Source of the DNA: Weissella bombi
GTDB lineage: Bacteria > Bacillota > Bacilli > Lactobacillales > Lactobacillaceae
Reading direction: 5' to 3'
Length of the DNA stretch: 64,000 nucleotides
Assembly (NCBI RefSeq): GCF_900094835.1
Contig: NZ_FMAO01000004.1
Location: 1-64,000, forward strand
The number at the start of each line of letters is the position of its first letter. The stretch's first letter is position 1. A program made the position numbers and the translations under genes. Shown here in pieces: positions 1 through 64,000 of this stretch. The notes under the pieces are model-generated. The model made no database searches. It had not been told where the DNA came from and saw only the letters and a list, made by a program, of their open reading frames with translations.

Positions 1-746
1 TTAGCGTTTGCTTCTGATGTTGCTGCTGATTGTGCGGCTGCTGATTGTGCAGCGGCCTTAGCGTTTGCTTCTGACGTTGCTGCTGATTGTGCGGCAACAG
101 TCTTAGCATTTTCTGCTGCAACAGCAGCTGATGATGCGGCTACGGCCTTAGCATTTGCTTCTGATGTTGCTGCTGATTGTGCAGCGGCTGCCTTAGCGTT
201 TGCTTCTGATGCAGCTGCTGATGATGCAGCTGCTGATGATGCGGCTGCTGATTGTGCTACTGTAGTATCAGCTTGTGATGCTGCAGGCTTAACCGTAGCA
301 GTTGACTTAACAGCTGACTTTGAAAGGTTAACTTGAGAACCAACATAGATAATTGATGATGCTTGCAAATCAGGGTTAGCATCCAATAGCTCAGACAAAG
401 TCATACCATTTGCGTTAGCAATTGCCCATAATGAATCTCCTGCCTTAACAGTGTATGAACCGTTGTTTGAAACTTGCTTAGTTTCTTGCTTTGCAGGTGC
501 AGCTGATTGTGCGGCTGATGAACCTGACAATTCAATTTTTTGACCAACATGAATCAAATTAGCGTCAGCAATTTTATTAGCTGATACTAGATCATCAACA
601 GATACGTGGTTGGCTGCTGCCAAAGCATATAGTGTATCACCCGACTTAACAGTAATTGAATCAGCTGAAGCTACAACTGAGCTCCCTGCCAATGCTGCAG
701 CCGCCCCAGCAGTTGCTAATAACGTATTTTTTACAGATGCGTGCAT
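1..746 (-). CDS. Secreted LysM protein with Ala/Ser-rich repetitive tail (3' end outside window)
   Basis: Reading leftward from ATG 744-746 (AAGGGG ribosome site 6 nt upstream), 248 codons are visible and the frame is open at the window edge. Residues 1-28 form a Sec signal peptide ending in VVASA with no lipobox Cys. Two LysM domains follow at about 29-75 (VKSGDTLYALA) and 97-142 (VKAGDSLWAIA), so it should bind peptidoglycan. The rest is a low-complexity tail of imperfect units containing SEANAKA and AAQSAAT, probably a wall-spanning linker. The missing C-terminus may carry a hydrolase or adhesin domain, so the function beyond wall binding is unknown. Confidence 0.85.
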   Translation of the reverse strand, partial: MHASVKNTLLATAGAAAALAGSSVVASADSITVKSGDTLYALAAANHVSVDDLVSANKIADANLIHVGQKIELSGSSAAQSAAPAKQETKQVSNNGSYTVKAGDSLWAIANANGMTLSELLDANPDLQASSIIYVGSQVNLSKSAVKSTATVKPAASQADTTVAQSAAASSAAASSAAASEANAKAAAAQSAATSEANAKAVAASSAAVAAENAKTVAAQSAATSEANAKAAAQSAAAQSAATSEANA

Positions 747-888
747 ATTTTTACCCCTTAAATCCAAAATTAGTTACTTAAAATTATTTTAAATAAAAAA
801 CATCTAAACTGATATTTCTTAAGATTTTCTTGATTTTTACTACAAGCTACATTGTACGGTAGAGACTTTTCAAAAGAGTTCAAAAAAC

Positions 889-905
889 ATTTCATTTGTG
901 TTACA
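889..905 (-). promoter_or_regulatory. Possible WalR-type site upstream of the LysM gene
   Basis: On the minus strand TGTAAC-N5-TGAAAT resembles the WalR direct repeat TGTWAH-N5-TGTWAH with one mismatch. WalR controls cell-wall hydrolase genes in Firmicutes, which suits a LysM protein. The site lies about 145 bp from the start codon and the motif is short, so chance is possible. Confidence 0.25.
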
Positions 906-971
906 TTCATCAAACATTTGATTCAGTACGGTTATACCCCATAAAAATCTTTTCCTTTAAATCATGGACAC

Positions 972-999
972 AAAAAAAACGGTGACATAAGCCACCGTT
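972..999 (-). terminator. Intrinsic terminator of the clpE-type gene
   Basis: Stem AACGGTG/CACCGTT (978-984 with 993-999) with an 8-nt loop. On the minus strand it is followed by a run of Ts, just past the clpE stop codon. Confidence 0.85.
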
Positions 1000-1015
1000 C
1001 CCTTAAGCATTTCTA

Positions 1016-3097
1016 TTAATTAGTTTGCTTCTCAGAACTCTTTTGTTCTGCTATAACAATATTGCCATCAACCATTTCTGCCAACAAATCCTTAACATCT
1101 GGATTATCAAGATAGAAATCAGCAATTTGATCTTCTAGATGTTCTTGGATAACTCGACGCAATGGACGTGCACCCATTTCCGGGTTATATCCTAAGTTAA
1201 CAATTTCTTGCTTAACATCATCTGTCATAGCAAGATGTAGACCCTTTTCAGATATAGCATCATTCATCTCACCAAGCATTAAATCTACAATATGCAACAA
1301 GTTTTCCTTTGATAGTGCATTAAATTCAATAATCCCATCAAAACGATTCAAAAATTCTGGCTTAAAGTATGGTGCTAATCGTTCAAGCAACTTTGAAGTT
1401 GTTTGTTCATCGTCTGGATCAAAGCCAACCTTTGTGTCCTTAACACCTGTACCAGCATTTGAAGTCATGATAATAATCGTGTCCTTGAATGAAACGACAT
1501 GACCTTGCGCATCAGTCAAACGACCATCATCCAAAATTTGTAAGAACATATTCATTACATCTGGATGAGCCTTCTCAACCTCATCTAACAAAATCAATGA
1601 GTATGGATGACGACGGACTGCCTCAGTTAGTTGACCAGCCTCTTCATATCCAACATAACCTGCTGGCGCACCAATCAACTTTGAAACAGAATGCTTCTCC
1701 ATATACTCTGACATATCAAATCGAATCATGCTATCTGTTGTACCAAACAACTCTTTAGCAAGCTGTTTTGCAGTCTCAGTCTTTCCAACTCCAGTTGGAC
1801 CAACAAACAAGAAACTTCCAATTGGACGTCCCGTTTTATTGAATCCAACACGATTACGACGGATTGCTCGTGCAATTTTTTGTGTTGCTTCATCTTGACC
1901 AATAACATGTTCAGCCAAATTATCACCTAGATGACGTAATTGGTCTTGTTCAGATGCTGCCAACTCACCAACAGGAATACCTGTCTTTTCTTCAACAATC
2001 TTTTGAATATCCGCAACTGTTACAGTTTGTGCTGCCTCATTTTGCGGTGCTTGTTGCTTAACAGCTTCTAATTGTAATTCTAAGTTGTTGACCTGATCAC
2101 GTAAGTGGCTAGCCTTTTCGTAATCTTCACGTTCAATAGCTGATTGCTTTTGAGCTTCAGTTGAATGTATCTTATTTTCCAATTCCTTAGGATCAGCAAT
2201 TTTAACTGACAGATTCTTCTTTGAACCAGCCTCGTCAATTAAATCAATTGCCTTGTCTGGTAAGAAACGATCAGCAATGTAACGGTTTGATAAGTTAACA
2301 GCTGCGGCTAAAGCATCATCAGAATACTTTACCTTATGATAATCTTCATAACGTGAACGAATTCCTTGAATGATTTGCAAAGCTTCTTCAGTAGTTGGTT
2401 CATCTACCTGGACCGTCTGGAAACGACGAGCAATCGCAGCATCCTTCTCAATCTGACGGTACTCATTTAGTGTTGTTGCACCAATCAATTGGAATTCACC
2501 ACGTGCCAAAGCAGGTTTCAAGATATTACCTGCATCCATTGAACCTTCACCAGCAGTTCCGGCACCCATGATTTCATGAATCTCATCAATGAACAAAATA
2601 ACATCATCACGCTTTGAAACTTCATCCATTAACTTTTGCATTCGCTCTTCGAATTGACCACGAACCCCAGTACCTTGCACTAAGGATACAACGTCCAAAC
2701 GAATAACTTCTTTACCTTGTAACTTACCTGGCACCTTTGCATTAACAATTGCTTGTGCCAATCCTTCAACAACCGCTGTTTTTCCAACTCCAGCTTCACC
2801 AATTAAAACTGGATTGTTCTTAGTACGACGGTTAAGAACCTCTATTACACGTGCGATTTCATCATCACGCCCAATAACTGGGTCAAACTTACCTTGTCGT
2901 GCTAGTTCAGTTAAATTAATACCATATTGATCAAGTAATCCGTTACCTTGACCATTATCACCACCACCGCGGCTCATTTGTGCGCGTTGTGCTTGTTGCG
3001 CACGTTGTTGTGCTTGCTGTGAACGTGCAACACTATCATTATTCATCATGCGAAAAATATCATCAAAACTTGAAAAACCAAATGGATCTTGTACCAT
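1016..3097 (-). CDS. clpE: ClpE-type Clp ATPase lacking the N-terminal zinc finger
   Basis: Hsp100/Clp AAA+ unfoldase of 693 residues with two nucleotide-binding domains. NBD1 has Walker A GEAGVGKT and Walker [13 protein letters not shown]2 has GPTGVGKT and [13 protein letters not shown]-like coiled segment ([15 protein letters not shown]) lies between them. As recalled from family members, the core ([20 protein letters not shown]) matches ClpE more closely than ClpL. The usual CxxC zinc finger of ClpE is absent: the protein starts at MVQDPFGF, a sequence normally found just after the finger, then has a Gln-rich stretch. AAGGAGG 8 nt before the ATG supports this start. CIRCE and CtsR operators overlap the promoter. 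It should work with ClpP, encoded at 11606-12199. Confidence 0.88.
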
Positions 3098-3163
3098 AAT
3101 ACGGCCTCCTTATATTCATTTTTATATTCATTACTCCCCATAGAGATCAACGTCATTCATTTA

Positions 3164-3180
3164 TTTGACCTTCATTGACC
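3164..3180 (-). promoter_or_regulatory. CtsR operator of clpE
   Basis: Minus strand reads GGTCAAT-GAA-GGTCAAA, one mismatch from the CtsR heptad repeat GGTCAAA-NAN-GGTCAAA. It lies just downstream of the -10 box, in the early transcribed region. Confidence 0.85.
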
Positions 3181-3195
3181 TTATCTACATTTTCT

Positions 3196-3224
3196 ATATT
3201 AGCACTCTCCACCATAGAGTGCAA
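3196..3224 (-). promoter_or_regulatory. Sigma-A promoter of clpE
   Basis: Minus strand TTGCAC, a 17-bp spacer, then TAATAT. The CIRCE palindrome occupies the spacer and both hexamer edges, so HrcA binding would directly block polymerase. Confidence 0.8.
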
Positions 3225-3225
3225 G
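3199..3225. promoter_or_regulatory. CIRCE element (HrcA operator)
   Basis: TTAGCACTC-N9-GAGTGCAAG, matching the CIRCE consensus TTAGCACTC-N9-GAGTGCTAA with two differences in the distal arm. Together with the CtsR box it indicates dual class I/class III heat-shock control of this clp gene. Confidence 0.9.
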
Positions 3226-3250
3226 TGAAAATATTTATTTTTTTACAACA

Positions 3251-3294
3251 AAAAAAGATTGATTAATCACTTTGGTAATAAATCAATCTTTTTT
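3251..3294 (-). terminator. Terminator of the 3311-4318 oxidoreductase gene
   Basis: Stem AAAAAAGATTGATT (3251-3264) pairs with AATCAATCTTTTTT (3281-3294). It can act in both directions, but only the minus-strand gene ends here. Confidence 0.8.
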
Positions 3295-3310
3295 AAAAAT
3301 TCAATTTAAA

Positions 3311-4318
3311 TTAGTACTTAATTACTAACTTACCAAGCATGCTTCCTTGGCTAACTTCTTTTTGCGCATCAGCAATTGTCTGAGCAGATAAACCATCTAC
3401 CGTTTGTGTCACTGTCGATTTTACAAAACCGTCATTAACTAGTCCTGTCAACAATTCTAGTGCCGTTCCCTGACTAGCAATGTTTTGTCCTGCATTAGTT
3501 TTAGCAAACATAAACTCCCAATCTAGTGAGGCTGCCTGATTTTTAATCAATCCTACTGGTAATGGATTCATAGATTGTACTATCGCCCCAATATGACCAA
3601 ACGTACCAATCAAAGCCGCTGCTGATTCAAAATGTTGTTCCAATGAATGTAGCACTGCAATATAAGGCACCTCGTCATAACCTAGACTTTTAATAGCTTC
3701 AACATAATTTTCTCGATGATTAACAACTTCATCTGCACCCATGTCGTTAACCCATGCAATCGTTTCGTCACGGGAAGCTGTTGCAATTACTGTCATACCT
3801 AACCACTTTGCTAGTTGAATCATAATTGATCCTACTCCACCAGCACCATTTATGATTAACAACGTCTTTCCTTTAGCGCCATCAGCTACCATCTGAATAC
3901 CAAACTTATCAGCCAGCATTTCATAGGCTGTTAAAAATGTTAACGGCAACGCAGCGGCTTCGATATCAGATAACGTAGTTGGTGCTTTGGCAATCAACGC
4001 CTCATTGACTGCTTCAAACTCTGCATTAGAACCAGTACGTCCTAACTCACCAGCAAAAAATACACGATCACCAATTTGATAATCAGTAACATCAGCACCA
4101 ATTGCTACGATTTCACCAACTGCGTCAAATCCTAAAACACGCTCCTGTTGTGTTGCTTGCGCCACCTCTAATTGTTTAACATCAACCGGGTTCATTGAGG
4201 ATGCAGCTATCTTCACCAATACATCATGACCATTCACTTCAGGTCGTGCAATTTCCTTATCAATTAACGGTGTTTGTTTATCAGTTGTTGTCACAACTGC
4301 TTTCATTAAATTTCCCAT
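3311..4318 (-). CDS. Zinc-type alcohol dehydrogenase-like (MDR) NADPH oxidoreductase
   Basis: Medium-chain dehydrogenase/reductase of 335 residues. It has an N-terminal GroES-like domain (VLVKIAASSMNPVDVKQ, VLGFDAVGEIVAIG) and a Rossmann domain with INGAGGVGSIMIQLAKWLG. The Cys/His ligands of catalytic zinc are missing, which places it in the zinc-free quinone oxidoreductase-like branch annotated as ZADH. The likely reaction is NADPH-dependent reduction of a quinone, enone or aldehyde; the substrate is unknown. GAGG 8 nt upstream supports the first ATG (MGNLMKAVV). It is followed by its own terminator and appears monocistronic. Confidence 0.85.
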   Translation of the reverse strand: MGNLMKAVVTTTDKQTPLIDKEIARPEVNGHDVLVKIAASSMNPVDVKQLEVAQATQQERVLGFDAVGEIVAIGADVTDYQIGDRVFFAGELGRTGSNAEFEAVNEALIAKAPTTLSDIEAAALPLTFLTAYEMLADKFGIQMVADGAKGKTLLIINGAGGVGSIMIQLAKWLGMTVIATASRDETIAWVNDMGADEVVNHRENYVEAIKSLGYDEVPYIAVLHSLEQHFESAAALIGTFGHIGAIVQSMNPLPVGLIKNQAASLDWEFMFAKTNAGQNIASQGTALELLTGLVNDGFVKSTVTQTVDGLSAQTIADAQKEVSQGSMLGKLVIKY

Positions 4319-4380
4319 TTTTTATTCCTCTATATACTAAGTAAAAAAGTTATCTTTCAAGTACATCATACTATGGTGAT

Positions 4381-4426
4381 AAAAAAATAGCGATTACAAC
4401 CTATTAAATAGTAGTAATCGCTATTT
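4381..4426 (-). terminator. Terminator of budA
   Basis: Thirteen-bp stem AAATAGCGATTAC/GTAATCGCTATTT (4385-4397 with 4414-4426), then an A-run that reads as T on the minus strand. Confidence 0.85.
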
Positions 4427-4432
4427 GTTCAA

Positions 4433-5149
4433 TTAATCTTGTGAACCTTCAGCCGCCGCAACGCCTTCTTTTAGTCCATCCATATCAACATGGTGCTCAC
4501 GGAATTCTTTATCATGAATTGGTAAATGTAATTCATAATTATCAAAAATAGTTAAATCCCCTGTTAATTCATTAGCATCAAAGCCCAATACATGACCACC
4601 AAAAGTACGATCATCACTCAAAAAGTGAACGTGCCAACCGGCAGCAACTGTTCCTTGATACAATTCTGGAGAATAGTAACCAATCAACACACCATCAACA
4701 TCATCTTTTTCAAATTCACGTTGCGTATGCGTGATTTCTGATAATGAAGGAAATGGACGCTCAGACTTAGGAGCTGAACGAACTTTCATATGATTAAAGC
4801 TACCACGCAAAACTACACCTGAAAAAGTATTTTCTAATTGACGATCACTAATTAGGGAAACCATTTCTTTCATATTACCAGCACTAAAAGAAACCTTTTG
4901 TTTCTCATCACTAGTATGATGAACTGTTGCAAATGGTACTGTCTTCTCCATATCTGTTACATGATGAATTTGACCTTCACCATCCATATAGTAGACTTCA
5001 CCATCCACCATAATCATTTCACCATCTAAACCGTCAAACGTTCCAATACCAGCATCCCCATGTTGCTTTAATTCAGCCAAGGTTGCCGAACCGCCTAAAA
5101 CTTTTCCCATCAAAGCGGCTAAGGTACTGTGTTGATATACTGTTGCCAT
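4433..5149 (-). CDS. budA: Alpha-acetolactate decarboxylase
   Basis: Converts 2-acetolactate to acetoin in the cytoplasm, the second step of pyruvate overflow to acetoin/2,3-butanediol. The 238 residues match the family length. Metal-ligand segments WHVHFLS and GGHVLGF are present, as is the conserved GVLIGYYSPE region. It lies 57 bp after alsS, with AAAGGAG before the ATG. A hairpin with a U-tract separates it from alsS, so its expression may be lower than alsS or depend on read-through. Confidence 0.95.
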   Translation of the reverse strand: MATVYQHSTLAALMGKVLGGSATLAELKQHGDAGIGTFDGLDGEMIMVDGEVYYMDGEGQIHHVTDMEKTVPFATVHHTSDEKQKVSFSAGNMKEMVSLISDRQLENTFSGVVLRGSFNHMKVRSAPKSERPFPSLSEITHTQREFEKDDVDGVLIGYYSPELYQGTVAAGWHVHFLSDDRTFGGHVLGFDANELTGDLTIFDNYELHLPIHDKEFREHHVDMDGLKEGVAAAEGSQD

Positions 5150-5173
5150 ATTTATACACTCCTTTAATTTGAT

Positions 5174-5202
5174 AAAAAGCGCCCAGAAACCTGGACGCTT
5201 TT
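5174..5202 (-). terminator. Intercistronic hairpin/terminator between alsS and budA
   Basis: In minus-strand RNA AGCGUCCAG (5191-5199) pairs with CUGGGCGCU (5178-5186) across a 4-nt loop and is followed by five Us. The G-U pair works only in the minus-strand transcript; the plus strand would have a C-A mismatch. It lies wholly in the 57-bp gap. Confidence 0.75.
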
Positions 5203-5206
5203 CTAT

Positions 5207-6892
5207 TTATTCTGCATCAATCAATTGAGACATCAATTCATAGTTGTGTGAGTAATCTACTGGGATTTCGACAACAACTGGACCTTCAGTTGCAAATGCT
5301 TCATCCAAGACCGCATCCAATTGGTCTGGTGAATCAACACGCAATCCCTTAGCCCCTGTTGATTCAGCATACTTTACAATGTCAATCTTTGAGAAGTTAA
5401 CTCCGGCTGATTCACCATTGTACTTAACTTCTTCTTGGAACTTAACCATATCGTAATGGTAATTATCTTGCCATACAATGTGAACAGTATTCAAGTTAAG
5501 TTGCACTGCTGTTGCTAGTTCCATTCCTGAGAAGAAGAATCCACCATCACCAGAAACAGAAACTGCCTTAGAATTAGGACGAACCAAAGCAGCTGCCATC
5601 GCCCAAGGTAGACCAACTCCCAAAGTTTGCATACCATTTGAGAACAACAAGTGACGAGGAACGTATGACTTAAAGTAACGTCCAAGCCATAGGTAATGTG
5701 AACCAATATCAGAAGTCAAAGTCATATCATCAGTCATATGTGCTTGTAATGACTTAATAATGCTCAAAGGATGATTCAAGTTCTCTTGTGCCGGCGTAAA
5801 GGTTGGCTTTGCAGCTTCCTTCAAAGCCTCCTTGAACTCAGCTAACTTAGCTTGTGATGCTGCTGGTAATTCATATCCTGCAATTTGTGACTTCAAATCG
5901 ATCAACGTATCAGCCAAAGTTCCCACAAGCTGACGTGCTGGTGTAAAGTTGTTATCAATTTGAACAGCTTGTGTGTCAATTGCAACAATGTGTAAGTCAG
6001 CATTCTTATTCCAATTACGTGGCTCATATTCGATAGCGTCATAACCAACCGTAATAACCAAATCTGATTGTGCCAATAATTGGTCACCAACTTGATTACG
6101 GAAGAAACCAACACGACCAAAGAAGGTTGATTCTTCTAATTCGCGAGAAATAACACCTGCACCTTGGTATGTCTCAACAACCGGCAAAGTAGTTTGCTCT
6201 AACAAAGCATGCAAAGCGGCGGTTGTATCATCATCAGAACCACGTGCACCCACTAGCAATACAGGCAACTTAGCTGCCTTAATTTGCTCAGCAAGCCAAG
6301 CAGTGTCTTCTGCGGCTGCTGCACCATAGCGAGCAGGCTTAACTGCAGGCAAAGCACTTGTGGTAACTTCTGCTTCATCAACATCTTGTGGTAATGAAAC
6401 AAATGCTGCACCCGGCTTAGGGCCATTAGCAGCTGCAATAGCATTAGAGATTAGTTCTGAAATGTTATTTGGATCTTGAATTTCAACTGAGTAATTAGTG
6501 ATTGGGGCAAACAATGTTGCAGATGGTGTGCTTTGATGTGTCAAACGGTACAAATCCTTACGTTGTACTTGACCACCAATTGCCAAAACTGGATCATTTT
6601 CAGCCGTTGCTGTCATTAAGCCTGAAGCCAAGTTTCCAACACCTGGTCCTGACGTTACAACAACAACTCCAGTTTTACCAGTGATACGTGCAAATGCTTG
6701 CGCCATAAATACAGCATTTTGTTCATGGCGTGTCACAATCAACTTAGGTGCTTTTTCACCTGCTTTAGGATGATCTAACTTTTCAAACAAACGGTCGATT
6801 TTAGCCCCTGGAATACCAAAAGCTAAATCAACACCGTGATTGTTCAAACTGTCGACAACTAAGTCAGCACCTGTTTTCTTCTCTTCAGACAT
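5207..6892 (-). CDS. alsS: Catabolic acetolactate synthase
   Basis: ThDP-dependent enzyme of 561 residues joining two pyruvates into 2-acetolactate. The N-terminal pyrimidine-binding domain has the catalytic Glu in VTRHEQNAVFMAQ. The C-terminal PP domain has the ThDP-Mg motif starting GDGGFFFSG and ending at DNYHYDM. Absence of a nearby regulatory subunit and pairing with acetolactate decarboxylase indicate the FAD-independent catabolic type rather than the valine/isoleucine enzyme. AGAGGT lies 8 nt before the ATG. A cre-like site about 150 bp upstream suggests CcpA control. Confidence 0.95.
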   Translation of the reverse strand: MSEEKKTGADLVVDSLNNHGVDLAFGIPGAKIDRLFEKLDHPKAGEKAPKLIVTRHEQNAVFMAQAFARITGKTGVVVVTSGPGVGNLASGLMTATAENDPVLAIGGQVQRKDLYRLTHQSTPSATLFAPITNYSVEIQDPNNISELISNAIAAANGPKPGAAFVSLPQDVDEAEVTTSALPAVKPARYGAAAAEDTAWLAEQIKAAKLPVLLVGARGSDDDTTAALHALLEQTTLPVVETYQGAGVISRELEESTFFGRVGFFRNQVGDQLLAQSDLVITVGYDAIEYEPRNWNKNADLHIVAIDTQAVQIDNNFTPARQLVGTLADTLIDLKSQIAGYELPAASQAKLAEFKEALKEAAKPTFTPAQENLNHPLSIIKSLQAHMTDDMTLTSDIGSHYLWLGRYFKSYVPRHLLFSNGMQTLGVGLPWAMAAALVRPNSKAVSVSGDGGFFFSGMELATAVQLNLNTVHIVWQDNYHYDMVKFQEEVKYNGESAGVNFSKIDIVKYAESTGAKGLRVDSPDQLDAVLDEAFATEGPVVVEIPVDYSHNYELMSQLIDAE

Positions 6893-7042
6893 GTACTTCT
6901 ACCTCTTTAAAATATATTATATTTCCAATAAGCGTCATTAGTTACATTGTAGCGCTTTATAACAATATTTTGTAGCCATACACACTACCTATTCACAAAA
7001 TCTTCTAACTCTAATTTTCTTAAAAGCGTTAGCTGAAAACCT

Positions 7043-7056
7043 TTATAACGCTTACA
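7043..7056. promoter_or_regulatory. cre-like site upstream of alsS
   Basis: Minus strand TGTAAGCGTTATAA matches TGWAANCGNTNWCA except at the penultimate position. It lies about 150 bp upstream of alsS. A second, weaker half-palindrome sits near 6949-6966 (GTAGCGCTTTATAA). Confidence 0.5.
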
Positions 7057-7090
7057 AAAAATATTTTAATTTTATGTATTTTACCAAAAC

Positions 7091-7118
7091 AAAAAGCGCT
7101 AGTCATACGACTAACGCT
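7091..7118 (-). terminator. Terminator of the tRNA-Gln transcript
   Basis: Minus strand AGCGTTAGTC, GTAT loop, GACTAGCGCT, then TTTTT. It lies 17 nt past the tRNA 3' end. Confidence 0.85.
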
Positions 7119-7134
7119 TCCCGCATCTGTAAAA

Positions 7135-7206
7135 CTGGGCATACTGGATTCGAACCAGTGCATGATGGCACCAGAAACCATTGCCTTACCGCTTGGCTAA
7201 TGCCCA
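7135..7206 (-). tRNA. tRNA-Gln (anticodon CTG)
   Basis: A 72-nt cloverleaf. Acceptor TGGGCAT pairs with ATGCCCA, D arm is GCC/GGC, anticodon stem ATGGT/GCCAT holds loop TTCTGGT, and T arm ACTGG/CCAGT holds TTCGAAT. Anticodon CTG reads CAG. CCA is not encoded and the discriminator base is G. It is transcribed alone toward alsS with its own terminator. Confidence 0.95.
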
Positions 7207-7308
7207 AAAACAACTATTCAATCATACAACATACACCAAATAAATTCAAGTCTATAAATATAAAAAGTATGATTAAGATACAGTTAGCATCATAAACAAC
7301 AATTACTG

Positions 7309-7737
7309 TTAACCATTCGTTTGAATTTTATCATCAAAACGTGTCATAAATTGCAAAACATCAACAGAACGTTCTTCGCCAAGTGCCGCCAGCCAACCTT
7401 CAAAACGCATTTCAATGCGACTAGTTAATAGCGTTTCTATTTGTTGCCCATGCTGAGTTAAATGTAATAACTGGCGACGGCGGTCCATTGCATCTGGTTC
7501 TTGCCATATATATTGTTTACGCAACAACATTTTTATCTGTCGTGAAACAGCTGCTCGTGTTACTTGACGCTTAGCAACAATATCCGTTAACGTTAGTCCG
7601 TCATGTTGCGCTACACTATGCATAATTAAATATTGTTCAAAAGATAGATCATACGTTGCTGCCGGTTCAGCTACCGTATCGTTCAAATATTTCAGTGTCG
7701 ATAGATAGGCATTAATATATTTTTTTACCAGTGTCAT
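7309..7737 (-). CDS. MarR-family transcriptional regulator
   Basis: A 142-residue winged-helix protein. The helix-turn-helix covers LTDIVAKRQVTRAAVSRQIKM and the wing has the typical DRRRQLLHLTQHG. MarR proteins usually bind palindromes near their own gene and respond to phenolic or oxidative signals, but the ligand here is unknown. GGAG about 9 nt before the ATG supports the start. The gene is a single unit between tRNA-Gln and the stress-protein gene, so its target is not obvious from context. Confidence 0.85.
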   Translation of the reverse strand: MTLVKKYINAYLSTLKYLNDTVAEPAATYDLSFEQYLIMHSVAQHDGLTLTDIVAKRQVTRAAVSRQIKMLLRKQYIWQEPDAMDRRRQLLHLTQHGQQIETLLTSRIEMRFEGWLAALGEERSVDVLQFMTRFDDKIQTNG

Positions 7738-7807
7738 TGATTTTCTCCACGAGTTTTTATAATAATTATTCTATCCAAAAAACGCTTACTTGATAAACAA
7801 ATTTTTT

Positions 7808-7845
7808 AAAAAAAGAGAGACTAGTTCGTTAACCAGTCTCTCTTT
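7808..7845 (-). terminator. Terminator of the universal stress protein gene
   Basis: Stem AAAGAGAGACT/AGTCTCTCTTT (7812-7822 with 7835-7845), then an A-rich run read as T on the minus strand. Confidence 0.85.
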
Positions 7846-7850
7846 ATATT

Positions 7851-8288
7851 TTATCGTACAATCATCACTGTTACAGGCGCATGGTTAGCAATATAACTTG
7901 ATTGAGAACCAAAGTACTTCTCAGTTCCTTTTTGTGAATTTGAGCCAATCACAACCATATCAGGTTGCACTGCAGGGATAACATCTTTAACAATGACTTC
8001 CCCTGGTTCACCTTCAGCAATACGGATATCTACATCAGTTAAACCGTTTTCCAAAGCCATTTGGCGATAACGATCTAATGCGCGGCGTACATCATCCTCA
8101 GCCGCTGTTGTCTTTTCTTTTGAGAAGAAATCAAAAACACTTAATTGACCTTTCTCAAAAATCGACACGATTGTTAACTTAGCTTCATCTTCACGCGCTT
8201 GATGAATAGCATTAACTAATGCCATCTGTCCTAAGTATGAATCATCCACTGCCACCAAAATGTGCTTAAACTGCTTTCCTATTTCCAT
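7851..8288 (-). CDS. Universal stress protein (UspA family)
   Basis: A 145-residue nucleotide-binding alpha/beta protein, typical of single-domain Usp. It starts FKHILVAVDDS and ends with the ATP-binding pattern VIGSNSQKGTEKYFGS and NHAPVTVMIV. The frame is open 42 codons further upstream, but that part overlaps the structured RNA. ATG 8286-8288 with AGGAG 10 nt before it gives the normal family N-terminus, so that start is used. The 5' region carries a 6S/Lacto-usp-like RNA, an arrangement described for usp genes in Lactobacillales. Confidence 0.88.
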   Translation of the reverse strand: MEIGKQFKHILVAVDDSYLGQMALVNAIHQAREDEAKLTIVSIFEKGQLSVFDFFSKEKTTAAEDDVRRALDRYRQMALENGLTDVDIRIAEGEPGEVIVKDVIPAVQPDMVVIGSNSQKGTEKYFGSQSSYIANHAPVTVMIVR

Positions 8289-8312
8289 ATACCGTAGTCT
8301 CCTCTTGTAATC

Positions 8313-8462
8313 AAGCATACTTACTGTCATTACTTTTAACGATAGGTTCCCTCTATAGTCATGCTTGCCCCAATAGTTAATTATAAAAACCGCAAAACTC
8401 GGACCATCACCCATATAGCAACGGATCCTTTACTGATAAAAATAACATCAGTAAATATGCCT
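8313..8462 (-). ncRNA. ssrS: 6S / Lacto-usp-like RNA upstream of usp
   Basis: On the minus strand AGGCAUAUUUACUG (8449-8462) pairs over 14 bp, with two G-U wobbles, with CAGUAAGUAUGCUU (8313-8326). This closes a 150-nt element that ends just before the usp ribosome site. Part of the 5' arm can instead form a local hairpin, UUUACUGAU/AUCAGUAAA. A long closing helix over an open interior directly upstream of usp is the arrangement of the Lacto-usp motif, which I recall being reassigned as the Lactobacillales 6S RNA. The assignment rests on position and closing stem only, because the interior could not be aligned to a covariance model. Confidence 0.55.
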
Positions 8463-8566
8463 CCTTATTTTTTGGTACACCTAATTATCTAACTAGTCAC
8501 GATAAAAGTAAAGTTACCGTTTGCTTTTAATCTTTCGACTATATCCCATTATAGATAGGTTGTCAC

Positions 8567-8595
8567 TTGACAAACTGCCAAAAATAATGTAATTT
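8567..8595 (+). promoter_or_regulatory. Promoter of rpmF
   Basis: Perfect -35 TTGACA, a 17-bp spacer, and -10 TAATTT. The start of transcription would be about 65 nt before the rpmF ATG. Confidence 0.75.
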
Positions 8596-8669
8596 AGAAC
8601 AGTTGAAAAAATTAGATTATTAACACTGCCTTCTTTCTAACACGGCGGTGTGTAAGGGAGGATATAACT

Positions 8670-8843
8670 ATGGCAGTTCCTGCACGTAAAGTTTCAAAGC
8701 ACGCAAAGCGTACTCGTCGCGGTGGTCAAGGCGGCTTGAAGACAGCAGCTATTCACATGAACGAAAATGGTGTTTACGTACGTAACCACCACGTTGCCGC
8801 TGATGGCACTTACAATGGTAAGCAAGTTGTTTCACCTAAGTAA
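8670..8843 (+). CDS. rpmF: 50S ribosomal protein L32
   Basis: A 57-residue basic protein beginning MAVPARKVSKHAKRTRRGG, the standard bL32 N-terminus, and containing YVRNHHVAADGTYNGKQV. It has a strong ribosome site GGGAGG 8 nt upstream, its own TTGACA/TAATTT promoter and a clean terminator. The four-Cys zinc site of some bL32 proteins is absent (C-minus form). The usual upstream partner yceD is not here, so rpmF stands alone. Confidence 0.95.
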   Translation: MAVPARKVSKHAKRTRRGGQGGLKTAAIHMNENGVYVRNHHVAADGTYNGKQVVSPK

Positions 8844-8897
8844 GCTCATTATTTATTAGTCTATATTATAAATATAGTATTAAATAAACGATTATTA

Positions 8898-8933
8898 AAA
8901 CAGGGAATGGTTAAATCCATTCCCTGTTTTTTT
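8898..8933 (+). terminator. Terminator of rpmF
   Basis: Stem AACAGGGAATGG/CCATTCCCTGTT with a 6-nt loop followed by seven Ts. Confidence 0.9.
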
Positions 8934-8954
8934 ATATCATTTATGTAATACCGT

Positions 8955-8988
8955 AAAAAAAAAAGGCTGATGGTTTTATCCATCGCCT
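8955..8988 (-). terminator. Terminator of the EIIC-like permease gene
   Basis: Minus strand AGGCGATGG pairs with CCATCAGCCT (one bulged A), followed by ten Ts. Confidence 0.8.
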
Positions 8989-8999
8989 CTTTTAATTTA

Positions 9000-10148
9000 T
9001 TACATTTCTTGTTCAAAATCTTCTGGCTTATACAACTTAAGCACCTTGGTAAACAATAAGTCGACCACAATTCCAGCAACTACTGGAATAATAACCCAAA
9101 TAAGGATAGCCGGTACAACACCAATCATATTTGTTTGGAATACCTTGTCAGCTGCATCACGAACAACTGATTGAATTGGTGAAACAAATCCGATCCAACC
9201 GAATCCGGCTGATGTTGGTGTACCTTGCACATTCATCATGCTAATTGGCAATGCAGAAATTGCCGCTGCTACCATAAATGACAACAACATAATTGGCTTC
9301 TTAAATACAGATGGCATCATACCCTTCATTGCACCTAGGAAGATAGCGATTGATGTACCCTTCTTATTAACCTTAATTGAATTGATTAGCAATATAACTG
9401 TCGTTGCAACAATTCCAACTCCAGCTGCGGCTGAACCTAAACCAGACAACGTAATTGCCAATGCGATTCCAACAGTTGAAACAGGTGTAACAATGATAAC
9501 CGCAAAGGCCATTGCAATGATAATAGTCATTGGTAATGGTTGTAAGTCTGTTGCCAATTGAACCATCTTACCAATCCAAGTTGTGATTTCACCGACATAA
9601 GGTGCAATTTCCTTACCAATTAAACCAACACCACCACCAACAACAATTGGGCTTAAAATAATTGCTAGTGATCCAAAACCACCTAGATACTTCGCAATTA
9701 ACCAAATTACCAAAACACCTATTGCAGAGACAATCATCGCATTGATAACATCCCCCGCACCGGAAGCGATATAAACAGTACTTGGAACTGTTGTTTTCAC
9801 TTGCGTAATTGGGTTTTCAAACCCAGCTGGTACTGAGGCCCATTTGATTGAACCACAAGCAGCACCAACTGCAATTGCCATAACACCAACATCTAGAGCT
9901 TTCATGTTAAATTGCATGGCAATTGCCAAACCAATTAACAATGGAATGAATGATGAGAATAGTGTCAAAATAGCACTTAAATCAACCGCCCATCCCATAC
10001 CGCTTTGAACAAACGGACGAATAACATACTTTAGCACTGCTGAAGGTAAAACACCTATCAAAATACCTTGAGCAGACCCACTCAAAACCTTAAAGAAAAA
10101 ATCTTTAAACTTTAGTTCATATGAACCATCAAAAACTGCGCTAGCCAT
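9000..10148 (-). CDS. PTS EIIC-like membrane permease (PTS_EIIC_2 family)
   Basis: A 382-residue polytopic membrane protein with about nine to ten hydrophobic segments and Gly/Pro-rich loops such as GVLPSAVLKYVI and GWIGFVSPIQSVV. It resembles the stand-alone EIIC family (Pfam PTS_EIIC_2) found in lactic acid bacteria without EIIA/EIIB partners. The substrate and any need for phosphorelay are unknown; it may be a secondary transporter. It follows ldhD by 91 bp with no terminator between, so it may be cotranscribed. The leader just before the ATG can fold with its ribosome site in a loop. Confidence 0.7.
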   Translation of the reverse strand: MASAVFDGSYELKFKDFFFKVLSGSAQGILIGVLPSAVLKYVIRPFVQSGMGWAVDLSAILTLFSSFIPLLIGLAIAMQFNMKALDVGVMAIAVGAACGSIKWASVPAGFENPITQVKTTVPSTVYIASGAGDVINAMIVSAIGVLVIWLIAKYLGGFGSLAIILSPIVVGGGVGLIGKEIAPYVGEITTWIGKMVQLATDLQPLPMTIIIAMAFAVIIVTPVSTVGIALAITLSGLGSAAAGVGIVATTVILLINSIKVNKKGTSIAIFLGAMKGMMPSVFKKPIMLLSFMVAAAISALPISMMNVQGTPTSAGFGWIGFVSPIQSVVRDAADKVFQTNMIGVVPAILIWVIIPVVAGIVVDLLFTKVLKLYKPEDFEQEM

Positions 10149-10151
10149 AAT

Positions 10152-10185
10152 CTTAGATTACCTTTCTAAGGTGACCATGTCACCT
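10152..10185 (-). promoter_or_regulatory. Two small hairpins over the ribosome site of the EIIC-like gene
   Basis: On the minus strand AGGTGAC/GTCACCT (3-nt loop) is followed at once by CTTAGA/TCTAAG. The loop of the second hairpin holds the AAGGT ribosome site, 3 nt before the start codon. No U-tract follows, so this looks like translation control or a processing site rather than a terminator. Confidence 0.45.
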
Positions 10186-10239
10186 AGTGAACGTAATGAA
10201 ATCCCACAATCATTACAACGTAACTAACTACTTATTTAA

Positions 10240-11304
<1,065 letters not shown>

Positions 11305-11378
11305 CTAAACTAACTCAAACGTTTCAATATGGGACAAAGTACATGAATAATAACAATCTAATTTAACTGTTTTTTAGA

Positions 11379-11392
11379 TAAAAGCGCTTACA
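11379..11392. promoter_or_regulatory. cre-like site upstream of ldhD
   Basis: Minus strand TGTAAGCGCTTTTA, one mismatch to TGWAANCGNTNWCA. It is the only clear regulatory feature in the 11236-11510 gap, which otherwise shows AT-rich sequence with no gene. Confidence 0.55.
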
Positions 11393-11510
11393 TAAAAGTT
11401 CATATATTCACAATGCGCTCATGCTTTTATTAAAAAACGGTCATTGTTACACCTAATATTATCCATATAATTGTTGTTATATCAACTAATAAGGCCTTTT
11501 TTTAGTGTAC

Positions 11511-11561
11511 AAAAAAAAGATGTATTTTTGCACATTTTCCAATGAACAAAAACACATCTTT
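11511..11561 (-). terminator. Terminator of clpP
   Basis: Fifteen-bp stem AAAGATGTATTTTTG/CAAAAACACATCTTT (11516-11530 with 11547-11561, one G-U pair in minus-strand RNA), then a T-run on the minus strand. Confidence 0.85.
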
Positions 11562-11605
11562 GTCAATATCATTTTTTTACTCTACTGGTAAAAAAAATGA
11601 CAAAT

Positions 11606-12199
11606 TTATTCTTTTTCTTTAGCACTAGTCATGATTTTATCAACTAGACCATAAGCAAGTGATTCTTCCGCATCCAACCAGTGGTCACGTTCAGTATCTT
11701 TTTGTACTTCCTCAAATGGCTTGCCAGTATTATTTGCCAAAATTTGATTCAACTTCTTACGAGTCTTCAAAATTTCTTGTGCGGCAATTTCAATTTCAGT
11801 TTGTTGACCTTGAGCACCACCTGATGGTTGGTGAATCATAAACTGTGAGTTAGGCAAAATAAAGCGCTTGCCCTTAGCACCTGAAGATGCAAGAACTGAG
11901 GCCATTGATGCAGCCAACCCAATAGTAATTGTTTGCACATCGGCACTAATGAAATTCATCGTGTCATAAATTGCCATTCCGGCATTTACTTCACCACCTG
12001 GTGAATTGATGTACATGTAAATATCCTTATCTGGATCTTGTGCATCTAAGAATAGCAATTGCGCAATAATTGCGGTTGCCATTTGTGACTCAATTTCACC
12101 ATTAACCATAATAATACGGTCAATTAACAAACGTGAAAAAATATCATATGAACGTTCACCATGAGATGATTGCTCAATAACATATGGAACTGGTGTCAT
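11606..12199 (-). CDS. clpP: ATP-dependent Clp protease proteolytic subunit
   Basis: Serine protease of 197 residues that forms the 14-mer chamber fed by Clp ATPases such as the ClpE-type protein at 1016-3097. Catalytic Ser lies in [10 protein letters not shown], His in FMIHQPSGG and Asp in [11 protein letters not shown]. The N-terminal region [25 protein letters not shown] is standard in the family. A sigma-A promoter with an overlapping CtsR box lies 42-70 bp upstream. whiA is upstream in the same direction, a conserved order in Lactobacillales. Confidence 0.97.
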
Positions 12200-12240
12200 T
12201 TATACTTCCTCCTCTTATTTCAAAGTCAAAACATATTACC

Positions 12241-12269
12241 ATTCTATCATTTCGTCAAGAATGGTCAAA
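12241..12269 (-). promoter_or_regulatory. clpP promoter with overlapping CtsR box
   Basis: Minus strand -35 TTGACC, 16-bp spacer, -10 TAGAAT (12241-12246). A CtsR box in the opposite orientation, CGTCAAG-AAT-GGTCAAA on the plus strand (12253-12269), covers the -35. Two of 14 heptad positions differ from consensus. Confidence 0.7.
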
Positions 12270-12288
12270 CTTTATTTGACTAATTAAG

Positions 12289-13251
12289 TTATCTTCTTTG
12301 TAATTCTTTAGGTAATTGCCCGCTATCTCTAATTTCATCGGCCATTTTCGTTAATTTTCGTAATCGATGATTAACGCCTGATTTTGAAATTTCACCAGAC
12401 GGAACATACTGTCCCAAAGCGGATAAAGGTTCCTCACGATGCGCTAGTCGAATTTCAGCAATTTCTTTTAGCTTTTCTGGTAGCCGTCCTAAACCAATCT
12501 CTTCGTCCAAGAACAAGATATCATCAATTTGTTTTTGACTAGCATTGACCGTTTTATCCAAATTAGCATTTTCTGCATTAACCAAACGATTAACCGAATT
12601 ACGCATATCACGAATAATCCGAACGTCTTCCATACGAAACATGGCATTAGTTGCGCCAATTACTTTCATCATATCGCCAATTTTTTCTGCTTCTTTTAAA
12701 TAGACAATATATCCAGAACGTCGTTCAACAACTTTAGCGTTTAAATCAAATCGATTCATTAAACTTGCTAATTGTACAGCTTGTTCTTCATATAATGAAT
12801 AGATTTCCAAATGGTAACGACTTGTTTCTGGATTATTAACTGAACCAGCTGCTAAAAATGCACCCCGAAGATACGAACGTGCCTTACCTTCTGATGATAA
12901 CCATTCATCAGGCACCGTAGGTAAAAGCTCCGCACCTTCAAAAATATGCAAATCATCTAACAACTTGCCGACCCCTTGCGTAATTCGAACAACATACAAA
13001 TTATTCTTTTTTAATTTCATTTGACGTCGCACTGAAATTTCGGAAGGTAGTCGATAAAATTGTTGCAATAATCCTAAAATACGTCGCGCAGTAGCTGCAT
13101 TCTCAGTCTGTACATTCAACGTAAAATGTTGATTGGTTAAACCAAGCGAACCATTCATTCGTAGTAACGCTGATAATTCAGCTTTCGCATTATCAGGATT
13201 ACTAATTTCTAAGGTGGTTAATTCTTTTTTAACATCACTCGCAAATGACAT
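12289..13251 (-). CDS. whiA: WhiA-family DNA-binding regulator
   Basis: A 320-residue protein with an N-terminal LAGLIDADG-like domain and a C-terminal helix-turn-helix ([20 protein letters not shown]). In Firmicutes WhiA affects cell division and chromosome segregation. ATG 13249-13251 is chosen over an in-frame GTG three codons upstream because AGGAGG lies 8 nt before it and the family begins [11 protein letters not shown]. It lies in the conserved block uvrA-rapZ-yvcK-whiA-clpP, 27 nt after yvcK. Confidence 0.93.
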
Positions 13252-13278
13252 TAGCGCCACCTCCTACTTCATTTTACT

Positions 13279-14277
13279 TTATTGATCATTAACAATTTGC
13301 ATTATTAATTGTGCAACGGAATCACCATCATGAAAGGCACCATCATCCCGCAGCGCTAACAAATCACCTAGTACCGGTTCGGCACCTTGCGCTTTAACCG
13401 CCTCAGGATCAGAATCAACCTGCAATGAAATTTCATTCCAACGTTGCCAATCAATATAATCATCTGGAACTTTACCAGTATTCATAATAACAGTATCTAC
13501 TACACGTTCACCAACATGCTCATTAATCGCCTGTACATGGTCTGCATCAGTAAAATTATCCGTTTCACCTTTTTGCGTCATAATATTAGCAATATAAACA
13601 ATTTTTGCACGTGTTGCGCGCAATGCTTCAGCAACATTAGGCACCATCAAGTTCGGCAAAATACTAGTAAATAAACTACCCGGACCAAGCACTACAACAT
13701 CGGCTTCCAAAATAGCATTAACAACTTGCTTTGATGACTGAACATCATGCGTTGCCGGTTCAGACTGTGGCGTCACCCAAATATGATCAATCACTTTATG
13801 AGCAGCTGTAATTTCAGCTTCTCCAGCCAAATGTGTACCATCCGCAAAGGCTGCGTGCAATACAAGTGGTTCATTAGCAACGGGGTACACATGTCCCTTA
13901 ACTTGCATAATTCTAGCTAATAACTGCACACCATCAAAAATACCGTGCTCTTTTTCAGCCATTGCTGCAATAATCAAGTTGCCCAACGAATGATGTGCAA
14001 ACATCTCATCTTCTGGTTTGAAACGATACTGAAAGATATCGATCAAACTTTCAGGTAGTTGTGACAACGTCGCCATTACATTACGAATATCTCCAGGTGG
14101 TACCATCTGCAAATAATCACGTAGCGTTCCTGATGAACCACCATCATCGGCAACTGTAATAATCGCAGTTAAATCATTTTCATATTTTTTTAAACCATTT
14201 AGCACAACTGGTTGTCCAGAACCACCACCAATAACGACAATTTTAGGTGTACGATTTACACTATACTTTTCGGTCAT
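13279..14277 (-). CDS. yvcK: YvcK/CofD-like gluconeogenesis and morphogenesis factor
   Basis: A 332-residue CofD-like protein with the nucleotide-binding start IVVIGGGSGQPVVLNGLK and the conserved VTVADDGGSSGTLRDYL-type motif (seen as ITVADDGGSSGTLRDYLQ). Bacillus YvcK binds UDP-sugars and is needed for growth on gluconeogenic carbon and for cell shape. Its start overlaps the rapZ stop by 4 nt (ATGA), indicating translational coupling. whiA follows within 30 nt. Confidence 0.93.
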   Translation of the reverse strand: MTEKYSVNRTPKIVVIGGGSGQPVVLNGLKKYENDLTAIITVADDGGSSGTLRDYLQMVPPGDIRNVMATLSQLPESLIDIFQYRFKPEDEMFAHHSLGNLIIAAMAEKEHGIFDGVQLLARIMQVKGHVYPVANEPLVLHAAFADGTHLAGEAEITAAHKVIDHIWVTPQSEPATHDVQSSKQVVNAILEADVVVLGPGSLFTSILPNLMVPNVAEALRATRAKIVYIANIMTQKGETDNFTDADHVQAINEHVGERVVDTVIMNTGKVPDDYIDWQRWNEISLQVDSDPEAVKAQGAEPVLGDLLALRDDGAFHDGDSVAQLIMQIVNDQ

Positions 14278-15167
14278 GAGCGGTTCGCACTCTCCTTTCG
14301 TCGTTCAATATCGCGATGATGTTCATTCACAACCCACTCATTACCCAAGTCTTGACTCAAGCGATGCGCAAAGGCCGTTGAACGATGTTGTCCGCCCGTG
14401 CAGCCAAAAGCAATCGTAAAGTTACTTTTACCTTCTGCTTTATACTTTGGTAGCAACCATTTAATTTGATCACTAATTCGTTGATAAAACTCTTCAGCAT
14501 CATCGGAATTCCAAACATAATCAGCAACTGCTTTATCTAGGCCAGTTTGATTTCTTAACGTCACTTCATAGTAAGGGTTGGTTAAAAAACGAACATCTAA
14601 TATCATATCAGCATCCAATGGTATCCCATACTTAAAGCCAAAGCTCATTACTTGAACCGTAAAAGTATTCGCTTGATCATCCTTTGAACCAAAATGTTGC
14701 TGAATATAATTGCGTAGCTGACGTGGCGCGAAATCATCAGTATGGATAACGCCGCTTGCTAAATCACGAATGCCACTTAATTTTTGTCTTTCTAATTGAA
14801 TACCATAAAGCGTACCACCCTCGCCAGAAAGTGGATGTGATCGACGGGTTTCTTTATAACGTGCAACTAATTCTTCATCAGATGCATCAATATAGACAAT
14901 CTTCATGTCATACTTATCATGACTATTTTCTCGTAACTTATAAATTTCATCATCCAAATCATCAAAAAAACTTTGTGATCGTAAATCAATCATCACGGCA
15001 GCCCGTTGAATATTTTCTTCATCCGAAATCATTTGCCAAAATTTAGGCAACATTGCCGGTGGTAAATTTTGGACTGTAAAGTAACCAAGGTCTTCAAAAG
15101 CCTGAATTGCGACAGTTTTTCCTGCACCACTCATACCAGTGACAATAATTAATTCTTTTTTGCCCAT
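14274..15167 (-). CDS. rapZ: RNase adapter / nucleotide-binding protein RapZ (YvcJ)
   Basis: A 297-residue P-loop protein with Walker A GMSGAGKTVA near the N-terminus and the C-terminal GCTGGQHRSTAFAHRL motif typical of RapZ/YvcJ. Bacillus YvcJ hydrolyses ATP/GTP and affects competence; Escherichia RapZ controls GlmZ RNA decay. The role here is inferred from family only. It heads the rapZ-yvcK-whiA unit with AAGG-type ribosome site GGGAGGG before ATG. Confidence 0.93.
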   Translation of the reverse strand: MGKKELIIVTGMSGAGKTVAIQAFEDLGYFTVQNLPPAMLPKFWQMISDEENIQRAAVMIDLRSQSFFDDLDDEIYKLRENSHDKYDMKIVYIDASDEELVARYKETRRSHPLSGEGGTLYGIQLERQKLSGIRDLASGVIHTDDFAPRQLRNYIQQHFGSKDDQANTFTVQVMSFGFKYGIPLDADMILDVRFLTNPYYEVTLRNQTGLDKAVADYVWNSDDAEEFYQRISDQIKWLLPKYKAEGKSNFTIAFGCTGGQHRSTAFAHRLSQDLGNEWVVNEHHRDIERRKESANRS

Positions 15168-15242
15168 TTAAGCACCCTCCCCTCATTTAGTCTAATCCAT
15201 TGTAACATTTTAAGACACACCCGGATATGTTTTCTACTACTA

Positions 15243-15278
15243 TTAAAAATAGGCTGAAACAAAAAAACTGTTTCAACC
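15243..15278 (-). terminator. Terminator after the 39-residue ORF
   Basis: Minus strand GGTTGAAACA, GTTTTTT loop, TGTTTCAGCC, then TATTTTT. It separates the small ORF from rapZ. Confidence 0.8.
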
Positions 15279-15331
15279 CACTTCTCTAATATTTCAAAAA
15301 CAAAGCGCTTGGTTTTGACAATATTAATTAT

Positions 15332-15451
15332 TTACTTTTTCGTTGTTTGACGGTTTGCTTCATGCAATGCCTTCAATGCACGTTTCCGCGTCTTAATATT
15401 AGGGCTCTTAATTTTACGACGAGCTGATGCTGTATCCATTTTTTCTGCCAT
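15332..15451 (-). CDS. Small highly basic protein, 39 residues, unknown function
   Basis: Minus-strand ATG 15449-15451, with GAGAGGTGA 6 nt upstream, encodes 39 residues starting MAEKMDTASARRKIK and ending QTTKK. About one third of residues are Lys or Arg, with no Cys and no membrane segment. It lies between uvrA (77 bp upstream) and rapZ, with its own terminator. The good ribosome site, terminator and Lys/Arg-rich composition favour a real gene, possibly nucleic-acid or ribosome associated. I do not recognise a family. Confidence 0.65.
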   Translation of the reverse strand: MAEKMDTASARRKIKSPNIKTRKRALKALHEANRQTTKK

Positions 15452-15528
15452 GATAGTCACCTCTCAAGTCAATTTAACTTATAAAATATAAGTATAATCA
15501 GTTAGCTTATAAAATGCAAGGATTTACT

Positions 15529-18375
15529 CTATCCTTGAGCTGCTCGTTTACGATCACGGTCCATAATTGGCCCTAGATATTGTCCTGTATAAGATTCTGG
15601 TGTTGCTGCAATTTGCTCCGGCGTACCGGCTGCTATAACATAGCCACCACCTTCACCACCTTCAGGACCCATATCAATCAACCAGTCTGCTGTTTTAATA
15701 ACGTCTAAGTTGTGCTCAATAATCAAAACCGTATTTCCCCCGTCAACCAGACGCTGTAACACTTCTAATAGACGTGAAATATCAGCAACATGCAACCCAG
15801 TTGTTGGCTCATCAAGAATATAAACCGTCTTCCCCGTTGACTTACGTTGCAACTCAGATGCCAACTTCATACGTTGTGCTTCTCCACCTGACAACGTCGT
15901 AGCTGCCTGTCCAAGTTTAACGTAACCCAGACCGACATCGACCATTGTTTGCAATTTACGGCGAATTTTTGGAATTGCTGTAAAGAAATCAACGGCTTGT
16001 TCAGCAGTTAAATTTAATACATCTGCAATTGTTTTACCACGATAAGTAACTTCCAAAGTTTCAGAATTATAGCGCGTACCACCACAAACCTCACAGGTAA
16101 CGTAAACATCAGGCAAAAAGTTCATTTCAATCTTAATTACCCCATCACCCTTACATGCTTCACAACGTCCACCTTTGGTATTAAATGAAAAACGACCTTT
16201 TTTATAACCACGTAACTTAGCTTCATTGGTTTGCGCAAACAAGTCACGGATGTCATCAAACACGCCTGTATAAGTGGCAGGGTTTGATCTAGGTGTTCGT
16301 CCAATCGGACTTTGATCAATATCAACAATTTTATCGATATTCTCATAACCCGTTAATTTGCGATACTTCCCGGGCTTCTCAGAATTACGATTAATTTCCA
16401 TTTTTAAAGCACGCTTCAAAATTGTGTTCACTAACGTTGATTTTCCGGAACCCGAAACACCAGTAATAACTGTTAACTTTCCCAATGGAAAATCAACTTT
16501 GATATTTTTCAAGTTGTTTTCAGCAGCGCCCGTCACCGTAAGTTTTTGACCATTACCTGCACGTCGTTTTGTAGGTACGGGAATAAATTGTTTTCCTGAC
16601 AAATATTGTCCCGTTAATGACTTTTCATTCGCTTCAATTTCATCAGGCGTTCCAACAGCCATAATTTGACCACCGTGTTCGCCAGCGCCAGGGCCAACAT
16701 CAATAATGTAGTCAGCGGCTCGCATTGTATCTTCATCATGTTCTACAACAACTAGCGTATTACCTAGGTCACGCATCTGCTGTAGTGATTGAATTAACCG
16801 AGCATTATCACGTTGGTGTAACCCAATTGATGGTTCATCCAAAACATACATAACCCCTGACAAATTAGAACCAATTTGGGTTGCCAATCGAATTCTTTGC
16901 GCCTCACCACCAGATAAGGTTCGTGCCGAACGTGATAATGTCAAATAATCTAAACCAACATTTTTCAAAAAACGTAGCCGATCAATAATTTCTTTTACAA
17001 TCGGTGCAGCCACTTCTTGGTCTTGTTGACCAAATGACAATTGCTCAAAATAATCAAGTTCTTTAGCAACTGATTGCTCTGAAATTTCACCAATGTTCAA
17101 CGAACCGACTTTAACTGAAAGCGCCCCTTCGTTCAAACGGTAACCATGACATGCTGTACATGTTAATTCATTCATATAACTACGCATTTGTTCACGTGTA
17201 AAATCAGAATTTGACTCTCGATAGCGACGACTAATGTTGTTCATGACGCCTTCAAACTCAACATCAACATCTCGTACACCACCAAAATCATTTTCGTAAT
17301 GGAAATGGAACGTATTTTCCTCATCCCCATACAAAATTAAGTTACGCTGCTCATCCGTTAACTCTTCGAATGGCACGTCCATCGGTATATTAACTGAGTC
17401 TGCAAATTGACGTAACATCTCTGGATAATAAGATGAAGAAATTGGATTCCAAGCTGCAATCGCACCTTCTGCCAATGTCTTACTCTGATCAGGGACTACC
17501 AAATCAATATCTACTTCCAGTGTTATACCTAACCCACCACACACTGGACAAGCTCCCAACGGTGCATTAAATGAAAATAGTTGTGGCTCTAATTTTCCCA
17601 CCGCAAATTTTTTCAAAGGACCTGTATAGTGATCAGAATAAGTTAATTGCTCACCACGAATGACATCAACCGTAACTAGTCCATCAGCTAATCGCATTGC
17701 CGATTCAAAAGATTCAAACAAACGTGCGCGTGAATTATCTCGTAAAATAATACGATCAACGACAATTGCAATATCGTGATACTTATTTTTATTTAATTCA
17801 ATTTCATCAGTCACTTCATGCATTTCGCCATCGACTATAAAGCGAACGAATCCTTCTTTTTGAATTCTCTCAAAAGCAGTTGCATGTGATCCCCTCTTAT
17901 GTCGAATAATTGGTGCTAAAATCTGCATACGACTACCCTCAGGTAACCGTTCTGACAAATCATTCAACATTTGATCAATTGATTTTTTAACAATAATACC
18001 ATCAGCCGTCGCATCTGGTTTACCAACCCTGGCAAACAGTAGACGATAGTAATCATTAATTTCTGTAACAGTACCTACGGTTGACCGTGGATTCTTAGAC
18101 GTCGTTTTTTGATCAATTGAAATTGCTGGACTCAAACCATCAATTGCATCAACATCCGGTTTATCCATTTGTCCTAAAAATTGTCGAGCATACGATGACA
18201 AACTTTCAACGTAACGACGTTGTCCTTCTGCATATAGCGTGTCGAATGCCAACGAACTTTTTCCTGAACCAGATAGTCCGGTCATAACAACAAACTTGTC
18301 TCTAGGAATCGCAACATCTACATTTTTTAAGTTATGTGCTCGAGCACCATGAATCTTTATCCAATCATTGACCAT
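15529..18375 (-). CDS. uvrA: UvrABC excinuclease subunit A
   Basis: Damage-recognition ATPase of nucleotide excision repair, 948 residues. Two ABC ATPase modules are seen (TGLSGSGKSSLAFDTLYAEG; TGVSGSGKSTLVNTIL), each with LSGGEAQRIRLA/MKLA signatures. Zinc-finger Cys pairs CPVCGG, CTACHG, CEACKG and CEVCGG are present. ATG 18373-18375 with AAGGAG 7 nt before it gives the family start MVNDWIKIHGARAHNLKN, so a start seven codons earlier is rejected. uvrB, usually the upstream neighbour, is absent here. No clear LexA box was seen. Confidence 0.96.
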   Translation of the reverse strand: MVNDWIKIHGARAHNLKNVDVAIPRDKFVVMTGLSGSGKSSLAFDTLYAEGQRRYVESLSSYARQFLGQMDKPDVDAIDGLSPAISIDQKTTSKNPRSTVGTVTEINDYYRLLFARVGKPDATADGIIVKKSIDQMLNDLSERLPEGSRMQILAPIIRHKRGSHATAFERIQKEGFVRFIVDGEMHEVTDEIELNKNKYHDIAIVVDRIILRDNSRARLFESFESAMRLADGLVTVDVIRGEQLTYSDHYTGPLKKFAVGKLEPQLFSFNAPLGACPVCGGLGITLEVDIDLVVPDQSKTLAEGAIAAWNPISSSYYPEMLRQFADSVNIPMDVPFEELTDEQRNLILYGDEENTFHFHYENDFGGVRDVDVEFEGVMNNISRRYRESNSDFTREQMRSYMNELTCTACHGYRLNEGALSVKVGSLNIGEISEQSVAKELDYFEQLSFGQQDQEVAAPIVKEIIDRLRFLKNVGLDYLTLSRSARTLSGGEAQRIRLATQIGSNLSGVMYVLDEPSIGLHQRDNARLIQSLQQMRDLGNTLVVVEHDEDTMRAADYIIDVGPGAGEHGGQIMAVGTPDEIEANEKSLTGQYLSGKQFIPVPTKRRAGNGQKLTVTGAAENNLKNIKVDFPLGKLTVITGVSGSGKSTLVNTILKRALKMEINRNSEKPGKYRKLTGYENIDKIVDIDQSPIGRTPRSNPATYTGVFDDIRDLFAQTNEAKLRGYKKGRFSFNTKGGRCEACKGDGVIKIEMNFLPDVYVTCEVCGGTRYNSETLEVTYRGKTIADVLNLTAEQAVDFFTAIPKIRRKLQTMVDVGLGYVKLGQAATTLSGGEAQRMKLASELQRKSTGKTVYILDEPTTGLHVADISRLLEVLQRLVDGGNTVLIIEHNLDVIKTADWLIDMGPEGGEGGGYVIAAGTPEQIAATPESYTGQYLGPIMDRDRKRAAQG

Positions 18376-18581
18376 AAAACGTCTCCTTTGCTCCACTATA
18401 TTACATTCATTATAACGCTTTTAGCAACCGTTTTGTTAGTTAAAACTTAACGAAATATCATTGCCATTAATTTTAACAAAACATTATCTGATTTTTGTTA
18501 ATTTTTTTAATAAATTTCAACCACCAATTGCAATTTCACGTATAATAGACTGTAATATTACTTAACGGAGGTCGTCAACTC

Positions 18582-18875
18582 ATGAATCATAAGGCTGCCA
18601 AAGCATGGTCTTTGCGCTGGATTGCACAACATCTTGCGTCATTTGTTTTGTTAATTGGTGCTGTGTTAGCTGCCGCAATTGCTTTAACAGCATTAGTTAT
18701 CGGAGTTGAGGAAGTTATTGCACTTATCTTTGCCCAGCGACTCATCAACACCTATACTAATATCTATGGCAATGCTTGGTCGACTATTTTCTGGCATTTT
18801 ACAATCGTCTTTTCACTGGTTACATTTTGGTCAGCGGTTGATACCTTCATTCCAGAAAAAAATAATAATAAATAA
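18582..18875 (+). CDS. Small membrane protein, unknown function
   Basis: A 97-residue protein with two strongly hydrophobic segments (about 17-46 and 66-83) joined by a short loop, and a Lys/Asn tail. GGAGGT lies 9 nt before the ATG and TATAAT about 35 bp before it, so it appears expressed as a single gene with its own terminator. No family recognised. It is convergent with the HerA-like ATPase gene. Confidence 0.65.
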   Translation: MNHKAAKAWSLRWIAQHLASFVLLIGAVLAAAIALTALVIGVEEVIALIFAQRLINTYTNIYGNAWSTIFWHFTIVFSLVTFWSAVDTFIPEKNNNK

Positions 18876-18879
18876 TAAG

Positions 18880-18913
18880 AGGTTGGAACAAAAGAAATTG
18901 TTCCAACCTTTTT
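18880..18913 (+). terminator. Terminator of the 18582 membrane protein gene
   Basis: Stem AGGTTGGAACAA/TTGTTCCAACCT, 6-nt loop, then TTTTT. Confidence 0.9.
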
Positions 18914-18955
18914 AGTTCAAAATGCATTAATTATAAACCTGTAAGTTTTATAACA

Positions 18956-19040
18956 TAAACGCGTTTCAAAAGTCTGAAGCCTCAATATTGCTGCAATCAC
19001 GTTACACACCGGCTTCAAAACGACTTTTGGAACGCTCTCT
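18956..19040 (-). repeat. Structured 3'-UTR element, copy A (AGAGCG...CGCGTTTA family)
   Basis: On the minus strand the element begins AGAGAGCG six nt after the stop of the HerA-like gene and ends CGCGTTTA. Inside, GCGTTCCAAAAGTC (19022-19035) pairs with GACTTTTGAAACGC (18961-18974) with one G-T. After a GTTTT bulge, GAAGCC (19011-19016) pairs with GGCTTC (18976-18981). Ends and architecture match the two units at 21473-21725, although the stem sequences differ. Confidence 0.7.
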
Positions 19041-19046
19041 TTTCTA

Positions 19047-20234
19047 TTATCTTAAAAAAAACTTAGGTGTTGCTGTTTGATGATTCATTTCAGGTACCAT
19101 CTGTATATTTATCAATTGCGGTGTCGCAAAATTATTACCGGCTAACAATGCTTGACCAATAGTTTCATGAACGATTTGCTGCTCATATGATTGTAATACT
19201 GGTAATTGCGCCAATTCACTAGCCGTGTTCAATTGATGTACAAGATAATGACCAAATTGTCCTAATAACTTTGGGTCAATATCTAAAGGACTCTGCGTTG
19301 TTAACATTAGAAACAACCCCAATTTACGTCCTTCACGCGCAATTCTAAAAATGCCCGTCGTCTCTAGATTATCGGCCATTAAATATCGATGTGCTTCATC
19401 AATTAATAAAGTTACTGGAACACTACGCCTTAATTGCTGCTTTTCTCGTAAAAGCGCCATCGTTAGCAAAGATACCAGAACCTTCCCTATAGCTAGGTTA
19501 TCAGCAAACAAGGAGCAATCAATCACTAAAATTTTATGATCACTTTGATGGCTTGCAAACAAACGCAACAAATACATAACATCCGTCTGCATATCCGTCG
19601 TTTCAATTTTAGAATCTGACGTCATCGGCATATGAAATAGTTGTTGAAAACGGTTTTGACTTGTTAATCGTTTAATTCGTCGAATTAATGGTAAACATTT
19701 TCTAAATCCTACTTCATCAATTTCTTGACCAATTAAATCAAAATTGTCCACCGGGACTGCAAATTCTTGGCGTAATTGTTCAGGTAATAGTGACAGATCA
19801 ACTGGTTGTGGATATTGATACAATCGTTGCATATCATGTTCGAAATCTTGCCATGTCCGATTTAGCTTAGCATATATACCAGGTTGACCAATGATATTTT
19901 TTTGTAGCTTTAAACTCGTCAAAGCATCGGTCAACTTTTCTTGCATATCCGTATCAGTCACACCAAACAGTAAATTAAGATCATCCCCCGTTAGTTGTTC
20001 ATAATCAATGTAGGCATTATAACCAAGCTTTGCAACTACTGCATTTGGTAAATGTTCATACTCACCTGTTGGGTCAATAATCATCGTCGTTTGATTAGCC
20101 TCCATCAACCCATGTAATATCGTCATCGCACTTGTTGACTTACCGCTACCCGTTGCCCCTAAAATCAATAAATGTTGCTGTAACAAATCATCAGCCGAGA
20201 CCGTTAACTGATCTGATAATGGTATCGAAATCAT
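19047..20234 (-). CDS. HerA/DUF87-type P-loop ATPase
   Basis: A 395-residue additional-strand P-loop ATPase with Walker A GATGSGKST (residues 26-34), IDPTGEYEHL and Walker B VTLLIDEAHRYL, followed by GRKLGLFLMLTTQSP. This is the HerA-FtsK pattern of hexameric DNA-pumping ATPases. The short N-terminal strand before Walker A resembles a reduced HAS-barrel. The NurA nuclease, the usual partner of HerA, is not nearby; the only neighbour is a three-helix membrane protein 21 bp upstream. A role in DNA handling or defence is inference. Confidence 0.75.
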   Translation of the reverse strand: MISIPLSDQLTVSADDLLQQHLLILGATGSGKSTSAMTILHGLMEANQTTMIIDPTGEYEHLPNAVVAKLGYNAYIDYEQLTGDDLNLLFGVTDTDMQEKLTDALTSLKLQKNIIGQPGIYAKLNRTWQDFEHDMQRLYQYPQPVDLSLLPEQLRQEFAVPVDNFDLIGQEIDEVGFRKCLPLIRRIKRLTSQNRFQQLFHMPMTSDSKIETTDMQTDVMYLLRLFASHQSDHKILVIDCSLFADNLAIGKVLVSLLTMALLREKQQLRRSVPVTLLIDEAHRYLMADNLETTGIFRIAREGRKLGLFLMLTTQSPLDIDPKLLGQFGHYLVHQLNTASELAQLPVLQSYEQQIVHETIGQALLAGNNFATPQLINIQMVPEMNHQTATPKFFLR

Positions 20235-20255
20235 ATTTTCACCTTCTTCGATTAG

Positions 20256-20498
20256 TTAGATTAAACGGATAATATCCCAAATCACATTTAAAAGCCAAAT
20301 TCCTGACGTTGCAATAAACAACCACTTTATTTTATCTCGTGTACCAAAAATTGCTAATGCAAATAAAAGCATAAGAATCAAATGATACCAAATTACGTGT
20401 GGGGTAAAAACGTCAAACAATGAATAAATCCCTAAAAGAATCATCATCACACCAACTAATATCAATACCCCATTACTAAAAATGCGTTTCTTTTTCAA
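20256..20498 (-). CDS. Small membrane protein upstream of the HerA-like gene
   Basis: An 80-residue protein with a basic start (MKKKR) and three predicted membrane helices (about 8-28, 37-49, 57-80). It is transcribed 21 bp ahead of the HerA-like ATPase and probably cotranscribed with it. No family recognised. Confidence 0.6.
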   Translation of the reverse strand: MKKKRIFSNGVLILVGVMMILLGIYSLFDVFTPHVIWYHLILMLLFALAIFGTRDKIKWLFIATSGIWLLNVIWDIIRLI

Positions 20499-20628
20499 GT
20501 TGCTTACTCCTCATATAAAATCATTAGTTATATGTTACCTTTTGTTAGCATATAATGCGATAGAAATCGCTTGCAAATTTACAGTTTAAATGCGAAAGTA
20601 GTGTTAGATTATTAAGGAGGATGTATTT

Positions 20629-21468
20629 ATGTCAATTCCAGAAGTCACATTAAATGATGGTCACAAATTACCTAGCTTAGGTTTAGGAACTTATCAATTA
20701 AAAGGTGGTTCAGGACTACAACAAGTTCTAGCTGCTATTAAGAGCGGTTACCGTCTAATTGATTCTGCTACCAATTACGACAACGAAGGAATCGTTGGTA
20801 AAGCTATTCGCATGTCTGGCGTACCTCGTGCAGAGTTCTTTGTAACATCTAAGTTACCTGGTAAGTATCATGATTACGAAAGCGCTCGTGATGCTATTCA
20901 AGAGTCACTAGCTCGTATGGGACTGGATTATTTTGATCTATTCATCATTCACTGGCCATTGCCAAAGCGTGGTCTATACGTTGAAGCATGGCAAGCCTTA
21001 GTTGATGCACAAAAGCAAGGTTTGATTCGTTCAATTGGTGTTTCAAACTTTGAGCCTGAGCATCTAGATCGTATTATTGAAAAAACTGGGGTTACACCTG
21101 CCGTTAACCAAATCGAGGTTCACCCATACTGGGTCCAAGAAGAAAACCTTTTGGAAAACTTGCGTCGTGGTATCAAAGTTGAAGCATGGAGTCCTCTAGG
21201 CCGTGGTAGCTCTGCATTAAAGGAACCTGTTGTACAAGAAATTGCTGACAAGTACGGTAAGTCAACAAGCCAAATTATCACCCGTTGGCACCTTGACCGT
21301 GGTATTATTCCTGTTTTGCGTTCATCAAATCCAGCTCACCAACGTGAAAACCTTGATGTGTTTGATTTTGAACTAACAAACAGCGAAATTGCCGCTATCA
21401 ATGAACTAAACCGTGAAGACGGTCGTATTGATGGTCAAGACCCAAACGAGTATGAGGAATTTGAGTAA
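20629..21468 (+). CDS. Aldo/keto reductase (2,5-diketo-gluconate reductase-like)
   Basis: A 279-residue (beta/alpha)8 NADPH oxidoreductase. Catalytic tetrad segments are LIDSATNYDNE (Asp, Tyr), VTSKLPG (Lys) and LFIIHWPLP (His). The C-terminal VLRSSNPAHQRENLDVFDF binds the NADPH phosphate. AAGGAGG lies before the ATG. The stop codon is followed 4 nt later by the tandem structured repeats and then a strong terminator, so the transcript probably carries them as its 3' UTR. The physiological substrate is unknown. Confidence 0.88.
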   Translation: MSIPEVTLNDGHKLPSLGLGTYQLKGGSGLQQVLAAIKSGYRLIDSATNYDNEGIVGKAIRMSGVPRAEFFVTSKLPGKYHDYESARDAIQESLARMGLDYFDLFIIHWPLPKRGLYVEAWQALVDAQKQGLIRSIGVSNFEPEHLDRIIEKTGVTPAVNQIEVHPYWVQEENLLENLRRGIKVEAWSPLGRGSSALKEPVVQEIADKYGKSTSQIITRWHLDRGIIPVLRSSNPAHQRENLDVFDFELTNSEIAAINELNREDGRIDGQDPNEYEEFE

Positions 21469-21472
21469 AAAC

Positions 21473-21602
21473 AGAGCGGATATAATTTTCGTTTTGACAG
21501 GTGATATAAGACATAAACATGGTGTATTCGCCGTAGCGACTGCGAAGGCATTGCACCGTGTTTGTGGCTTATATTACCTGGATTGAAAATTTATCGCGTT
21601 TA
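21473..21602 (+). repeat. Structured 3'-UTR element, copy B1
   Basis: It starts AGAGCG 4 nt after the aldo/keto reductase stop and ends CGCGTTTA. The outer stem is GCGGATATAATTTTC with GAAAATTTATCGCG. After a GTTTTGAC bulge a 26-nt arm (21499-21524) pairs with 21555-21580, mostly Watson-Crick with G-U wobbles that suit plus-strand RNA. The loop holds TTCGC/GCGAA. The wobbles and bulge suggest selection for RNA structure. Confidence 0.75.
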
Positions 21603-21605
21603 AAC

Positions 21606-21725
21606 AGAGCGTTGCCAATCTGCGGGTTACATTCCGGTATAAGGCCTGTTTTGTGCCCTGACACTGCAAGTGTCTGGGTCAAAATTGGACTTATATAAGG
21701 AATGTTGTTGATTGGTGCGCGTTTA
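21606..21725 (+). repeat. Structured 3'-UTR element, copy B2
   Basis: It begins AGAGCG and ends CGCGTTTA, 3 nt after copy B1. The nested stems are GCCAATC/GATTGG, CATTCC/GGAATG, TATAAG/CTTATA, and a terminal hairpin TTTTG..CCC.GACACT-gca-AGTGTC.GGG.CAAAA. Stem sequences differ from copies A and B1, but the ends and order of parts are kept. Confidence 0.75.
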
Positions 21726-21728
21726 CTC

Positions 21729-21757
21729 AGAGCGGATATAACTACCGTTTTGCAGTC
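21729..21757 (+). repeat. Truncated third copy of the structured element
   Basis: It begins AGAGCGGATATAA exactly as copy B1, followed by the CGTTTTG bulge motif. No 3' arm or CGCGTTTA end follows; the transcription terminator lies there instead. It is read as a 5' remnant of a unit. Confidence 0.6.
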
Positions 21758-21763
21758 TAAAAT

Positions 21764-21809
21764 AAAAGCCAATGGCGAGATGCTTATCACATCTTCCATT
21801 GGCTTTTTT
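21764..21809. terminator. Bidirectional terminator between aldo/keto reductase and udg
   Basis: AAAAGCCAATGG (21764-21775) pairs with CCATTGGCTTTT (21796-21807), with an inner AGATG/CATCT stem, and T-runs or A-runs on both sides. It ends the plus-strand repeat-bearing transcript and the minus-strand glycosylase gene. Confidence 0.85.
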
Positions 21810-21816
21810 CTTACCA

Positions 21817-22398
21817 TTAATCCATCATTAATTCACGAACACGTGCCTGTAACTTTGGCACAATCTCATCTTCAAACCATGGATTTTTACGTAACCAAAT
21901 ATTGTTACGTGGGGATGGGTGGACAATTGGTAGATACTTAGGACCAAAAGTCTCATATTGTTTAATTACCGCTGTCATTGTTTCTGACTTTTTAATTGGT
22001 AAATAATAATGTTGTGCATAGGCACCAACTAAAATAATCAGCGCCACTTTGGGCATTTCAGCTAGCATCCTTGGATGCCATTTTTCTGCAAACCCTTTAC
22101 GTGGCGGTAAATCACCACTCTTACCTTTACCTGGAAAATAAAAATCTAATGGTAAATTACCTATCTTACCACTATGATAAAATTCATCAGCAGTAATCCC
22201 CATCCAGTCACGCAACCGATCACCACTTTTATCATTAAATGGTATCCCTGTTTGCTCAACCTTTGCACCAGGTGCCTGACCAATAATCAAAATACGAACA
22301 TCTGGACCCACTTGATAAACCGGTCCAATACCACGTTCCGTATAAGCACTATTTTGTTCATCAGCCATAATTTCTTGCCTGATATCAGACTCACTCAT
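21817..22398 (-). CDS. Uracil-DNA glycosylase superfamily protein
   Basis: A 193-residue protein with UDG motif 1 IIGQAPGAKVEQTGIPFND and motif 2 VHPSPRNN, the pattern of family 4/MUG-like small glycosylases that remove uracil or related bases from DNA. ATG 22396-22398 lies one base after the stop of the GH13 glucosidase gene, with GAAGG as ribosome site inside that gene's end, so the two are translationally coupled. No Fe-S cysteine set is visible, unlike typical family 4 enzymes. Confidence 0.82.
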   Translation of the reverse strand: MSESDIRQEIMADEQNSAYTERGIGPVYQVGPDVRILIIGQAPGAKVEQTGIPFNDKSGDRLRDWMGITADEFYHSGKIGNLPLDFYFPGKGKSGDLPPRKGFAEKWHPRMLAEMPKVALIILVGAYAQHYYLPIKKSETMTAVIKQYETFGPKYLPIVHPSPRNNIWLRKNPWFEDEIVPKLQARVRELMMD

Positions 22399-22399
22399 T

Positions 22400-24091
22400 T
22401 TAACCTTCTTCTGGCATAACACCTAAAACAATCGCACTATAAGGACTCATTTTAACACGCTTACCACTAACTTGAACATCACCGGCTTGTTGCAATGTTT
22501 GACCGGTCTGCACCAAATTAACACGGGCTGCTTTTGTTCCTAAGTTGACCAATACCGTTAATACTTGTTGACCTAAACGACGTTGATACCCAACCACTGT
22601 ATCTGATAATGAACGCATTGGTTGGAAATCACCATTAATAATAACAGGCTCCCAATCTGAATCATGACGTAGAGCACCTAACTCTTGATAATACTTCAAA
22701 ACAGACTGATCATCTTGTTGTTCAGCATTAACATTAATACCTTCTCGATCATTTCCCATCGCTAACCATGGTTGTACATCAGAGAAACCACCATATTCAC
22801 TGTCATCCCATTGCATTGGTGTACGAGCATTATCACGTGATTTATGGTTAACCGCATCTAACGCATCCGCTGCCGTATAACCATCCTGCAAAGCCGTATT
22901 ATAGTTATTAATTGATGAAACATCATTGAACTCTTCGATGCTTTGGCGTTCAAAGTTCTTCATACCAATTTCTTGTCCCTGATAAATAAATGGCACTCCT
23001 GGTAAGAAATAGTACATTGTTCCTAAAGCTTTCGCAGCTTGAGGTGTTTGATATTGCTTATCTGGTACTAGCTTTGACAAAACACGTGGTTGATCATGAT
23101 TTTCCAAAACATTTGCTAAATAACCTTGTGCGTTAGCAGTCGTTTCTTGCGCATCAAAGAACGCATTTCTCAAGTCCACTGGTGTCCAATCAGCACGACC
23201 TCGATACCACTCGTCACCATTTTTAACATCAATATTCATATATGAAAAATCAAAGACCATTGAGAAATAACCAGCTGGTCCCACAAATGCTGGTAACTCC
23301 TTATCAGCTAAACCATAGGCCTCCCCAACTGTAATAGCATCATATTTATCAAAAGTTTCTTGTTTTAGTTCAGTTAATAAATCACCAATTCCTGGTCGGT
23401 TACGTCCCTTTTTAACAACTGACGCTAAACCATCTACATCGTCAGCTGGAATACTTAACCAATCCAAATCCTTCTTAATATGCGTAATCGCATCAACACG
23501 GAAACCAGCTACGCCCATTTCAAGCCACCAGTTAATCATGTCATAAATCGCACGCCTTAATTTGGGATTCTCCCAATTTAAATCAGGCTGTTGCTTAGCA
23601 AAGGTATGGAAATAATACGTGTCTGGTTCACCAGGAACTGGCTCCCAAGTTGAACCGCCAAAAATACTACGCCAATTATTAGGGGCTTCACCATTGCTGG
23701 TCTTTTTAAAAATATAGTAATCACGATATGGACTTTCAGGATCAGCTAAAGCAGCTTTAAACCATTCGTGCTGATCTGAAGTATGATTTACAACTAAATC
23801 CATAATAATTTTAATATCACGCTTGTTTGCTTCAGCTAGCAATTCTTTAAAATTATCTAATGTTCCAAATTGTGGATCAATTGCTTGATAATCTGAAATA
23901 TCATAACCCATATCAACCATTGGTGATTGATAGATTGGTGAAACCCAGATCATCGTTACACCAAGACTTTTAATATAATCTAAATGACTGATAATACCTG
24001 GAATATCACCAATACCATCATGGTTGCTATCTTGAAATGATCTTGGGTAAACTTGATAAACGACTTCATTTTTCCACCATTGCGTTGCCAT
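22400..24091 (-). CDS. GH13 alpha-glucosidase / oligo-1,6-glucosidase
   Basis: A cytoplasmic GH13 (family 31-like) enzyme of 563 residues. Nucleophile Asp lies in GFRVDAITHIKKD, acid/base Glu in VGEAYG and the transition-state Asp in ENHDQPRVLS. No signal peptide is present. Ala follows the catalytic Asp, where 1,6-specific enzymes usually have Val, so bond preference is uncertain. The start MATQWWKNEVVYQVYPRSF with GGAGG 10 nt upstream is chosen over an open frame 14 codons earlier. The promoter has a cre overlapping its -35. Confidence 0.88.
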   Translation of the reverse strand: MATQWWKNEVVYQVYPRSFQDSNHDGIGDIPGIISHLDYIKSLGVTMIWVSPIYQSPMVDMGYDISDYQAIDPQFGTLDNFKELLAEANKRDIKIIMDLVVNHTSDQHEWFKAALADPESPYRDYYIFKKTSNGEAPNNWRSIFGGSTWEPVPGEPDTYYFHTFAKQQPDLNWENPKLRRAIYDMINWWLEMGVAGFRVDAITHIKKDLDWLSIPADDVDGLASVVKKGRNRPGIGDLLTELKQETFDKYDAITVGEAYGLADKELPAFVGPAGYFSMVFDFSYMNIDVKNGDEWYRGRADWTPVDLRNAFFDAQETTANAQGYLANVLENHDQPRVLSKLVPDKQYQTPQAAKALGTMYYFLPGVPFIYQGQEIGMKNFERQSIEEFNDVSSINNYNTALQDGYTAADALDAVNHKSRDNARTPMQWDDSEYGGFSDVQPWLAMGNDREGINVNAEQQDDQSVLKYYQELGALRHDSDWEPVIINGDFQPMRSLSDTVVGYQRRLGQQVLTVLVNLGTKAARVNLVQTGQTLQQAGDVQVSGKRVKMSPYSAIVLGVMPEEG

Positions 24092-24154
24092 ATTTTTAAT
24101 ACCTCCATTAATTAATGTCATCTCATATTTCAATTTATTATTCTATTTGGTGCC

Positions 24155-24183
24155 ATATTAACAGTTATCGTAAACGTTTACAA
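24155..24183 (-). promoter_or_regulatory. Glucosidase promoter with overlapping cre
   Basis: Minus strand -35 TTGTAA, 17-bp spacer, -10 TAATAT. The cre TGTAAACGTTTACG (24169-24182) covers the -35 and half the spacer, which predicts CcpA repression. Confidence 0.7.
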
Positions 24184-24302
24184 TAGCTATGTACAAGCAT
24201 TTTGGTATATTTTAAATTTTACATTTTAGATATCCATTTTCACTTCATTAAACCATGAATTTGCTATAATAAACATAAATTAATGGATTGGAGATTATTA
24301 CT

Positions 24303-24800
24303 TTGAATAAAAATATTGATTACTGGATTAAAAATCTAAATTTAGCACCACACCCTGAAGGTGGTTACTTTATTGAAACAACTAAAAGTGATCACACAAT
24401 CGATTTACCACAAGGAACGCGTGCACTTTACACGTCAATTATATTTCTACTAACGGCAAACAATCCATCCCACTTTCACCGACTAACTTCTGATGAAACA
24501 TGGTTCTATCATGCAGGTGACCCACTAACCGTTCACTGCATTTTCCCAGATGGTCACTACGAAGCAATCAAAATTGGTCCTAATATTGACCAGGGTGAAC
24601 AATTATCATACACAGTCCCTAAAAACACCATCTTCGGATCAAGTGTAACAAGCGGTTTTAGTATCGTTAGTTGTGTCGTATCCCCTGGATTTGACTATCG
24701 TGACTTTGAATTATTCACACAACAAGATTTACTCTCACAATATCCACAACATGCCGAAGTTATTAAAGCATTAGCTTATCAAGAAATTCCAAATAACTAA
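24303..24800 (+). CDS. Cupin-fold protein of the DUF985 family
   Basis: A 165-residue RmlC-like beta-barrel protein with the DUF985 hallmarks PHPEGGYFIET at the start, then SHFHRLTSDETWFYHAGDPL and CVVSPGFDYRDFEL. The biochemical role of the family is not settled. The start is TTG 24303, preceded 9 nt by GGAG; an alternative open frame from TTG 24288 would place the ribosome site inside the gene. It has its own terminator before the trp leader. Confidence 0.8.
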   Translation: MNKNIDYWIKNLNLAPHPEGGYFIETTKSDHTIDLPQGTRALYTSIIFLLTANNPSHFHRLTSDETWFYHAGDPLTVHCIFPDGHYEAIKIGPNIDQGEQLSYTVPKNTIFGSSVTSGFSIVSCVVSPGFDYRDFELFTQQDLLSQYPQHAEVIKALAYQEIPNN

Positions 24801-24818
24801 AAAATATCAATTTAACTA

Positions 24819-24870
24819 AAAATACCAACTAATTACACATCAAAACTTTGCGTAGTTAGTTGGTATTTTC
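24819..24870 (+). terminator. Terminator of the DUF985 gene
   Basis: AAAATACCAACTAA pairs with TTAGTTGGTATTTT around a 23-nt loop, followed by T-rich sequence. Confidence 0.75.
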
Positions 24871-25010
24871 TATTTATTGTTGTCGAGGCAAGGCTAATAA
24901 ATCATGTGATAAATCAACCGTTTGTGCATAAATTCGTTAAATAGCATTTTTATTTATTTAAAAATTGATTGAATACGCTCTTTTATTCTAAATTAAAAAG
25001 ATTAAAACTA

Positions 25011-25039
25011 TTGACATTTTTATTAAAACATTTTAATAT
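25011..25039 (+). promoter_or_regulatory. Promoter of the trp operon
   Basis: TTGACA, a 17-bp spacer and TAATAT. Transcription would start near 25046 and run through the T-box leader. Confidence 0.85.
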
Positions 25040-25045
25040 TCACTA

Positions 25046-25365
25046 CAACAATTAAATTTCGTCCCAAACCGTTGAAGTGGAGGTCAAGATTATCGTGCAC
25101 GCAAAGAGAGTTGCAGTTGGTGGAAGTGCAACCGAACGCAGATAATTAAATGGACCACTGAGGGCTTTTCTGAAAGACTTTTTTATTAAGAAGAGACGTG
25201 ATGGCATACGTAAGTTGTCGGGAGGATGTTAGTCCTTCGCTAAGCGTAATTAGTTGTCCTATTAATTTGAATGACATAAGTTTATTTATCTGGGCAATTA
25301 ATTAAATTAAGGTGGCACCACGGAAAATCCGTCCTTAACTGTTTACTGTTTTGGACGGATTTTTT
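25046..25365 (+). promoter_or_regulatory. T-box riboswitch, tryptophan specifier
   Basis: The leader contains the T-box sequence AAGGTGGCACCACGG (25309-25323), followed by terminator stem AAATCCGTCC/GGACGGATTT (25325-25334 with 25353-25362) and a T-run. Stem I is closed by AGTGG/CCACT and carries the AGAGAG and GGTGGAAGTGC elements. The specifier loop reads AA-TGG-ACCACTG, with TGG at 25151-25153, the Trp codon. Uncharged tRNA-Trp would stabilise the antiterminator and turn on trpDCFBA. Confidence 0.92.
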
Positions 25366-25383
25366 GTGCACTTGGAGGTTTTT

Positions 25384-25428
25384 ATGATATCAAAAATGAC
25401 ATGCAAACGATGGCAAATTAACAAATAA
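25384..25428 (+). CDS. 14-codon ORF after the T-box; possible remnant of a deleted first trp gene
   Basis: A strong GGAGG ribosome site 7 nt before ATG opens an ORF of only 14 codons (MISKMTCKRWQINK), directly after the T-box terminator where trpE would be expected. It contains one Trp codon. It could be the 5' stub of a lost gene or a short leader peptide; T-box operons do not need the latter. Translation is plausible but unproven. Confidence 0.35.
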   Translation: MISKMTCKRWQINK

Positions 25429-25479
25429 CTTTTTTAAAAATCAACAATAAGCATTATAGCTCACAGAAAGGAATTTATT

Positions 25480-26505
25480 ATGATTAAAGAAAGCACGCAA
25501 AAATTAGTTAACCAAAAAGATTTAACTATTTCAGAAATACAATTTGTTTTTGATGAAATTATGAATGGTAATACTTCGGAAATTGAAACAGCCGGTTTCT
25601 TAACTGCATTAGCAGCGAAAAAACCAACTATTGAAGAAATTACCGGCGCAGCAACATATATGCAAAAACATGCAGAAGCATTTCCAAAAGTAGATGATGT
25701 TTTAGAAATCGTTGGTACTGGTGGTGACCATGCTAATACCTTTAATATCTCAACAATAAGTGTCATTGTTGCAGCAGGAACTGGTACAAAAGTAGTAAAA
25801 CATGGTAATCGTGCTGCTTCCTCTAAAAGTGGTGCTGCAGATTTGATTGAAGGATTAGGCTTAATCCTTAATACTAGTCCCGCTAAAAGCTTTGAATGCC
25901 TGCACAAAAATAATATGGCCTTCTTGTTTGCTCAAGAATATCATAAGTCTATGAAAAACGTGGCCAATGTTAGAAAGCAACTCGGCTTTCGCACAATTTT
26001 TAACATTCTCGGACCCTTACTTAACCCAGCTCACCCAGCCTTTCAATTGCTAGGTGTATATGATGAAACTTTACTAGAACCCCTCGCAAACGTTCTTTTA
26101 AATCTTGGTGTAGAAAATGCCATGGTCGTCCATGGGCATGATGGACTGGATGAAATTTCAACTACTGGTGAAACATCAGTTATCGAACTCCATGATAAAC
26201 AATTATCACAATACATTTTGACGCCTGAACAATTTAATTTACACCGTAGTCAACCAAGTGATTTAGTTGGTGGTACACCAGAACAAAACGTTCAAATTAC
26301 CTATGATATTTTAAATGGCACCCAAGGGCCCCAGCGTGATATTGTTCTTTTAAATACTGGTGCCGCCTTACATCTAGCTCATCCAGAATTAAGTATTCAA
26401 GATGGTATCAACCTTGCAGCACAAACAATCGATGATGGTAAGGCTCGTAATGAACTTGATAAACTCATTGCATTTGCAAATAGTGAAGGAGGCGTAGTCG
26501 CATGA
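25480..26505 (+). CDS. trpD: Anthranilate phosphoribosyltransferase
   Basis: Transfers phosphoribose from PRPP to anthranilate, the second step of tryptophan synthesis. The 341 residues match the family. Motifs [17 protein letters not shown] (PRPP/Mg site) and [19 protein letters not shown] are clear. AAAGGA lies 8 nt before the ATG. It is the first complete gene of the operon and overlaps trpC by 4 nt. Anthranilate synthase (trpE/trpG) is absent upstream, so substrate must come from another locus or from outside. Confidence 0.96.
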
Positions 26506-27287
26506 TTTTAAATGATTTGGTATCTGCTACACAAAAAAGACTAGCTCAACATCAAGCACACTTATCTTTAAATGACTTAAAGCAAATCGTTGCCAAAATG
26601 CCTCACAATACGCGGCCTGATTTTCTTGCCATTCTAAAAGAACCAGGCTTACATATCATTGCCGAAGTCAAGCAAGCGTCGCCTTCAAAAGGAGTAATTG
26701 TCAATGACTTTCCCTATTTAGACATTGCAAAATCCTACGAAAAAGCTGATGCTGATGCAATTTCAATTTTGACTGAACCAACTTACTTTAAAGGACACCT
26801 TAGTTATTTAAAGGATATTAGCGAGGCTGTATCAACACCTATTCTTCGTAAAGATTTTACAATTGATCCTTATATGATATATGAAACCAAAGCAAATGGT
26901 GCCAATATTATTTTGTTAATTGTCGCTATTTTAGATAATGATCAGTTAAAAACATATCGAAATTTAGCTGAATCACTTGGCATGCAGGCAATTGTTGAAG
27001 CTCATACAGCAAGTGAAGTTTCACGTGCCTTGGCATCTGGGGCTAAAATTATTGGCATTAATAATCGGAATTTAAAAAATTTCCATGTTAATTTTAATAA
27101 TAGTTTACGTTTGCGAGCTATGATACCTGCTGATATTCCTGTTGTTGCTGAAAGTGGCATTCATAGTAAAGAAGACGTCGCAATGTTAGCCAATGCTAAT
27201 TTTAATGCTGTTTTGATAGGTGAATCATTGATGCGTTCAAAGCAAAAAGCAACGCTCATTCAGGATTTTAAGGAGGTTTCATTATAG
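26502..27287 (+). CDS. trpC: Indole-3-glycerol-phosphate synthase
   Basis: Closes the indole ring from CdRP. It is a 261-residue (beta/alpha)8 protein with [52 protein letters not shown] and VAESGIHS, all characteristic. ATGA overlaps the trpD stop. Its last codons (AAGGAGGTT) supply the ribosome site for trpF. Confidence 0.96.
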
Positions 27288-27886
27288 TACAAGTTAAAAT
27301 TTGCGGTTTGATGACACCAAATGATGCCTTAATTGTCAATGCTGCCCATGCAGATTTTGCCGGTTTTGTCTTTGCACCAAGTCGTCATCAAATTTCGCCA
27401 GCAACTGCACTACTTTTAAAACAGATTTTATTACCAGAAATCTCAACTGTTGGCGTATTCGTAAACGAATCGATTGATGAAATTTTAAACATTTTTAAAA
27501 TGGGGCTGATTGATGTTGTCCAGCTTCATAGAAAAAGTAACGTTACTGAAATTGCAACATTACAAAAAATGGGACTTAAAGTTATTCAGGGAGTGGATGA
27601 GCAATCGACAACCTTTAATACAAATGCTGATTATATTCTATTTGATAGAAGTCGTGGTAGTGGTAAAAAAATTGATTTAACTTACCTGCCTCACCCCAAT
27701 CAACCGTTCATGTTAGCTGGCGGATTAACACCGGACAATGTTTATCAAATTGTTAAAACTATGTCCCCAACAATTGTTGACGTGTCTAGTGGCGTCGAAA
27801 CAAATCAGATTAAAAATAAACAAAAAATATGTCAATTTATAAAAAATGCAAAAGGAGCCACTTACAATGAACAATTCATCCAATGA
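27281..27886 (+). CDS. trpF: Phosphoribosylanthranilate isomerase with an apparent AUA start codon
   Basis: Amadori isomerase of tryptophan synthesis, 201 residues. The conserved N-terminus VKICGL, with the catalytic-base Cys, lies upstream of the first in-frame ATG (27308), so translation must begin earlier. The only upstream choices after AAGGAGG (27267-27273) are ATT 27278 or ATA 27281; ATA is 7 nt from the ribosome site and stands where family members have ATG in MVQVKICG. The second catalytic Asp is in [10 protein letters not shown]. It overlaps the trpC stop. Expression may be weak, or the ATG may be misread in this assembly. Confidence 0.85.
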
Positions 27887-29078
27887 AACAAAACAATCTG
27901 GTCGCTATGGTACTGGTTTTGGTGGCCAATATATTCCTGAAACTCTAATGGCTGAGCTGGATAAGGTGACCCAAAAATTCAATGAACTTAAAAACAATCA
28001 ACAATTCTTAACTGAATTTCACGATTTACTTAATAATTATGCTAACCGCCCATCTTTACTCTACTACGCTAAAAACATGACTAAAGATCTAGGAGGTGCC
28101 AAAATTTATCTAAAACGTGAAGATTTGAATCATACGGGTGCTCATAAAATCAATAATGTCATCGGACAAGCACTTGTTGCTAAATATCTAGGAAAAAAGC
28201 GATTAATTGCTGAAACAGGTGCTGGTCAACATGGTGTCGCAACCGCAACAATTGCTGCTTTGTTAGGCATGTCTTGTGAAATCTTTATGGGAAAGGAAGA
28301 TACTGATCGCCAAAAATTAAATGTTTACCGTATGGAACTATTAGGGGCAAAAGTCCACGCTGTGACCAGTGGCTCACAAGTACTAAAAGATGCCGTGAAC
28401 GCAACGTTACAAGAATGGGCTAGTCGGTGTGAAGACACTTTCTATGTGATGGGATCAGCAGTTGGTCCTGCACCTTTTCCTGAAATGGTTAAATATTTCC
28501 AAAGTGTTATTTCACAAGAATCTAAGCAGCAACTACAAGAACAAGAACACAAACTACCTGACATGGTTGTTGCCTGTGTTGGTGGTGGTAGTAATGCTAT
28601 CGGTAGTTTTGCTAATTATATTGATAATCCAAGCGTTAAATTAGTAGGCGTTGAGGCAGCTGGTAAAGGTATTGATACTGACTTAACTGCCGCTACGGTT
28701 GAACGTGGTTCAGTTGGTATTTTTCATGGTATGAAATCATTATTTATGCAAAATAGTGATGGCCAAATTGATCCGGTTTATTCAATTTCAGCTGGTCTTG
28801 ATTATCCTGGTATCGGTCCTGAACACGCTGCTTTAGCAGAAGCAAATCGTGCTGAATATGTTGGTATTACAGATGATGAATCAGTCCAAGCTTTTGAGTA
28901 CATTGCAAAACAAGAAGGAATTATTGCAGCTATTGAAAGTTGTCATGCGATTGCCTATATTGAAAAAATTGCCCCCAAAATGGCTAAAGATCAAATTATT
29001 ATTTGTACACTATCTGGCCGAGGGGATAAAGATGTTGCAAGTATTGCAAAATACAAAGGAGTTAATATCTATGAATAA
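27867..29078 (+). CDS. trpB: Tryptophan synthase beta subunit
   Basis: PLP enzyme joining indole and serine. It has 403 residues with the PLP-lysine motif HTGAHKINN ([15 protein letters not shown]), the glycine loop [10 protein letters not shown] and the C-terminal LSGRGDKD. The start at 27867 (MNNSSNET) is preferred over 27846 because AGGAG lies 9 nt upstream and the family starts just before [14 protein letters not shown]. It overlaps trpA by 8 nt. Confidence 0.97.
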
Positions 29079-29853
29079 ATTAAGTCATATTTTTAAAAAC
29101 CATAAAGTTTTCATTCCATTCGTTGTTGCGAATGATCCTGACTTTGATACCACCGTTGCTAATATACTTGCTCTTGCTAATGGGGGTGCTGACATTGTAG
29201 AAATTGGTATTCCTTTTTCTGATCCAGTTGCTGATGGTCCAGTTATCCAAGCAGCTAACTTACGCGCTTTTAAAGCAGATGTTCACACAAAAACTGTTTT
29301 TGATATTGTCACGGCTGCCCGTAAAGAAACCAATGTTCCTATCGTATTACTAACCTATTTAAATATTCCGTTTAAATATGGCTATGAGGCATTTTTAAAA
29401 AAATGTGCCGAACTTAAAATTGATGGTTTGGTAATTCCTGATTTACCATATGAAAGTCGCGATGAAATTGTTCCAACTGCCACAAAACATAATGTCGCTA
29501 TTATTCCACTAATCACGCCGACATCAGATAAACGGATTGAAAAAATAGCCAAAAGTGCTACTGGTTTTATCTACGTTGTATCATCACTTGGCATTACTGG
29601 TAAGCGTGATACTTTTTATCAAGGCCTAGAAGAATTAATAACAACTATTCGTCAATACACAACTGTTCCTACTGCAATCGGCTTTGGTATTCACACCCCA
29701 CAGCAAGCGCATGAATTTGCCAAAATAGCTGATGGTATTATTATTGGTAGTGCCATTGTTGACATTGTGGCAGAAAAACAACAAGATGCACCTGGAGCAA
29801 TTGAAAGTTTTACAAAATCTGTCAATCAAGCACTCCATGCAACAACTGCTTAA
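29071..29853 (+). CDS. trpA: Tryptophan synthase alpha subunit
   Basis: Cleaves indole-3-glycerol phosphate to indole. It is 260 residues with the catalytic Glu in [15 protein letters not shown], the Asp in [10 protein letters not shown], and the phosphate site [13 protein letters not shown] 29071 follows AAAGGAG and lies inside the trpB end. A longer open frame from 28849 only reads the shadow of trpB. It is the last gene of the operon. Confidence 0.97.
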
Positions 29854-29890
29854 CTTAACTAGTCAAGTAAATTATTATAATATTGCAATT

Positions 29891-29933
29891 AAAAAGAACA
29901 GCTAATAAAAATTTTTCTTAGCTGTTCTTTTAT
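29891..29933. terminator. Terminator of the trp operon (bidirectional)
   Basis: AAAAGAACAGCTAA (29892-29905) pairs with TTAGCTGTTCTTTT (29918-29931). It is flanked by A and T runs and can also end the minus-strand PTS operon. Confidence 0.88.
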
Positions 29934-29953
29934 TTATATAAATAATTAGTTTT

Positions 29954-30241
29954 TTATAATTGTGCTTCAATTTCATCAAATACTTTCTGAACACCAACGC
30001 CAGTTAACAAGGCAACCCCGTTGATAACCTTATCTTTAATTGCACTTGGTACCATCGTCGTTGAAACAACAATATCATAATCCCCATTTTCGATTGCACT
30101 AACTTCATCAGCAATCTTTGATTGCAAGAACTTTACTTGATCAGTCTTACCTACTGATTCTAGATAATCTTTAATCTTTCCTGTTGCAACAGTTGATGTT
30201 GCGATTCCAGTTCCACATACTACCATTAATGACTTTACCAT
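29954..30241 (-). CDS. PTS galactitol-type EIIB component
   Basis: A 95-residue EIIB-Gat family protein with the phosphocysteine loop VCGTGIATSTVA near the N-terminus. It passes phosphate from EIIA to the incoming sugar bound by EIIC. It is the last gene of the 33843-29954 operon, 38 bp after the EIIC gene. Confidence 0.9.
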   Translation of the reverse strand: MVKSLMVVCGTGIATSTVATGKIKDYLESVGKTDQVKFLQSKIADEVSAIENGDYDIVVSTTMVPSAIKDKVINGVALLTGVGVQKVFDEIEAQL

Positions 30242-30279
30242 GATTTATATCTCCCTCTTTTTTATAGATAAACGACAAT

Positions 30280-31617
30280 TTACTCTGATACTGACTCATC
30301 TGACTTCTTAAACTTGTTTAGCCAAATCATTAGTCCTAACACAATGACAAATACAATTGCCATACCAGTCCAAGACATCAACTTTCCCATACCAACAATT
30401 AGTAGGGTTGTCCAAGCACCACCGTCTGACAAGACAGAAATTGATGTTGCACCGTTCATTGCAAAATGAGCTGACTTGGCAGCACTAGTTAGCAAAGGTG
30501 CAATCCATGATGCAAGGTACAACGATACTGCCAAGTCAATAATACCACCGACAACGATTCGGAACACGTTACCACCAAAGACAGCAGCCATAACGGCTAG
30601 CATAAATGGAATAGTTGCCAAATCACCGAATGGCAAAACACGGTTACCTGGTAAGATAACAGCGATCAATAGTGATACTGGTACCAAAATCAATGATGCT
30701 GACAAAACAGCTTCTTGACCAACAGCCAACGCTGAATCCATTCCAATGTATAAGTTACGACCAGGGAATTTCTTTTGAACCATTGTATTAGCTGCTTCAG
30801 ATATTGGTGACAATCCTTCCATCAAGATTGCAACCATTCGTGGCATCAAAATCAAAACGGCCGAAGTTGTAATTCCTAAATTCAAAATCTTTGTCAAATC
30901 ATACTGTGCTAAAGCACCAATCACAATTCCAATAATTAATCCCATCACGGCTGAATCACCAAAGACACCCAGCTTCTTTTGAATTGTTTCAGGCGTCCAA
31001 TGGATATTTTTCACACCTGGAATACGATCTAATACCCAATTAATTGGTAAAGCTAACACGAATCCCGGCGCTGAAGCTCCTTGTGGGAATGAAATACCTT
31101 CCAACCCGTAATGCTTTTGAATCGTTGGTGCAGCAAGATCAGCCAAGAAATAAATCCACATCGCATGGACAATCATCGTAAACAAACCTAACCCAAAATT
31201 ATTAGTTGCTGCATAAACCAATGACCCTGAAAAAGCAATATGCCAATAGTTCCATAAGTCGACATCCAATGTCTTTGTTAAACCAATAACCAACAAGATA
31301 ACGTTTAAGGCTACCCCAATTGGAATCGCTAAACTACCCAGCGTAGTACCATACGAAATAGCTGACGCTGCAGGCCAACCGACATCAATTGAATTTAATG
31401 ACAAACCAAAGTTTTTGACCATTGCTTGCGCAGCCGGTCCCAAATTGTCAGTTAGTAATCCAATAATTAGATTTAATCCCGTAAATCCAATTCCAACCAT
31501 CAGTGCGGCTTTAAATGCCTTACCGGGTTTAATACGTAAAGCTAATCCAAAAATAAATAGTAGTAGTGGCAAAAATACTGTCGGACCAGCATCTAATAAC
31601 CAATTAATTACTGCCAT
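30280..31617 (-). CDS. PTS galactitol-type EIIC permease
   Basis: A 445-residue membrane protein with about 10-12 helices. It matches the EIIC-Gat family (FGLALRIKPGKAFKAALMVGIGFTGL; GNRVLPFGDLATIPF). It forms the translocation channel with the EIIB and EIIA encoded next to it. No catabolic enzyme is in the operon, so the substrate (galactitol, another polyol or a pentose) cannot be named. Confidence 0.9.
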   Translation of the reverse strand: MAVINWLLDAGPTVFLPLLLFIFGLALRIKPGKAFKAALMVGIGFTGLNLIIGLLTDNLGPAAQAMVKNFGLSLNSIDVGWPAASAISYGTTLGSLAIPIGVALNVILLVIGLTKTLDVDLWNYWHIAFSGSLVYAATNNFGLGLFTMIVHAMWIYFLADLAAPTIQKHYGLEGISFPQGASAPGFVLALPINWVLDRIPGVKNIHWTPETIQKKLGVFGDSAVMGLIIGIVIGALAQYDLTKILNLGITTSAVLILMPRMVAILMEGLSPISEAANTMVQKKFPGRNLYIGMDSALAVGQEAVLSASLILVPVSLLIAVILPGNRVLPFGDLATIPFMLAVMAAVFGGNVFRIVVGGIIDLAVSLYLASWIAPLLTSAAKSAHFAMNGATSISVLSDGGAWTTLLIVGMGKLMSWTGMAIVFVIVLGLMIWLNKFKKSDESVSE

Positions 31618-31630
31618 GATTTTATCCCCT

Positions 31631-32080
31631 TTATTCTATTCCTGCATCTTTTAAAATTTGAACAATATTATCTTCATCCGTTGCTACTAATAATTGCTGA
31701 ATTTTATTCTCATCTTGAATTAAAGTAACCAATGTTTGTAACATATCTAACTGCGAATGAGCTTCCTTCAAGGCCAACATAAAAATAAATTTGACTTGAA
31801 TCTTCACCCCATCACCCATTTGTAAAAATGATACCGGCTCACGCAAGCGCATAAACGCAATTTGATCATAATTAACATGTTCGGCGTCAGTGTGAGGCAT
31901 TGCAATACCGATATTCTCAGTTGCTAATCCGGTAGGAAAATCAACCTCTCGTTGCAACAACGCAGGTTTATAAGATTCTTTAACTGCACCACTTTTTAAT
32001 AAATGTTCCGCCATTATCCCCAAAGCCTCTTGATCACTATCTGCTGGTTCATCAAGTAAAATAACTTTATCCGATAGCAT
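31631..32080 (-). CDS. PTS EIIA component (fructose/mannitol-galactitol class)
   Basis: A 149-residue PTS_EIIA_2 domain protein with the phospho-His motif IGIAMPHTDAEHV. It takes phosphate from HPr and passes it to the EIIB encoded downstream. It overlaps the preceding EIIA-like gene by 14 nt. Two consecutive EIIA-type genes are present; this one, next to EIIC/EIIB, is the likely transport component. Confidence 0.88.
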   Translation of the reverse strand: MLSDKVILLDEPADSDQEALGIMAEHLLKSGAVKESYKPALLQREVDFPTGLATENIGIAMPHTDAEHVNYDQIAFMRLREPVSFLQMGDGVKIQVKFIFMLALKEAHSQLDMLQTLVTLIQDENKIQQLLVATDEDNIVQILKDAGIE

Positions 32081-32456
32081 AATTTTTCACCTCCCCTATA
32101 AGTTTTTCAAAATCTTGTTGTGATGAAGCTTTTCGTAATTTTTCTAACGATTGTTCCACAAGCAGTCCCTTTAAAATCGCAATTAATTGTTCATCTGGTT
32201 GGTTACTATCAATAACTAAAACCAACATAAACGATTGCTTATTTGTAATTAAAAATAAACCTTGTTTTATAATATTTGGCATTTCAACATGCGGCATACT
32301 AATATCCGGTGCAATCATCGTGCTACCTAGATTTTCACGATTAAGAATGTTTTGCTGTACCTGTATTACATTTAACTGAAAACGCTCTGCTATTAATTGT
32401 GACAATGTCTGCGTGTCAGGAATTTTAGATACCGATAAAAATTCTAATTTAACCAT
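32067..32456 (-). CDS. EIIA-like domain protein, probably the detached C-terminus of the PRD regulator
   Basis: A 129-residue EIIA_2-type domain with phospho-His segment APDISMPHVEMPN. The start MVKLEFLSV lies inside the end of the regulator gene (8-nt overlap, ATGGTTAA) with GAGG 9 nt upstream; an open frame from 32504 is not needed. MtlR/LicR regulators normally carry such an EIIA domain fused after the EIIB-like domain, exactly where the regulator here stops. A regulatory role is therefore more likely than a transport one. Confidence 0.75.
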   Translation of the reverse strand: MVKLEFLSVSKIPDTQTLSQLIAERFQLNVIQVQQNILNRENLGSTMIAPDISMPHVEMPNIIKQGLFLITNKQSFMLVLVIDSNQPDEQLIAILKGLLVEQSLEKLRKASSQQDFEKLIGEVKNYAIG

Positions 32457-33843
32457 ATAATAATTCCTCAACACGACGCCGATCTCCTTCATTAAACAAT
32501 GCACTCACCTGAATGACTGGGGATGCAGGTTGAAAATGGATGGCAACCGTTGAAATAACTAAATCAACTTGTTCAAATTGCTTTAAATTCATCTCGTATT
32601 CACGTGATGAAATGGTGCCAACAATTTCAAAATCTGGAAAAGCGCGTCGTACCCGTGTTTGTAATAATTGTGCTGTTCCAACACCTGTTGAACACATTAA
32701 CAATACACGTTTTCGAATACTAGCCTCTTCTAAGGCGCGTACAACATATAATGTTAAAAATCCAACTTCATCGTCTGAAACATTATAAATTGTGGTAGCT
32801 AATATTGTTTTTATCTGCGTAAATGTTTCTTCATAACTGAATTGGATATCATTCAACAACGGATTAACAATCAGCATATCCTCTTTCAGACGATGAATCA
32901 TTGGGCGCACATGGCCAATCAAAGCGTTTTTCAAATTTTCAATATTAACATGTTTCGGTAATGATAATTCATCAACCAAATAAGTTACTAACCTGTGTGC
33001 TTCTCCTTCCTGACTGTCATCCAATGTTCGATCATAACGTAATCCAACTAAGTATAAGACAAGATTATTCACTTCCTCCGGATTAATAACAGCATGCGTA
33101 TATTCGCTAATATTATTAATTACCTGACGAGCAACACGTAATAATAATTCGTCATAATGAACGTTTGTCTTTGTCGTTACAATTGACTCGCTATTATGTT
33201 GGCGCACTCTATCTAACATAATGTAGAGATGTGAAAAAATGTTAACAGTATATGGATCTAATATCTCAACGTCCAATTCCTTTTCAATCAACGTCATTTG
33301 TGAACTAATAAAAGTCTGATCTTTTTTAGTTATATCTGGAAAAATCCCTGCCAAGCCTTCTACAACTTGTTGTGTAACTGTATTTTCTAACAAAAAATAG
33401 TTCAATGCTTTACGCACTTGTGCTTCTGTTCCAACCACTTTTGCATTACCAGCAGATCGATCAATACTGATATGAAATGGTATAAAAAATTCATTTAACG
33501 CACTTAAATCACGATGTAAAGTCGACTCAGAAATATACAATTTTTCTAACAAACGCCACCGATTTAATCCGTGAGGAAATGAATGAAGTAAATTAATTGC
33601 TAAATCAATTTGACGTTGCTCATCTTGTTCCGTGGTTGACGTTGATATTTTATTATCTATCAAACGATAACCCCGACCTCTTTGTGATTCAACAAGCATA
33701 TCATCTTTATTAAGCTTATTAATTGCTCGATAAACTGTCTTTTTTGACACACCAAAAGTCCGTGAAATGGTCAAAGCATCTACAAAATCAACTTGTTGGC
33801 CTAAAAACATCAATATTTTATTATCTAAATTATTGTTGCTCAT
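32449..33843 (-). CDS. PRD-containing transcriptional regulator (MtlR/LicR-like, BglG superfamily)
   Basis: A 464-residue protein. Two N-terminal helix-turn-helix regions (FGVSKKTVYRAINKL; YISESTLHRDLSAL) are followed by two PRDs with phospho-His segments and an EIIB-like domain with LLMCSTGVGTAQLL. This is the activator layout in which PTS phosphorylation tunes DNA binding. The terminal EIIA domain is encoded separately downstream. It is the first gene of the galactitol-type PTS operon, with a cre about 45 bp upstream. Confidence 0.88.
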   Translation of the reverse strand: MSNNNLDNKILMFLGQQVDFVDALTISRTFGVSKKTVYRAINKLNKDDMLVESQRGRGYRLIDNKISTSTTEQDEQRQIDLAINLLHSFPHGLNRWRLLEKLYISESTLHRDLSALNEFFIPFHISIDRSAGNAKVVGTEAQVRKALNYFLLENTVTQQVVEGLAGIFPDITKKDQTFISSQMTLIEKELDVEILDPYTVNIFSHLYIMLDRVRQHNSESIVTTKTNVHYDELLLRVARQVINNISEYTHAVINPEEVNNLVLYLVGLRYDRTLDDSQEGEAHRLVTYLVDELSLPKHVNIENLKNALIGHVRPMIHRLKEDMLIVNPLLNDIQFSYEETFTQIKTILATTIYNVSDDEVGFLTLYVVRALEEASIRKRVLLMCSTGVGTAQLLQTRVRRAFPDFEIVGTISSREYEMNLKQFEQVDLVISTVAIHFQPASPVIQVSALFNEGDRRRVEELLYG

Positions 33844-33886
33844 ACTTTCACTTCCTTTCTACATTTATTATTATATCGCTAAAATT

Positions 33887-33900
33887 TGTAAGCGCTTTCC
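33887..33900. promoter_or_regulatory. cre site of the galactitol-type PTS operon
   Basis: TGTAAGCGCTTTCC matches the CcpA consensus apart from the final base. It lies just upstream of a TATAAT-like -10 (minus strand) for the regulator gene. Confidence 0.75.
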
Positions 33901-34010
33901 AATAAAGTGACCATTGCTATGGACAAGTGTCCATACGAACCTTTATCTATCATCTTTCTATTTAATGTTGTAAAATATGGCTAGTCATAGACATATAAAA
34001 GGGGTTTAAT

Positions 34011-34469
34011 ATGGGAAAGATACAACTTATTGGGAAGGCTGTTAAAATTGCAGCCCCCTTTGTTATCAAAGCTGCACCGGCAGTTATGGAACAAGTTAAT
34101 AAAATTACTGAACAACAAAAAGAAAAAAAGAAAGACTACATTAAAATACCTGATGTTCTATCACTTCCTGTTGATGAAGCAACTGAAGTATTAACAAAAT
34201 ATCATTTCAACTATTCGCTAATTAAGTTGCCAGCCGATCAAAAGCTTGCTTCAAGGGCTGCTAATACTGTATTAAAAATCACGCCTAAAAGTGGTAGCAA
34301 TGTTGATCCTAATACATTCGTCAAACTATATTATGCTGATGAAGTAATTGTAAACGAAAGTATTCAAAAACAACATGATATGCTAGCTAAAAAAAGTATG
34401 GCAAAGGACAAACGTAAAAAACAGATTAAACATGTTGTTGACAAAGCAAAATCATTTTCAAAACATTAA
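34011..34469 (+). CDS. Single-PASTA-domain protein
   Basis: A 152-residue protein. Residues about 45-110 form one PASTA domain (IPDVLSLPVDEATEVLTKY ... ITPKSGSNVDPNTFVKLYY). It is flanked by an N-terminal helix rich in Ala/Ile/Val and a very basic C-terminal tail (about 18 Lys or Arg in the last 40 residues). PASTA domains usually bind muropeptides outside the cell, yet no signal peptide or clear membrane anchor is visible. GGGG ribosome site, own terminator, single gene. The role is unknown. Confidence 0.75.
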   Translation: MGKIQLIGKAVKIAAPFVIKAAPAVMEQVNKITEQQKEKKKDYIKIPDVLSLPVDEATEVLTKYHFNYSLIKLPADQKLASRAANTVLKITPKSGSNVDPNTFVKLYYADEVIVNESIQKQHDMLAKKSMAKDKRKKQIKHVVDKAKSFSKH

Positions 34470-34473
34470 TTAC

Positions 34474-34511
34474 AAAAAAGCTCTCTAGATAAAATTCTAG
34501 AGAGCTTTTTT
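34474..34511 (+). terminator. Terminator of the PASTA gene
   Basis: AAAAAGCTCTCTAGA/TCTAGAGAGCTTTTT, 6-nt loop. Confidence 0.9.
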
Positions 34512-34515
34512 ATAT

Positions 34516-34551
34516 AAAAAACGGACTAATACGCCCGTATCAGTCCGTTTA
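34516..34551 (-). terminator. Terminator of the 34563 aldo/keto reductase gene
   Basis: Minus strand AAACGGACTGATAC, GGGC loop, GTATTAGTCCGTTT, then a T-run. Confidence 0.85.
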
Positions 34552-34562
34552 AACTTTAAATT

Positions 34563-35453
34563 CTAAGCTTTAAATGCTTCATCAATTGCCTTAAATTCCT
34601 CATCTGACAACTTAACATCCAATGATTTAGCCAAATCCTTAGCTTGTTCAGCATTACGTGCACCAGGGATAACCAAACCAATGCTTGGATGTGACATGTA
34701 CCATGCTAAAACAACATGCGTCATTGAAGCATCATGCGTTGCTGCAATTTCTTTTACAACATCAAGACCCTTGATAATTTGATCAAACTTCGCATCATCC
34801 AAACGATCAAACTTTTCGCGATCATCAGCACCATAACGACCAGTTAATAGACCTGATTCCAATGGGAAATATGGTACGAACTTAATGTTGTTTTCATCTA
34901 AGTAAGCAAAACGTTCTACTTCCTCATCACGATGAGCCAAGCTGTAGTAATCTTCATCAAAATCAACCTTACCAGTAGCATTAGCTTCCTTCAATTGATC
35001 AAAGCTAAAGTTTGATACACCAATTGCACGAATCTTACCTGCTTGCTTTAGTTCATCTAATGCTTCAACAGCGGCTAGCTTATCTGAATCATCATCTGGG
35101 AAGTGGATAAAGAAGATATCAATATAATCAGTCTTTAAACGCTTCAATGAATCTTCAACTGTTTTAACCAAAAATTCTGGGCTATTGTCAGGTTCCAAAT
35201 CCTTATCAGGGTTCTGAGCTCCCTTAGTTGCAATAATGATTTTGCTGCGATCGTAATCTTGGATAACATCCCCAATGATTTCCTCTGAACGACCAACACC
35301 GTAGATGAATGCCGTATCAATAACGTTGATACCTGCGTCCAATGCGGCACGAACCAAATCATAACCATCTTGCTCATCTAAATTATCAAACAGATTATGT
35401 CCACCAACCTTGTTGGTTCCTAACCCTAACTTATTTGCAAATTCTAAAGTCAT
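34563..35453 (-). CDS. Aldo/keto reductase
   Basis: A 296-residue AKR with INVIDTAFIYGVGRSEEIIG (Asp, Tyr), IIATKGA (Lys) and IFFIHFPDDD (His), plus VIPGARNAEQAKD for NADPH. It belongs to the branch related to IolS/YhdN oxidoreductases, distinct from the AKR at 20629-21468. It is a single gene with its own terminator. Substrate unknown. Confidence 0.87.
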   Translation of the reverse strand: MTLEFANKLGLGTNKVGGHNLFDNLDEQDGYDLVRAALDAGINVIDTAFIYGVGRSEEIIGDVIQDYDRSKIIIATKGAQNPDKDLEPDNSPEFLVKTVEDSLKRLKTDYIDIFFIHFPDDDSDKLAAVEALDELKQAGKIRAIGVSNFSFDQLKEANATGKVDFDEDYYSLAHRDEEVERFAYLDENNIKFVPYFPLESGLLTGRYGADDREKFDRLDDAKFDQIIKGLDVVKEIAATHDASMTHVVLAWYMSHPSIGLVIPGARNAEQAKDLAKSLDVKLSDEEFKAIDEAFKA

Positions 35454-35555
35454 TTGAATACCCCTCTATTTTTATATTTTTTGTATGAAGCTAATGCCTC
35501 ATTTCATGTTTATGATAACATACTTTCCTTAAGTTAGTAAAAATTTCTATTTATG

Positions 35556-36059
35556 TTAAAACGTTGCTTTCTCCAAAGTCAGTAGTGCTCGTTTTCGTTC
35601 AAGGCCGGCAGCATAACCAGTTAATGAACCATCACTACCAAGCACACGATGACAAGGAATAAATACAACAAATGTATTTTTACCAACCGCATTTCCCACT
35701 GCTCGTGATAATTTATTAGCTTGCGCCTCATCACTAGTAATCATATGACAGATTTGTTTATAAGTTACCGTTTCTCCATATGGTACTTGTTGTAATGCTC
35801 GTAATACTTTTTCTTGAAACGCCGTACCATTAAAAAGCATATGCAATTCATCATCATCTGGTTGTTCACCGGCAAAATATGCCGACAACCATTTTTTAGA
35901 TTTTTGTAATACTGGCGTATCTGCAACAGTTGCTGATGATAAATCATATTTACCACCAAAATGCTTCTGACCATCAAACCAACTTCCCAATAAAAATTGA
36001 TCATCACTCAACAAGGTCATTTGTCCTAACGGCGTATTAACAGTCTGAACATACTGCAT
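35556..36059 (-). CDS. ogt: O6-methylguanine-DNA methyltransferase
   Basis: Suicide repair enzyme that takes methyl groups from O6-methylguanine. It has 167 residues with the active-site PCHRVLGSDGSLTGYAAGL and DNA-contacting helix VPYGETVTYKQI. The N-terminal subdomain is present but lacks the Ada Cys-rich part. It lies 23 bp after the ComK-like gene on the same strand and may share its transcript. Confidence 0.94.
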   Translation of the reverse strand: MQYVQTVNTPLGQMTLLSDDQFLLGSWFDGQKHFGGKYDLSSATVADTPVLQKSKKWLSAYFAGEQPDDDELHMLFNGTAFQEKVLRALQQVPYGETVTYKQICHMITSDEAQANKLSRAVGNAVGKNTFVVFIPCHRVLGSDGSLTGYAAGLERKRALLTLEKATF

Positions 36060-36082
36060 CCTTTACCTATCCCCATTTCTCT

Positions 36083-36790
36083 TCAGTGTTCCATTAAACG
36101 AATGACATAATTAATTTTTTTAATATTAGTCTCCGTCGCTTTAATCATCAAGTCTTCTAAACTTGTCACAACTAACAAATATTGCAATCGCTCTCGATTC
36201 AACTGATAAGTAACCCGTGCAGGCCAGTTAACAAACGGTAATAAAATTTTATCAAAATGATCGCCATAACCAAATGCATATTGCGTCATCCATAAACTAA
36301 CGATCTTGGTTGCTACCAACTGCTTCATAAACTTATCTTTATGTTTGCTTATATTTAAACTAGATCCGTCTTTCATCACAATAGTGGTATGCATCCCCCG
36401 TGTCTGGACATCGCTAATATATCTCGCATTAACCCAAGTTGTCGGGCCACTTTTGTAACTAGTAACGGGAATAAAAGCATAGTTTTGCATAATCCAGCTA
36501 CGCATTTGCCCTACTAAATCCGGTGGTAATAATCGATAATATGCTTCAACTTGTTGTCTTCGCTTAAAAGCGGTTCTTTCTTCCAATTGTGCCAATAGAT
36601 AGTTTGTTGATACGTTGACGTCCGCAACCATCCCATCAATATAATAAAGTCGTGAAACAGAACGTTGGTAACGATCATGTGCTGCAACTACCATTAATGT
36701 CGTTTGTGGACAAATATCCCCCGTCTCAGTAACGGACTGCAGCACCTCTGAGCAATAACCTTTTTCTGATACTGTGACTGTATATGCCAT
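36083..36790 (-). CDS. ComK-like competence regulator (tentative)
   Basis: A 235-residue protein starting MAYTVTVSEKG (GAGG 11 nt upstream; 11 extra in-frame codons to 36823 are rejected). The C-terminal half aligns by eye with Bacillus ComK: AFIPVTSYKSGPTTWVNARY matches its FPT...CGWISHVHV block, and TTIVMKDGSSLNISKHKDKF matches its TEVTFSNG...SYNSF block. It lies 23 nt after a sigma-factor gene, which strengthens a competence role. An in-window target set was not found, so the call rests on motif similarity and context. Confidence 0.55.
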   Translation of the reverse strand: MAYTVTVSEKGYCSEVLQSVTETGDICPQTTLMVVAAHDRYQRSVSRLYYIDGMVADVNVSTNYLLAQLEERTAFKRRQQVEAYYRLLPPDLVGQMRSWIMQNYAFIPVTSYKSGPTTWVNARYISDVQTRGMHTTIVMKDGSSLNISKHKDKFMKQLVATKIVSLWMTQYAFGYGDHFDKILLPFVNWPARVTYQLNRERLQYLLVVTSLEDLMIKATETNIKKINYVIRLMEH

Positions 36791-36813
36791 TTTTCTTATT
36801 CCTCTATTCAAAA

Positions 36814-37311
36814 TTACGCACAATGATTTTCTTTAATCACCTGCTGTAATAATTTTAAACGGCGGTAATAAGTCATGCGATGAATTTTCAAACGCAGACA
36901 CCGTTTGGCAACAATATCATCTGGATACATAACAAAATCAGTCATCAACTGCTTTAAGGATTGTCCTTGATCAGCAAGTAACTTATCAAACGTCATTAAC
37001 AGTTCTAGTTGCGCAAAATTTTGTTCATCACCAATCTCTTCTGGTAGCTCGTTTGTAAACAGATGTTTCGTTTCATAGCGCTTAGCACCACGTTGTAAGT
37101 CACGTAATCGCCACAATAACCACTTAAACAAAGCTGGGTTGTCGCGCGTTTGCAACTCTTCGCCAGCTAATAACCGTTTTAACACTAATAATCGTAGTTC
37201 TTGTAAATAGTCTTCAAAATTAATGCTGCGCCGATACACACCACCAGCTTTTAAAACACCATAAATCATTAATTCATATTGTTGTAGTTTTGCTGCTAAT
37301 TCTTTAGTCAT
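36814..37311 (-). CDS. Sigma-70-like alternative sigma factor (SigH/ComX-like)
   Basis: A 165-residue protein with a region 2-like start (YGVLKAGGVYRRSINFEDYLQELRLLVLKRL), a WLLWRLRDLQRGAKRYE segment and a C-terminal region 4-like helix-turn-helix (AKRCLRLKIHRMTYYRRLKLLQQ). Length and layout fit the small SigH/ComX-type sigma factors of lactobacilli that switch on late competence genes. AAGGAG lies 7 nt before ATG. It heads a likely transcript with the ComK-like gene and ogt. Confidence 0.7.
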   Translation of the reverse strand: MTKELAAKLQQYELMIYGVLKAGGVYRRSINFEDYLQELRLLVLKRLLAGEELQTRDNPALFKWLLWRLRDLQRGAKRYETKHLFTNELPEEIGDEQNFAQLELLMTFDKLLADQGQSLKQLMTDFVMYPDDIVAKRCLRLKIHRMTYYRRLKLLQQVIKENHCA

Positions 37312-37375
37312 TGCAAACTCCTTCGGTCATATTTTTTGTTACCATAACACCAGAATTTGTTTGCATAACCATAGA

Positions 37376-37415
37376 AATACGTATAACTACCAGAAAGCAA
37401 GATTCACCACGTATT
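37376..37415. promoter_or_regulatory. Inverted repeat upstream of the sigma-factor gene
   Basis: Arms AATACGT (37376-37382) and ACGTATT (37409-37415), 26 bp apart, about 65-100 bp before the sigma gene start. The left arm extends into the palindrome ATACGTAT. It could be an operator, but nothing else supports it. Confidence 0.25.
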
Positions 37416-37542
37416 ACTGCACCATTTCATAAATTTGAATGACCATAATTTTCATTCGTTTTTATTATAAAAAGGGGTAGACAACCAAAACCGTCTTAAA
37501 CTAGCATGCACATTAAACATAAAATGTCGTTAGCTTTAGCAT

Positions 37543-37977
37543 TTATTCCCAATCCAAAACGGCTTCAATACTGTAGTTATCACTACCACTTAATAGCTGT
37601 GAAACACAGCAACGATTCTCTACTTCACTAACTAACGCCCGAGTTTGTGGTAAAGTCTGTCCTGGTACACATACTTGTGCATGAACCAAAAATTCATAGC
37701 GTCCCTTCCCCTTTACGTATGAAATTTTTGCATGCGCCTTCGCCTGCTCATTAATATGATGCTCTTTTAAAATCACTTCCATAGTACCAACTAGACAAGT
37801 ACACAACGACATTCCCAATAGTTGTTCCGGATTTGTACCTGGTTCGTCACTTAAAGGACTGCTTGTTTCTACAGAAATGCCATTTTCAGCATAAGCATGT
37901 CCGTTTAATCCTTCTACATTGTAGGTATCAGTCGTATACATCGCTTTATCCCATCGAATATCATTTTTCATCATCAT
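37543..37977 (-). CDS. OsmC/Ohr-family peroxiredoxin
   Basis: A 144-residue OsmC-fold protein. The two conserved Cys lie in LLGMSLCTCLVGTMEV and ENRCCVSQLLSG, the pair that reduces organic hydroperoxides in Ohr/OsmC enzymes. Three ATGs in a row start the frame after GGGGGGA; the third (37969-37971) has the best spacing. A cre-like site lies about 30 bp upstream. It is a single gene. Confidence 0.87.
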   Translation of the reverse strand: MMMKNDIRWDKAMYTTDTYNVEGLNGHAYAENGISVETSSPLSDEPGTNPEQLLGMSLCTCLVGTMEVILKEHHINEQAKAHAKISYVKGKGRYEFLVHAQVCVPGQTLPQTRALVSEVENRCCVSQLLSGSDNYSIEAVLDWE

Positions 37978-38003
37978 TCCCCCCTGTTTTCATATAAACC
38001 ATT

Positions 38004-38017
38004 TGTAACCGCTTTCC
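38004..38017. promoter_or_regulatory. cre-like site upstream of the OsmC gene
   Basis: TGTAACCGCTTTCC matches TGWAANCGNTNWCA apart from the last base. Confidence 0.6.
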
Positions 38018-38043
38018 ATGAATAAAACACGCACCAACACTAA

Positions 38044-38075
38044 CAAAAAAGTGTCATACATTAATTGCATGACAC
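38044..38075 (-). terminator. Terminator of the pstS-like gene
   Basis: Minus strand GTGTCATGC, 7-nt loop, GTATGACAC (one G-U), then TTTTTT. Confidence 0.85.
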
Positions 38076-38101
38076 CTAATAAATTTATCTACCAAGTAGG
38101 A

Positions 38102-38977
38102 TTACTTTTTAGTAACATCACCATCAGCATTTTTCTTAACTTGCATGTCGCTCATTGGGATATAACCTAATTTTTTAACCGTACTTTTCATCGCATTCGA
38201 CTTCATAAATTTAATATATTTTGTTGTATTTTTATCTGTTTTCTTTGTGGTATACATATGTTCGTATGCCCAAATTGACCATTTATTTTTTTGAACATTC
38301 TTTTCCGTTGGGTGTACTTTATCAATTGAGACAGGTTTTAAGTTTTTAGCCTGACTACCTGACGTATATGAAAATGCTAAGTATGAAATTGCACCAGGTG
38401 TGGTCGAGACGATTTTTTGCACAGCACCATTATCATCTTGTTCTTGTGATGTTTTAGCAGTTTTACCATCTAACACTTCTTGTTCAAATGTAAATCGTGT
38501 CCCTGATCCTTGTGCACGATTAATCACTGAAATCTTTTGATCTTGACCACCGACTTCTTGCCAATTAGTAATCTTACCTGTGAAAATATCACGCAGTTGA
38601 TCCATTGATAAATTGGCTACTTTAACATCTGCGTTAACAACTGGTGTGATACCGACAACAGCTACTTTATGATCCTTTAATTTTTTAGCATTAATACCGT
38701 CTTTTTGTTCAGCAAAAATATCTGAATTACCAATTGTCACGTTACCTTTACCAACTTGACTTAGTCCGGCACCTGAACCACCACCTTGAACGTTAACCGT
38801 TACGCCAGAATTACGATTACTAAATTCTTCAGCAACTTGAGCAGCTAAAGGCTGTAATGCAGTTGACCCAACCGCCGTTACCTGTTTTGTTGAGGCAGCA
38901 TGAACAGTAGTTCCCACGAACCCACCAGCAGCAATAATACTTGCTGTTCCTACTAACAATAACCCTTTTTTCATCAC
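38102..38977 (-). CDS. pstS: PstS-like phosphate-binding protein, secreted
   Basis: A 291-residue periplasmic-binding-type protein of the phosphate family: ITAVGSTALQPLA-type start (VTAVGSTALQPLAAQVAEEF), VQGGGSGAGLSQV, then VINRAQGSGTRFTFE and TPGAISYLAFSY. The Sec signal peptide ends HAAS, and no lipobox Cys is seen, so membrane anchoring is unclear. pstCAB are not nearby. Possible PhoP-box repeats lie about 115 bp upstream. It is a single gene with its own terminator. Confidence 0.85.
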   Translation of the reverse strand: MMKKGLLLVGTASIIAAGGFVGTTVHAASTKQVTAVGSTALQPLAAQVAEEFSNRNSGVTVNVQGGGSGAGLSQVGKGNVTIGNSDIFAEQKDGINAKKLKDHKVAVVGITPVVNADVKVANLSMDQLRDIFTGKITNWQEVGGQDQKISVINRAQGSGTRFTFEQEVLDGKTAKTSQEQDDNGAVQKIVSTTPGAISYLAFSYTSGSQAKNLKPVSIDKVHPTEKNVQKNKWSIWAYEHMYTTKKTDKNTTKYIKFMKSNAMKSTVKKLGYIPMSDMQVKKNADGDVTKK

Positions 38978-39089
38978 AAACTCCTTCTATGGTAGTTCTA
39001 ACATAAAAAACGATAAACAGAATTAACATTGTCCTCAATTAAGACACTTTTATTCTATTAAACATTTGTCATGGTTTAATAGGGAGTTC

Positions 39090-39116
39090 ATGTTAGTTTG
39101 GTGTTATTTGTGTAAA
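39090..39116 (-). promoter_or_regulatory. Possible PhoP box upstream of pstS
   Basis: On the minus strand TTTACA, TAACAC and TAACAT occur at 10-11 bp periods, like the TTAACA direct repeats bound by PhoP in Firmicutes. It lies about 115 bp from the start codon, so a promoter between must be assumed. Confidence 0.4.
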
Positions 39117-39242
39117 CATTTGCCTTACAAACTTTTTATTTTGTAAATTTACCAAAAATATCCTAAATTTTTATTTTTCAGCCCCTTTCACGCCACTTGC
39201 ATGTCATAATAGTATGTATAAATAAATTTTTGGGAGATCTAT

Positions 39243-39785
39243 ATGCTTAGTATGAATGAATTGATTCAACAACTACAAGACATCAAAGAGGCTTCATCAG
39301 AAGTCACTAAAGTTCCTGGTGCCAAGACAATTTACTTAGGTGCTGGTTGGTTTTCAGAACAACAAATTGATACCTTAATTGCTTCATATAAAGCATTAAA
39401 TAACAATCCAACAATCAGCTACGTTCACGTACCTTTGCTTAACCAATTTGAAGGTCAAGCCTTTGACGAAAATGGTGATTTTGAACCTGACTTTAAATGG
39501 GCTGTTGCAACATACAATGCTGATATCACTGCAATTCAAAATTCCGACGTTACATTAGGTGTTATTACTGCTGGTAATGAAGATAGTGGTACTGCCTTTG
39601 AGTTAGGTTACGCCAATGCTCTTGGCCGCCCAACAGTTGCATTTTATGATGGTGACTGGGTTGCAAACCCAATTAACTTGATGCCAGCAATCGGTCCATC
39701 ATCATATGTTCGTTCAACTGATGAACTAGCTACTTTTGATTTCATGAGTATTGCAACACGTATTTATGACGGTAAGATTATTTAA
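39243..39785 (+). CDS. Nucleoside 2-deoxyribosyltransferase
   Basis: Exchanges bases between deoxynucleosides in salvage. It has 180 residues with IYLGAGWFSEQQ at the start, YNADITAIQNSDVTLGV, and the catalytic Glu region GNEDSGTAFELGYANA. GGGAGA lies 5 nt before the ATG. It has its own terminator, is a single gene and is divergent from pstS. Confidence 0.9.
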   Translation: MLSMNELIQQLQDIKEASSEVTKVPGAKTIYLGAGWFSEQQIDTLIASYKALNNNPTISYVHVPLLNQFEGQAFDENGDFEPDFKWAVATYNADITAIQNSDVTLGVITAGNEDSGTAFELGYANALGRPTVAFYDGDWVANPINLMPAIGPSSYVRSTDELATFDFMSIATRIYDGKII

Positions 39786-39787
39786 TC

Positions 39788-39830
39788 AAAAAGAGGACAT
39801 CGCAATATATATTGCGATATCCTCTTTTTT
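39788..39830. terminator. Bidirectional terminator between the deoxyribosyltransferase and gntR genes
   Basis: AAAAAGAGGA and ATCGCAAT arms (39788-39806) pair with ATTGCGAT and TCCTCTTTTT (39811-39830). Runs on both sides serve both convergent genes. Confidence 0.85.
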
Positions 39831-40563
39831 AAAGCTTTTTAAACATAAATAACTTCGTTAAATTAGCATCATAACTCAACTTCGAAAAAGCAATAAGCTG
39901 TCCTGCACTTAAATACGTTTCATCATAAACATTCAATACTGGTGAAGATACATCTTTTTTAAAGAATTCTGCCATTTCATCATTCATTAAATCGGCTTCA
40001 ATTGTTGAATCTTGAAATCCTAATTTTAAATGATCATCATTTTCTATAAAATTAAATAATGAGCCGTATAAAGCTTTATCGGGTATTTCCGACACATAGT
40101 CACGCAAATAATAAGACTGTTCGTAAAGGAATGGTTCATCGTCTGCGTACCGTAAACGTTTAACACTCCACAGTGAAGTTTTTCCATCTAATTTTGTACC
40201 TAATGGTAAAAATTCAGCTTGATTCACCGTTAACTCATTAATACTTGCTTTTAACGTTTTTAATTGTCGCCCCTGTCTAGCAATTTCATCCGTCATACCG
40301 ACAATATTCTGTAATGAAATAGCTTGCCTATCTAACCTCGGTCTTACAAAAGTACCTAATCCATGAGCTTGAAATGTGTAACCCATGTTACTTATTTTTT
40401 TTAATGCCTGTCTAAGTGTGTACCTTGTAACCTGATACCTTGCCATTAACTCTGGTTCAGGTGGTAATTTATTGGCTGCGTCCCCAATCGTATTAGCCTG
40501 AATTTCGGCAATAATTTTTTTCACTAGCATATCAATGGCTAACGAGCTTGATCTTTGTACCAT
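39829..40563 (-). CDS. GntR-family regulator with UTRA domain
   Basis: A 244-residue protein. The N-terminal winged helix (LPPEPELMARYQVTRYTLRQAL, YTFQAHGLGTFV) is followed by a UTRA effector domain (residues about 90-240). UTRA-GntR proteins next to PTS/6-phospho-glucosidase genes usually sense the phosphorylated sugar. It lies 85 bp after the glucosidase gene and likely controls that operon. GAGG supports the ATG. Confidence 0.87.
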   Translation of the reverse strand: MVQRSSSLAIDMLVKKIIAEIQANTIGDAANKLPPEPELMARYQVTRYTLRQALKKISNMGYTFQAHGLGTFVRPRLDRQAISLQNIVGMTDEIARQGRQLKTLKASINELTVNQAEFLPLGTKLDGKTSLWSVKRLRYADDEPFLYEQSYYLRDYVSEIPDKALYGSLFNFIENDDHLKLGFQDSTIEADLMNDEMAEFFKKDVSSPVLNVYDETYLSAGQLIAFSKLSYDANLTKLFMFKKL

Positions 40564-40648
40564 AATAATTTACCTCTTCTATAAATTAATGATACCAGCC
40601 GAACTCTAACGCAAATATCCGTTAATCTTTAGTAAGCCCCTTAATTTA

Positions 40649-43454
<2,806 letters not shown>

Positions 43455-43472
43455 AATAAAGTCTCTTTTCTA

Positions 43473-43964
43473 TTATTGTAAACTTGCTTTAAAAGCCTTT
43501 AACTGTTGTAGGTAACGATCCTTATCATGACTAATTAGCCATACTCTTCTGTGGATGAACAAGCAAACCATAATGCCAACAAATAATGTTATTAAAATCA
43601 CCTGTGTACTTTGTTCATTAATAAATGGATAAAACGGATGACTAACCCCCGCCAATGTTGCACCCATTAGAATAACGTTACATAGTAACTGCACCCAATA
43701 TCCAATACTTGTAATCGACAATGAATTATCAGGATGCCAATATTTACGTGTCTGTTCAATACTAATAATGGTATCTATAACAAGTAAACTTGCTGGTAGC
43801 AACCAGTACCAACCTGGTGCACCCATTAGCAAGATAGCCCAATATAAATTAGTAAAAAAGAAACCCGCTGTTACATATCGAAATAATAAAAATCGATTAA
43901 AAGACATACTTTGTAAACTTAATTCTTTTTGTCTTTGTTTTCTTTTACTTTGTTCACCTGACAT
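43473..43964 (-). CDS. Membrane protein of unknown function in the cellobiose PTS operon
   Basis: A 163-residue protein with a very basic N-terminus (KRKQRQKE) and four predicted membrane helices (about 29-48, 53-70, 89-108, 122-140). It is the first gene after the cre/promoter and lies 18 bp before EIIC. The start MSGEQSKRKQ is preferred because GAGGGGG is 6 nt before it. No PTS domain is recognised; a helper for the permease is possible. Confidence 0.65.
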   Translation of the reverse strand: MSGEQSKRKQRQKELSLQSMSFNRFLLFRYVTAGFFFTNLYWAILLMGAPGWYWLLPASLLVIDTIISIEQTRKYWHPDNSLSITSIGYWVQLLCNVILMGATLAGVSHPFYPFINEQSTQVILITLFVGIMVCLFIHRRVWLISHDKDRYLQQLKAFKASLQ

Positions 43965-44076
43965 CGTCATCCCCCTCTGAATAAATCAATATCATACTTT
44001 CAGAACACGGTGCTCGTGTTAATACCATTAACATAAATTCATCCCTCATACTCTCTAAACTCATTCGAACGAGTAA

Positions 44077-44114
44077 ATTATAACACTACATTCTGTTTTG
44101 TGAAAGCGCTTTCT
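44077..44114 (-). promoter_or_regulatory. Promoter and cre of the cellobiose PTS operon
   Basis: Minus strand -35 TTTCAC, 17-bp spacer, -10 TATAAT. The cre TGAAAGCGCTTTCT (44101-44114) covers the -35 and matches consensus at all but the last base. Strong CcpA repression is predicted. Confidence 0.82.
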
Positions 44115-44122
44115 TTTCCAAT

Positions 44123-44147
44123 AAAAAAATAACCAAACAAAGGCTAA
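44123..44147. repeat. 25-bp direct repeat, left copy
   Basis: Identical over 25 bp to 48998-49022. This copy lies between the cellobiose operon cre and the terminator of the GPH symporter gene. It has no pairing partner here and no evident local role. Confidence 0.9.
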
Positions 44148-44205
44148 AAAACTGAAGTGCCCCATAATCGTTAGATTGTATGTCTAACAATTATGGGGCA
44201 CTTCA
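44144..44205 (-). terminator. Terminator of the GPH symporter operon
   Basis: Twenty-three-bp stem (44153-44175 with 44183-44205) with one G-U, 7-nt loop, then TTTTTT on the minus strand. Confidence 0.92.
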
Positions 44206-44240
44206 TATACGAGAATCATTTTAATCATTACTATATATTT

Positions 44241-45578
44241 TTAGCTAGCACGATTCAACAAATCTTGCTTAATTTGTTCTTCTCTTCTTTCAAATTTTGG
44301 ATACATTAGCATAATTGCAGCTCCAATCATGAAACAAATAGCTGGTAACCAGATAAATGAAAACTTAATACCAACTAAGGCAGAAGCCGTTTGATGATGA
44401 TGCGCTACATAGCCAGAAGCTGCCATAATCTTAGAAGGCAAGAAACCACCCAATCCTGATCCCATCTTAATACAGAAAGCACTACCAATTGCAGTTAGGA
44501 ATCCAGCGGAACGAATACCTGTTTTCCATTCTCCGTAATCCACCGTATCAGATAACATAGCAAACGGCATAGAAACAGCTATTCCGGTTCCAATAGACGT
44601 AAATATCCATGCGGCGGCAATCAACGTAAAACTATTACCAACAAATCCCATCAAAATCTGACCGATTGATGCAATTGAAAAGCCAATAATTAATGTTTGT
44701 CCCTTCGAAAACTTTCGAACCATAAATGGAATTAAAATATTTCCAACCACTTGGAATAATACTAAACCATTTAATAATGAAGCATAATTTTGATGTCCTA
44801 AATTATACTGTGCATAATAAATAACTGTTGAAGTACGCACTGTATTTCCTAACCAGTACATAACATTAGCCAACACAACAATAATCCAAGGCCAATTTCC
44901 CATCATTGCTTTGAAACTATCCTTAATTGGAATACTCTGAACTTCTACGGGACCAGAATTTACCTCTTGTGTCTTAGCAAATGCAAATATAAACATTAGA
45001 ATACCAATAACAGAGTAAATTACTGCTGTTATCGCAAATCCTTTTTGGTCATTACCCCCACCAAAAAAAGCAACAAGTGGCAAGGTAAACGAGGCAGTTA
45101 CAAAATAACCAATGTTACCACCGACCATACGGTATGAATTTAGTTTCACACGTTCATTTGAGTCATTACTTAAGTTTGGCAAAATAGACGTAATCGGTGT
45201 TGAAATACCTGTATAAATTATTCCCGTAACAAGGTATGTTATTAACGCATAAATTCCTTTTTGTGTAGTTGAAAGGTCTGGTGACAAAAATGATAACGTT
45301 AAAAATATACCAAATGGTGCAGCTAACCACAAAAACCATGGTCTACTTTGACCGTATTTTGAATGCGTATGATCGATAATTAATCCCCAAATAGGTGCAT
45401 CTAACGAATCAATAACACGCGCAACTAATAAAATAGTTCCAGCTGCCCCAACAGATATTCCAAAAACATCAGTATAAAAATATAAAATAAAACTTGTCAA
45501 CGTACAATATAACAAATTTCCAGCCGTATCAGTACTAGCATAAGCCAAAATATTTGTCATGCTCAGTTTCTTTTGCAT
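44241..45578 (-). CDS. GPH-family sugar:cation symporter (MFS)
   Basis: A 445-residue, twelve-helix transporter of the glycoside-pentoside-hexuronide family (VARVIDSLDAPIWGLIIDHT, SRPWFLWLAAPFG, YGEWKTGIRSAGF). The start MQKKLSMTN with GGGGAG 7 nt upstream is preferred over an in-frame TTG. It is the last gene of a cassette with an AraC regulator and a 785-residue presumed glycan-active protein, so it probably imports that protein's substrate, an oligosaccharide, glycoside or hexuronide. Confidence 0.88.
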   Translation of the reverse strand: MQKKLSMTNILAYASTDTAGNLLYCTLTSFILYFYTDVFGISVGAAGTILLVARVIDSLDAPIWGLIIDHTHSKYGQSRPWFLWLAAPFGIFLTLSFLSPDLSTTQKGIYALITYLVTGIIYTGISTPITSILPNLSNDSNERVKLNSYRMVGGNIGYFVTASFTLPLVAFFGGGNDQKGFAITAVIYSVIGILMFIFAFAKTQEVNSGPVEVQSIPIKDSFKAMMGNWPWIIVVLANVMYWLGNTVRTSTVIYYAQYNLGHQNYASLLNGLVLFQVVGNILIPFMVRKFSKGQTLIIGFSIASIGQILMGFVGNSFTLIAAAWIFTSIGTGIAVSMPFAMLSDTVDYGEWKTGIRSAGFLTAIGSAFCIKMGSGLGGFLPSKIMAASGYVAHHHQTASALVGIKFSFIWLPAICFMIGAAIMLMYPKFERREEQIKQDLLNRAS

Positions 45579-45602
45579 CTTTTTTCTCCCCAATTTTCAT
45601 AA

Positions 45603-46466
45603 TCATTTTTTGTAAGTTACCCTGTATGCTTTCGGCGACATACCTGTTAACTTTTTAAATCTACTTGTAAATGAAACATATGTCTCAAATCCCACCAATT
45701 CTGCAATATTTTTTATTAATTTGTTAGTGTGTATTAAATATTGCTTAGCTGTTTCAATACGCATTTCTTCTAACAACTCCATAGCTGTTTTGCCATAAAC
45801 ATTCGTCATAACTCGAGCAATATAATTTACATGCAAATGAAACTCATTAGAAAGGATTTTATTATCAATATGTTCTTCTAAATGCTCTTCCAAATACAGA
45901 TGTACCTTTTCTGCTAATAATGTCGTACGATCTTTCAAAATTCCACGATTATCAATGTATTTTAAAAATTTTAAAAACAATTCTTCTGTGTACCAAATAC
46001 TATCAATACGAACATTATCTGTACTTTTTTGTATTTCATTCAATAGGTTAAAAATTAAATCTGGTTCCGTAATCTTACCCAATTTTGGCAACTGTAACGT
46101 GTACGATTTTTGATGAAAATGTAACTCTGGAATGGGTAATTCCGAAACAAATCTCACTGGAAAATCACTTTGTTGCCAACGTGAAGTTGTATATATGTGC
46201 ATCCAGAAAAAACTTGTTGTCTCTTCGCATGGTTTCCAAGAAAAATGTTCAGCGTCTGGTAAAAGAATAAACATTTCATTCGCATGTACGGTGTACTTTT
46301 GAGTGTTTTCTTGCAAAAATAGCGTTCCTTTTTTCACAAAAATTAAATCAAAAAAGCCAATATTATGTCTGTGCACGTGCATTTCACCTGAAGAAAAAGT
46401 TGTATAATTTCCCTCGATAAAACTCGGAAATGGGGGCATAGAAATCGAAATAGTCTGTTTATCCAT
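45603..46466 (-). CDS. AraC-family regulator with cupin sensor
   Basis: A 287-residue protein. An N-terminal cupin (MHVHRHNIGFFDLIFVKKGT, VHANEMFILLPDAEHF) is followed by two C-terminal helix-turn-helices (LSNEFHLHVNYIARVM; NIAELVGFETYVSFTSRFKKLTGMSP-type). AraC proteins of this layout activate sugar-use operons. The start MDKQTISISMP with AAGGGAG upstream is preferred. It lies between the symporter and 785-residue protein genes, 11-24 bp from each. Confidence 0.87.
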   Translation of the reverse strand: MDKQTISISMPPFPSFIEGNYTTFSSGEMHVHRHNIGFFDLIFVKKGTLFLQENTQKYTVHANEMFILLPDAEHFSWKPCEETTSFFWMHIYTTSRWQQSDFPVRFVSELPIPELHFHQKSYTLQLPKLGKITEPDLIFNLLNEIQKSTDNVRIDSIWYTEELFLKFLKYIDNRGILKDRTTLLAEKVHLYLEEHLEEHIDNKILSNEFHLHVNYIARVMTNVYGKTAMELLEEMRIETAKQYLIHTNKLIKNIAELVGFETYVSFTSRFKKLTGMSPKAYRVTYKK

Positions 46467-46501
46467 TACTTTTCTCCCTTTAATTACCAAATCTTAGAAC
46501 A

Positions 46502-48859
46502 TTATCCATTAATACTAAATAGATATGATTCATCATTAATTAAATCTGTTAATTTCTTTGTACCTTTTTGTGAAATTAACCAAAATTCTTTTTCGTATGG
46601 GGCAAAACTAATGACTCGTATTTGATCGCCAATCTTTTCATACGTACCATTAATTACAGATACCTCTGCACCATCCATGATTAAATATGTTTTCTGTGCA
46701 ATCCCGTCAAGGTACGCTACCAATTCTTCACCCATATCCCAATCAGGTGTTTCATTGGCACTATTAAACAATTTTGCAAAAATACCACCGTCTGAATAAA
46801 AGGTCGACTGACCAAAACGATTTCGTGACAGATCAGGCCGGTTAAGATGTGGACCTGCAACTGCATATGTTGATGCTGCCATCCCCTCTCTCAACGGTTC
46901 AGTGGTTACCGAATTCGTATCGTAGCAATACATAATAGCCGCAGTTGAACGATAGCTTGCTCTTAAATAATCAATATCCTGCAAAGCTTCATAAACTTTA
47001 AATGTCGATGCTGCAGTGACCCCACCCCATAGTGAGTGAATCATGTATGTCAATGCTTCCCACCAGCGGTCCGGATTCTGTGATCTAAAATCATTTGAAT
47101 AACCTATATTAGCTAATAATAGTTGACCGTATGATGAAGCTCCCTCCATAAAGCCAGCTTCACTTAATGCACCTGCAGTTGGACCAAAGCCAGCATTATC
47201 ATAATAATGTTCCGTAATTGCGGCTTGATAACTGTTGCGTTCTTCATTTAACTTTTGTGTCACTTGTTTCCATAACTGATTAATTTTTTTATAATAATCT
47301 TTCATATTATGTTGCGACAGTTTTTCAAGTAACCTCTGAATATATAGGAAGTAGACCCCTAACATTTGAGCTTCTTCTTTACCACGACTAGTTTTATGTA
47401 AATCAGGATTAATACGTAGCATAAATACATCAGCCGCCCACTTTAAATAAGTTTCTGATGTATTCAGTTGTAATGTTTGATCATCAAACTCAGATAACAA
47501 CAGGAATAAATGTGCTATATATTCAAAATCCATACAACGATAAAAATCACCATAAAGATTATTCGGGCATGTAAAATCTCCCTGATTAAACCATTTTGGA
47601 CGTACATAATAAACAGCGCTCTCTTCAACCTGTTGTACTTGTTTAATAGATAGTGTTCCCATTAAATTTTTCTTCAATACTAAATTAAGCTTTCCCAAAG
47701 ATTCCCCTTGATTAGAAATCGGAGTAAAAGCGTAAGGAACTTCCCCATTTTCACCTTGATATAATTCCTTAGAAATATAATCAACCCGTTTATCAATAAC
47801 TTCATTCAAACGGCTCATCACATTTAAAACAATCATATCTTGAGTACCATCTGAAAATTCAAAAGTTATTTTATGCTCACCTAGATAATTAGGTTTAAAC
47901 ATTATATGGTATTTTTGCGGTTCACTATTACTTTCTTGCCAGTCCAACAATGTTATTTTTTTACCATCTTTACCGGTTTGCGCCGAAACTTTTTTTAAAG
48001 AATGATTATTACCGTTTACTACTATATGACTTGGCTGATGAATAATATTTAACGGATCAAAGTCAACCAGCGGGTGTCCAATATTTTTAGCAGTCTCATA
48101 AAAATCACTTTTTGATTTATTCGGTTGAATCACATATTGCCACGCACTATTTTCCCCTGCTTTTAGCGTTAAACTTTTCTTACTATAAATCCAGTCATTA
48201 TTTTTAAAGTTTTTATCATAACCCCCAGCCAAAATTAATTGATGAAAAAGCATTCCATCTAGTGAAGGTGACACATTTTCAAAAAATAAATTATTATACG
48301 CTGCATAGGTCCCAACAGACAAAGTTTGACCATTTAATTGATAAATGCCTAAATTACCGGTCTCGTTATCCCTGCGAACTGCATTTATCTTAGTAAAATC
48401 TTTTGATATTGATGAATAAACTGCAGCAGATTCATGAATATTTTTTTTAACATTCTTATCACGAAACATAACATATGATAGTGAGAGCCAAACTCCTAAA
48501 TTATCAATAATTATATTGTCACTGCTTAAATTTTCTAGTTTTATTTCCCAAATTAGCTGATTTTCTATGGATAAATCATATATATATGTTAATTTTACTT
48601 GTTGCAGAACATTGTAAATCACATTTATTTTTGTTTCAGATTCTTGTAAAATTTCAGGAATCAGTGATGAACTGTCAATTTTTTTACCATTAATGGTAAT
48701 TGTAAATTCACCAAATAACTTATCAGATTCCTCATAACCATTTTCACGTAAATACTGTTTATCAATGACCCAGTTCATTTTATACGGATCGTCCTTAATA
48801 ACCAGCTCATCAACATAACCGGATGGATGAATATTTAATCGTAATTTATTATTTTCCAT
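46502..48859 (-). CDS. Large cytoplasmic protein, probable glycan-active enzyme of unknown family
   Basis: A 785-residue protein without signal peptide. The N-terminal half (about 1-350) is beta-rich with many Asn and aromatic residues. The C-terminal half (about 400-785) looks like an alpha-helical toroid (DFEYIAHLFLLLSEF, KWAADVFMLRINPDLHK, GFGPTAGALSEAGFMEG, NPDRWWEALTYMIHSLWGG). This beta-domain plus alpha/alpha-barrel plan occurs in several hydrolase and lyase families. No catalytic signature is recognised. Cotranscription with a sugar symporter and AraC regulator supports a carbohydrate role. A perfect cre lies upstream. Confidence 0.65.
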   Translation of the reverse strand: MENNKLRLNIHPSGYVDELVIKDDPYKMNWVIDKQYLRENGYEESDKLFGEFTITINGKKIDSSSLIPEILQESETKINVIYNVLQQVKLTYIYDLSIENQLIWEIKLENLSSDNIIIDNLGVWLSLSYVMFRDKNVKKNIHESAAVYSSISKDFTKINAVRRDNETGNLGIYQLNGQTLSVGTYAAYNNLFFENVSPSLDGMLFHQLILAGGYDKNFKNNDWIYSKKSLTLKAGENSAWQYVIQPNKSKSDFYETAKNIGHPLVDFDPLNIIHQPSHIVVNGNNHSLKKVSAQTGKDGKKITLLDWQESNSEPQKYHIMFKPNYLGEHKITFEFSDGTQDMIVLNVMSRLNEVIDKRVDYISKELYQGENGEVPYAFTPISNQGESLGKLNLVLKKNLMGTLSIKQVQQVEESAVYYVRPKWFNQGDFTCPNNLYGDFYRCMDFEYIAHLFLLLSEFDDQTLQLNTSETYLKWAADVFMLRINPDLHKTSRGKEEAQMLGVYFLYIQRLLEKLSQHNMKDYYKKINQLWKQVTQKLNEERNSYQAAITEHYYDNAGFGPTAGALSEAGFMEGASSYGQLLLANIGYSNDFRSQNPDRWWEALTYMIHSLWGGVTAASTFKVYEALQDIDYLRASYRSTAAIMYCYDTNSVTTEPLREGMAASTYAVAGPHLNRPDLSRNRFGQSTFYSDGGIFAKLFNSANETPDWDMGEELVAYLDGIAQKTYLIMDGAEVSVINGTYEKIGDQIRVISFAPYEKEFWLISQKGTKKLTDLINDESYLFSING

Positions 48860-48898
48860 TTGCCACTCCTATACTGACTTTTCCCATGCTTCACCAGT

Positions 48899-48927
48899 AG
48901 TATAGCATCTAGTTGATAACGCTTACA
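48899..48927 (-). promoter_or_regulatory. Promoter and cre of the 785-residue protein cassette
   Basis: Minus strand cre TGTAAGCGTTATCA (48914-48927) matches TGWAANCGNTNWCA fully. A -10 TATACT (48899-48904) lies 17 bp after a poor -35 inside the cre. Confidence 0.78.
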
Positions 48928-48997
48928 TTGCCTATATGCAACCATTTGTTATAGAATTTAACACAACCCTAGTATTAAGAATACTATACATAAAAGC

Positions 48998-49022
48998 AAA
49001 AAAATAACCAAACAAAGGCTAA
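48998..49022. repeat. 25-bp direct repeat, right copy
   Basis: Identical to 44123-44147. Here it forms the distal arm and T-run of the glpF terminator, so this is probably the original location. Confidence 0.9.
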
Positions 49023-49042
49023 CAAACCTTCATTTGGTTATT
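48998..49042 (-). terminator. Terminator of the glp operon
   Basis: AATAACCAAA (49033-49042 read on the minus strand) pairs with TTTGGTTATT (49003-49012), with an inner AAGG/CCTT stem and seven Ts on the minus strand. Confidence 0.87.
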
Positions 49043-49049
49043 GATAATT

Positions 49050-49742
49050 TTACTTTTCTGTCAAAATATAACGGTGAATCAAGGCTCCAATAATTGAACC
49101 AACAAATGGTGCTGTTAGATATACCCAGATATCTTGCATAGCTAGACCACCAGCAAAGATTGCAGGGAATAATGAACGAACAGGGTTCATTGATGCACCA
49201 GTTAAGTTACCAGCGGCGAAAACCAATAGCGCAATTGTCAAACCAACAGCGATTGGTGCTTGTAGGTTGTAAGTCTTAGTCTTAGGATCATTTAATACCA
49301 AGATGACAACTAACAATACCGTCGTCAATATAACTTCAATGAAGAAAGCCATTCCAGCTGAGATATTAGGGAACACTGTTGCATTCAAGTGATTCTTAGC
49401 AACCTCTGTTGACCATTTTAGACCAGCACCGTTGACGTAAGCTTGGTAGGTAAATTTCAAAACAAACCCACCAATCAAACCACCAACAAGTTGTGAAACA
49501 ATATAAATGATTGTTTCAGTACCCTTCATCTCTTTGTTCAAGAAATTCATAAACGTTACAGCTGGATTGAAATGTGCACCAGATAGTGGACCAAAAGCAT
49601 AAACCAGTACAGCTAGCAAAACTCCCCATCCAATAGATGGTCCTAATAGGTCATTATAACCACCACCCATAATTACTAAAGCTGGTCCAAAGAAGACTAA
49701 TAGTGCACTTCCAAAAACTTCCCCAAAGATTTTCTTTTTCAT
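49050..49742 (-). CDS. glpF: Glycerol facilitator (MIP/aquaporin family)
   Basis: A 230-residue, six-helix channel. The first half-helix motif is GAHFNPAVTF; the second is ASMNPVRSL, with Val in place of the usual Ala of NPA. It allows glycerol diffusion to GlpK. It is the last gene of glpK-glpO-tpi-glpF, 11 bp after tpi, with GGGG before the ATG. Confidence 0.92.
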   Translation of the reverse strand: MKKKIFGEVFGSALLVFFGPALVIMGGGYNDLLGPSIGWGVLLAVLVYAFGPLSGAHFNPAVTFMNFLNKEMKGTETIIYIVSQLVGGLIGGFVLKFTYQAYVNGAGLKWSTEVAKNHLNATVFPNISAGMAFFIEVILTTVLLVVILVLNDPKTKTYNLQAPIAVGLTIALLVFAAGNLTGASMNPVRSLFPAIFAGGLAMQDIWVYLTAPFVGSIIGALIHRYILTEK

Positions 49743-49753
49743 TTTACTTACCC

Positions 49754-50521
49754 CTAAATAGCATCATTAACCATGCTTAAGAATGCAGCTGGTTCTAGCG
49801 ATGCGCGACCAATTAACAACCCATCAATATCTTCTAAGCCTAAAATTTCCTTTGAATTTTCTGGCGTCGCTGAACCACCATATTGAATGCGAATCTTATC
49901 AGCTACTTCTTGCGTAAACAAGATGGCTAATGACTTACGAATTACTTTTCCTGCGTGTTCAATAATTTCTAATGAAGGTGCTTCACTAGCGCCAATTGCC
50001 CAAGCCGGTTCATATGCAATGACAATATTTTCAGCCTTTGCCTTATCAACACCAGCCAAACCAACGGCAATTTCTGTCAAAGGTGCCATATCTTCGTCAT
50101 CAGGATTATAGTGTGTTGCATCTTCAGCAATTGCGACGATTGGTACCAAACCATTACGAAGAGTTGCCGTTACTTTCAATCCAACTGATCCATTGGTTTC
50201 TTTAAACATCTTACGACGTTCGTAGTGACCAACAATTGATCCTGAAACATCAATATCAGCTAACGCAGCTGGTGAAGTTTCACCAGTATAAGAACCCTCA
50301 TCAGCCCAGTGTACATTTTCAGCAAATACACTAACTGGAATATCTAGTTCCTTACTGCGCTTAACCATTTCGTGCAAGTAAATATCTTGAGCTGCAATAC
50401 CAACTTCTACCTTTTTAGGATCAGGTAATTTACCTTGAATCTCTTGTAAGAAATCGTAAACCTCAGCTACTTTTTTGTTTGTTTTCCAATTTCCTATAAC
50501 TAAAGGAACTCTCTCTGACAT
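49754..50521 (-). CDS. tpiA: Divergent triosephosphate isomerase of the glycerol operon
   Basis: A 255-residue TIM barrel. Catalytic Lys (IGNWKTNKK), His (IVGHYERRKM) and Glu (IAYEPAWAIGASE) are retained, but family-invariant neighbours differ: NWKTN for NWKMN, GHYERR for GHSERR and an altered loop 6. It would turn DHAP made by GlpO into glyceraldehyde-3-P. ATG overlaps the glpO stop by one base. A housekeeping tpiA elsewhere is likely, making this an operon-specific paralogue. Confidence 0.85.
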   Translation of the reverse strand: MSERVPLVIGNWKTNKKVAEVYDFLQEIQGKLPDPKKVEVGIAAQDIYLHEMVKRSKELDIPVSVFAENVHWADEGSYTGETSPAALADIDVSGSIVGHYERRKMFKETNGSVGLKVTATLRNGLVPIVAIAEDATHYNPDDEDMAPLTEIAVGLAGVDKAKAENIVIAYEPAWAIGASEAPSLEIIEHAGKVIRKSLAILFTQEVADKIRIQYGGSATPENSKEILGLEDIDGLLIGRASLEPAAFLSMVNDAI

Positions 50522-52334
50522 TACTTTGCCTCCTCTTTTAGCGCCTTCAATTGCGCTTCATCACGTAAACGAGTGTACTCTTCTGTCATTGCTTGTTTTG
50601 TATCATCGGACCATTCAAGAATCTTAGCCATCTCATCAATAACTGGTGTTTCAAGACGTTCTAAGTCTTCTGACTTAAACAATAGATAGTTTGTACGACG
50701 CAAGAAGTAATCAATTGGACGCAAGACAAATTCTTTATCAATTGCATAGTGCAACATGCTAGTTTCAGCTACTGACAATTTAGGTGCTGAAACACCTGTT
50801 TTGATGTATTCAATTATTTCAGGCGTGTTAGATCCATATAGGTTAGCAATTTCTTTAGCCTTAACTTCGTTAACCTCATACTTCTCCAACTCTTCAGCAT
50901 ACTTTTCAAGTTCAGCATCAACATCATTTGGATTGAAGTGACCACCTGATACTTGATACTTTGTTGAATCAATAGGCGTAACCTTAGTAGCAAATTTATC
51001 AGCGAAAATGCCTACTAATTTTTCTAATGTCTCAGAAGCCATCAAACGATAGTCTGTCAATTTACCACCTGATACGTTGACAATACCGTTTTCTGCTTTA
51101 ATTTGGAAACCACGCGAGACACTTGAAGCACTCTTATCACCACTACTTGTTAAGTCACTTAATTGTTCATCAACTTCGTGACGATCAATTTCGTTATTAA
51201 AGTATTGATCAAGCTTAGTATTTAATTCATGCAAACTCTCATCAGATGCCGTTTTCTTAGTTGTATTACCGTTATAATCACCTGCACCACCAATTAATGG
51301 TCGTAGCCCTGCCCAACTAGATTGCACATCGTCAATGGTAATATGTGCGTTAGGAAAATGACTATTAATAGTTGCCAACAGATAATCGACATCAGCTTGT
51401 TCAACCTTAGGATGCAAATAATCACCTGAATAATCTGTATCTGTTGTTCCAAAATACGTCTTATTAGCACGTGGAATAACGAAAATCATACGACCATCAT
51501 GGAATCCAGAATCAAAGTAAACAGTATTTGGTACTGGCAAACGATCTTGATTAATAACTAAATGTACACCCTTAGTAGGACGAATTGTATCCTTAGTTGT
51601 CTCATCAGCAATTTTAGTAATTGTATCGTGCCATGGACCAGCTGCATTAACAACAACCTTACCCTTAATATCGAATACTTCTTTAGTAAAAGTATCTTCA
51701 ACACTAATCTTCTTACCGTCACCATCAGCAGTAACGGCCGTTGCCTTCAAATGACTAACTGCGACAGCCCCATCACTAACAGCTTGTTTAATGTTTTCAA
51801 TTGTTAAACGCGCATCATTGTTTTGGTAATCTAAGTAAATCGCCAATCCAACCAATCCTTGATGGTCCAACATTGGTAGATAATCATGCGATTCTTCAGC
51901 CGTTAACAAACGATGAACATATGGACTATCTGCAGGTACTTCGGCCAATTTGTCATAAATTTCCATGGCAATTTCAGCACTCATGGGTGTGAAAGTTGCT
52001 TCAGAATCATCATAAAGTGGCATTAACATGTGTGATGGACGTGGAATATGGGGGGCAACTTGTTGTACCCGCGCACGTTCACCTACGGTATCAGCGACAA
52101 CATCTACGTCAAATGTCTTTAAGTAACGAATACCACCATGGACTAACTTTGTTGAACGACTACTTGTTCCTTCGGCAAAGTCTTGCATGTCAATAATGGC
52201 TGTCCGCAAGCCAGAAGCTGCTGTTTGAAGCGCAATACCGGCCCCAGTGATTCCAGCACCAATAATAACAACATCAAAATCATTTTCTTTTAAGTTTTCA
52301 ATTGCTGCTATACGCTGACTACTCTTAAATCGCA

Positions 52335-52335
<1 letters not shown>
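50521..52335 (-). CDS. glpO: Alpha-glycerophosphate oxidase
   Basis: A 604-residue FAD enzyme oxidising glycerol-3-P to DHAP. FAD-binding DVVIIGAGITGAGIALQ at the N-terminus, then GTSSRSTKLVHGGIRYLKTF, WAGLRPLIGGAGDYNG and VNVSGGKLTDYRLMA. The extra middle segment and overall similarity to streptococcal GlpO favour an O2-dependent, H2O2-forming oxidase over a GlpD dehydrogenase. Start and stop overlap glpK and tpi by one base each (TAATG), showing tight coupling. Confidence 0.9.
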
Positions 52336-53870
<1,535 letters not shown>

Positions 53871-53894
53871 CTAAAACTCTTATTAACTATTCAT

Positions 53895-53931
53895 ACTATA
53901 TTCAAAAACGTTTAAAATGTAAGCGTTTTCT
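53895..53931 (-). promoter_or_regulatory. glpK promoter with cre
   Basis: Minus strand -35 TTACAT, 16-bp spacer, -10 TATAGT (53895-53900). The cre TGTAAGCGTTTTCT (53918-53931) overlaps the -35. Confidence 0.72.
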
Positions 53932-54351
53932 TTCAACACATAAAGCTTACAACGGATTAAAAAAATTCACAATGTTTAATTTTTCTTCAAATAAGCTCAT
54001 TAAAAGCTTCACAAAAAAGTCTTATTTATATCGGTCAACACTTAGTTTTAATAGTGTAATTATTCAAAACTTGTCCCATCGCATGCCGAGAAACATTAAT
54101 TATACTAACGTGTGAAATTAATTTACATTTTATATTGGCTTCATTTTCATCAAATGCAATTATTTAACAAATCCGAATAAAGTTTTTTCAAAAAAACTTT
54201 TTTTCACAAGCCTTTTTTCTAACAAAACAAGACAGATATTTTCAAAATTGGATTCATAAAATTTAAATTACACACTGTTTTTATAAAATCAATCAAAAAT
54301 CATACTGAGATTTTAATTAAAAATCGTGTCGTATTTTACAAATTAGGCCAC
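53932..54351. other. Gene-free AT-rich gap between glpK and aldA
   Basis: About 420 bp of very AT-rich sequence. No ORF with a ribosome site, no repeat and no strong hairpin apart from the aldA terminator at its end. It may hold upstream promoter elements of glp. Confidence 0.6.
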
Positions 54352-54389
54352 AAAAAAACCACCGAATCCTCAATGAGAATTCAGTGGTT
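54352..54389 (-). terminator. Terminator of the aldehyde dehydrogenase gene
   Basis: Minus strand AACCACTGAATTCTC, ATT loop, GAGGATTCGGTGGTT (two G-U pairs), then seven Ts. Confidence 0.9.
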
Positions 54390-54399
54390 AAACTAACTT

Positions 54400-55827
54400 T
54401 TATTCATAACGGAAGTAAGTTACCGTTGTGTTCAAGTATTCTTCAAATCCACGGGTACCATCTGCACCACCAAGACCTGATTGGCGCCAACCGGCATGGT
54501 AACCAGTTGTTGCTTCTTCAGCTTCACAGTTAATGTAAACTTCACCAATGTTCAAACGTTCGCTAAATGTCATAGCTTCCTTCAAATCTTCAGTAAAGGC
54601 ATATGAAGACAAACCATAAACTGAGTTATTAGCCTTTTCGATAGCTTCATCAATGGTATCAAACTTTGCAATTGGCAAAACTGGTCCAAAGACTTCATCA
54701 GTCATAATGCTTGATTCGTCATCAACATCGACAACAACTGTTGGTTCGTAATAGTTACCTGTTGTATCTGGTACGATGTGACCACCAGTCAAAACCTTAG
54801 CACCATTTTCTACAGCATGTTGTACCTTTTCATCAATTGAATCCAATTGCTTCTTATTAATGATTGGACCAAAATCAGTCTTATCATCAGTTGGATCGCC
54901 AGTTACTAAGTTACTCATAGCAGTTGTCACTTTTTCAACAAAGTCATCATATACCCCTGATTGGACGTAAAGACGTTCTGGACAAGTACATACTTGACCA
55001 CTGTTCTTAATACGTGCTTCTACAATGTACTTAACTGCCTTATCAAGATCAGCTTTATTAGTAACAATAGCTGGTGCTTTACCACCAAGCTCTAAGTTTA
55101 CCTTTTTAACATTGGCTGATGATTCAGACATAACTGCCTTACCAGCACCGGTACTACCAGTCAATGAAATCAAATCAATGTCTTCATTCTTTGACATCAT
55201 GCTTCCAATACCAGAACCAGTTCCTGTAACGATTTGTACAAGTCCGTTTGGAATATCAGTTTGTTGAATTAATTCAGCAATTTTGAACGTACCGAATGGT
55301 GTTTCCTCACTTGGCTTAACGACGATTGAGCATCCTGTTACCAAGGCTGGAATCATCTTACGCATCAAAATAAAGATTGGTGCGTTCCATGGAATAATAC
55401 CAGCAGTCACACCAATTGGCTTTTTAACAATCATTACCAATTCATTATCAACTTGGTTCTGCAAAACTTCACCCTTAGCAGATTGTCCCAAGCCAGCCAT
55501 ATATTTAATATAGTCAACTGATCCTTCTACTTCGCCAAGTGCATCAGCATAAACCTTACCTTGCTCTTCTTGATAAATCTTAGCAATTTCTTCCTTATGT
55601 TCGTCCATCAAATCGGCTAACTCTAATACGATTTCAGCACGCTTAACACGATTTACACTTGCCCATGCTTTTTGTGCTTCTTTAGCACCAGCAACGGCAA
55701 CCTTTAAATCTTGTTCATCCCCTTCGGCAACCTCTCCAATTACTTCGTTCGTAGCTGGATTCAAAACTTGAATGGTGTTTGTTGCATGACTATCAACAAA
55801 TTCACCATTAATAAACTGTTTTACCAT
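54400..55827 (-). CDS. NAD-dependent aldehyde dehydrogenase (AldA-like)
   Basis: A 475-residue ALDH. Catalytic Cys is in KNSGQVCTCPERLYV, the general-base Glu in VNLELGGKAP and the NAD site in SLTGSTGAGKAVM. The CxC-PER active-site context resembles E. coli AldA (lactaldehyde/glycolaldehyde dehydrogenase), but the substrate here is not proven. The start MVKQFINGEFVDS with AGGAGG upstream is preferred over 18 extra in-frame codons. A weak cre-like sequence (TGAAAGCCCTTTAA) lies about 150 bp upstream. Confidence 0.88.
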   Translation of the reverse strand: MVKQFINGEFVDSHATNTIQVLNPATNEVIGEVAEGDEQDLKVAVAGAKEAQKAWASVNRVKRAEIVLELADLMDEHKEEIAKIYQEEQGKVYADALGEVEGSVDYIKYMAGLGQSAKGEVLQNQVDNELVMIVKKPIGVTAGIIPWNAPIFILMRKMIPALVTGCSIVVKPSEETPFGTFKIAELIQQTDIPNGLVQIVTGTGSGIGSMMSKNEDIDLISLTGSTGAGKAVMSESSANVKKVNLELGGKAPAIVTNKADLDKAVKYIVEARIKNSGQVCTCPERLYVQSGVYDDFVEKVTTAMSNLVTGDPTDDKTDFGPIINKKQLDSIDEKVQHAVENGAKVLTGGHIVPDTTGNYYEPTVVVDVDDESSIMTDEVFGPVLPIAKFDTIDEAIEKANNSVYGLSSYAFTEDLKEAMTFSERLNIGEVYINCEAEEATTGYHAGWRQSGLGGADGTRGFEEYLNTTVTYFRYE

Positions 55828-56215
55828 TCTAAAATGCCTCCTGAGTTTTATATACATTTTGTAAGTTACTACGATTACCATGGTGCATGAATATTATATA
55901 TATGTCAAATAAAAGACTTTATAGATATTTGTATTAAAATTAAATTAGTTAACTAGTAATTTATATGTTTGAATTTTGTGAAAGCCCTTTAAATGTTTTG
56001 ATATCAATTCTCATGAGATGACAAGGATTACCATCCCCAAAAAATAATTGCATATCATTAACAAACTAAAACTAATTATTCAAGAATATAAGCTTTACTA
56101 TCAGTAATCAAAAGTAAAGTTCTTACTAATGCCACCAATATCGGCACCCACGTAATTAAAACAACTTAATCCCATCGATTGACTCACATAAGAATACATT
56201 TAACTTTTAACACAC
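55828..56215. other. Gene-free gap upstream of the aldehyde dehydrogenase gene
   Basis: AT-rich. It contains the degraded cre-like TGAAAGCCCTTTAA near 55979-55992 and several TATAAT-like boxes near 55895-55905. No credible ORF or structured RNA was seen. Confidence 0.5.
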
Positions 56216-56263
56216 AAAAAACGGCAAGTTATCACCTAGAAGGCGACGACTTACCGTTTTTTT
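56216..56263 (-). terminator. Terminator of the YczE-like gene
   Basis: AAACGGCAAGT pairs with ACTTACCGTTT around an inner CACC/GGCG-type stem, with T-runs on both sides. The G-U pairing suits the minus strand. Confidence 0.75.
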
Positions 56264-56312
56264 ATTTAGGTAATATACTCCAATTACTTTAACTGGTTAT
56301 ATCTTTATTATT

Positions 56313-56957
56313 CTAAACTTTATCAGCAAACCACCGCTTAAATAGAGCAACAACATGTCCAACTAATAAAGCTGACAACACCGTTCCTTCTCGAATTCCT
56401 GTTAAACTATGGAAAACGACTAATGCTAGTATGAGGGCGACCATTACCATACTGCTATCTACCCAAATTTTAGCTTTCGCAAATGGTTTATTCATTGCAA
56501 TTGAAATTGCTTTCGCTACCCCCTCACCAGGCAAAATAATTGAATGAGATGCCACTTCCAAGTAAACACCAAATGCTAATACTACGATACTGATAACGGT
56601 CAAACCTAACTTTTGCCAATATGTAGTAACCTGAATAAATGAAAAGATACTCAAAAAAACATTTATTAGCATACCAAAAATACTACCTGGGATAATTTGT
56701 AATAAGTTAGCCATTGAAAATTTTTTCTTTAAAAAAATAATTTCTACACCGACGCAGACTATCATGAAAATAATAGTTAAAGAACCAATTGACAATGGCA
56801 TCATATAGCTTAAGACATTTGGAATACTAGCGATTGGAGATGTTCCTAGTCCAGCTATCCGCGATAATGATACACCAGCAGCCATAAACATTAGACCCAT
56901 CATTAAGGTAACAATATTCTTCAAACGAAACGCTTCTTTTAAATGATTTTCCATCAT
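56313..56957 (-). CDS. YczE/YitT-like membrane protein
   Basis: A 214-residue protein with five to six predicted helices and the YczE hallmark SLSRIAGLGTSPIASIP in the first loop, then IILPGEGVAKAI. Function of the family is unsettled; some members help secretion or act as transporters. AAGGAG lies just before two consecutive ATGs. It lies downstream of the M42 peptidase gene, separated by a hairpin. Confidence 0.78.
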   Translation of the reverse strand: MMENHLKEAFRLKNIVTLMMGLMFMAAGVSLSRIAGLGTSPIASIPNVLSYMMPLSIGSLTIIFMIVCVGVEIIFLKKKFSMANLLQIIPGSIFGMLINVFLSIFSFIQVTTYWQKLGLTVISIVVLAFGVYLEVASHSIILPGEGVAKAISIAMNKPFAKAKIWVDSSMVMVALILALVVFHSLTGIREGTVLSALLVGHVVALFKRWFADKV

Positions 56958-57034
56958 TAGCTCCTTCCTTAGACTTTACCTACTAGTATACTCACTTTTA
57001 ATATGGTCAGCCGAAAGTATTACTAATTAAACAT

Positions 57035-57078
57035 AAATGGCCCGTGAGCTGATATTATGTCAAACTCACGAGCCATTT
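57035..57078 (-). terminator. Hairpin after the M42 peptidase gene
   Basis: AAATGGCCCGTGAG pairs with CTCACGAGCCATTT. A T-rich stretch follows on the minus strand, but the U-tract is imperfect, so termination may be partial. Confidence 0.6.
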
Positions 57079-57090
57079 AATATTTATATA

Positions 57091-58170
57091 TTAACCAAAG
57101 AAACTAGCAATCTTGTCTGCATCTAAGTCCTTTAAGATTTCGACAGTCAACTCAACTGCATGTTGGAAATCATCTAATGATGCCCAGTTATAAGCAGTAT
57201 GCTCATAACGTACAGGGATACCAATAACAATCGTTGGGGCACCATTCCAGTATTGAATAGGTGCACCGTTAACACCCCCACCAGTTCTAACTGAACGTGT
57301 ATAAGGAATATTATGCTCATCTGCAATCTTAGCAGCATATTCTTCAAATAGTGGATTAGCGATAAATGACGTATCCATATCACGTAACATTGGACCACGC
57401 TTCAAGCCAGTTTGAATTAGCCAATCTTCTTCAAAAGTATCATCACATGGACAACCTTCAAACACGATAGCAAGATCAGGTGAGATTTTATTCGCCGTTA
57501 CCTTTGCACCACGTGTACCGACCTCTTCCTGTGTTGAAAGTGCAACAGCAACGTCAACGTCTAGGTCTTGTTCATGTACTTGATCCAACACGTCGACTAG
57601 AGCTGCTGACCCGACACGATTATCAAAGTCCTTACCAAAGAACAAACGGGTTGATGGGTAGTATTCGCATTCAACATCCGGGAAAATTGGACATCCAGTG
57701 TCAATTTTAAAATCATTAATCGTTTCATCACGACTAGTTGAGCCAACGTCAATTGACATCTCAGCAATCTTTGGCACTTGCTTCTTTTCCTCGTCAGTCA
57801 TAAAGTGAGGTGGCTTACTAGCAACGACTCCTTTAATATATTGACCATCCTTATTACGCACTCGAACGCGTGTTGTTGGAACATTTGTTGGTGCCCAACC
57901 ACCTAACGTGACAAACTTAATCAATCCATTTGGACGTACAGCTTGCGCAATGAAGCCAACAGAATCCGCATGAGCATCAATTTGCACAACTGGCTTTTTA
58001 CCTGTATTTTCTGTCCGATCAACATAGCTATTAAAGATACCATCACGGCTAACTTTCCCATACGGCGTAGCACGTTCTTCAAAATACTTAGCTACTTCCG
58101 TCTCAAATCCAGGCACCCCATTCAAATCAGAAAATGCTTTTACTAGTTCAATCTGTTCTTGTTCTTTCAA
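57091..58170 (-). CDS. M42-family metallo-aminopeptidase
   Basis: A 359-residue protein related to PepA/FrvX glutamyl aminopeptidases. Metal-binding segments are QIDAHADSVGFI, FFGKDFDNRVG, LSTQEEVGTRGA and EGCPCDDT. The start is TTG 58170 with GGGGG 7 nt upstream. It lies 20 bp after the broken peptide-binding protein gene, consistent with uptake and hydrolysis of peptides in one unit. Confidence 0.87.
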   Translation of the reverse strand: MKEQEQIELVKAFSDLNGVPGFETEVAKYFEERATPYGKVSRDGIFNSYVDRTENTGKKPVVQIDAHADSVGFIAQAVRPNGLIKFVTLGGWAPTNVPTTRVRVRNKDGQYIKGVVASKPPHFMTDEEKKQVPKIAEMSIDVGSTSRDETINDFKIDTGCPIFPDVECEYYPSTRLFFGKDFDNRVGSAALVDVLDQVHEQDLDVDVAVALSTQEEVGTRGAKVTANKISPDLAIVFEGCPCDDTFEEDWLIQTGLKRGPMLRDMDTSFIANPLFEEYAAKIADEHNIPYTRSVRTGGGVNGAPIQYWNGAPTIVIGIPVRYEHTAYNWASLDDFQHAVELTVEILKDLDADKIASFFG

Positions 58171-58190
58171 AATTATCCCCCTAAATACGG

Positions 58191-59827
58191 TTACTTGTTG
58201 GCTACATAAGCCGTCTTGTAACTATAATGTCCGTTAATTTGGTTGTAACTAATCCCCTTTAGATTTGGGTTAACCAAATCTTCATTGTTTTGTTGATAAA
58301 TTGGCGTTATAACTTGATCCTTCATCAGAATCTTTTCAGCCTTCACCAAATCATTCCAACGAGCTGTTTTATTAGCAGCGTTTTTATTCAATGAATCTGT
58401 AATGGCTTGATCATATGCTTCATTCTTCCAACCAGTGTGGTTTTGTGCACTATCACTTGGGAAAATTTGTAAGAAAGTATATGGATCAGCAAAGTCGGCT
58501 GACCAACCTTGGAATGAAATATCGAAGTTTCCTTCGTTAACTGAAGCAATTCGACTCTTCTGTGGCACCTTTTGTAGTGTCAAATCAAGCTTAGGCAAAT
58601 TCTTTTGCAATTGATCTTGAATAAAGACAGCTACTTGCTCAGAAGCACTTGCATCGGCAGTAATAACCGTTGCACTAATCTTATCCTTACCAACTTCCTT
58701 CAAGCCTTCAGCAAACAACTTTTTAGCTAACTTTGGCTTGTACTCTGCCGTATTCTTTACTTGAGAAGCATCGTAAAAGTCTTGCTTACCATTTGGTTTT
58801 GTTGCAACCTTACGTGGTACAAATCCAGATGCTGGTTGTGAACCATTCTTTAGGATTCTGTCAGTTAGTTGCTTACGATTAATTGAAAGTGAAATGGCTT
58901 GACGAATCTTAGCATTTTCAAGACCATTATTACGCTTTAAGTTATATTGCAAGTATGACGTTGCAGCTAGATTACGCTTTACAACATCCTTATGCTTTGA
59001 CAATTGTTGTGCTTGTTCACCAACTAACGTCATTTGATCTAACTTCTTAGTTTGATACAAATTGTAGGCAGTTGATGGATCCTTAATAACTGAGTAATTA
59101 ATCTTGCTCAACTTAACATACTTTTTATCCCAGTAGTATGGGTTCTTATTCAAAGTCCACTGCGTTGTTGAACCAGACCAACCCTTACTTACAAACGGTC
59201 CATTGTACAAAGTTGTTTTAGATGAAGTTCCATATTTATCACCTTGTTGCTCTACGAACTTTTGATTCAACGGTGCTAGCGTTTCACGTGCCAAAATCAT
59301 TTTAAAGTATTCTTGTGGTGCAGCTAACTTAACTTCTAGCTGATATTTACCAGTAGATTTAACACCCAAGGTATCTGGTGCTTTTTCGCCATCCTGAATT
59401 GCTTTAGCATTTTCAATATTATCAAATAAATAAGCATATTCACTAGCTGTCTTTGGATCAACAGCTCTTTGCCATGCGAAAACGAAGTCTGCAGCCGTTA
59501 CCGGATCACCGTTACTCCACTTACCGTCCTTACGAAGATCGATTGTATATGTTTTTTTATCATCAGAAACCTTAGTTTTTTGTGCTAAAGACTTCTTTGG
59601 TGCCCTTTGCTATCGTAAACATATAAACCTTCGGTAATATTATCAAGCTGCGTAAAAGCATTTAATTCTGTTGCCTTTGCTGTGTCCAATGATGAAATTT
59701 CAGTACTAGAATACGTACTAATAACTTGTTTCACCTTTGCATCGGCTGTATGCGTTACCACGCCAATTCCGGCAATGACACTCGTCGCTAATACAGCCGC
59801 CTTCATTCCTATTTTATCAATTCCCAT
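58191..59827 (-). pseudogene. oppA: oppA-like oligopeptide-binding protein gene, frameshifted
   Basis: The N-terminal part starts at 59827 (GGGGG 7 nt before ATG) and runs to GLYVYDSKG, then hits a stop. The next frame continues with APKKSLAQKTKVSDDKKTY and goes on without a break to 58191 as a normal SBP_bac_5 protein (KWSNGDPVTAADFVFAWQRA, ISLSINRKQLTDRIL, FQGWSADFADPYTFL). One base is missing near the GGG run at 59603-59605. The restored product is about 545 residues. The signal segment has no lipobox Cys, unusual for OppA. It may be a true lesion or a sequencing error in a homopolymer. Confidence 0.85.
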
Positions 59828-60024
59828 TAATCTGCCCCCTAGCCTTATGTAGCCACCCTTTAATTAAAATATTAGATATTTTTAATTTTTTAATTATATC
59901 TAATTTTCAGGGACTAAGCAAGGATATAACAGTTTTTTAACTTGAATTTTTATATTAAAAGTTAGAAATATTCTCCACAAAAAAAGGCTATAGCACTCAA
60001 ATACTATAACCATTTTTTAATTTT

Positions 60025-60683
60025 TTAAAGTGGCGTTGCTACGCTAAGAAGACGTTCATACTCTGCTCGATACTCTCTGGCACGATCTATCACTCCTGAA
60101 AAATCACCTTCAGAAGCCTTACCCGTTAAATCACTACCTGTCCCAACTGCTATAACACCTAAATCAAACCATTCATGCATGTTTTCTAAGTTGACGCCTC
60201 CCGTAGGCATAACATTAGCAAACGGTAATGGTACTTTAATTGCTTTTACAAAGCCTTTTCCAACCGTACTACCTGGGAAAATTTTAACAATATCAGCACC
60301 ATATCGTAATGCCGTTTTAACCGCAGTAATCATCATACATCCTGGTAAATACGGAATTTGGTATTCATTACAAATAAAGGCAGTTTCTTGATCAAACGAT
60401 GGGCTAACTACGAATTTTGCACCAGCCATAATTGCAATACGTGCAGTAACAGCATCCAACACCGTACCAGCACCTACAATCACTTCCTCATCATCAATAA
60501 ATTCTTCACTAATTCTTTTAATAAGCACATCAGCCGAAGGTGCCGTAAAGGTTAATTCAATCGCCTTAACCCCCCTTCAATACAGGCAAGCGCTGTTTGA
60601 TATGCTTCTTCTGCTGTAGAACCGCGTACTACTGAAACTATCCCTGCTTTACTTAACTATGACAAAAATTCAACTCTTTGCAT
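60025..60683 (-). pseudogene. eda: KDPG aldolase gene with nonsense codon and frameshift
   Basis: Start ATG 60681-60683 reads MQRVEFLS, then TAG at codon 9 (60657-60659), then LSKAGIVSVVRGSTAEEAYQTA. A base is missing in the six-G run at 60570-60575, after which the frame continues IELTFTAPSADVLIKRI to the end. The C-terminal 167 codons keep GAGTVLDAV, KFVVSPSFD, PGCMMITAV and DIVKIFPGSTVG (Schiff-base Lys). Two independent lesions argue for a real pseudogene. It follows hxlB by 21 bp. Confidence 0.87.
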
Positions 60684-60704
60684 AATTTCTTCCCTCTAAC
60701 TTAA

Positions 60705-61247
60705 TTACTCCATGTTACTATGAGTAGCTTTAGCAGTTTCATTCGAAATATTATCCCGACGGCTAAGCATTAAGCACAAAACATCTAAAGTAATATGAAC
60801 GCTTTGATCAAATAAGGTACTTAATAATTGAATAGACTTAACGCCATCCCCCGATTTAGTAGCTCCTGGCACAACAATTGTTGCATCCCCAATTCGACCT
60901 AACGGTGAATTAGCATTGCTTGTAACCGCAACTAATTTAACACCATTTTCCTTAGCCTTTTTACTTGGATCTAAAACACTGCCAGTCTTTCCAGATCCTG
61001 ATACAGATACCAGTACATCACCCGTCTGAATTGAAGGTGTTATTGTTTCACCAATAACGAAAACAGAATAACCAATATGCATCAAACGCATTGCAAAACC
61101 TTTAGCCATCAATCCTGAACGTCCGGCACCCAAAATAAAAATACGTTTGTTTTTATCAATAATTTTTTCTGCTGCAACAAGTTGCGTCTCATCAACTAAT
61201 GCCATTACTTCATTTACTTCATCGACTACTTCATTTACTAACGTCAT
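60705..61247 (-). CDS. hxlB: 6-phospho-3-hexuloisomerase (SIS domain)
   Basis: A 180-residue SIS-domain isomerase with FILGAGRSGLMAKGFAMRL and VSVSGSGKTGSVL, the pattern of PHI, which converts 3-hexulose-6-P to fructose-6-P. It overlaps the upstream hexulose-phosphate synthase gene by 4 nt (ATGA), the usual pairing. In methylotrophs the pair fixes formaldehyde; in other bacteria it can detoxify formaldehyde or make pentose phosphate. Confidence 0.88.
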   Translation of the reverse strand: MTLVNEVVDEVNEVMALVDETQLVAAEKIIDKNKRIFILGAGRSGLMAKGFAMRLMHIGYSVFVIGETITPSIQTGDVLVSVSGSGKTGSVLDPSKKAKENGVKLVAVTSNANSPLGRIGDATIVVPGATKSGDGVKSIQLLSTLFDQSVHITLDVLCLMLSRRDNISNETAKATHSNME

Positions 61248-61870
61248 TGTATTGCCTCCATGAATTCTTTAGCTGAACTAATCGGATCAGAGGATCCTGC
61301 TATTTTACCACCGACAATAATAACATCCGCTATTCCTTGATTAGAAATTTTTTTAGCTTGGTCGAGATCTACACCACCGGCAACAGCAATTTTCTTAATC
61401 TCTGGGTGACTTTCATGAAATGCTTGTATTGTATCCACTGCATTAAACGTGGTAGTTGCATCCTTTGAATGATGTAATCCATAAATTGCATTTGGCATAT
61501 TTGATATTTCATTTACTTTTTGATCATCAATTTCCATTAAATCAATAAATATGTCTTTACCCGTATCTTGTGCAATTTCATAAGTTTTCTTTAACGTCCC
61601 CAATGAAGATGCACCCATAACAGTTAAAATATTTGCAGAAGTTTCATATCCTTTAACAAACTCATATTCGCCTTCGTCAATGGTTTTTAAATCAATTAAA
61701 AGCTGTGACTTTTCAAGTTTAAAATCAGCTTTTTTAAGTGCTTCAAGTCCATAATCTTTAACAATTGATGTTCCTAGTTCAATAATGTCGACTATTCCAT
61801 CTAATTCCTGTGCAAGATTCAATGCCTTATCCAAAGGAACACGATCTATCGCAACTTGTAATTTTGTCAT
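61244..61870 (-). CDS. hxlA: 3-hexulose-6-phosphate synthase-like aldolase
   Basis: A 208-residue barrel of the orotidine decarboxylase suprafamily. It starts LQVAIDRVPLDKALNLAQEL and has IIELGTSIVKDYG, LIDLKTID, FIDLMEID and IAVAGGVDLDQAKK. It is close to HPS and to 3-keto-L-gulonate-6-P decarboxylase (UlaD); pairing with a PHI gene favours HPS. Overlaps of 4 nt with both neighbours indicate tight coupling. Confidence 0.82.
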   Translation of the reverse strand: MTKLQVAIDRVPLDKALNLAQELDGIVDIIELGTSIVKDYGLEALKKADFKLEKSQLLIDLKTIDEGEYEFVKGYETSANILTVMGASSLGTLKKTYEIAQDTGKDIFIDLMEIDDQKVNEISNMPNAIYGLHHSKDATTTFNAVDTIQAFHESHPEIKKIAVAGGVDLDQAKKISNQGIADVIIVGGKIAGSSDPISSAKEFMEAIQ

Positions 61871-62829
61871 TCTTCAGCAACCCCTTCTTTTAGATAAAAT
61901 TCCTTTAACTCTGTTGGCGTTGGATAACCGTCGTTATCACCAACTGTTTGTACCTGTAACGCTCCAACTGCATTACCACGGAGAACTGCTGACTTAAACG
62001 TCTTTCCTTCTAATAGTGCCGTAATAACACCTAGCGCAAAGCCGTCACCTGCACCAACAGTATCGACAACTTGCTGTACTTTGAATCCATCAACAGTATA
62101 ACTTTGACCATCAGCAGTTTTAACATAAGCACCAGCAGGGCCAATCTTTACAACAACAACTTTAGTACGATTCCCTTGCAAATAAAAGTCAGCAATCTTT
62201 TCTGGATCATCAGATCCCATCAAAATTTTACCTTCTGCCATACCTGGTAAAACAATTTCAGCCATGCCAGCCAATTCATTAATGGTCTTAATCATCTTTT
62301 CTTCAGATGACCAAAGCGTTGGCCGTAAATTAGGATCAAACGTTGTTAAAATGTTATTTTGAATTAATCTTTCAAAAAGTTCGCGAAAAGTTGCTTCAGA
62401 AATATCTGAGATGGCTGGAAAAATACCTGACATATGTGCAATTTTTACACCATTCAAATCAATGTTTTTAATAATATCTGATGTTAGATGGCATGCAGCT
62501 GAATCTTTACGATAATTAAACGTCTTAGGATCCCCCTGAGTTACTAATTCTTTTAACTGATGTCCCGTAAAATGCCCTTTGTCTTCTGATATATACGTTG
62601 TACCAACATTATGTGATTTAATAGTTTTTTTAACATACCTTCCAAATGGGTCAGCTCCAACTTGTGAGATATATTCTGTAGTATGCCCTAACCTTGCAAC
62701 ACCAATAGCCACATTTAGCTCAGCACCACCCATTATTTTATGAAAGTTAGTCGCATCCGTTAACGACACATCTTCATCTTTAGATGCAAATGTTACTATA
62801 GGTTCGCCAATTGTAATAAATTCACTCAT
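61867..62829 (-). CDS. kdgK: 2-dehydro-3-deoxygluconokinase (PfkB family)
   Basis: A 320-residue ribokinase-fold sugar kinase. GGAELNVAIGVARLGH near the N-terminus and the PfkB signature with catalytic Asp VVDTVGAGDGFALGV near the C-terminus. Neighbouring KDPG aldolase supports 2-keto-3-deoxygluconate as substrate. The next step (aldolase) is broken in this locus. It overlaps hxlA by 4 nt and lies 35 bp after the permease gene. Confidence 0.85.
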   Translation of the reverse strand: MSEFITIGEPIVTFASKDEDVSLTDATNFHKIMGGAELNVAIGVARLGHTTEYISQVGADPFGRYVKKTIKSHNVGTTYISEDKGHFTGHQLKELVTQGDPKTFNYRKDSAACHLTSDIIKNIDLNGVKIAHMSGIFPAISDISEATFRELFERLIQNNILTTFDPNLRPTLWSSEEKMIKTINELAGMAEIVLPGMAEGKILMGSDDPEKIADFYLQGNRTKVVVVKIGPAGAYVKTADGQSYTVDGFKVQQVVDTVGAGDGFALGVITALLEGKTFKSAVLRGNAVGALQVQTVGDNDGYPTPTELKEFYLKEGVAEE

Positions 62830-62864
62830 TTTTTATTTCCTCGCTTTATTCATATTCTGTTTTA

Positions 62865-64000
62865 TTAACCGAAAAATGCGTATACAAGCATTTCATTGAT
62901 GATTGATACAATCCACATAATTGGTACACCATATTTCAAGAAATCTTTTGACTTTACCTTCATATAATCGAGCCCCCACACATTCCAAGATTGTGTGATA
63001 TCAGTTGATACGGCCATTAAAGTGGGTACATACAATAATGGTAATAGGAAAGCATCATTGAACAATCCCGTTCCTGTAAGAACAGCAGCTGTAGCAGCAC
63101 CTGCTCCCCAGACTTGTAGTGGTCCACGGAACAAAGCTAATGGTGCTAAGATACCAAGTGCAACCGCTAGGACTAAATGGCTGTGTGGCAAAATAGCATT
63201 AAACAAAGGCTCAAAGTGTTGTGCGTTTAATGTTGCCGCACCACTAAACATAATTAACGCCATCATAAAGATAATCAAACCTGAAATATCACTAATTGCC
63301 TTTGAAACAGTCATATTAATGAAATCAACGGTACCTTTATAACTTTTCATATTTCCGGTAAGTAACATTGCAATAATAATTGAAAGTACTAAGGATGGAA
63401 TTGCATCCCACTTAAACAACATGTTCATCGCAACTGGAATGATTGGAACAACATAAGCAACACAGGGTACTTGTTTTGTTTCTACACCAGAATCATCAAA
63501 TCCTGCACCAATTGTAGTTAAGTTTACATCTGCATTCTGTGGCTTAAATTTTTTACGCATAATAATCAAGAATAAGATAACAAATGCTAATTGAACAAAC
63601 ATAGCTGTCCAACCAAATTCAAGATATTTACCACCATAAATAGCGTGTGGGAAAAATGCCTTAATTTGATTATATAGAACAACGTTGACATACATTGGTG
63701 CCCCAATAGCTAGCGAAAACGCAACAAGGGCAATTTCACGAGGAATTCCAATTGATAAAAGAATTGGTAGCAAAATAACACCAATGGCAATAACAGATCC
63801 AACACCATAGGCACTAATAAAGATAAATGCCGTAACCAAAATAACCAAAATAGCGGCGATTAATGGTTTTTTCTTTCCCACCTTGTTAGTAGCTTCCGAT
63901 ATAGCTGGCGCAATACCACTTTCAACTAACACACGTCCAAACCAAGATCCAAAAACAATATAGATAATTGTTGGTCCATAATTCAAAGCTGGTTCCGCAA
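62865..64000 (-). CDS. GntP-like sugar-acid permease (5' end outside window)
   Basis: At least 378 residues of a membrane protein with about ten helices visible, and loops such as GSWFGRVLVESGIAPAISEA and APLALFRGPLQVWGAG. It resembles gluconate/GntP or related sugar-acid:H+ transporters. The frame is open through the right window edge (AEPALNYGP), so the true start lies beyond 64000; a TTG at 63986 is not the start. It is first in the permease-kdgK-hxlA-hxlB-eda unit and probably imports the unit's substrate. Confidence 0.78.
   Translation of the reverse strand, partial: AEPALNYGPTIIYIVFGSWFGRVLVESGIAPAISEATNKVGKKKPLIAAILVILVTAFIFISAYGVGSVIAIGVILLPILLSIGIPREIALVAFSLAIGAPMYVNVVLYNQIKAFFPHAIYGGKYLEFGWTAMFVQLAFVILFLIIMRKKFKPQNADVNLTTIGAGFDDSGVETKQVPCVAYVVPIIPVAMNMLFKWDAIPSLVLSIIIAMLLTGNMKSYKGTVDFINMTVSKAISDISGLIIFMMALIMFSGAATLNAQHFEPLFNAILPHSHLVLAVALGILAPLALFRGPLQVWGAGAATAAVLTGTGLFNDAFLLPLLYVPTLMAVSTDITQSWNVWGLDYMKVKSKDFLKYGVPIMWIVSIINEMLVYAFFG

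Follow-up and report, generated by a model that had tools for sequence, protein, structure and literature searches.

Several families of short palindromic repeats have been described in bacteria. ERIC, NEMIS, and RUP are defined by a sequence consensus, and integron attC sites have conserved ends, extrahelical features, and a stem kept by structure. EFAR is said, in the 2007 work of Venditti et al., to have a variable modular length (most copies about 170 bp) and to use short stem-loops as targets; it is possibly the family catalogued elsewhere as Efa-1. Efa-1 comprises 65 copies of 163 bp that form a pair of adjacent stem-loops, and Lac-1 of Lactobacillus johnsonii is located in coding sequence (excerpts of PMC2267715). 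EFAR repeats are mentioned as the MITEs of enterococci in the available part of PMC3733652. In Bacillus cereus, bcr3 correlates with mRNA half-life and bcr1 does not (PMC3446304, in part). A preliminary description of the DNA analyzed here did not recognize its hairpins as a known class; however, miniature palindromic gene-adjacent repeats of this general kind are on record (EFAR, bcr1, ERIC, and NEMIS; PMC3733652, in part). In the mostly open-access literature, as far as its available text goes, we found no description of the present family for Weissella or Lactobacillus.

Results

The window, a 64,000-nt stretch of the Weissella bombi genome, carries hairpin units at two loci (Table 1). All four pieces of the preliminary description were located where it had placed them (18956-19040 on the minus strand; 21473-21602, 21606-21725, and 21729-21757 on the plus strand), and the units do start just after stop codons, 4 nt away at 21473 and, on the minus strand, 6 nt away if the unit is taken to end at 19040 or 8 nt if it ends at 19038, as in the model. 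It had counted three full units, which is correct for the two on the plus strand but not for the one on the minus strand, an internally deleted copy (83 nt vs. about 131 nt) of the commonest Weissella type. The 5′ remnant at 21729 is present, but instead of ending at 21757 it can be traced for ∼37 nt, to ∼21765, against a complete unit from another Weissella (L014). The predicted RNA folds have energies of −60.8 kcal/mol (21473-21602), −54.3 kcal/mol (21606-21725), and −29.3 kcal/mol (18956-19040), and for each unit 0 of 200 dinucleotide shuffles were as good (z in Table 1).

Table 1 Features at the two hairpin loci of the window
Feature	Position	Strand	Basis and remarks
Terminator-like hairpin GGTTGGAACA...TGTTCCAACC with T-run, end of convergent gene	18881..18913	+	Pattern search
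Tail TGTTATAAAACTTACAGGTTTATAATTAATGCATTTTGAACT	18914..18955	-	Tail of this kind also follows other copies of type I
Hairpin unit, type I, internally deleted	18956..19038	-	R1 68.8 bits; fold z -3.86 for 18956-19040
P-loop ATPase gene	19047..20234	-	ORF, function by inspection; stop 6-8 nt before minus-strand unit
Aldo/keto reductase gene	20629..21468	+	ORF, function by inspection; stop codon ends 4 nt before array
Full hairpin unit, type II	21473..21602	+	Fold z -10.15; model R1 70.8 bits
3-nt spacer AAC	21603..21605	+	Identical to 21470-21472, left of first unit
Full hairpin unit, type III, without GNA tip	21606..21725	+	Fold z -6.83; R1 33.8 bits, E 1.1e-5
5′ partial unit, type II′	21729..21765	+	Comparison with complete unit in L014; terminator directly after
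Terminator-like hairpin with T-run, behind array	21766..21809	+	Sequence

The type II unit has the tip CCGTAGC-GACT-GCGAAGG with a GNA/GNA internal loop, and type II units are present at the matching site in three other genomes (G019, G017, and G012), whose arrays, like that of G024, also contain type III. The aldo/keto reductase gene has matches in 15 of 28 Weissella genomes (E ≤ 1e-80), in 11 of which the downstream region was inspected: in five species the array takes up the space from the stop codon to the terminator, and in species with an empty site the stop codon is immediately followed by a terminator-like hairpin. The pattern search for the hairpin at the convergent gene end gave one match in the window and none in 100 shuffles, and its relatives were found behind type I copies elsewhere. 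At the gathering score of Rfam 15, a T-box and tRNA are the sole matches in the window and the hairpin units match no family; the hits of the units at a low threshold were all subthreshold, mostly microRNA precursors.

A unit is one long imperfect hairpin, mostly of about 115-134 nt (full range 70-139 nt), with a conserved grammar (an AGAG-YG start, a ∼4-nt 5′ bulge, and a CRCGTTTA-like end) and variable stems, many of which are almost perfect in lactobacilli. In type I, a ∼45-nt tail and then a terminator-like hairpin often come after the long hairpin. The start AGAGCG and the 3′ end, previously taken to be fixed, both vary in the wider family: among 200 distinct units, 123 have C and 70 have T at position 5, and 158 end in A, 23 in C, 16 in T, and three in G. 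The tip CCGTAGC-N-GCGAAGG was dropped as a hallmark because of its uneven occurrence; a loose pattern finds it in 78 of 108 Weissella units, in seven of 65 units from other Lactobacillaceae, and in two of 27 from other families.

That the helices differ between copies and remain complementary within each copy was upheld on larger alignments. In 50 units, all read on one strand, 94.4% of cells are paired (56.7% when shuffled, 36-46% when slid) and 39 of 42 pairs have changed on both sides, in alignments that, being fitted to the model, are biased toward its structure. G-U pairs outnumber A-C pairs 891 to 62, a 14-fold excess with more G-U in 139 of 141 units, so the AGAG...TTTA strand is the folding strand, in agreement with the earlier remark that the G-U pairs favor one strand.

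Genomes were searched with two covariance models, R1 and R2. R1 matched in eight of 28 Weissella genomes and in 61 of 397 Lactobacillaceae genomes (those eight included), and R2 in 86 of 395 Lactobacillales genomes and in five of 398 genomes of Bacilli (the source genome and four others). Of 40 chosen genomes, 15 carry 85-89 matches (89 scored), counts in which a palindrome may be entered on both strands; of the four chosen genomes without an R1 match, three have none and one (G031) has two. The family is thus dispersed and multi-copy across Lactobacillales. The preliminary description would have conceded a chance resemblance if related genomes lacked further copies or if alignments lacked compensatory changes; this does not apply, because the covariance-model searches found many copies with compensatory changes in related genomes.

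Among 72,556 plasmid and 50,697 phage records, blastn gave no match to one Weissella copy. A two-unit Lactobacillaceae stretch (L173) had no phage match, and the three plasmid records that it matched did so only in the inter-unit spacer; another unit (L167) had no plasmid match. An array on an Enterococcus lactis plasmid is 74% identical to the L310 units by blastn; its assignment rests on this identity and on its ends, because R2 does not recover the array, the one match (17.9 bits) being a hairpin behind it. The pattern of tip plus end occurs in 23 stretches of named genomes, 15 in Weissella and one in Ligilactobacillus; the other seven (Selenomonadales, a proteobacterial bin three times, Opitutales, Flavobacterium, and Pontiellaceae) were not accepted as members.

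Units are solitary or stand in arrays of two to five with array-specific 3-nt spacers. The spacer 3-mers are identical within the array in 22 of 40 cases (4.7% expected), and the 3-mer on the left flank equals the spacer in 17 of 65 (2.9% expected), although empty sites show no clean target duplication. A 5′ partial unit follows 32 of 87 Weissella arrays and 0 of 787 control windows, but only two of 59 arrays in other Lactobacillaceae; both this rarity and the missing duplication count against a mobile element.

Most arrays lie at stop codons or adjoining terminators. Sense arrays start ≤40 nt from the stop codon in 46 of 52 cases in Weissella, 36 of 47 in other Lactobacillaceae, and nine of 12 in other families. 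Arrays antisense to the upstream gene make up 35 of 88 in Weissella and 23 of 85 elsewhere (the 85 include duplicates); the G-U to A-C excess is equal in antisense and sense units (20:1 vs. 18:1), and no promoter was seen in front of the 35 antisense Weissella arrays (mean z 0.09 in the direction of the element, 1.1 in the opposite direction). The results support a structured element that is small, dispersed, and duplicating and that in many cases immediately follows a stop codon. They do not support an element of 3′-UTRs only, given the antisense arrays, which keep the G-U excess of the sense ones and in Weissella lack a promoter signal in their own direction. One and the same site may be empty in some related species and filled in others, with arrays that differ in unit number and content. 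A clean insertion was observed at one locus only (L092), where the empty site has no evident stem-loop; the relatives have a different native terminator at two other loci (L094 and L102), and in some comparisons of empty and filled sites the entire terminator region differs.

The variants of 93 type I units, each counted once, depend on how widely they are shared. Variants in at least three copies, a class that includes copies inherited at the same site, comprise 16 G-U, 18 compensated, two A-C, and five other single mismatches, and private variants comprise nine G-U, nine compensated, 14 A-C, and 43 other single mismatches (Fisher, shared vs. private: P = 1.2e-6 when G-U is compared with A-C and other mismatches together; P = 0.0015 when it is compared with A-C alone). 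Variants in exactly two copies resemble the private ones (five G-U, five A-C, 10 other, three compensated). In orthologous arrays, 240 differences keep a pair and 137 break one, which points to constraint in place and partly conflicts with the neutral look of private changes in type I. A similar surplus could result from gene conversion.

Discussion

We consider it probable, if by no means certain, that the family is a mobile non-coding MITE-like repeat that needs a folded single strand to propagate and retains its fold in place in old arrays. New copies would be made from the folded strand, more likely RNA than single-stranded DNA in view of the strong preference for G-U over A-C; such an excess suits RNA better than DNA. 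An enzyme acting in trans may place the copies at gene ends, and the 5′ partial behind many units would serve as a direct repeat that lets arrays expand and contract. When transcribed in sense, a copy would form the mRNA 3′ end, with a probable effect on mRNA decay; this may explain why the fold is retained in old arrays. The one enzyme searched, the Y1 transposase (PF01797), occurs in three of 28 Weissella genomes and in only one of the eight carriers, so that mobilization by Y1/RAYT is disfavored. A bolder and much less probable version, which we offer tentatively, is an order-wide, non-coding mobile RNA element without an enzyme of its own, which would inherit its fold (ends, bulge, and pairing) with free stems and leave terminally redundant copies of a folded strand, probably RNA, at gene ends. 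A unit plus a 5′ part would be expected if a circular template were read beyond one full turn, and such an element would correspond, in bacteria, to Alu- or retrozyme-like elements.

The hairpin may instead serve the host by stabilizing or processing the upstream mRNA, its spread being secondary. The start of sense arrays at stop codons, the filled gap behind the aldo/keto reductase gene, the surplus of pair-keeping differences in orthologous arrays, and the correlation of B. cereus transcript repeats, notably bcr3, with mRNA half-life (PMC3446304, in part) are all in line with such a role. We nevertheless hold it to be unlikely, given the antisense arrays with their undiminished G-U excess and, in Weissella, no promoter signal in their direction, the differing unit content at one site among species, and private type I changes that mostly break pairs. 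Folded single-stranded DNA recognized by a trans-acting recombinase, like attC sites or IS200/IS605 ends, would account for the conserved ends, the one-sided bulge, the array-specific spacers, and a strand-specific fold irrespective of gene orientation; with the Y1 transposase missing from seven of eight Weissella carriers and a G-U excess better suited to RNA, it seems more doubtful still. Covariation may also arise without selection through quasipalindrome correction, in which template switching copies one hairpin arm onto the other. The almost perfect lactobacillar stems would fit, but the process would not prefer G-U to A-C and should remove the one-sided bulge and the GNA/GNA loop, which makes it highly improbable.

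If the mobile-element reading is true, one family explains many intergenic hairpins of lactic acid bacteria, with an almost free sequence but an inherited fold, and its copies alter the 3′ UTRs of many genes; it would also allow the question whether bacterial mobility can rest on a folded strand alone to be tested in a natural setting. Copies could be mistaken for terminators or small RNAs, and covariance models detect them where blastn fails.

Of the elements described so far, EFAR of Enterococcus faecalis is probably the closest to the present family, as compared by description. Both are miniature, palindromic, and intergenic, and two stem-loops with modular length, an EFAR trait, recur in the type I hairpin, tail, and terminator-like hairpin and in arrays of one to five units; by description, however, EFAR belongs to one species and has a sequence consensus, whereas the present family is order-wide and recognized by its fold and its ends, the stems varying almost freely. 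The family resembles MITEs in being short, non-coding, dispersed, and gene-adjacent. ERIC, NEMIS, and RUP are MITEs of 70-300 bp beside genes that fold once transcribed (PMC3733652, in part), but in the present family entire stems differ between copies. The bcr1-bcr3 and other bcr repeats, compared by description, are also MITE-like, intergenic, and often in transcript UTRs, and are known from the B. cereus group (PMC3446304, in part). GTAG-tagged REPs, associated with RAYT transposases, share multi-copy extragenic palindromes that are often clustered, but measure 20-40 bp with a terminal GTAG tag (PMC3733652, in part), against 70-139 nt and AGAG/TTTA ends here, and the Y1 transposase is absent from seven of the eight Weissella carriers. 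Conserved ends, extrahelical features, and a structure-kept stem are attC-like, but the arrays have no cassette genes between units, and R′/R′′ boxes are not evident.

Hairpins of the window and their copies in Weissella

The long hairpins of the preliminary description fold much better than shuffled sequence in each full unit of the window (z = -10.15, -6.83, and -3.86), and in an Rfam scan over them no family reached its gathering score. Pattern searches in the window's own genome (G000; 1.82 Mb, 29 contigs) recovered more copies and a conserved tip, CCGTAGC-NNN-GCGAAGG. A covariance model built on 23 units (R1) matched 8 of 28 Weissella genomes, bearing out the proposal of a dispersed family, with 67 matches in G017, 56 in G024, 55 in G012, 25 in G000, 13 in G019, 6 in G021, 5 in G022, and 1 in G010 (second-strand matches of one palindrome included; 122 candidates scored per genome). 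Across 75 stretches selected from around the matches listed, plus the window, units occupied 109 places, grouped in 88 arrays of one to four; G000 contributed 19 distinct units.

Features of the window
Feature	Position	Strand	Basis or remark
Two-unit hairpin array	21473-21725	+	sequence and fold
5' partial (5' remnant of a unit) behind the two-unit array	from 21729	+	sequence
Single unit, deleted internally	18956-19038	-	sequence and fold
T-box leader	25063-25339	+	96.2 bits; precedes ORF at 25480
Terminator-like hairpin GGTTGGAACA...TGTTCCAACC	18881-18913		recurs, with relatives, behind type I copies (L090-L102, L160-L162, downstream of units)

This terminator-like hairpin and its relatives may either belong to the mobile unit or constitute a separate repeat family. 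The ORF behind the T-box reads like trpD, an ordinary pairing.

Conserved ends, nearly free stems, and the folding strand

In a set of 200 distinct units, bases one to four were A in 190, G in 193, A in 190, and G in 195, and the three bases preceding the last were T in 197, 200, and 193. YGNYYW occurred at unit positions 15-27 in 98/108 Weissella units, 52/65 units of other Lactobacillaceae, and 26/27 of other families. The stems are nearly free in sequence. That they nevertheless remain complementary, as had been claimed, was upheld in 50 units fitted to R1 (a fit that favors R1's structure): 39 of 42 pairs had both-side changes, and 94.4% of cells were paired, compared with 56.7% in shuffled and 36-46% in slid alignments. 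An earlier 55-row count, two rows of which were second-strand readings, gave 94.1% and again 39/42. In a MAFFT alignment of 23 Weissella units, both sides changed in 24/45 pairs (60 cells vs. 14.4 in shuffles).

When both arms of 141 units were aligned strand-neutrally, we counted 891 G-U and 62 A-C; G-U exceeded A-C in 139 units, A-C exceeded G-U in one, and one was tied, the ratio being 18-20 in Weissella and 5-7 elsewhere. Because G-U outnumbers A-C, the folding strand is the AGAG...TTTA strand.

Position relative to genes

The family had been proposed to be a 3'-UTR element behind stop codons, which would fit only part of the arrays. Sense arrays started at most 40 nt from a stop codon in 46/52 cases in Weissella, 36/47 in other Lactobacillaceae, and 9/12 in other families (raw counts from a simple ORF caller, repeats included, without a null), and the commonest distance in other Lactobacillaceae was -2 (10/47), where the element's AG completes a TAG stop. 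However, 35 of the 88 Weissella arrays run antisense to the gene upstream. G-U:A-C ratios are alike in antisense and sense arrays (20:1 vs. 18:1), and no promoter signal was seen in the antisense arrays' own direction in Weissella. A convergent gene lies downstream of 66/88 Weissella arrays, and 4/88 are in divergent gaps; of the 181 gaps of at least 120 nt in those stretches, 40 are divergent.

Array architecture and orthologous sites

Spacer 3-mers were identical within an array in 22/40 comparisons (4.7% expected) and equaled the left-flank 3-mer in 17/65 (2.9% expected). Behind the last unit stands a 5' partial in 32/87 Weissella arrays, including 12/15 multi-unit arrays, in 2/59 arrays of other Lactobacillaceae, and in 6/16 of other families; control windows had none (0/787). 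Unit and 5' partial form a direct repeat, and therefore recombination could duplicate the unit or delete it, which would leave a solo partial, as in L006.

The region downstream of the aldo/keto reductase gene was readable in 11 genomes. The array there is II-III-II' partial in G000 and G017, II-II' partial in G019, II'-II' partial in G022, and II'-II-III-II' partial in G012; G021 has no array, and at the empty site of G023, G003, G004, G027, and G013 a terminator-like hairpin stands about 4 nt or less from the stop. Unit contents again differ between genomes at a second orthologous array site. Single type I copies could be read at six of nine sites, the others being L091, L098, and L101. At L092, hairpin, tail, and terminator-like hairpin form a clean insertion when set against G019 and G022. 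Relatives carry a different terminator at L094 and L102. Degraded copies survive in G019, both at L090 and at the 18956 site of the window. L096 has a deleted copy in G024 and no copy in G012, ahead of a terminator common to both.

Occurrence beyond Weissella

R1 matched 61 of 397 Lactobacillaceae genomes in 16/40 genera (8 candidates scored per genome), and 20 stretches outside Weissella combined ends and a bulge of this kind with stems that were very unlike. A broader model (R2) matched 86/395 Lactobacillales genomes (34/80 genera). Among 40 picked genomes (36 with an R1 match, 4 without), R2 matched 37, with 85-89 matches listed in 15 and at least 89 in 6 of these; there were 2 in G031 and none in G015, G026, and G028. 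Match numbers are not copy numbers: at 33 loci read, 43/62 matches were units and the remainder second-strand matches. Genomes of other families, picked for having a match, all had R2 matches (30/30, range 1-92). Across a sample of 398 genomes of the class Bacilli, which also includes Lactobacillales without a match, R2 matched G000 and four others; these four lie outside Lactobacillales and score weakly, their hairpins having a similar bulge and different ends.

Type I copies close to the Weissella ones occur in G396 and G410 (L044, a Candidatus Ligilactobacillus excrementavium contig, 5119-5249; L186, 1929-2059; L363), by either inter-genus transfer or contamination. In G860, weak hairpin relatives (L339 and L341, 1501-1619) follow what, by look, we take to be the 3' end of 23S rRNA. 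L045, L047, and L051 (Opitutales, Flavobacterium, Pontiellaceae) carry the tip CCGTAGC-N-GCGAAGG in unrelated stems, and other features rule out membership. L039, L043, and L052 hold a different tip-bearing repeat, three similar copies in one proteobacterial bin, running into ...CGCGTTTATCGAGGGCC.

Selection and mechanism

Among 93 type I units (Weissella, Ligilactobacillus), with each variant counted once, single-copy variants comprised 9 G-U, 9 compensated, 14 A-C, 43 other single mismatches, and 4 double mismatches; two-copy variants 5, 3, 5, 10, and 2; and variants common to at least three copies 16, 18, 2, 5, and 1. Private and shared variants differed in G-U against A-C plus other (Fisher P = 1.2e-6) and against A-C alone (P = 0.0015), and a smaller tally gave the same picture. 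This pattern points to a filter acting when copies are made. In orthologous arrays, 240 differences keep pairs and 137 break them (the unit comparisons being nonindependent); therefore, beside that filter, long-resident arrays are also either kept in place or gene-converted by other copies.

Our favored model is a mobile element whose folded strand, more probably RNA than ssDNA, is needed for propagation. Y1 transposase, the family searched in Weissella for a mobilizing enzyme, is present in 3/28 genomes and 1/8 carriers of the hairpins. By analogy with Bacillus cereus repeats, the element may secondarily affect the 3' ends of mRNAs; in that species an in-transcript repeat, notably bcr3, correlates with half-life, and bcr1 lacks such a correlation (PMC3446304).

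Relationship to described elements

L310, a stretch with three Enterococcaceae units, matched 65 plasmid records at 60-80% identity (51 Enterococcus, 12 Lactococcus). In an Enterococcus lactis plasmid, a polysaccharide deacetylase gene ends where the array starts, the element's own AG completing the gene's TAG stop codon; R2 did not recover the degenerate units of this array. EFAR of Enterococcus is likely the nearest described element. It is named in PMC3733652, and the Efa-1 family of PMC2267715 is possibly EFAR. EFAR may prove a member of the present hairpin family; compared with EFAR as described, this family is definable mainly by its fold and ends and reaches over an order.
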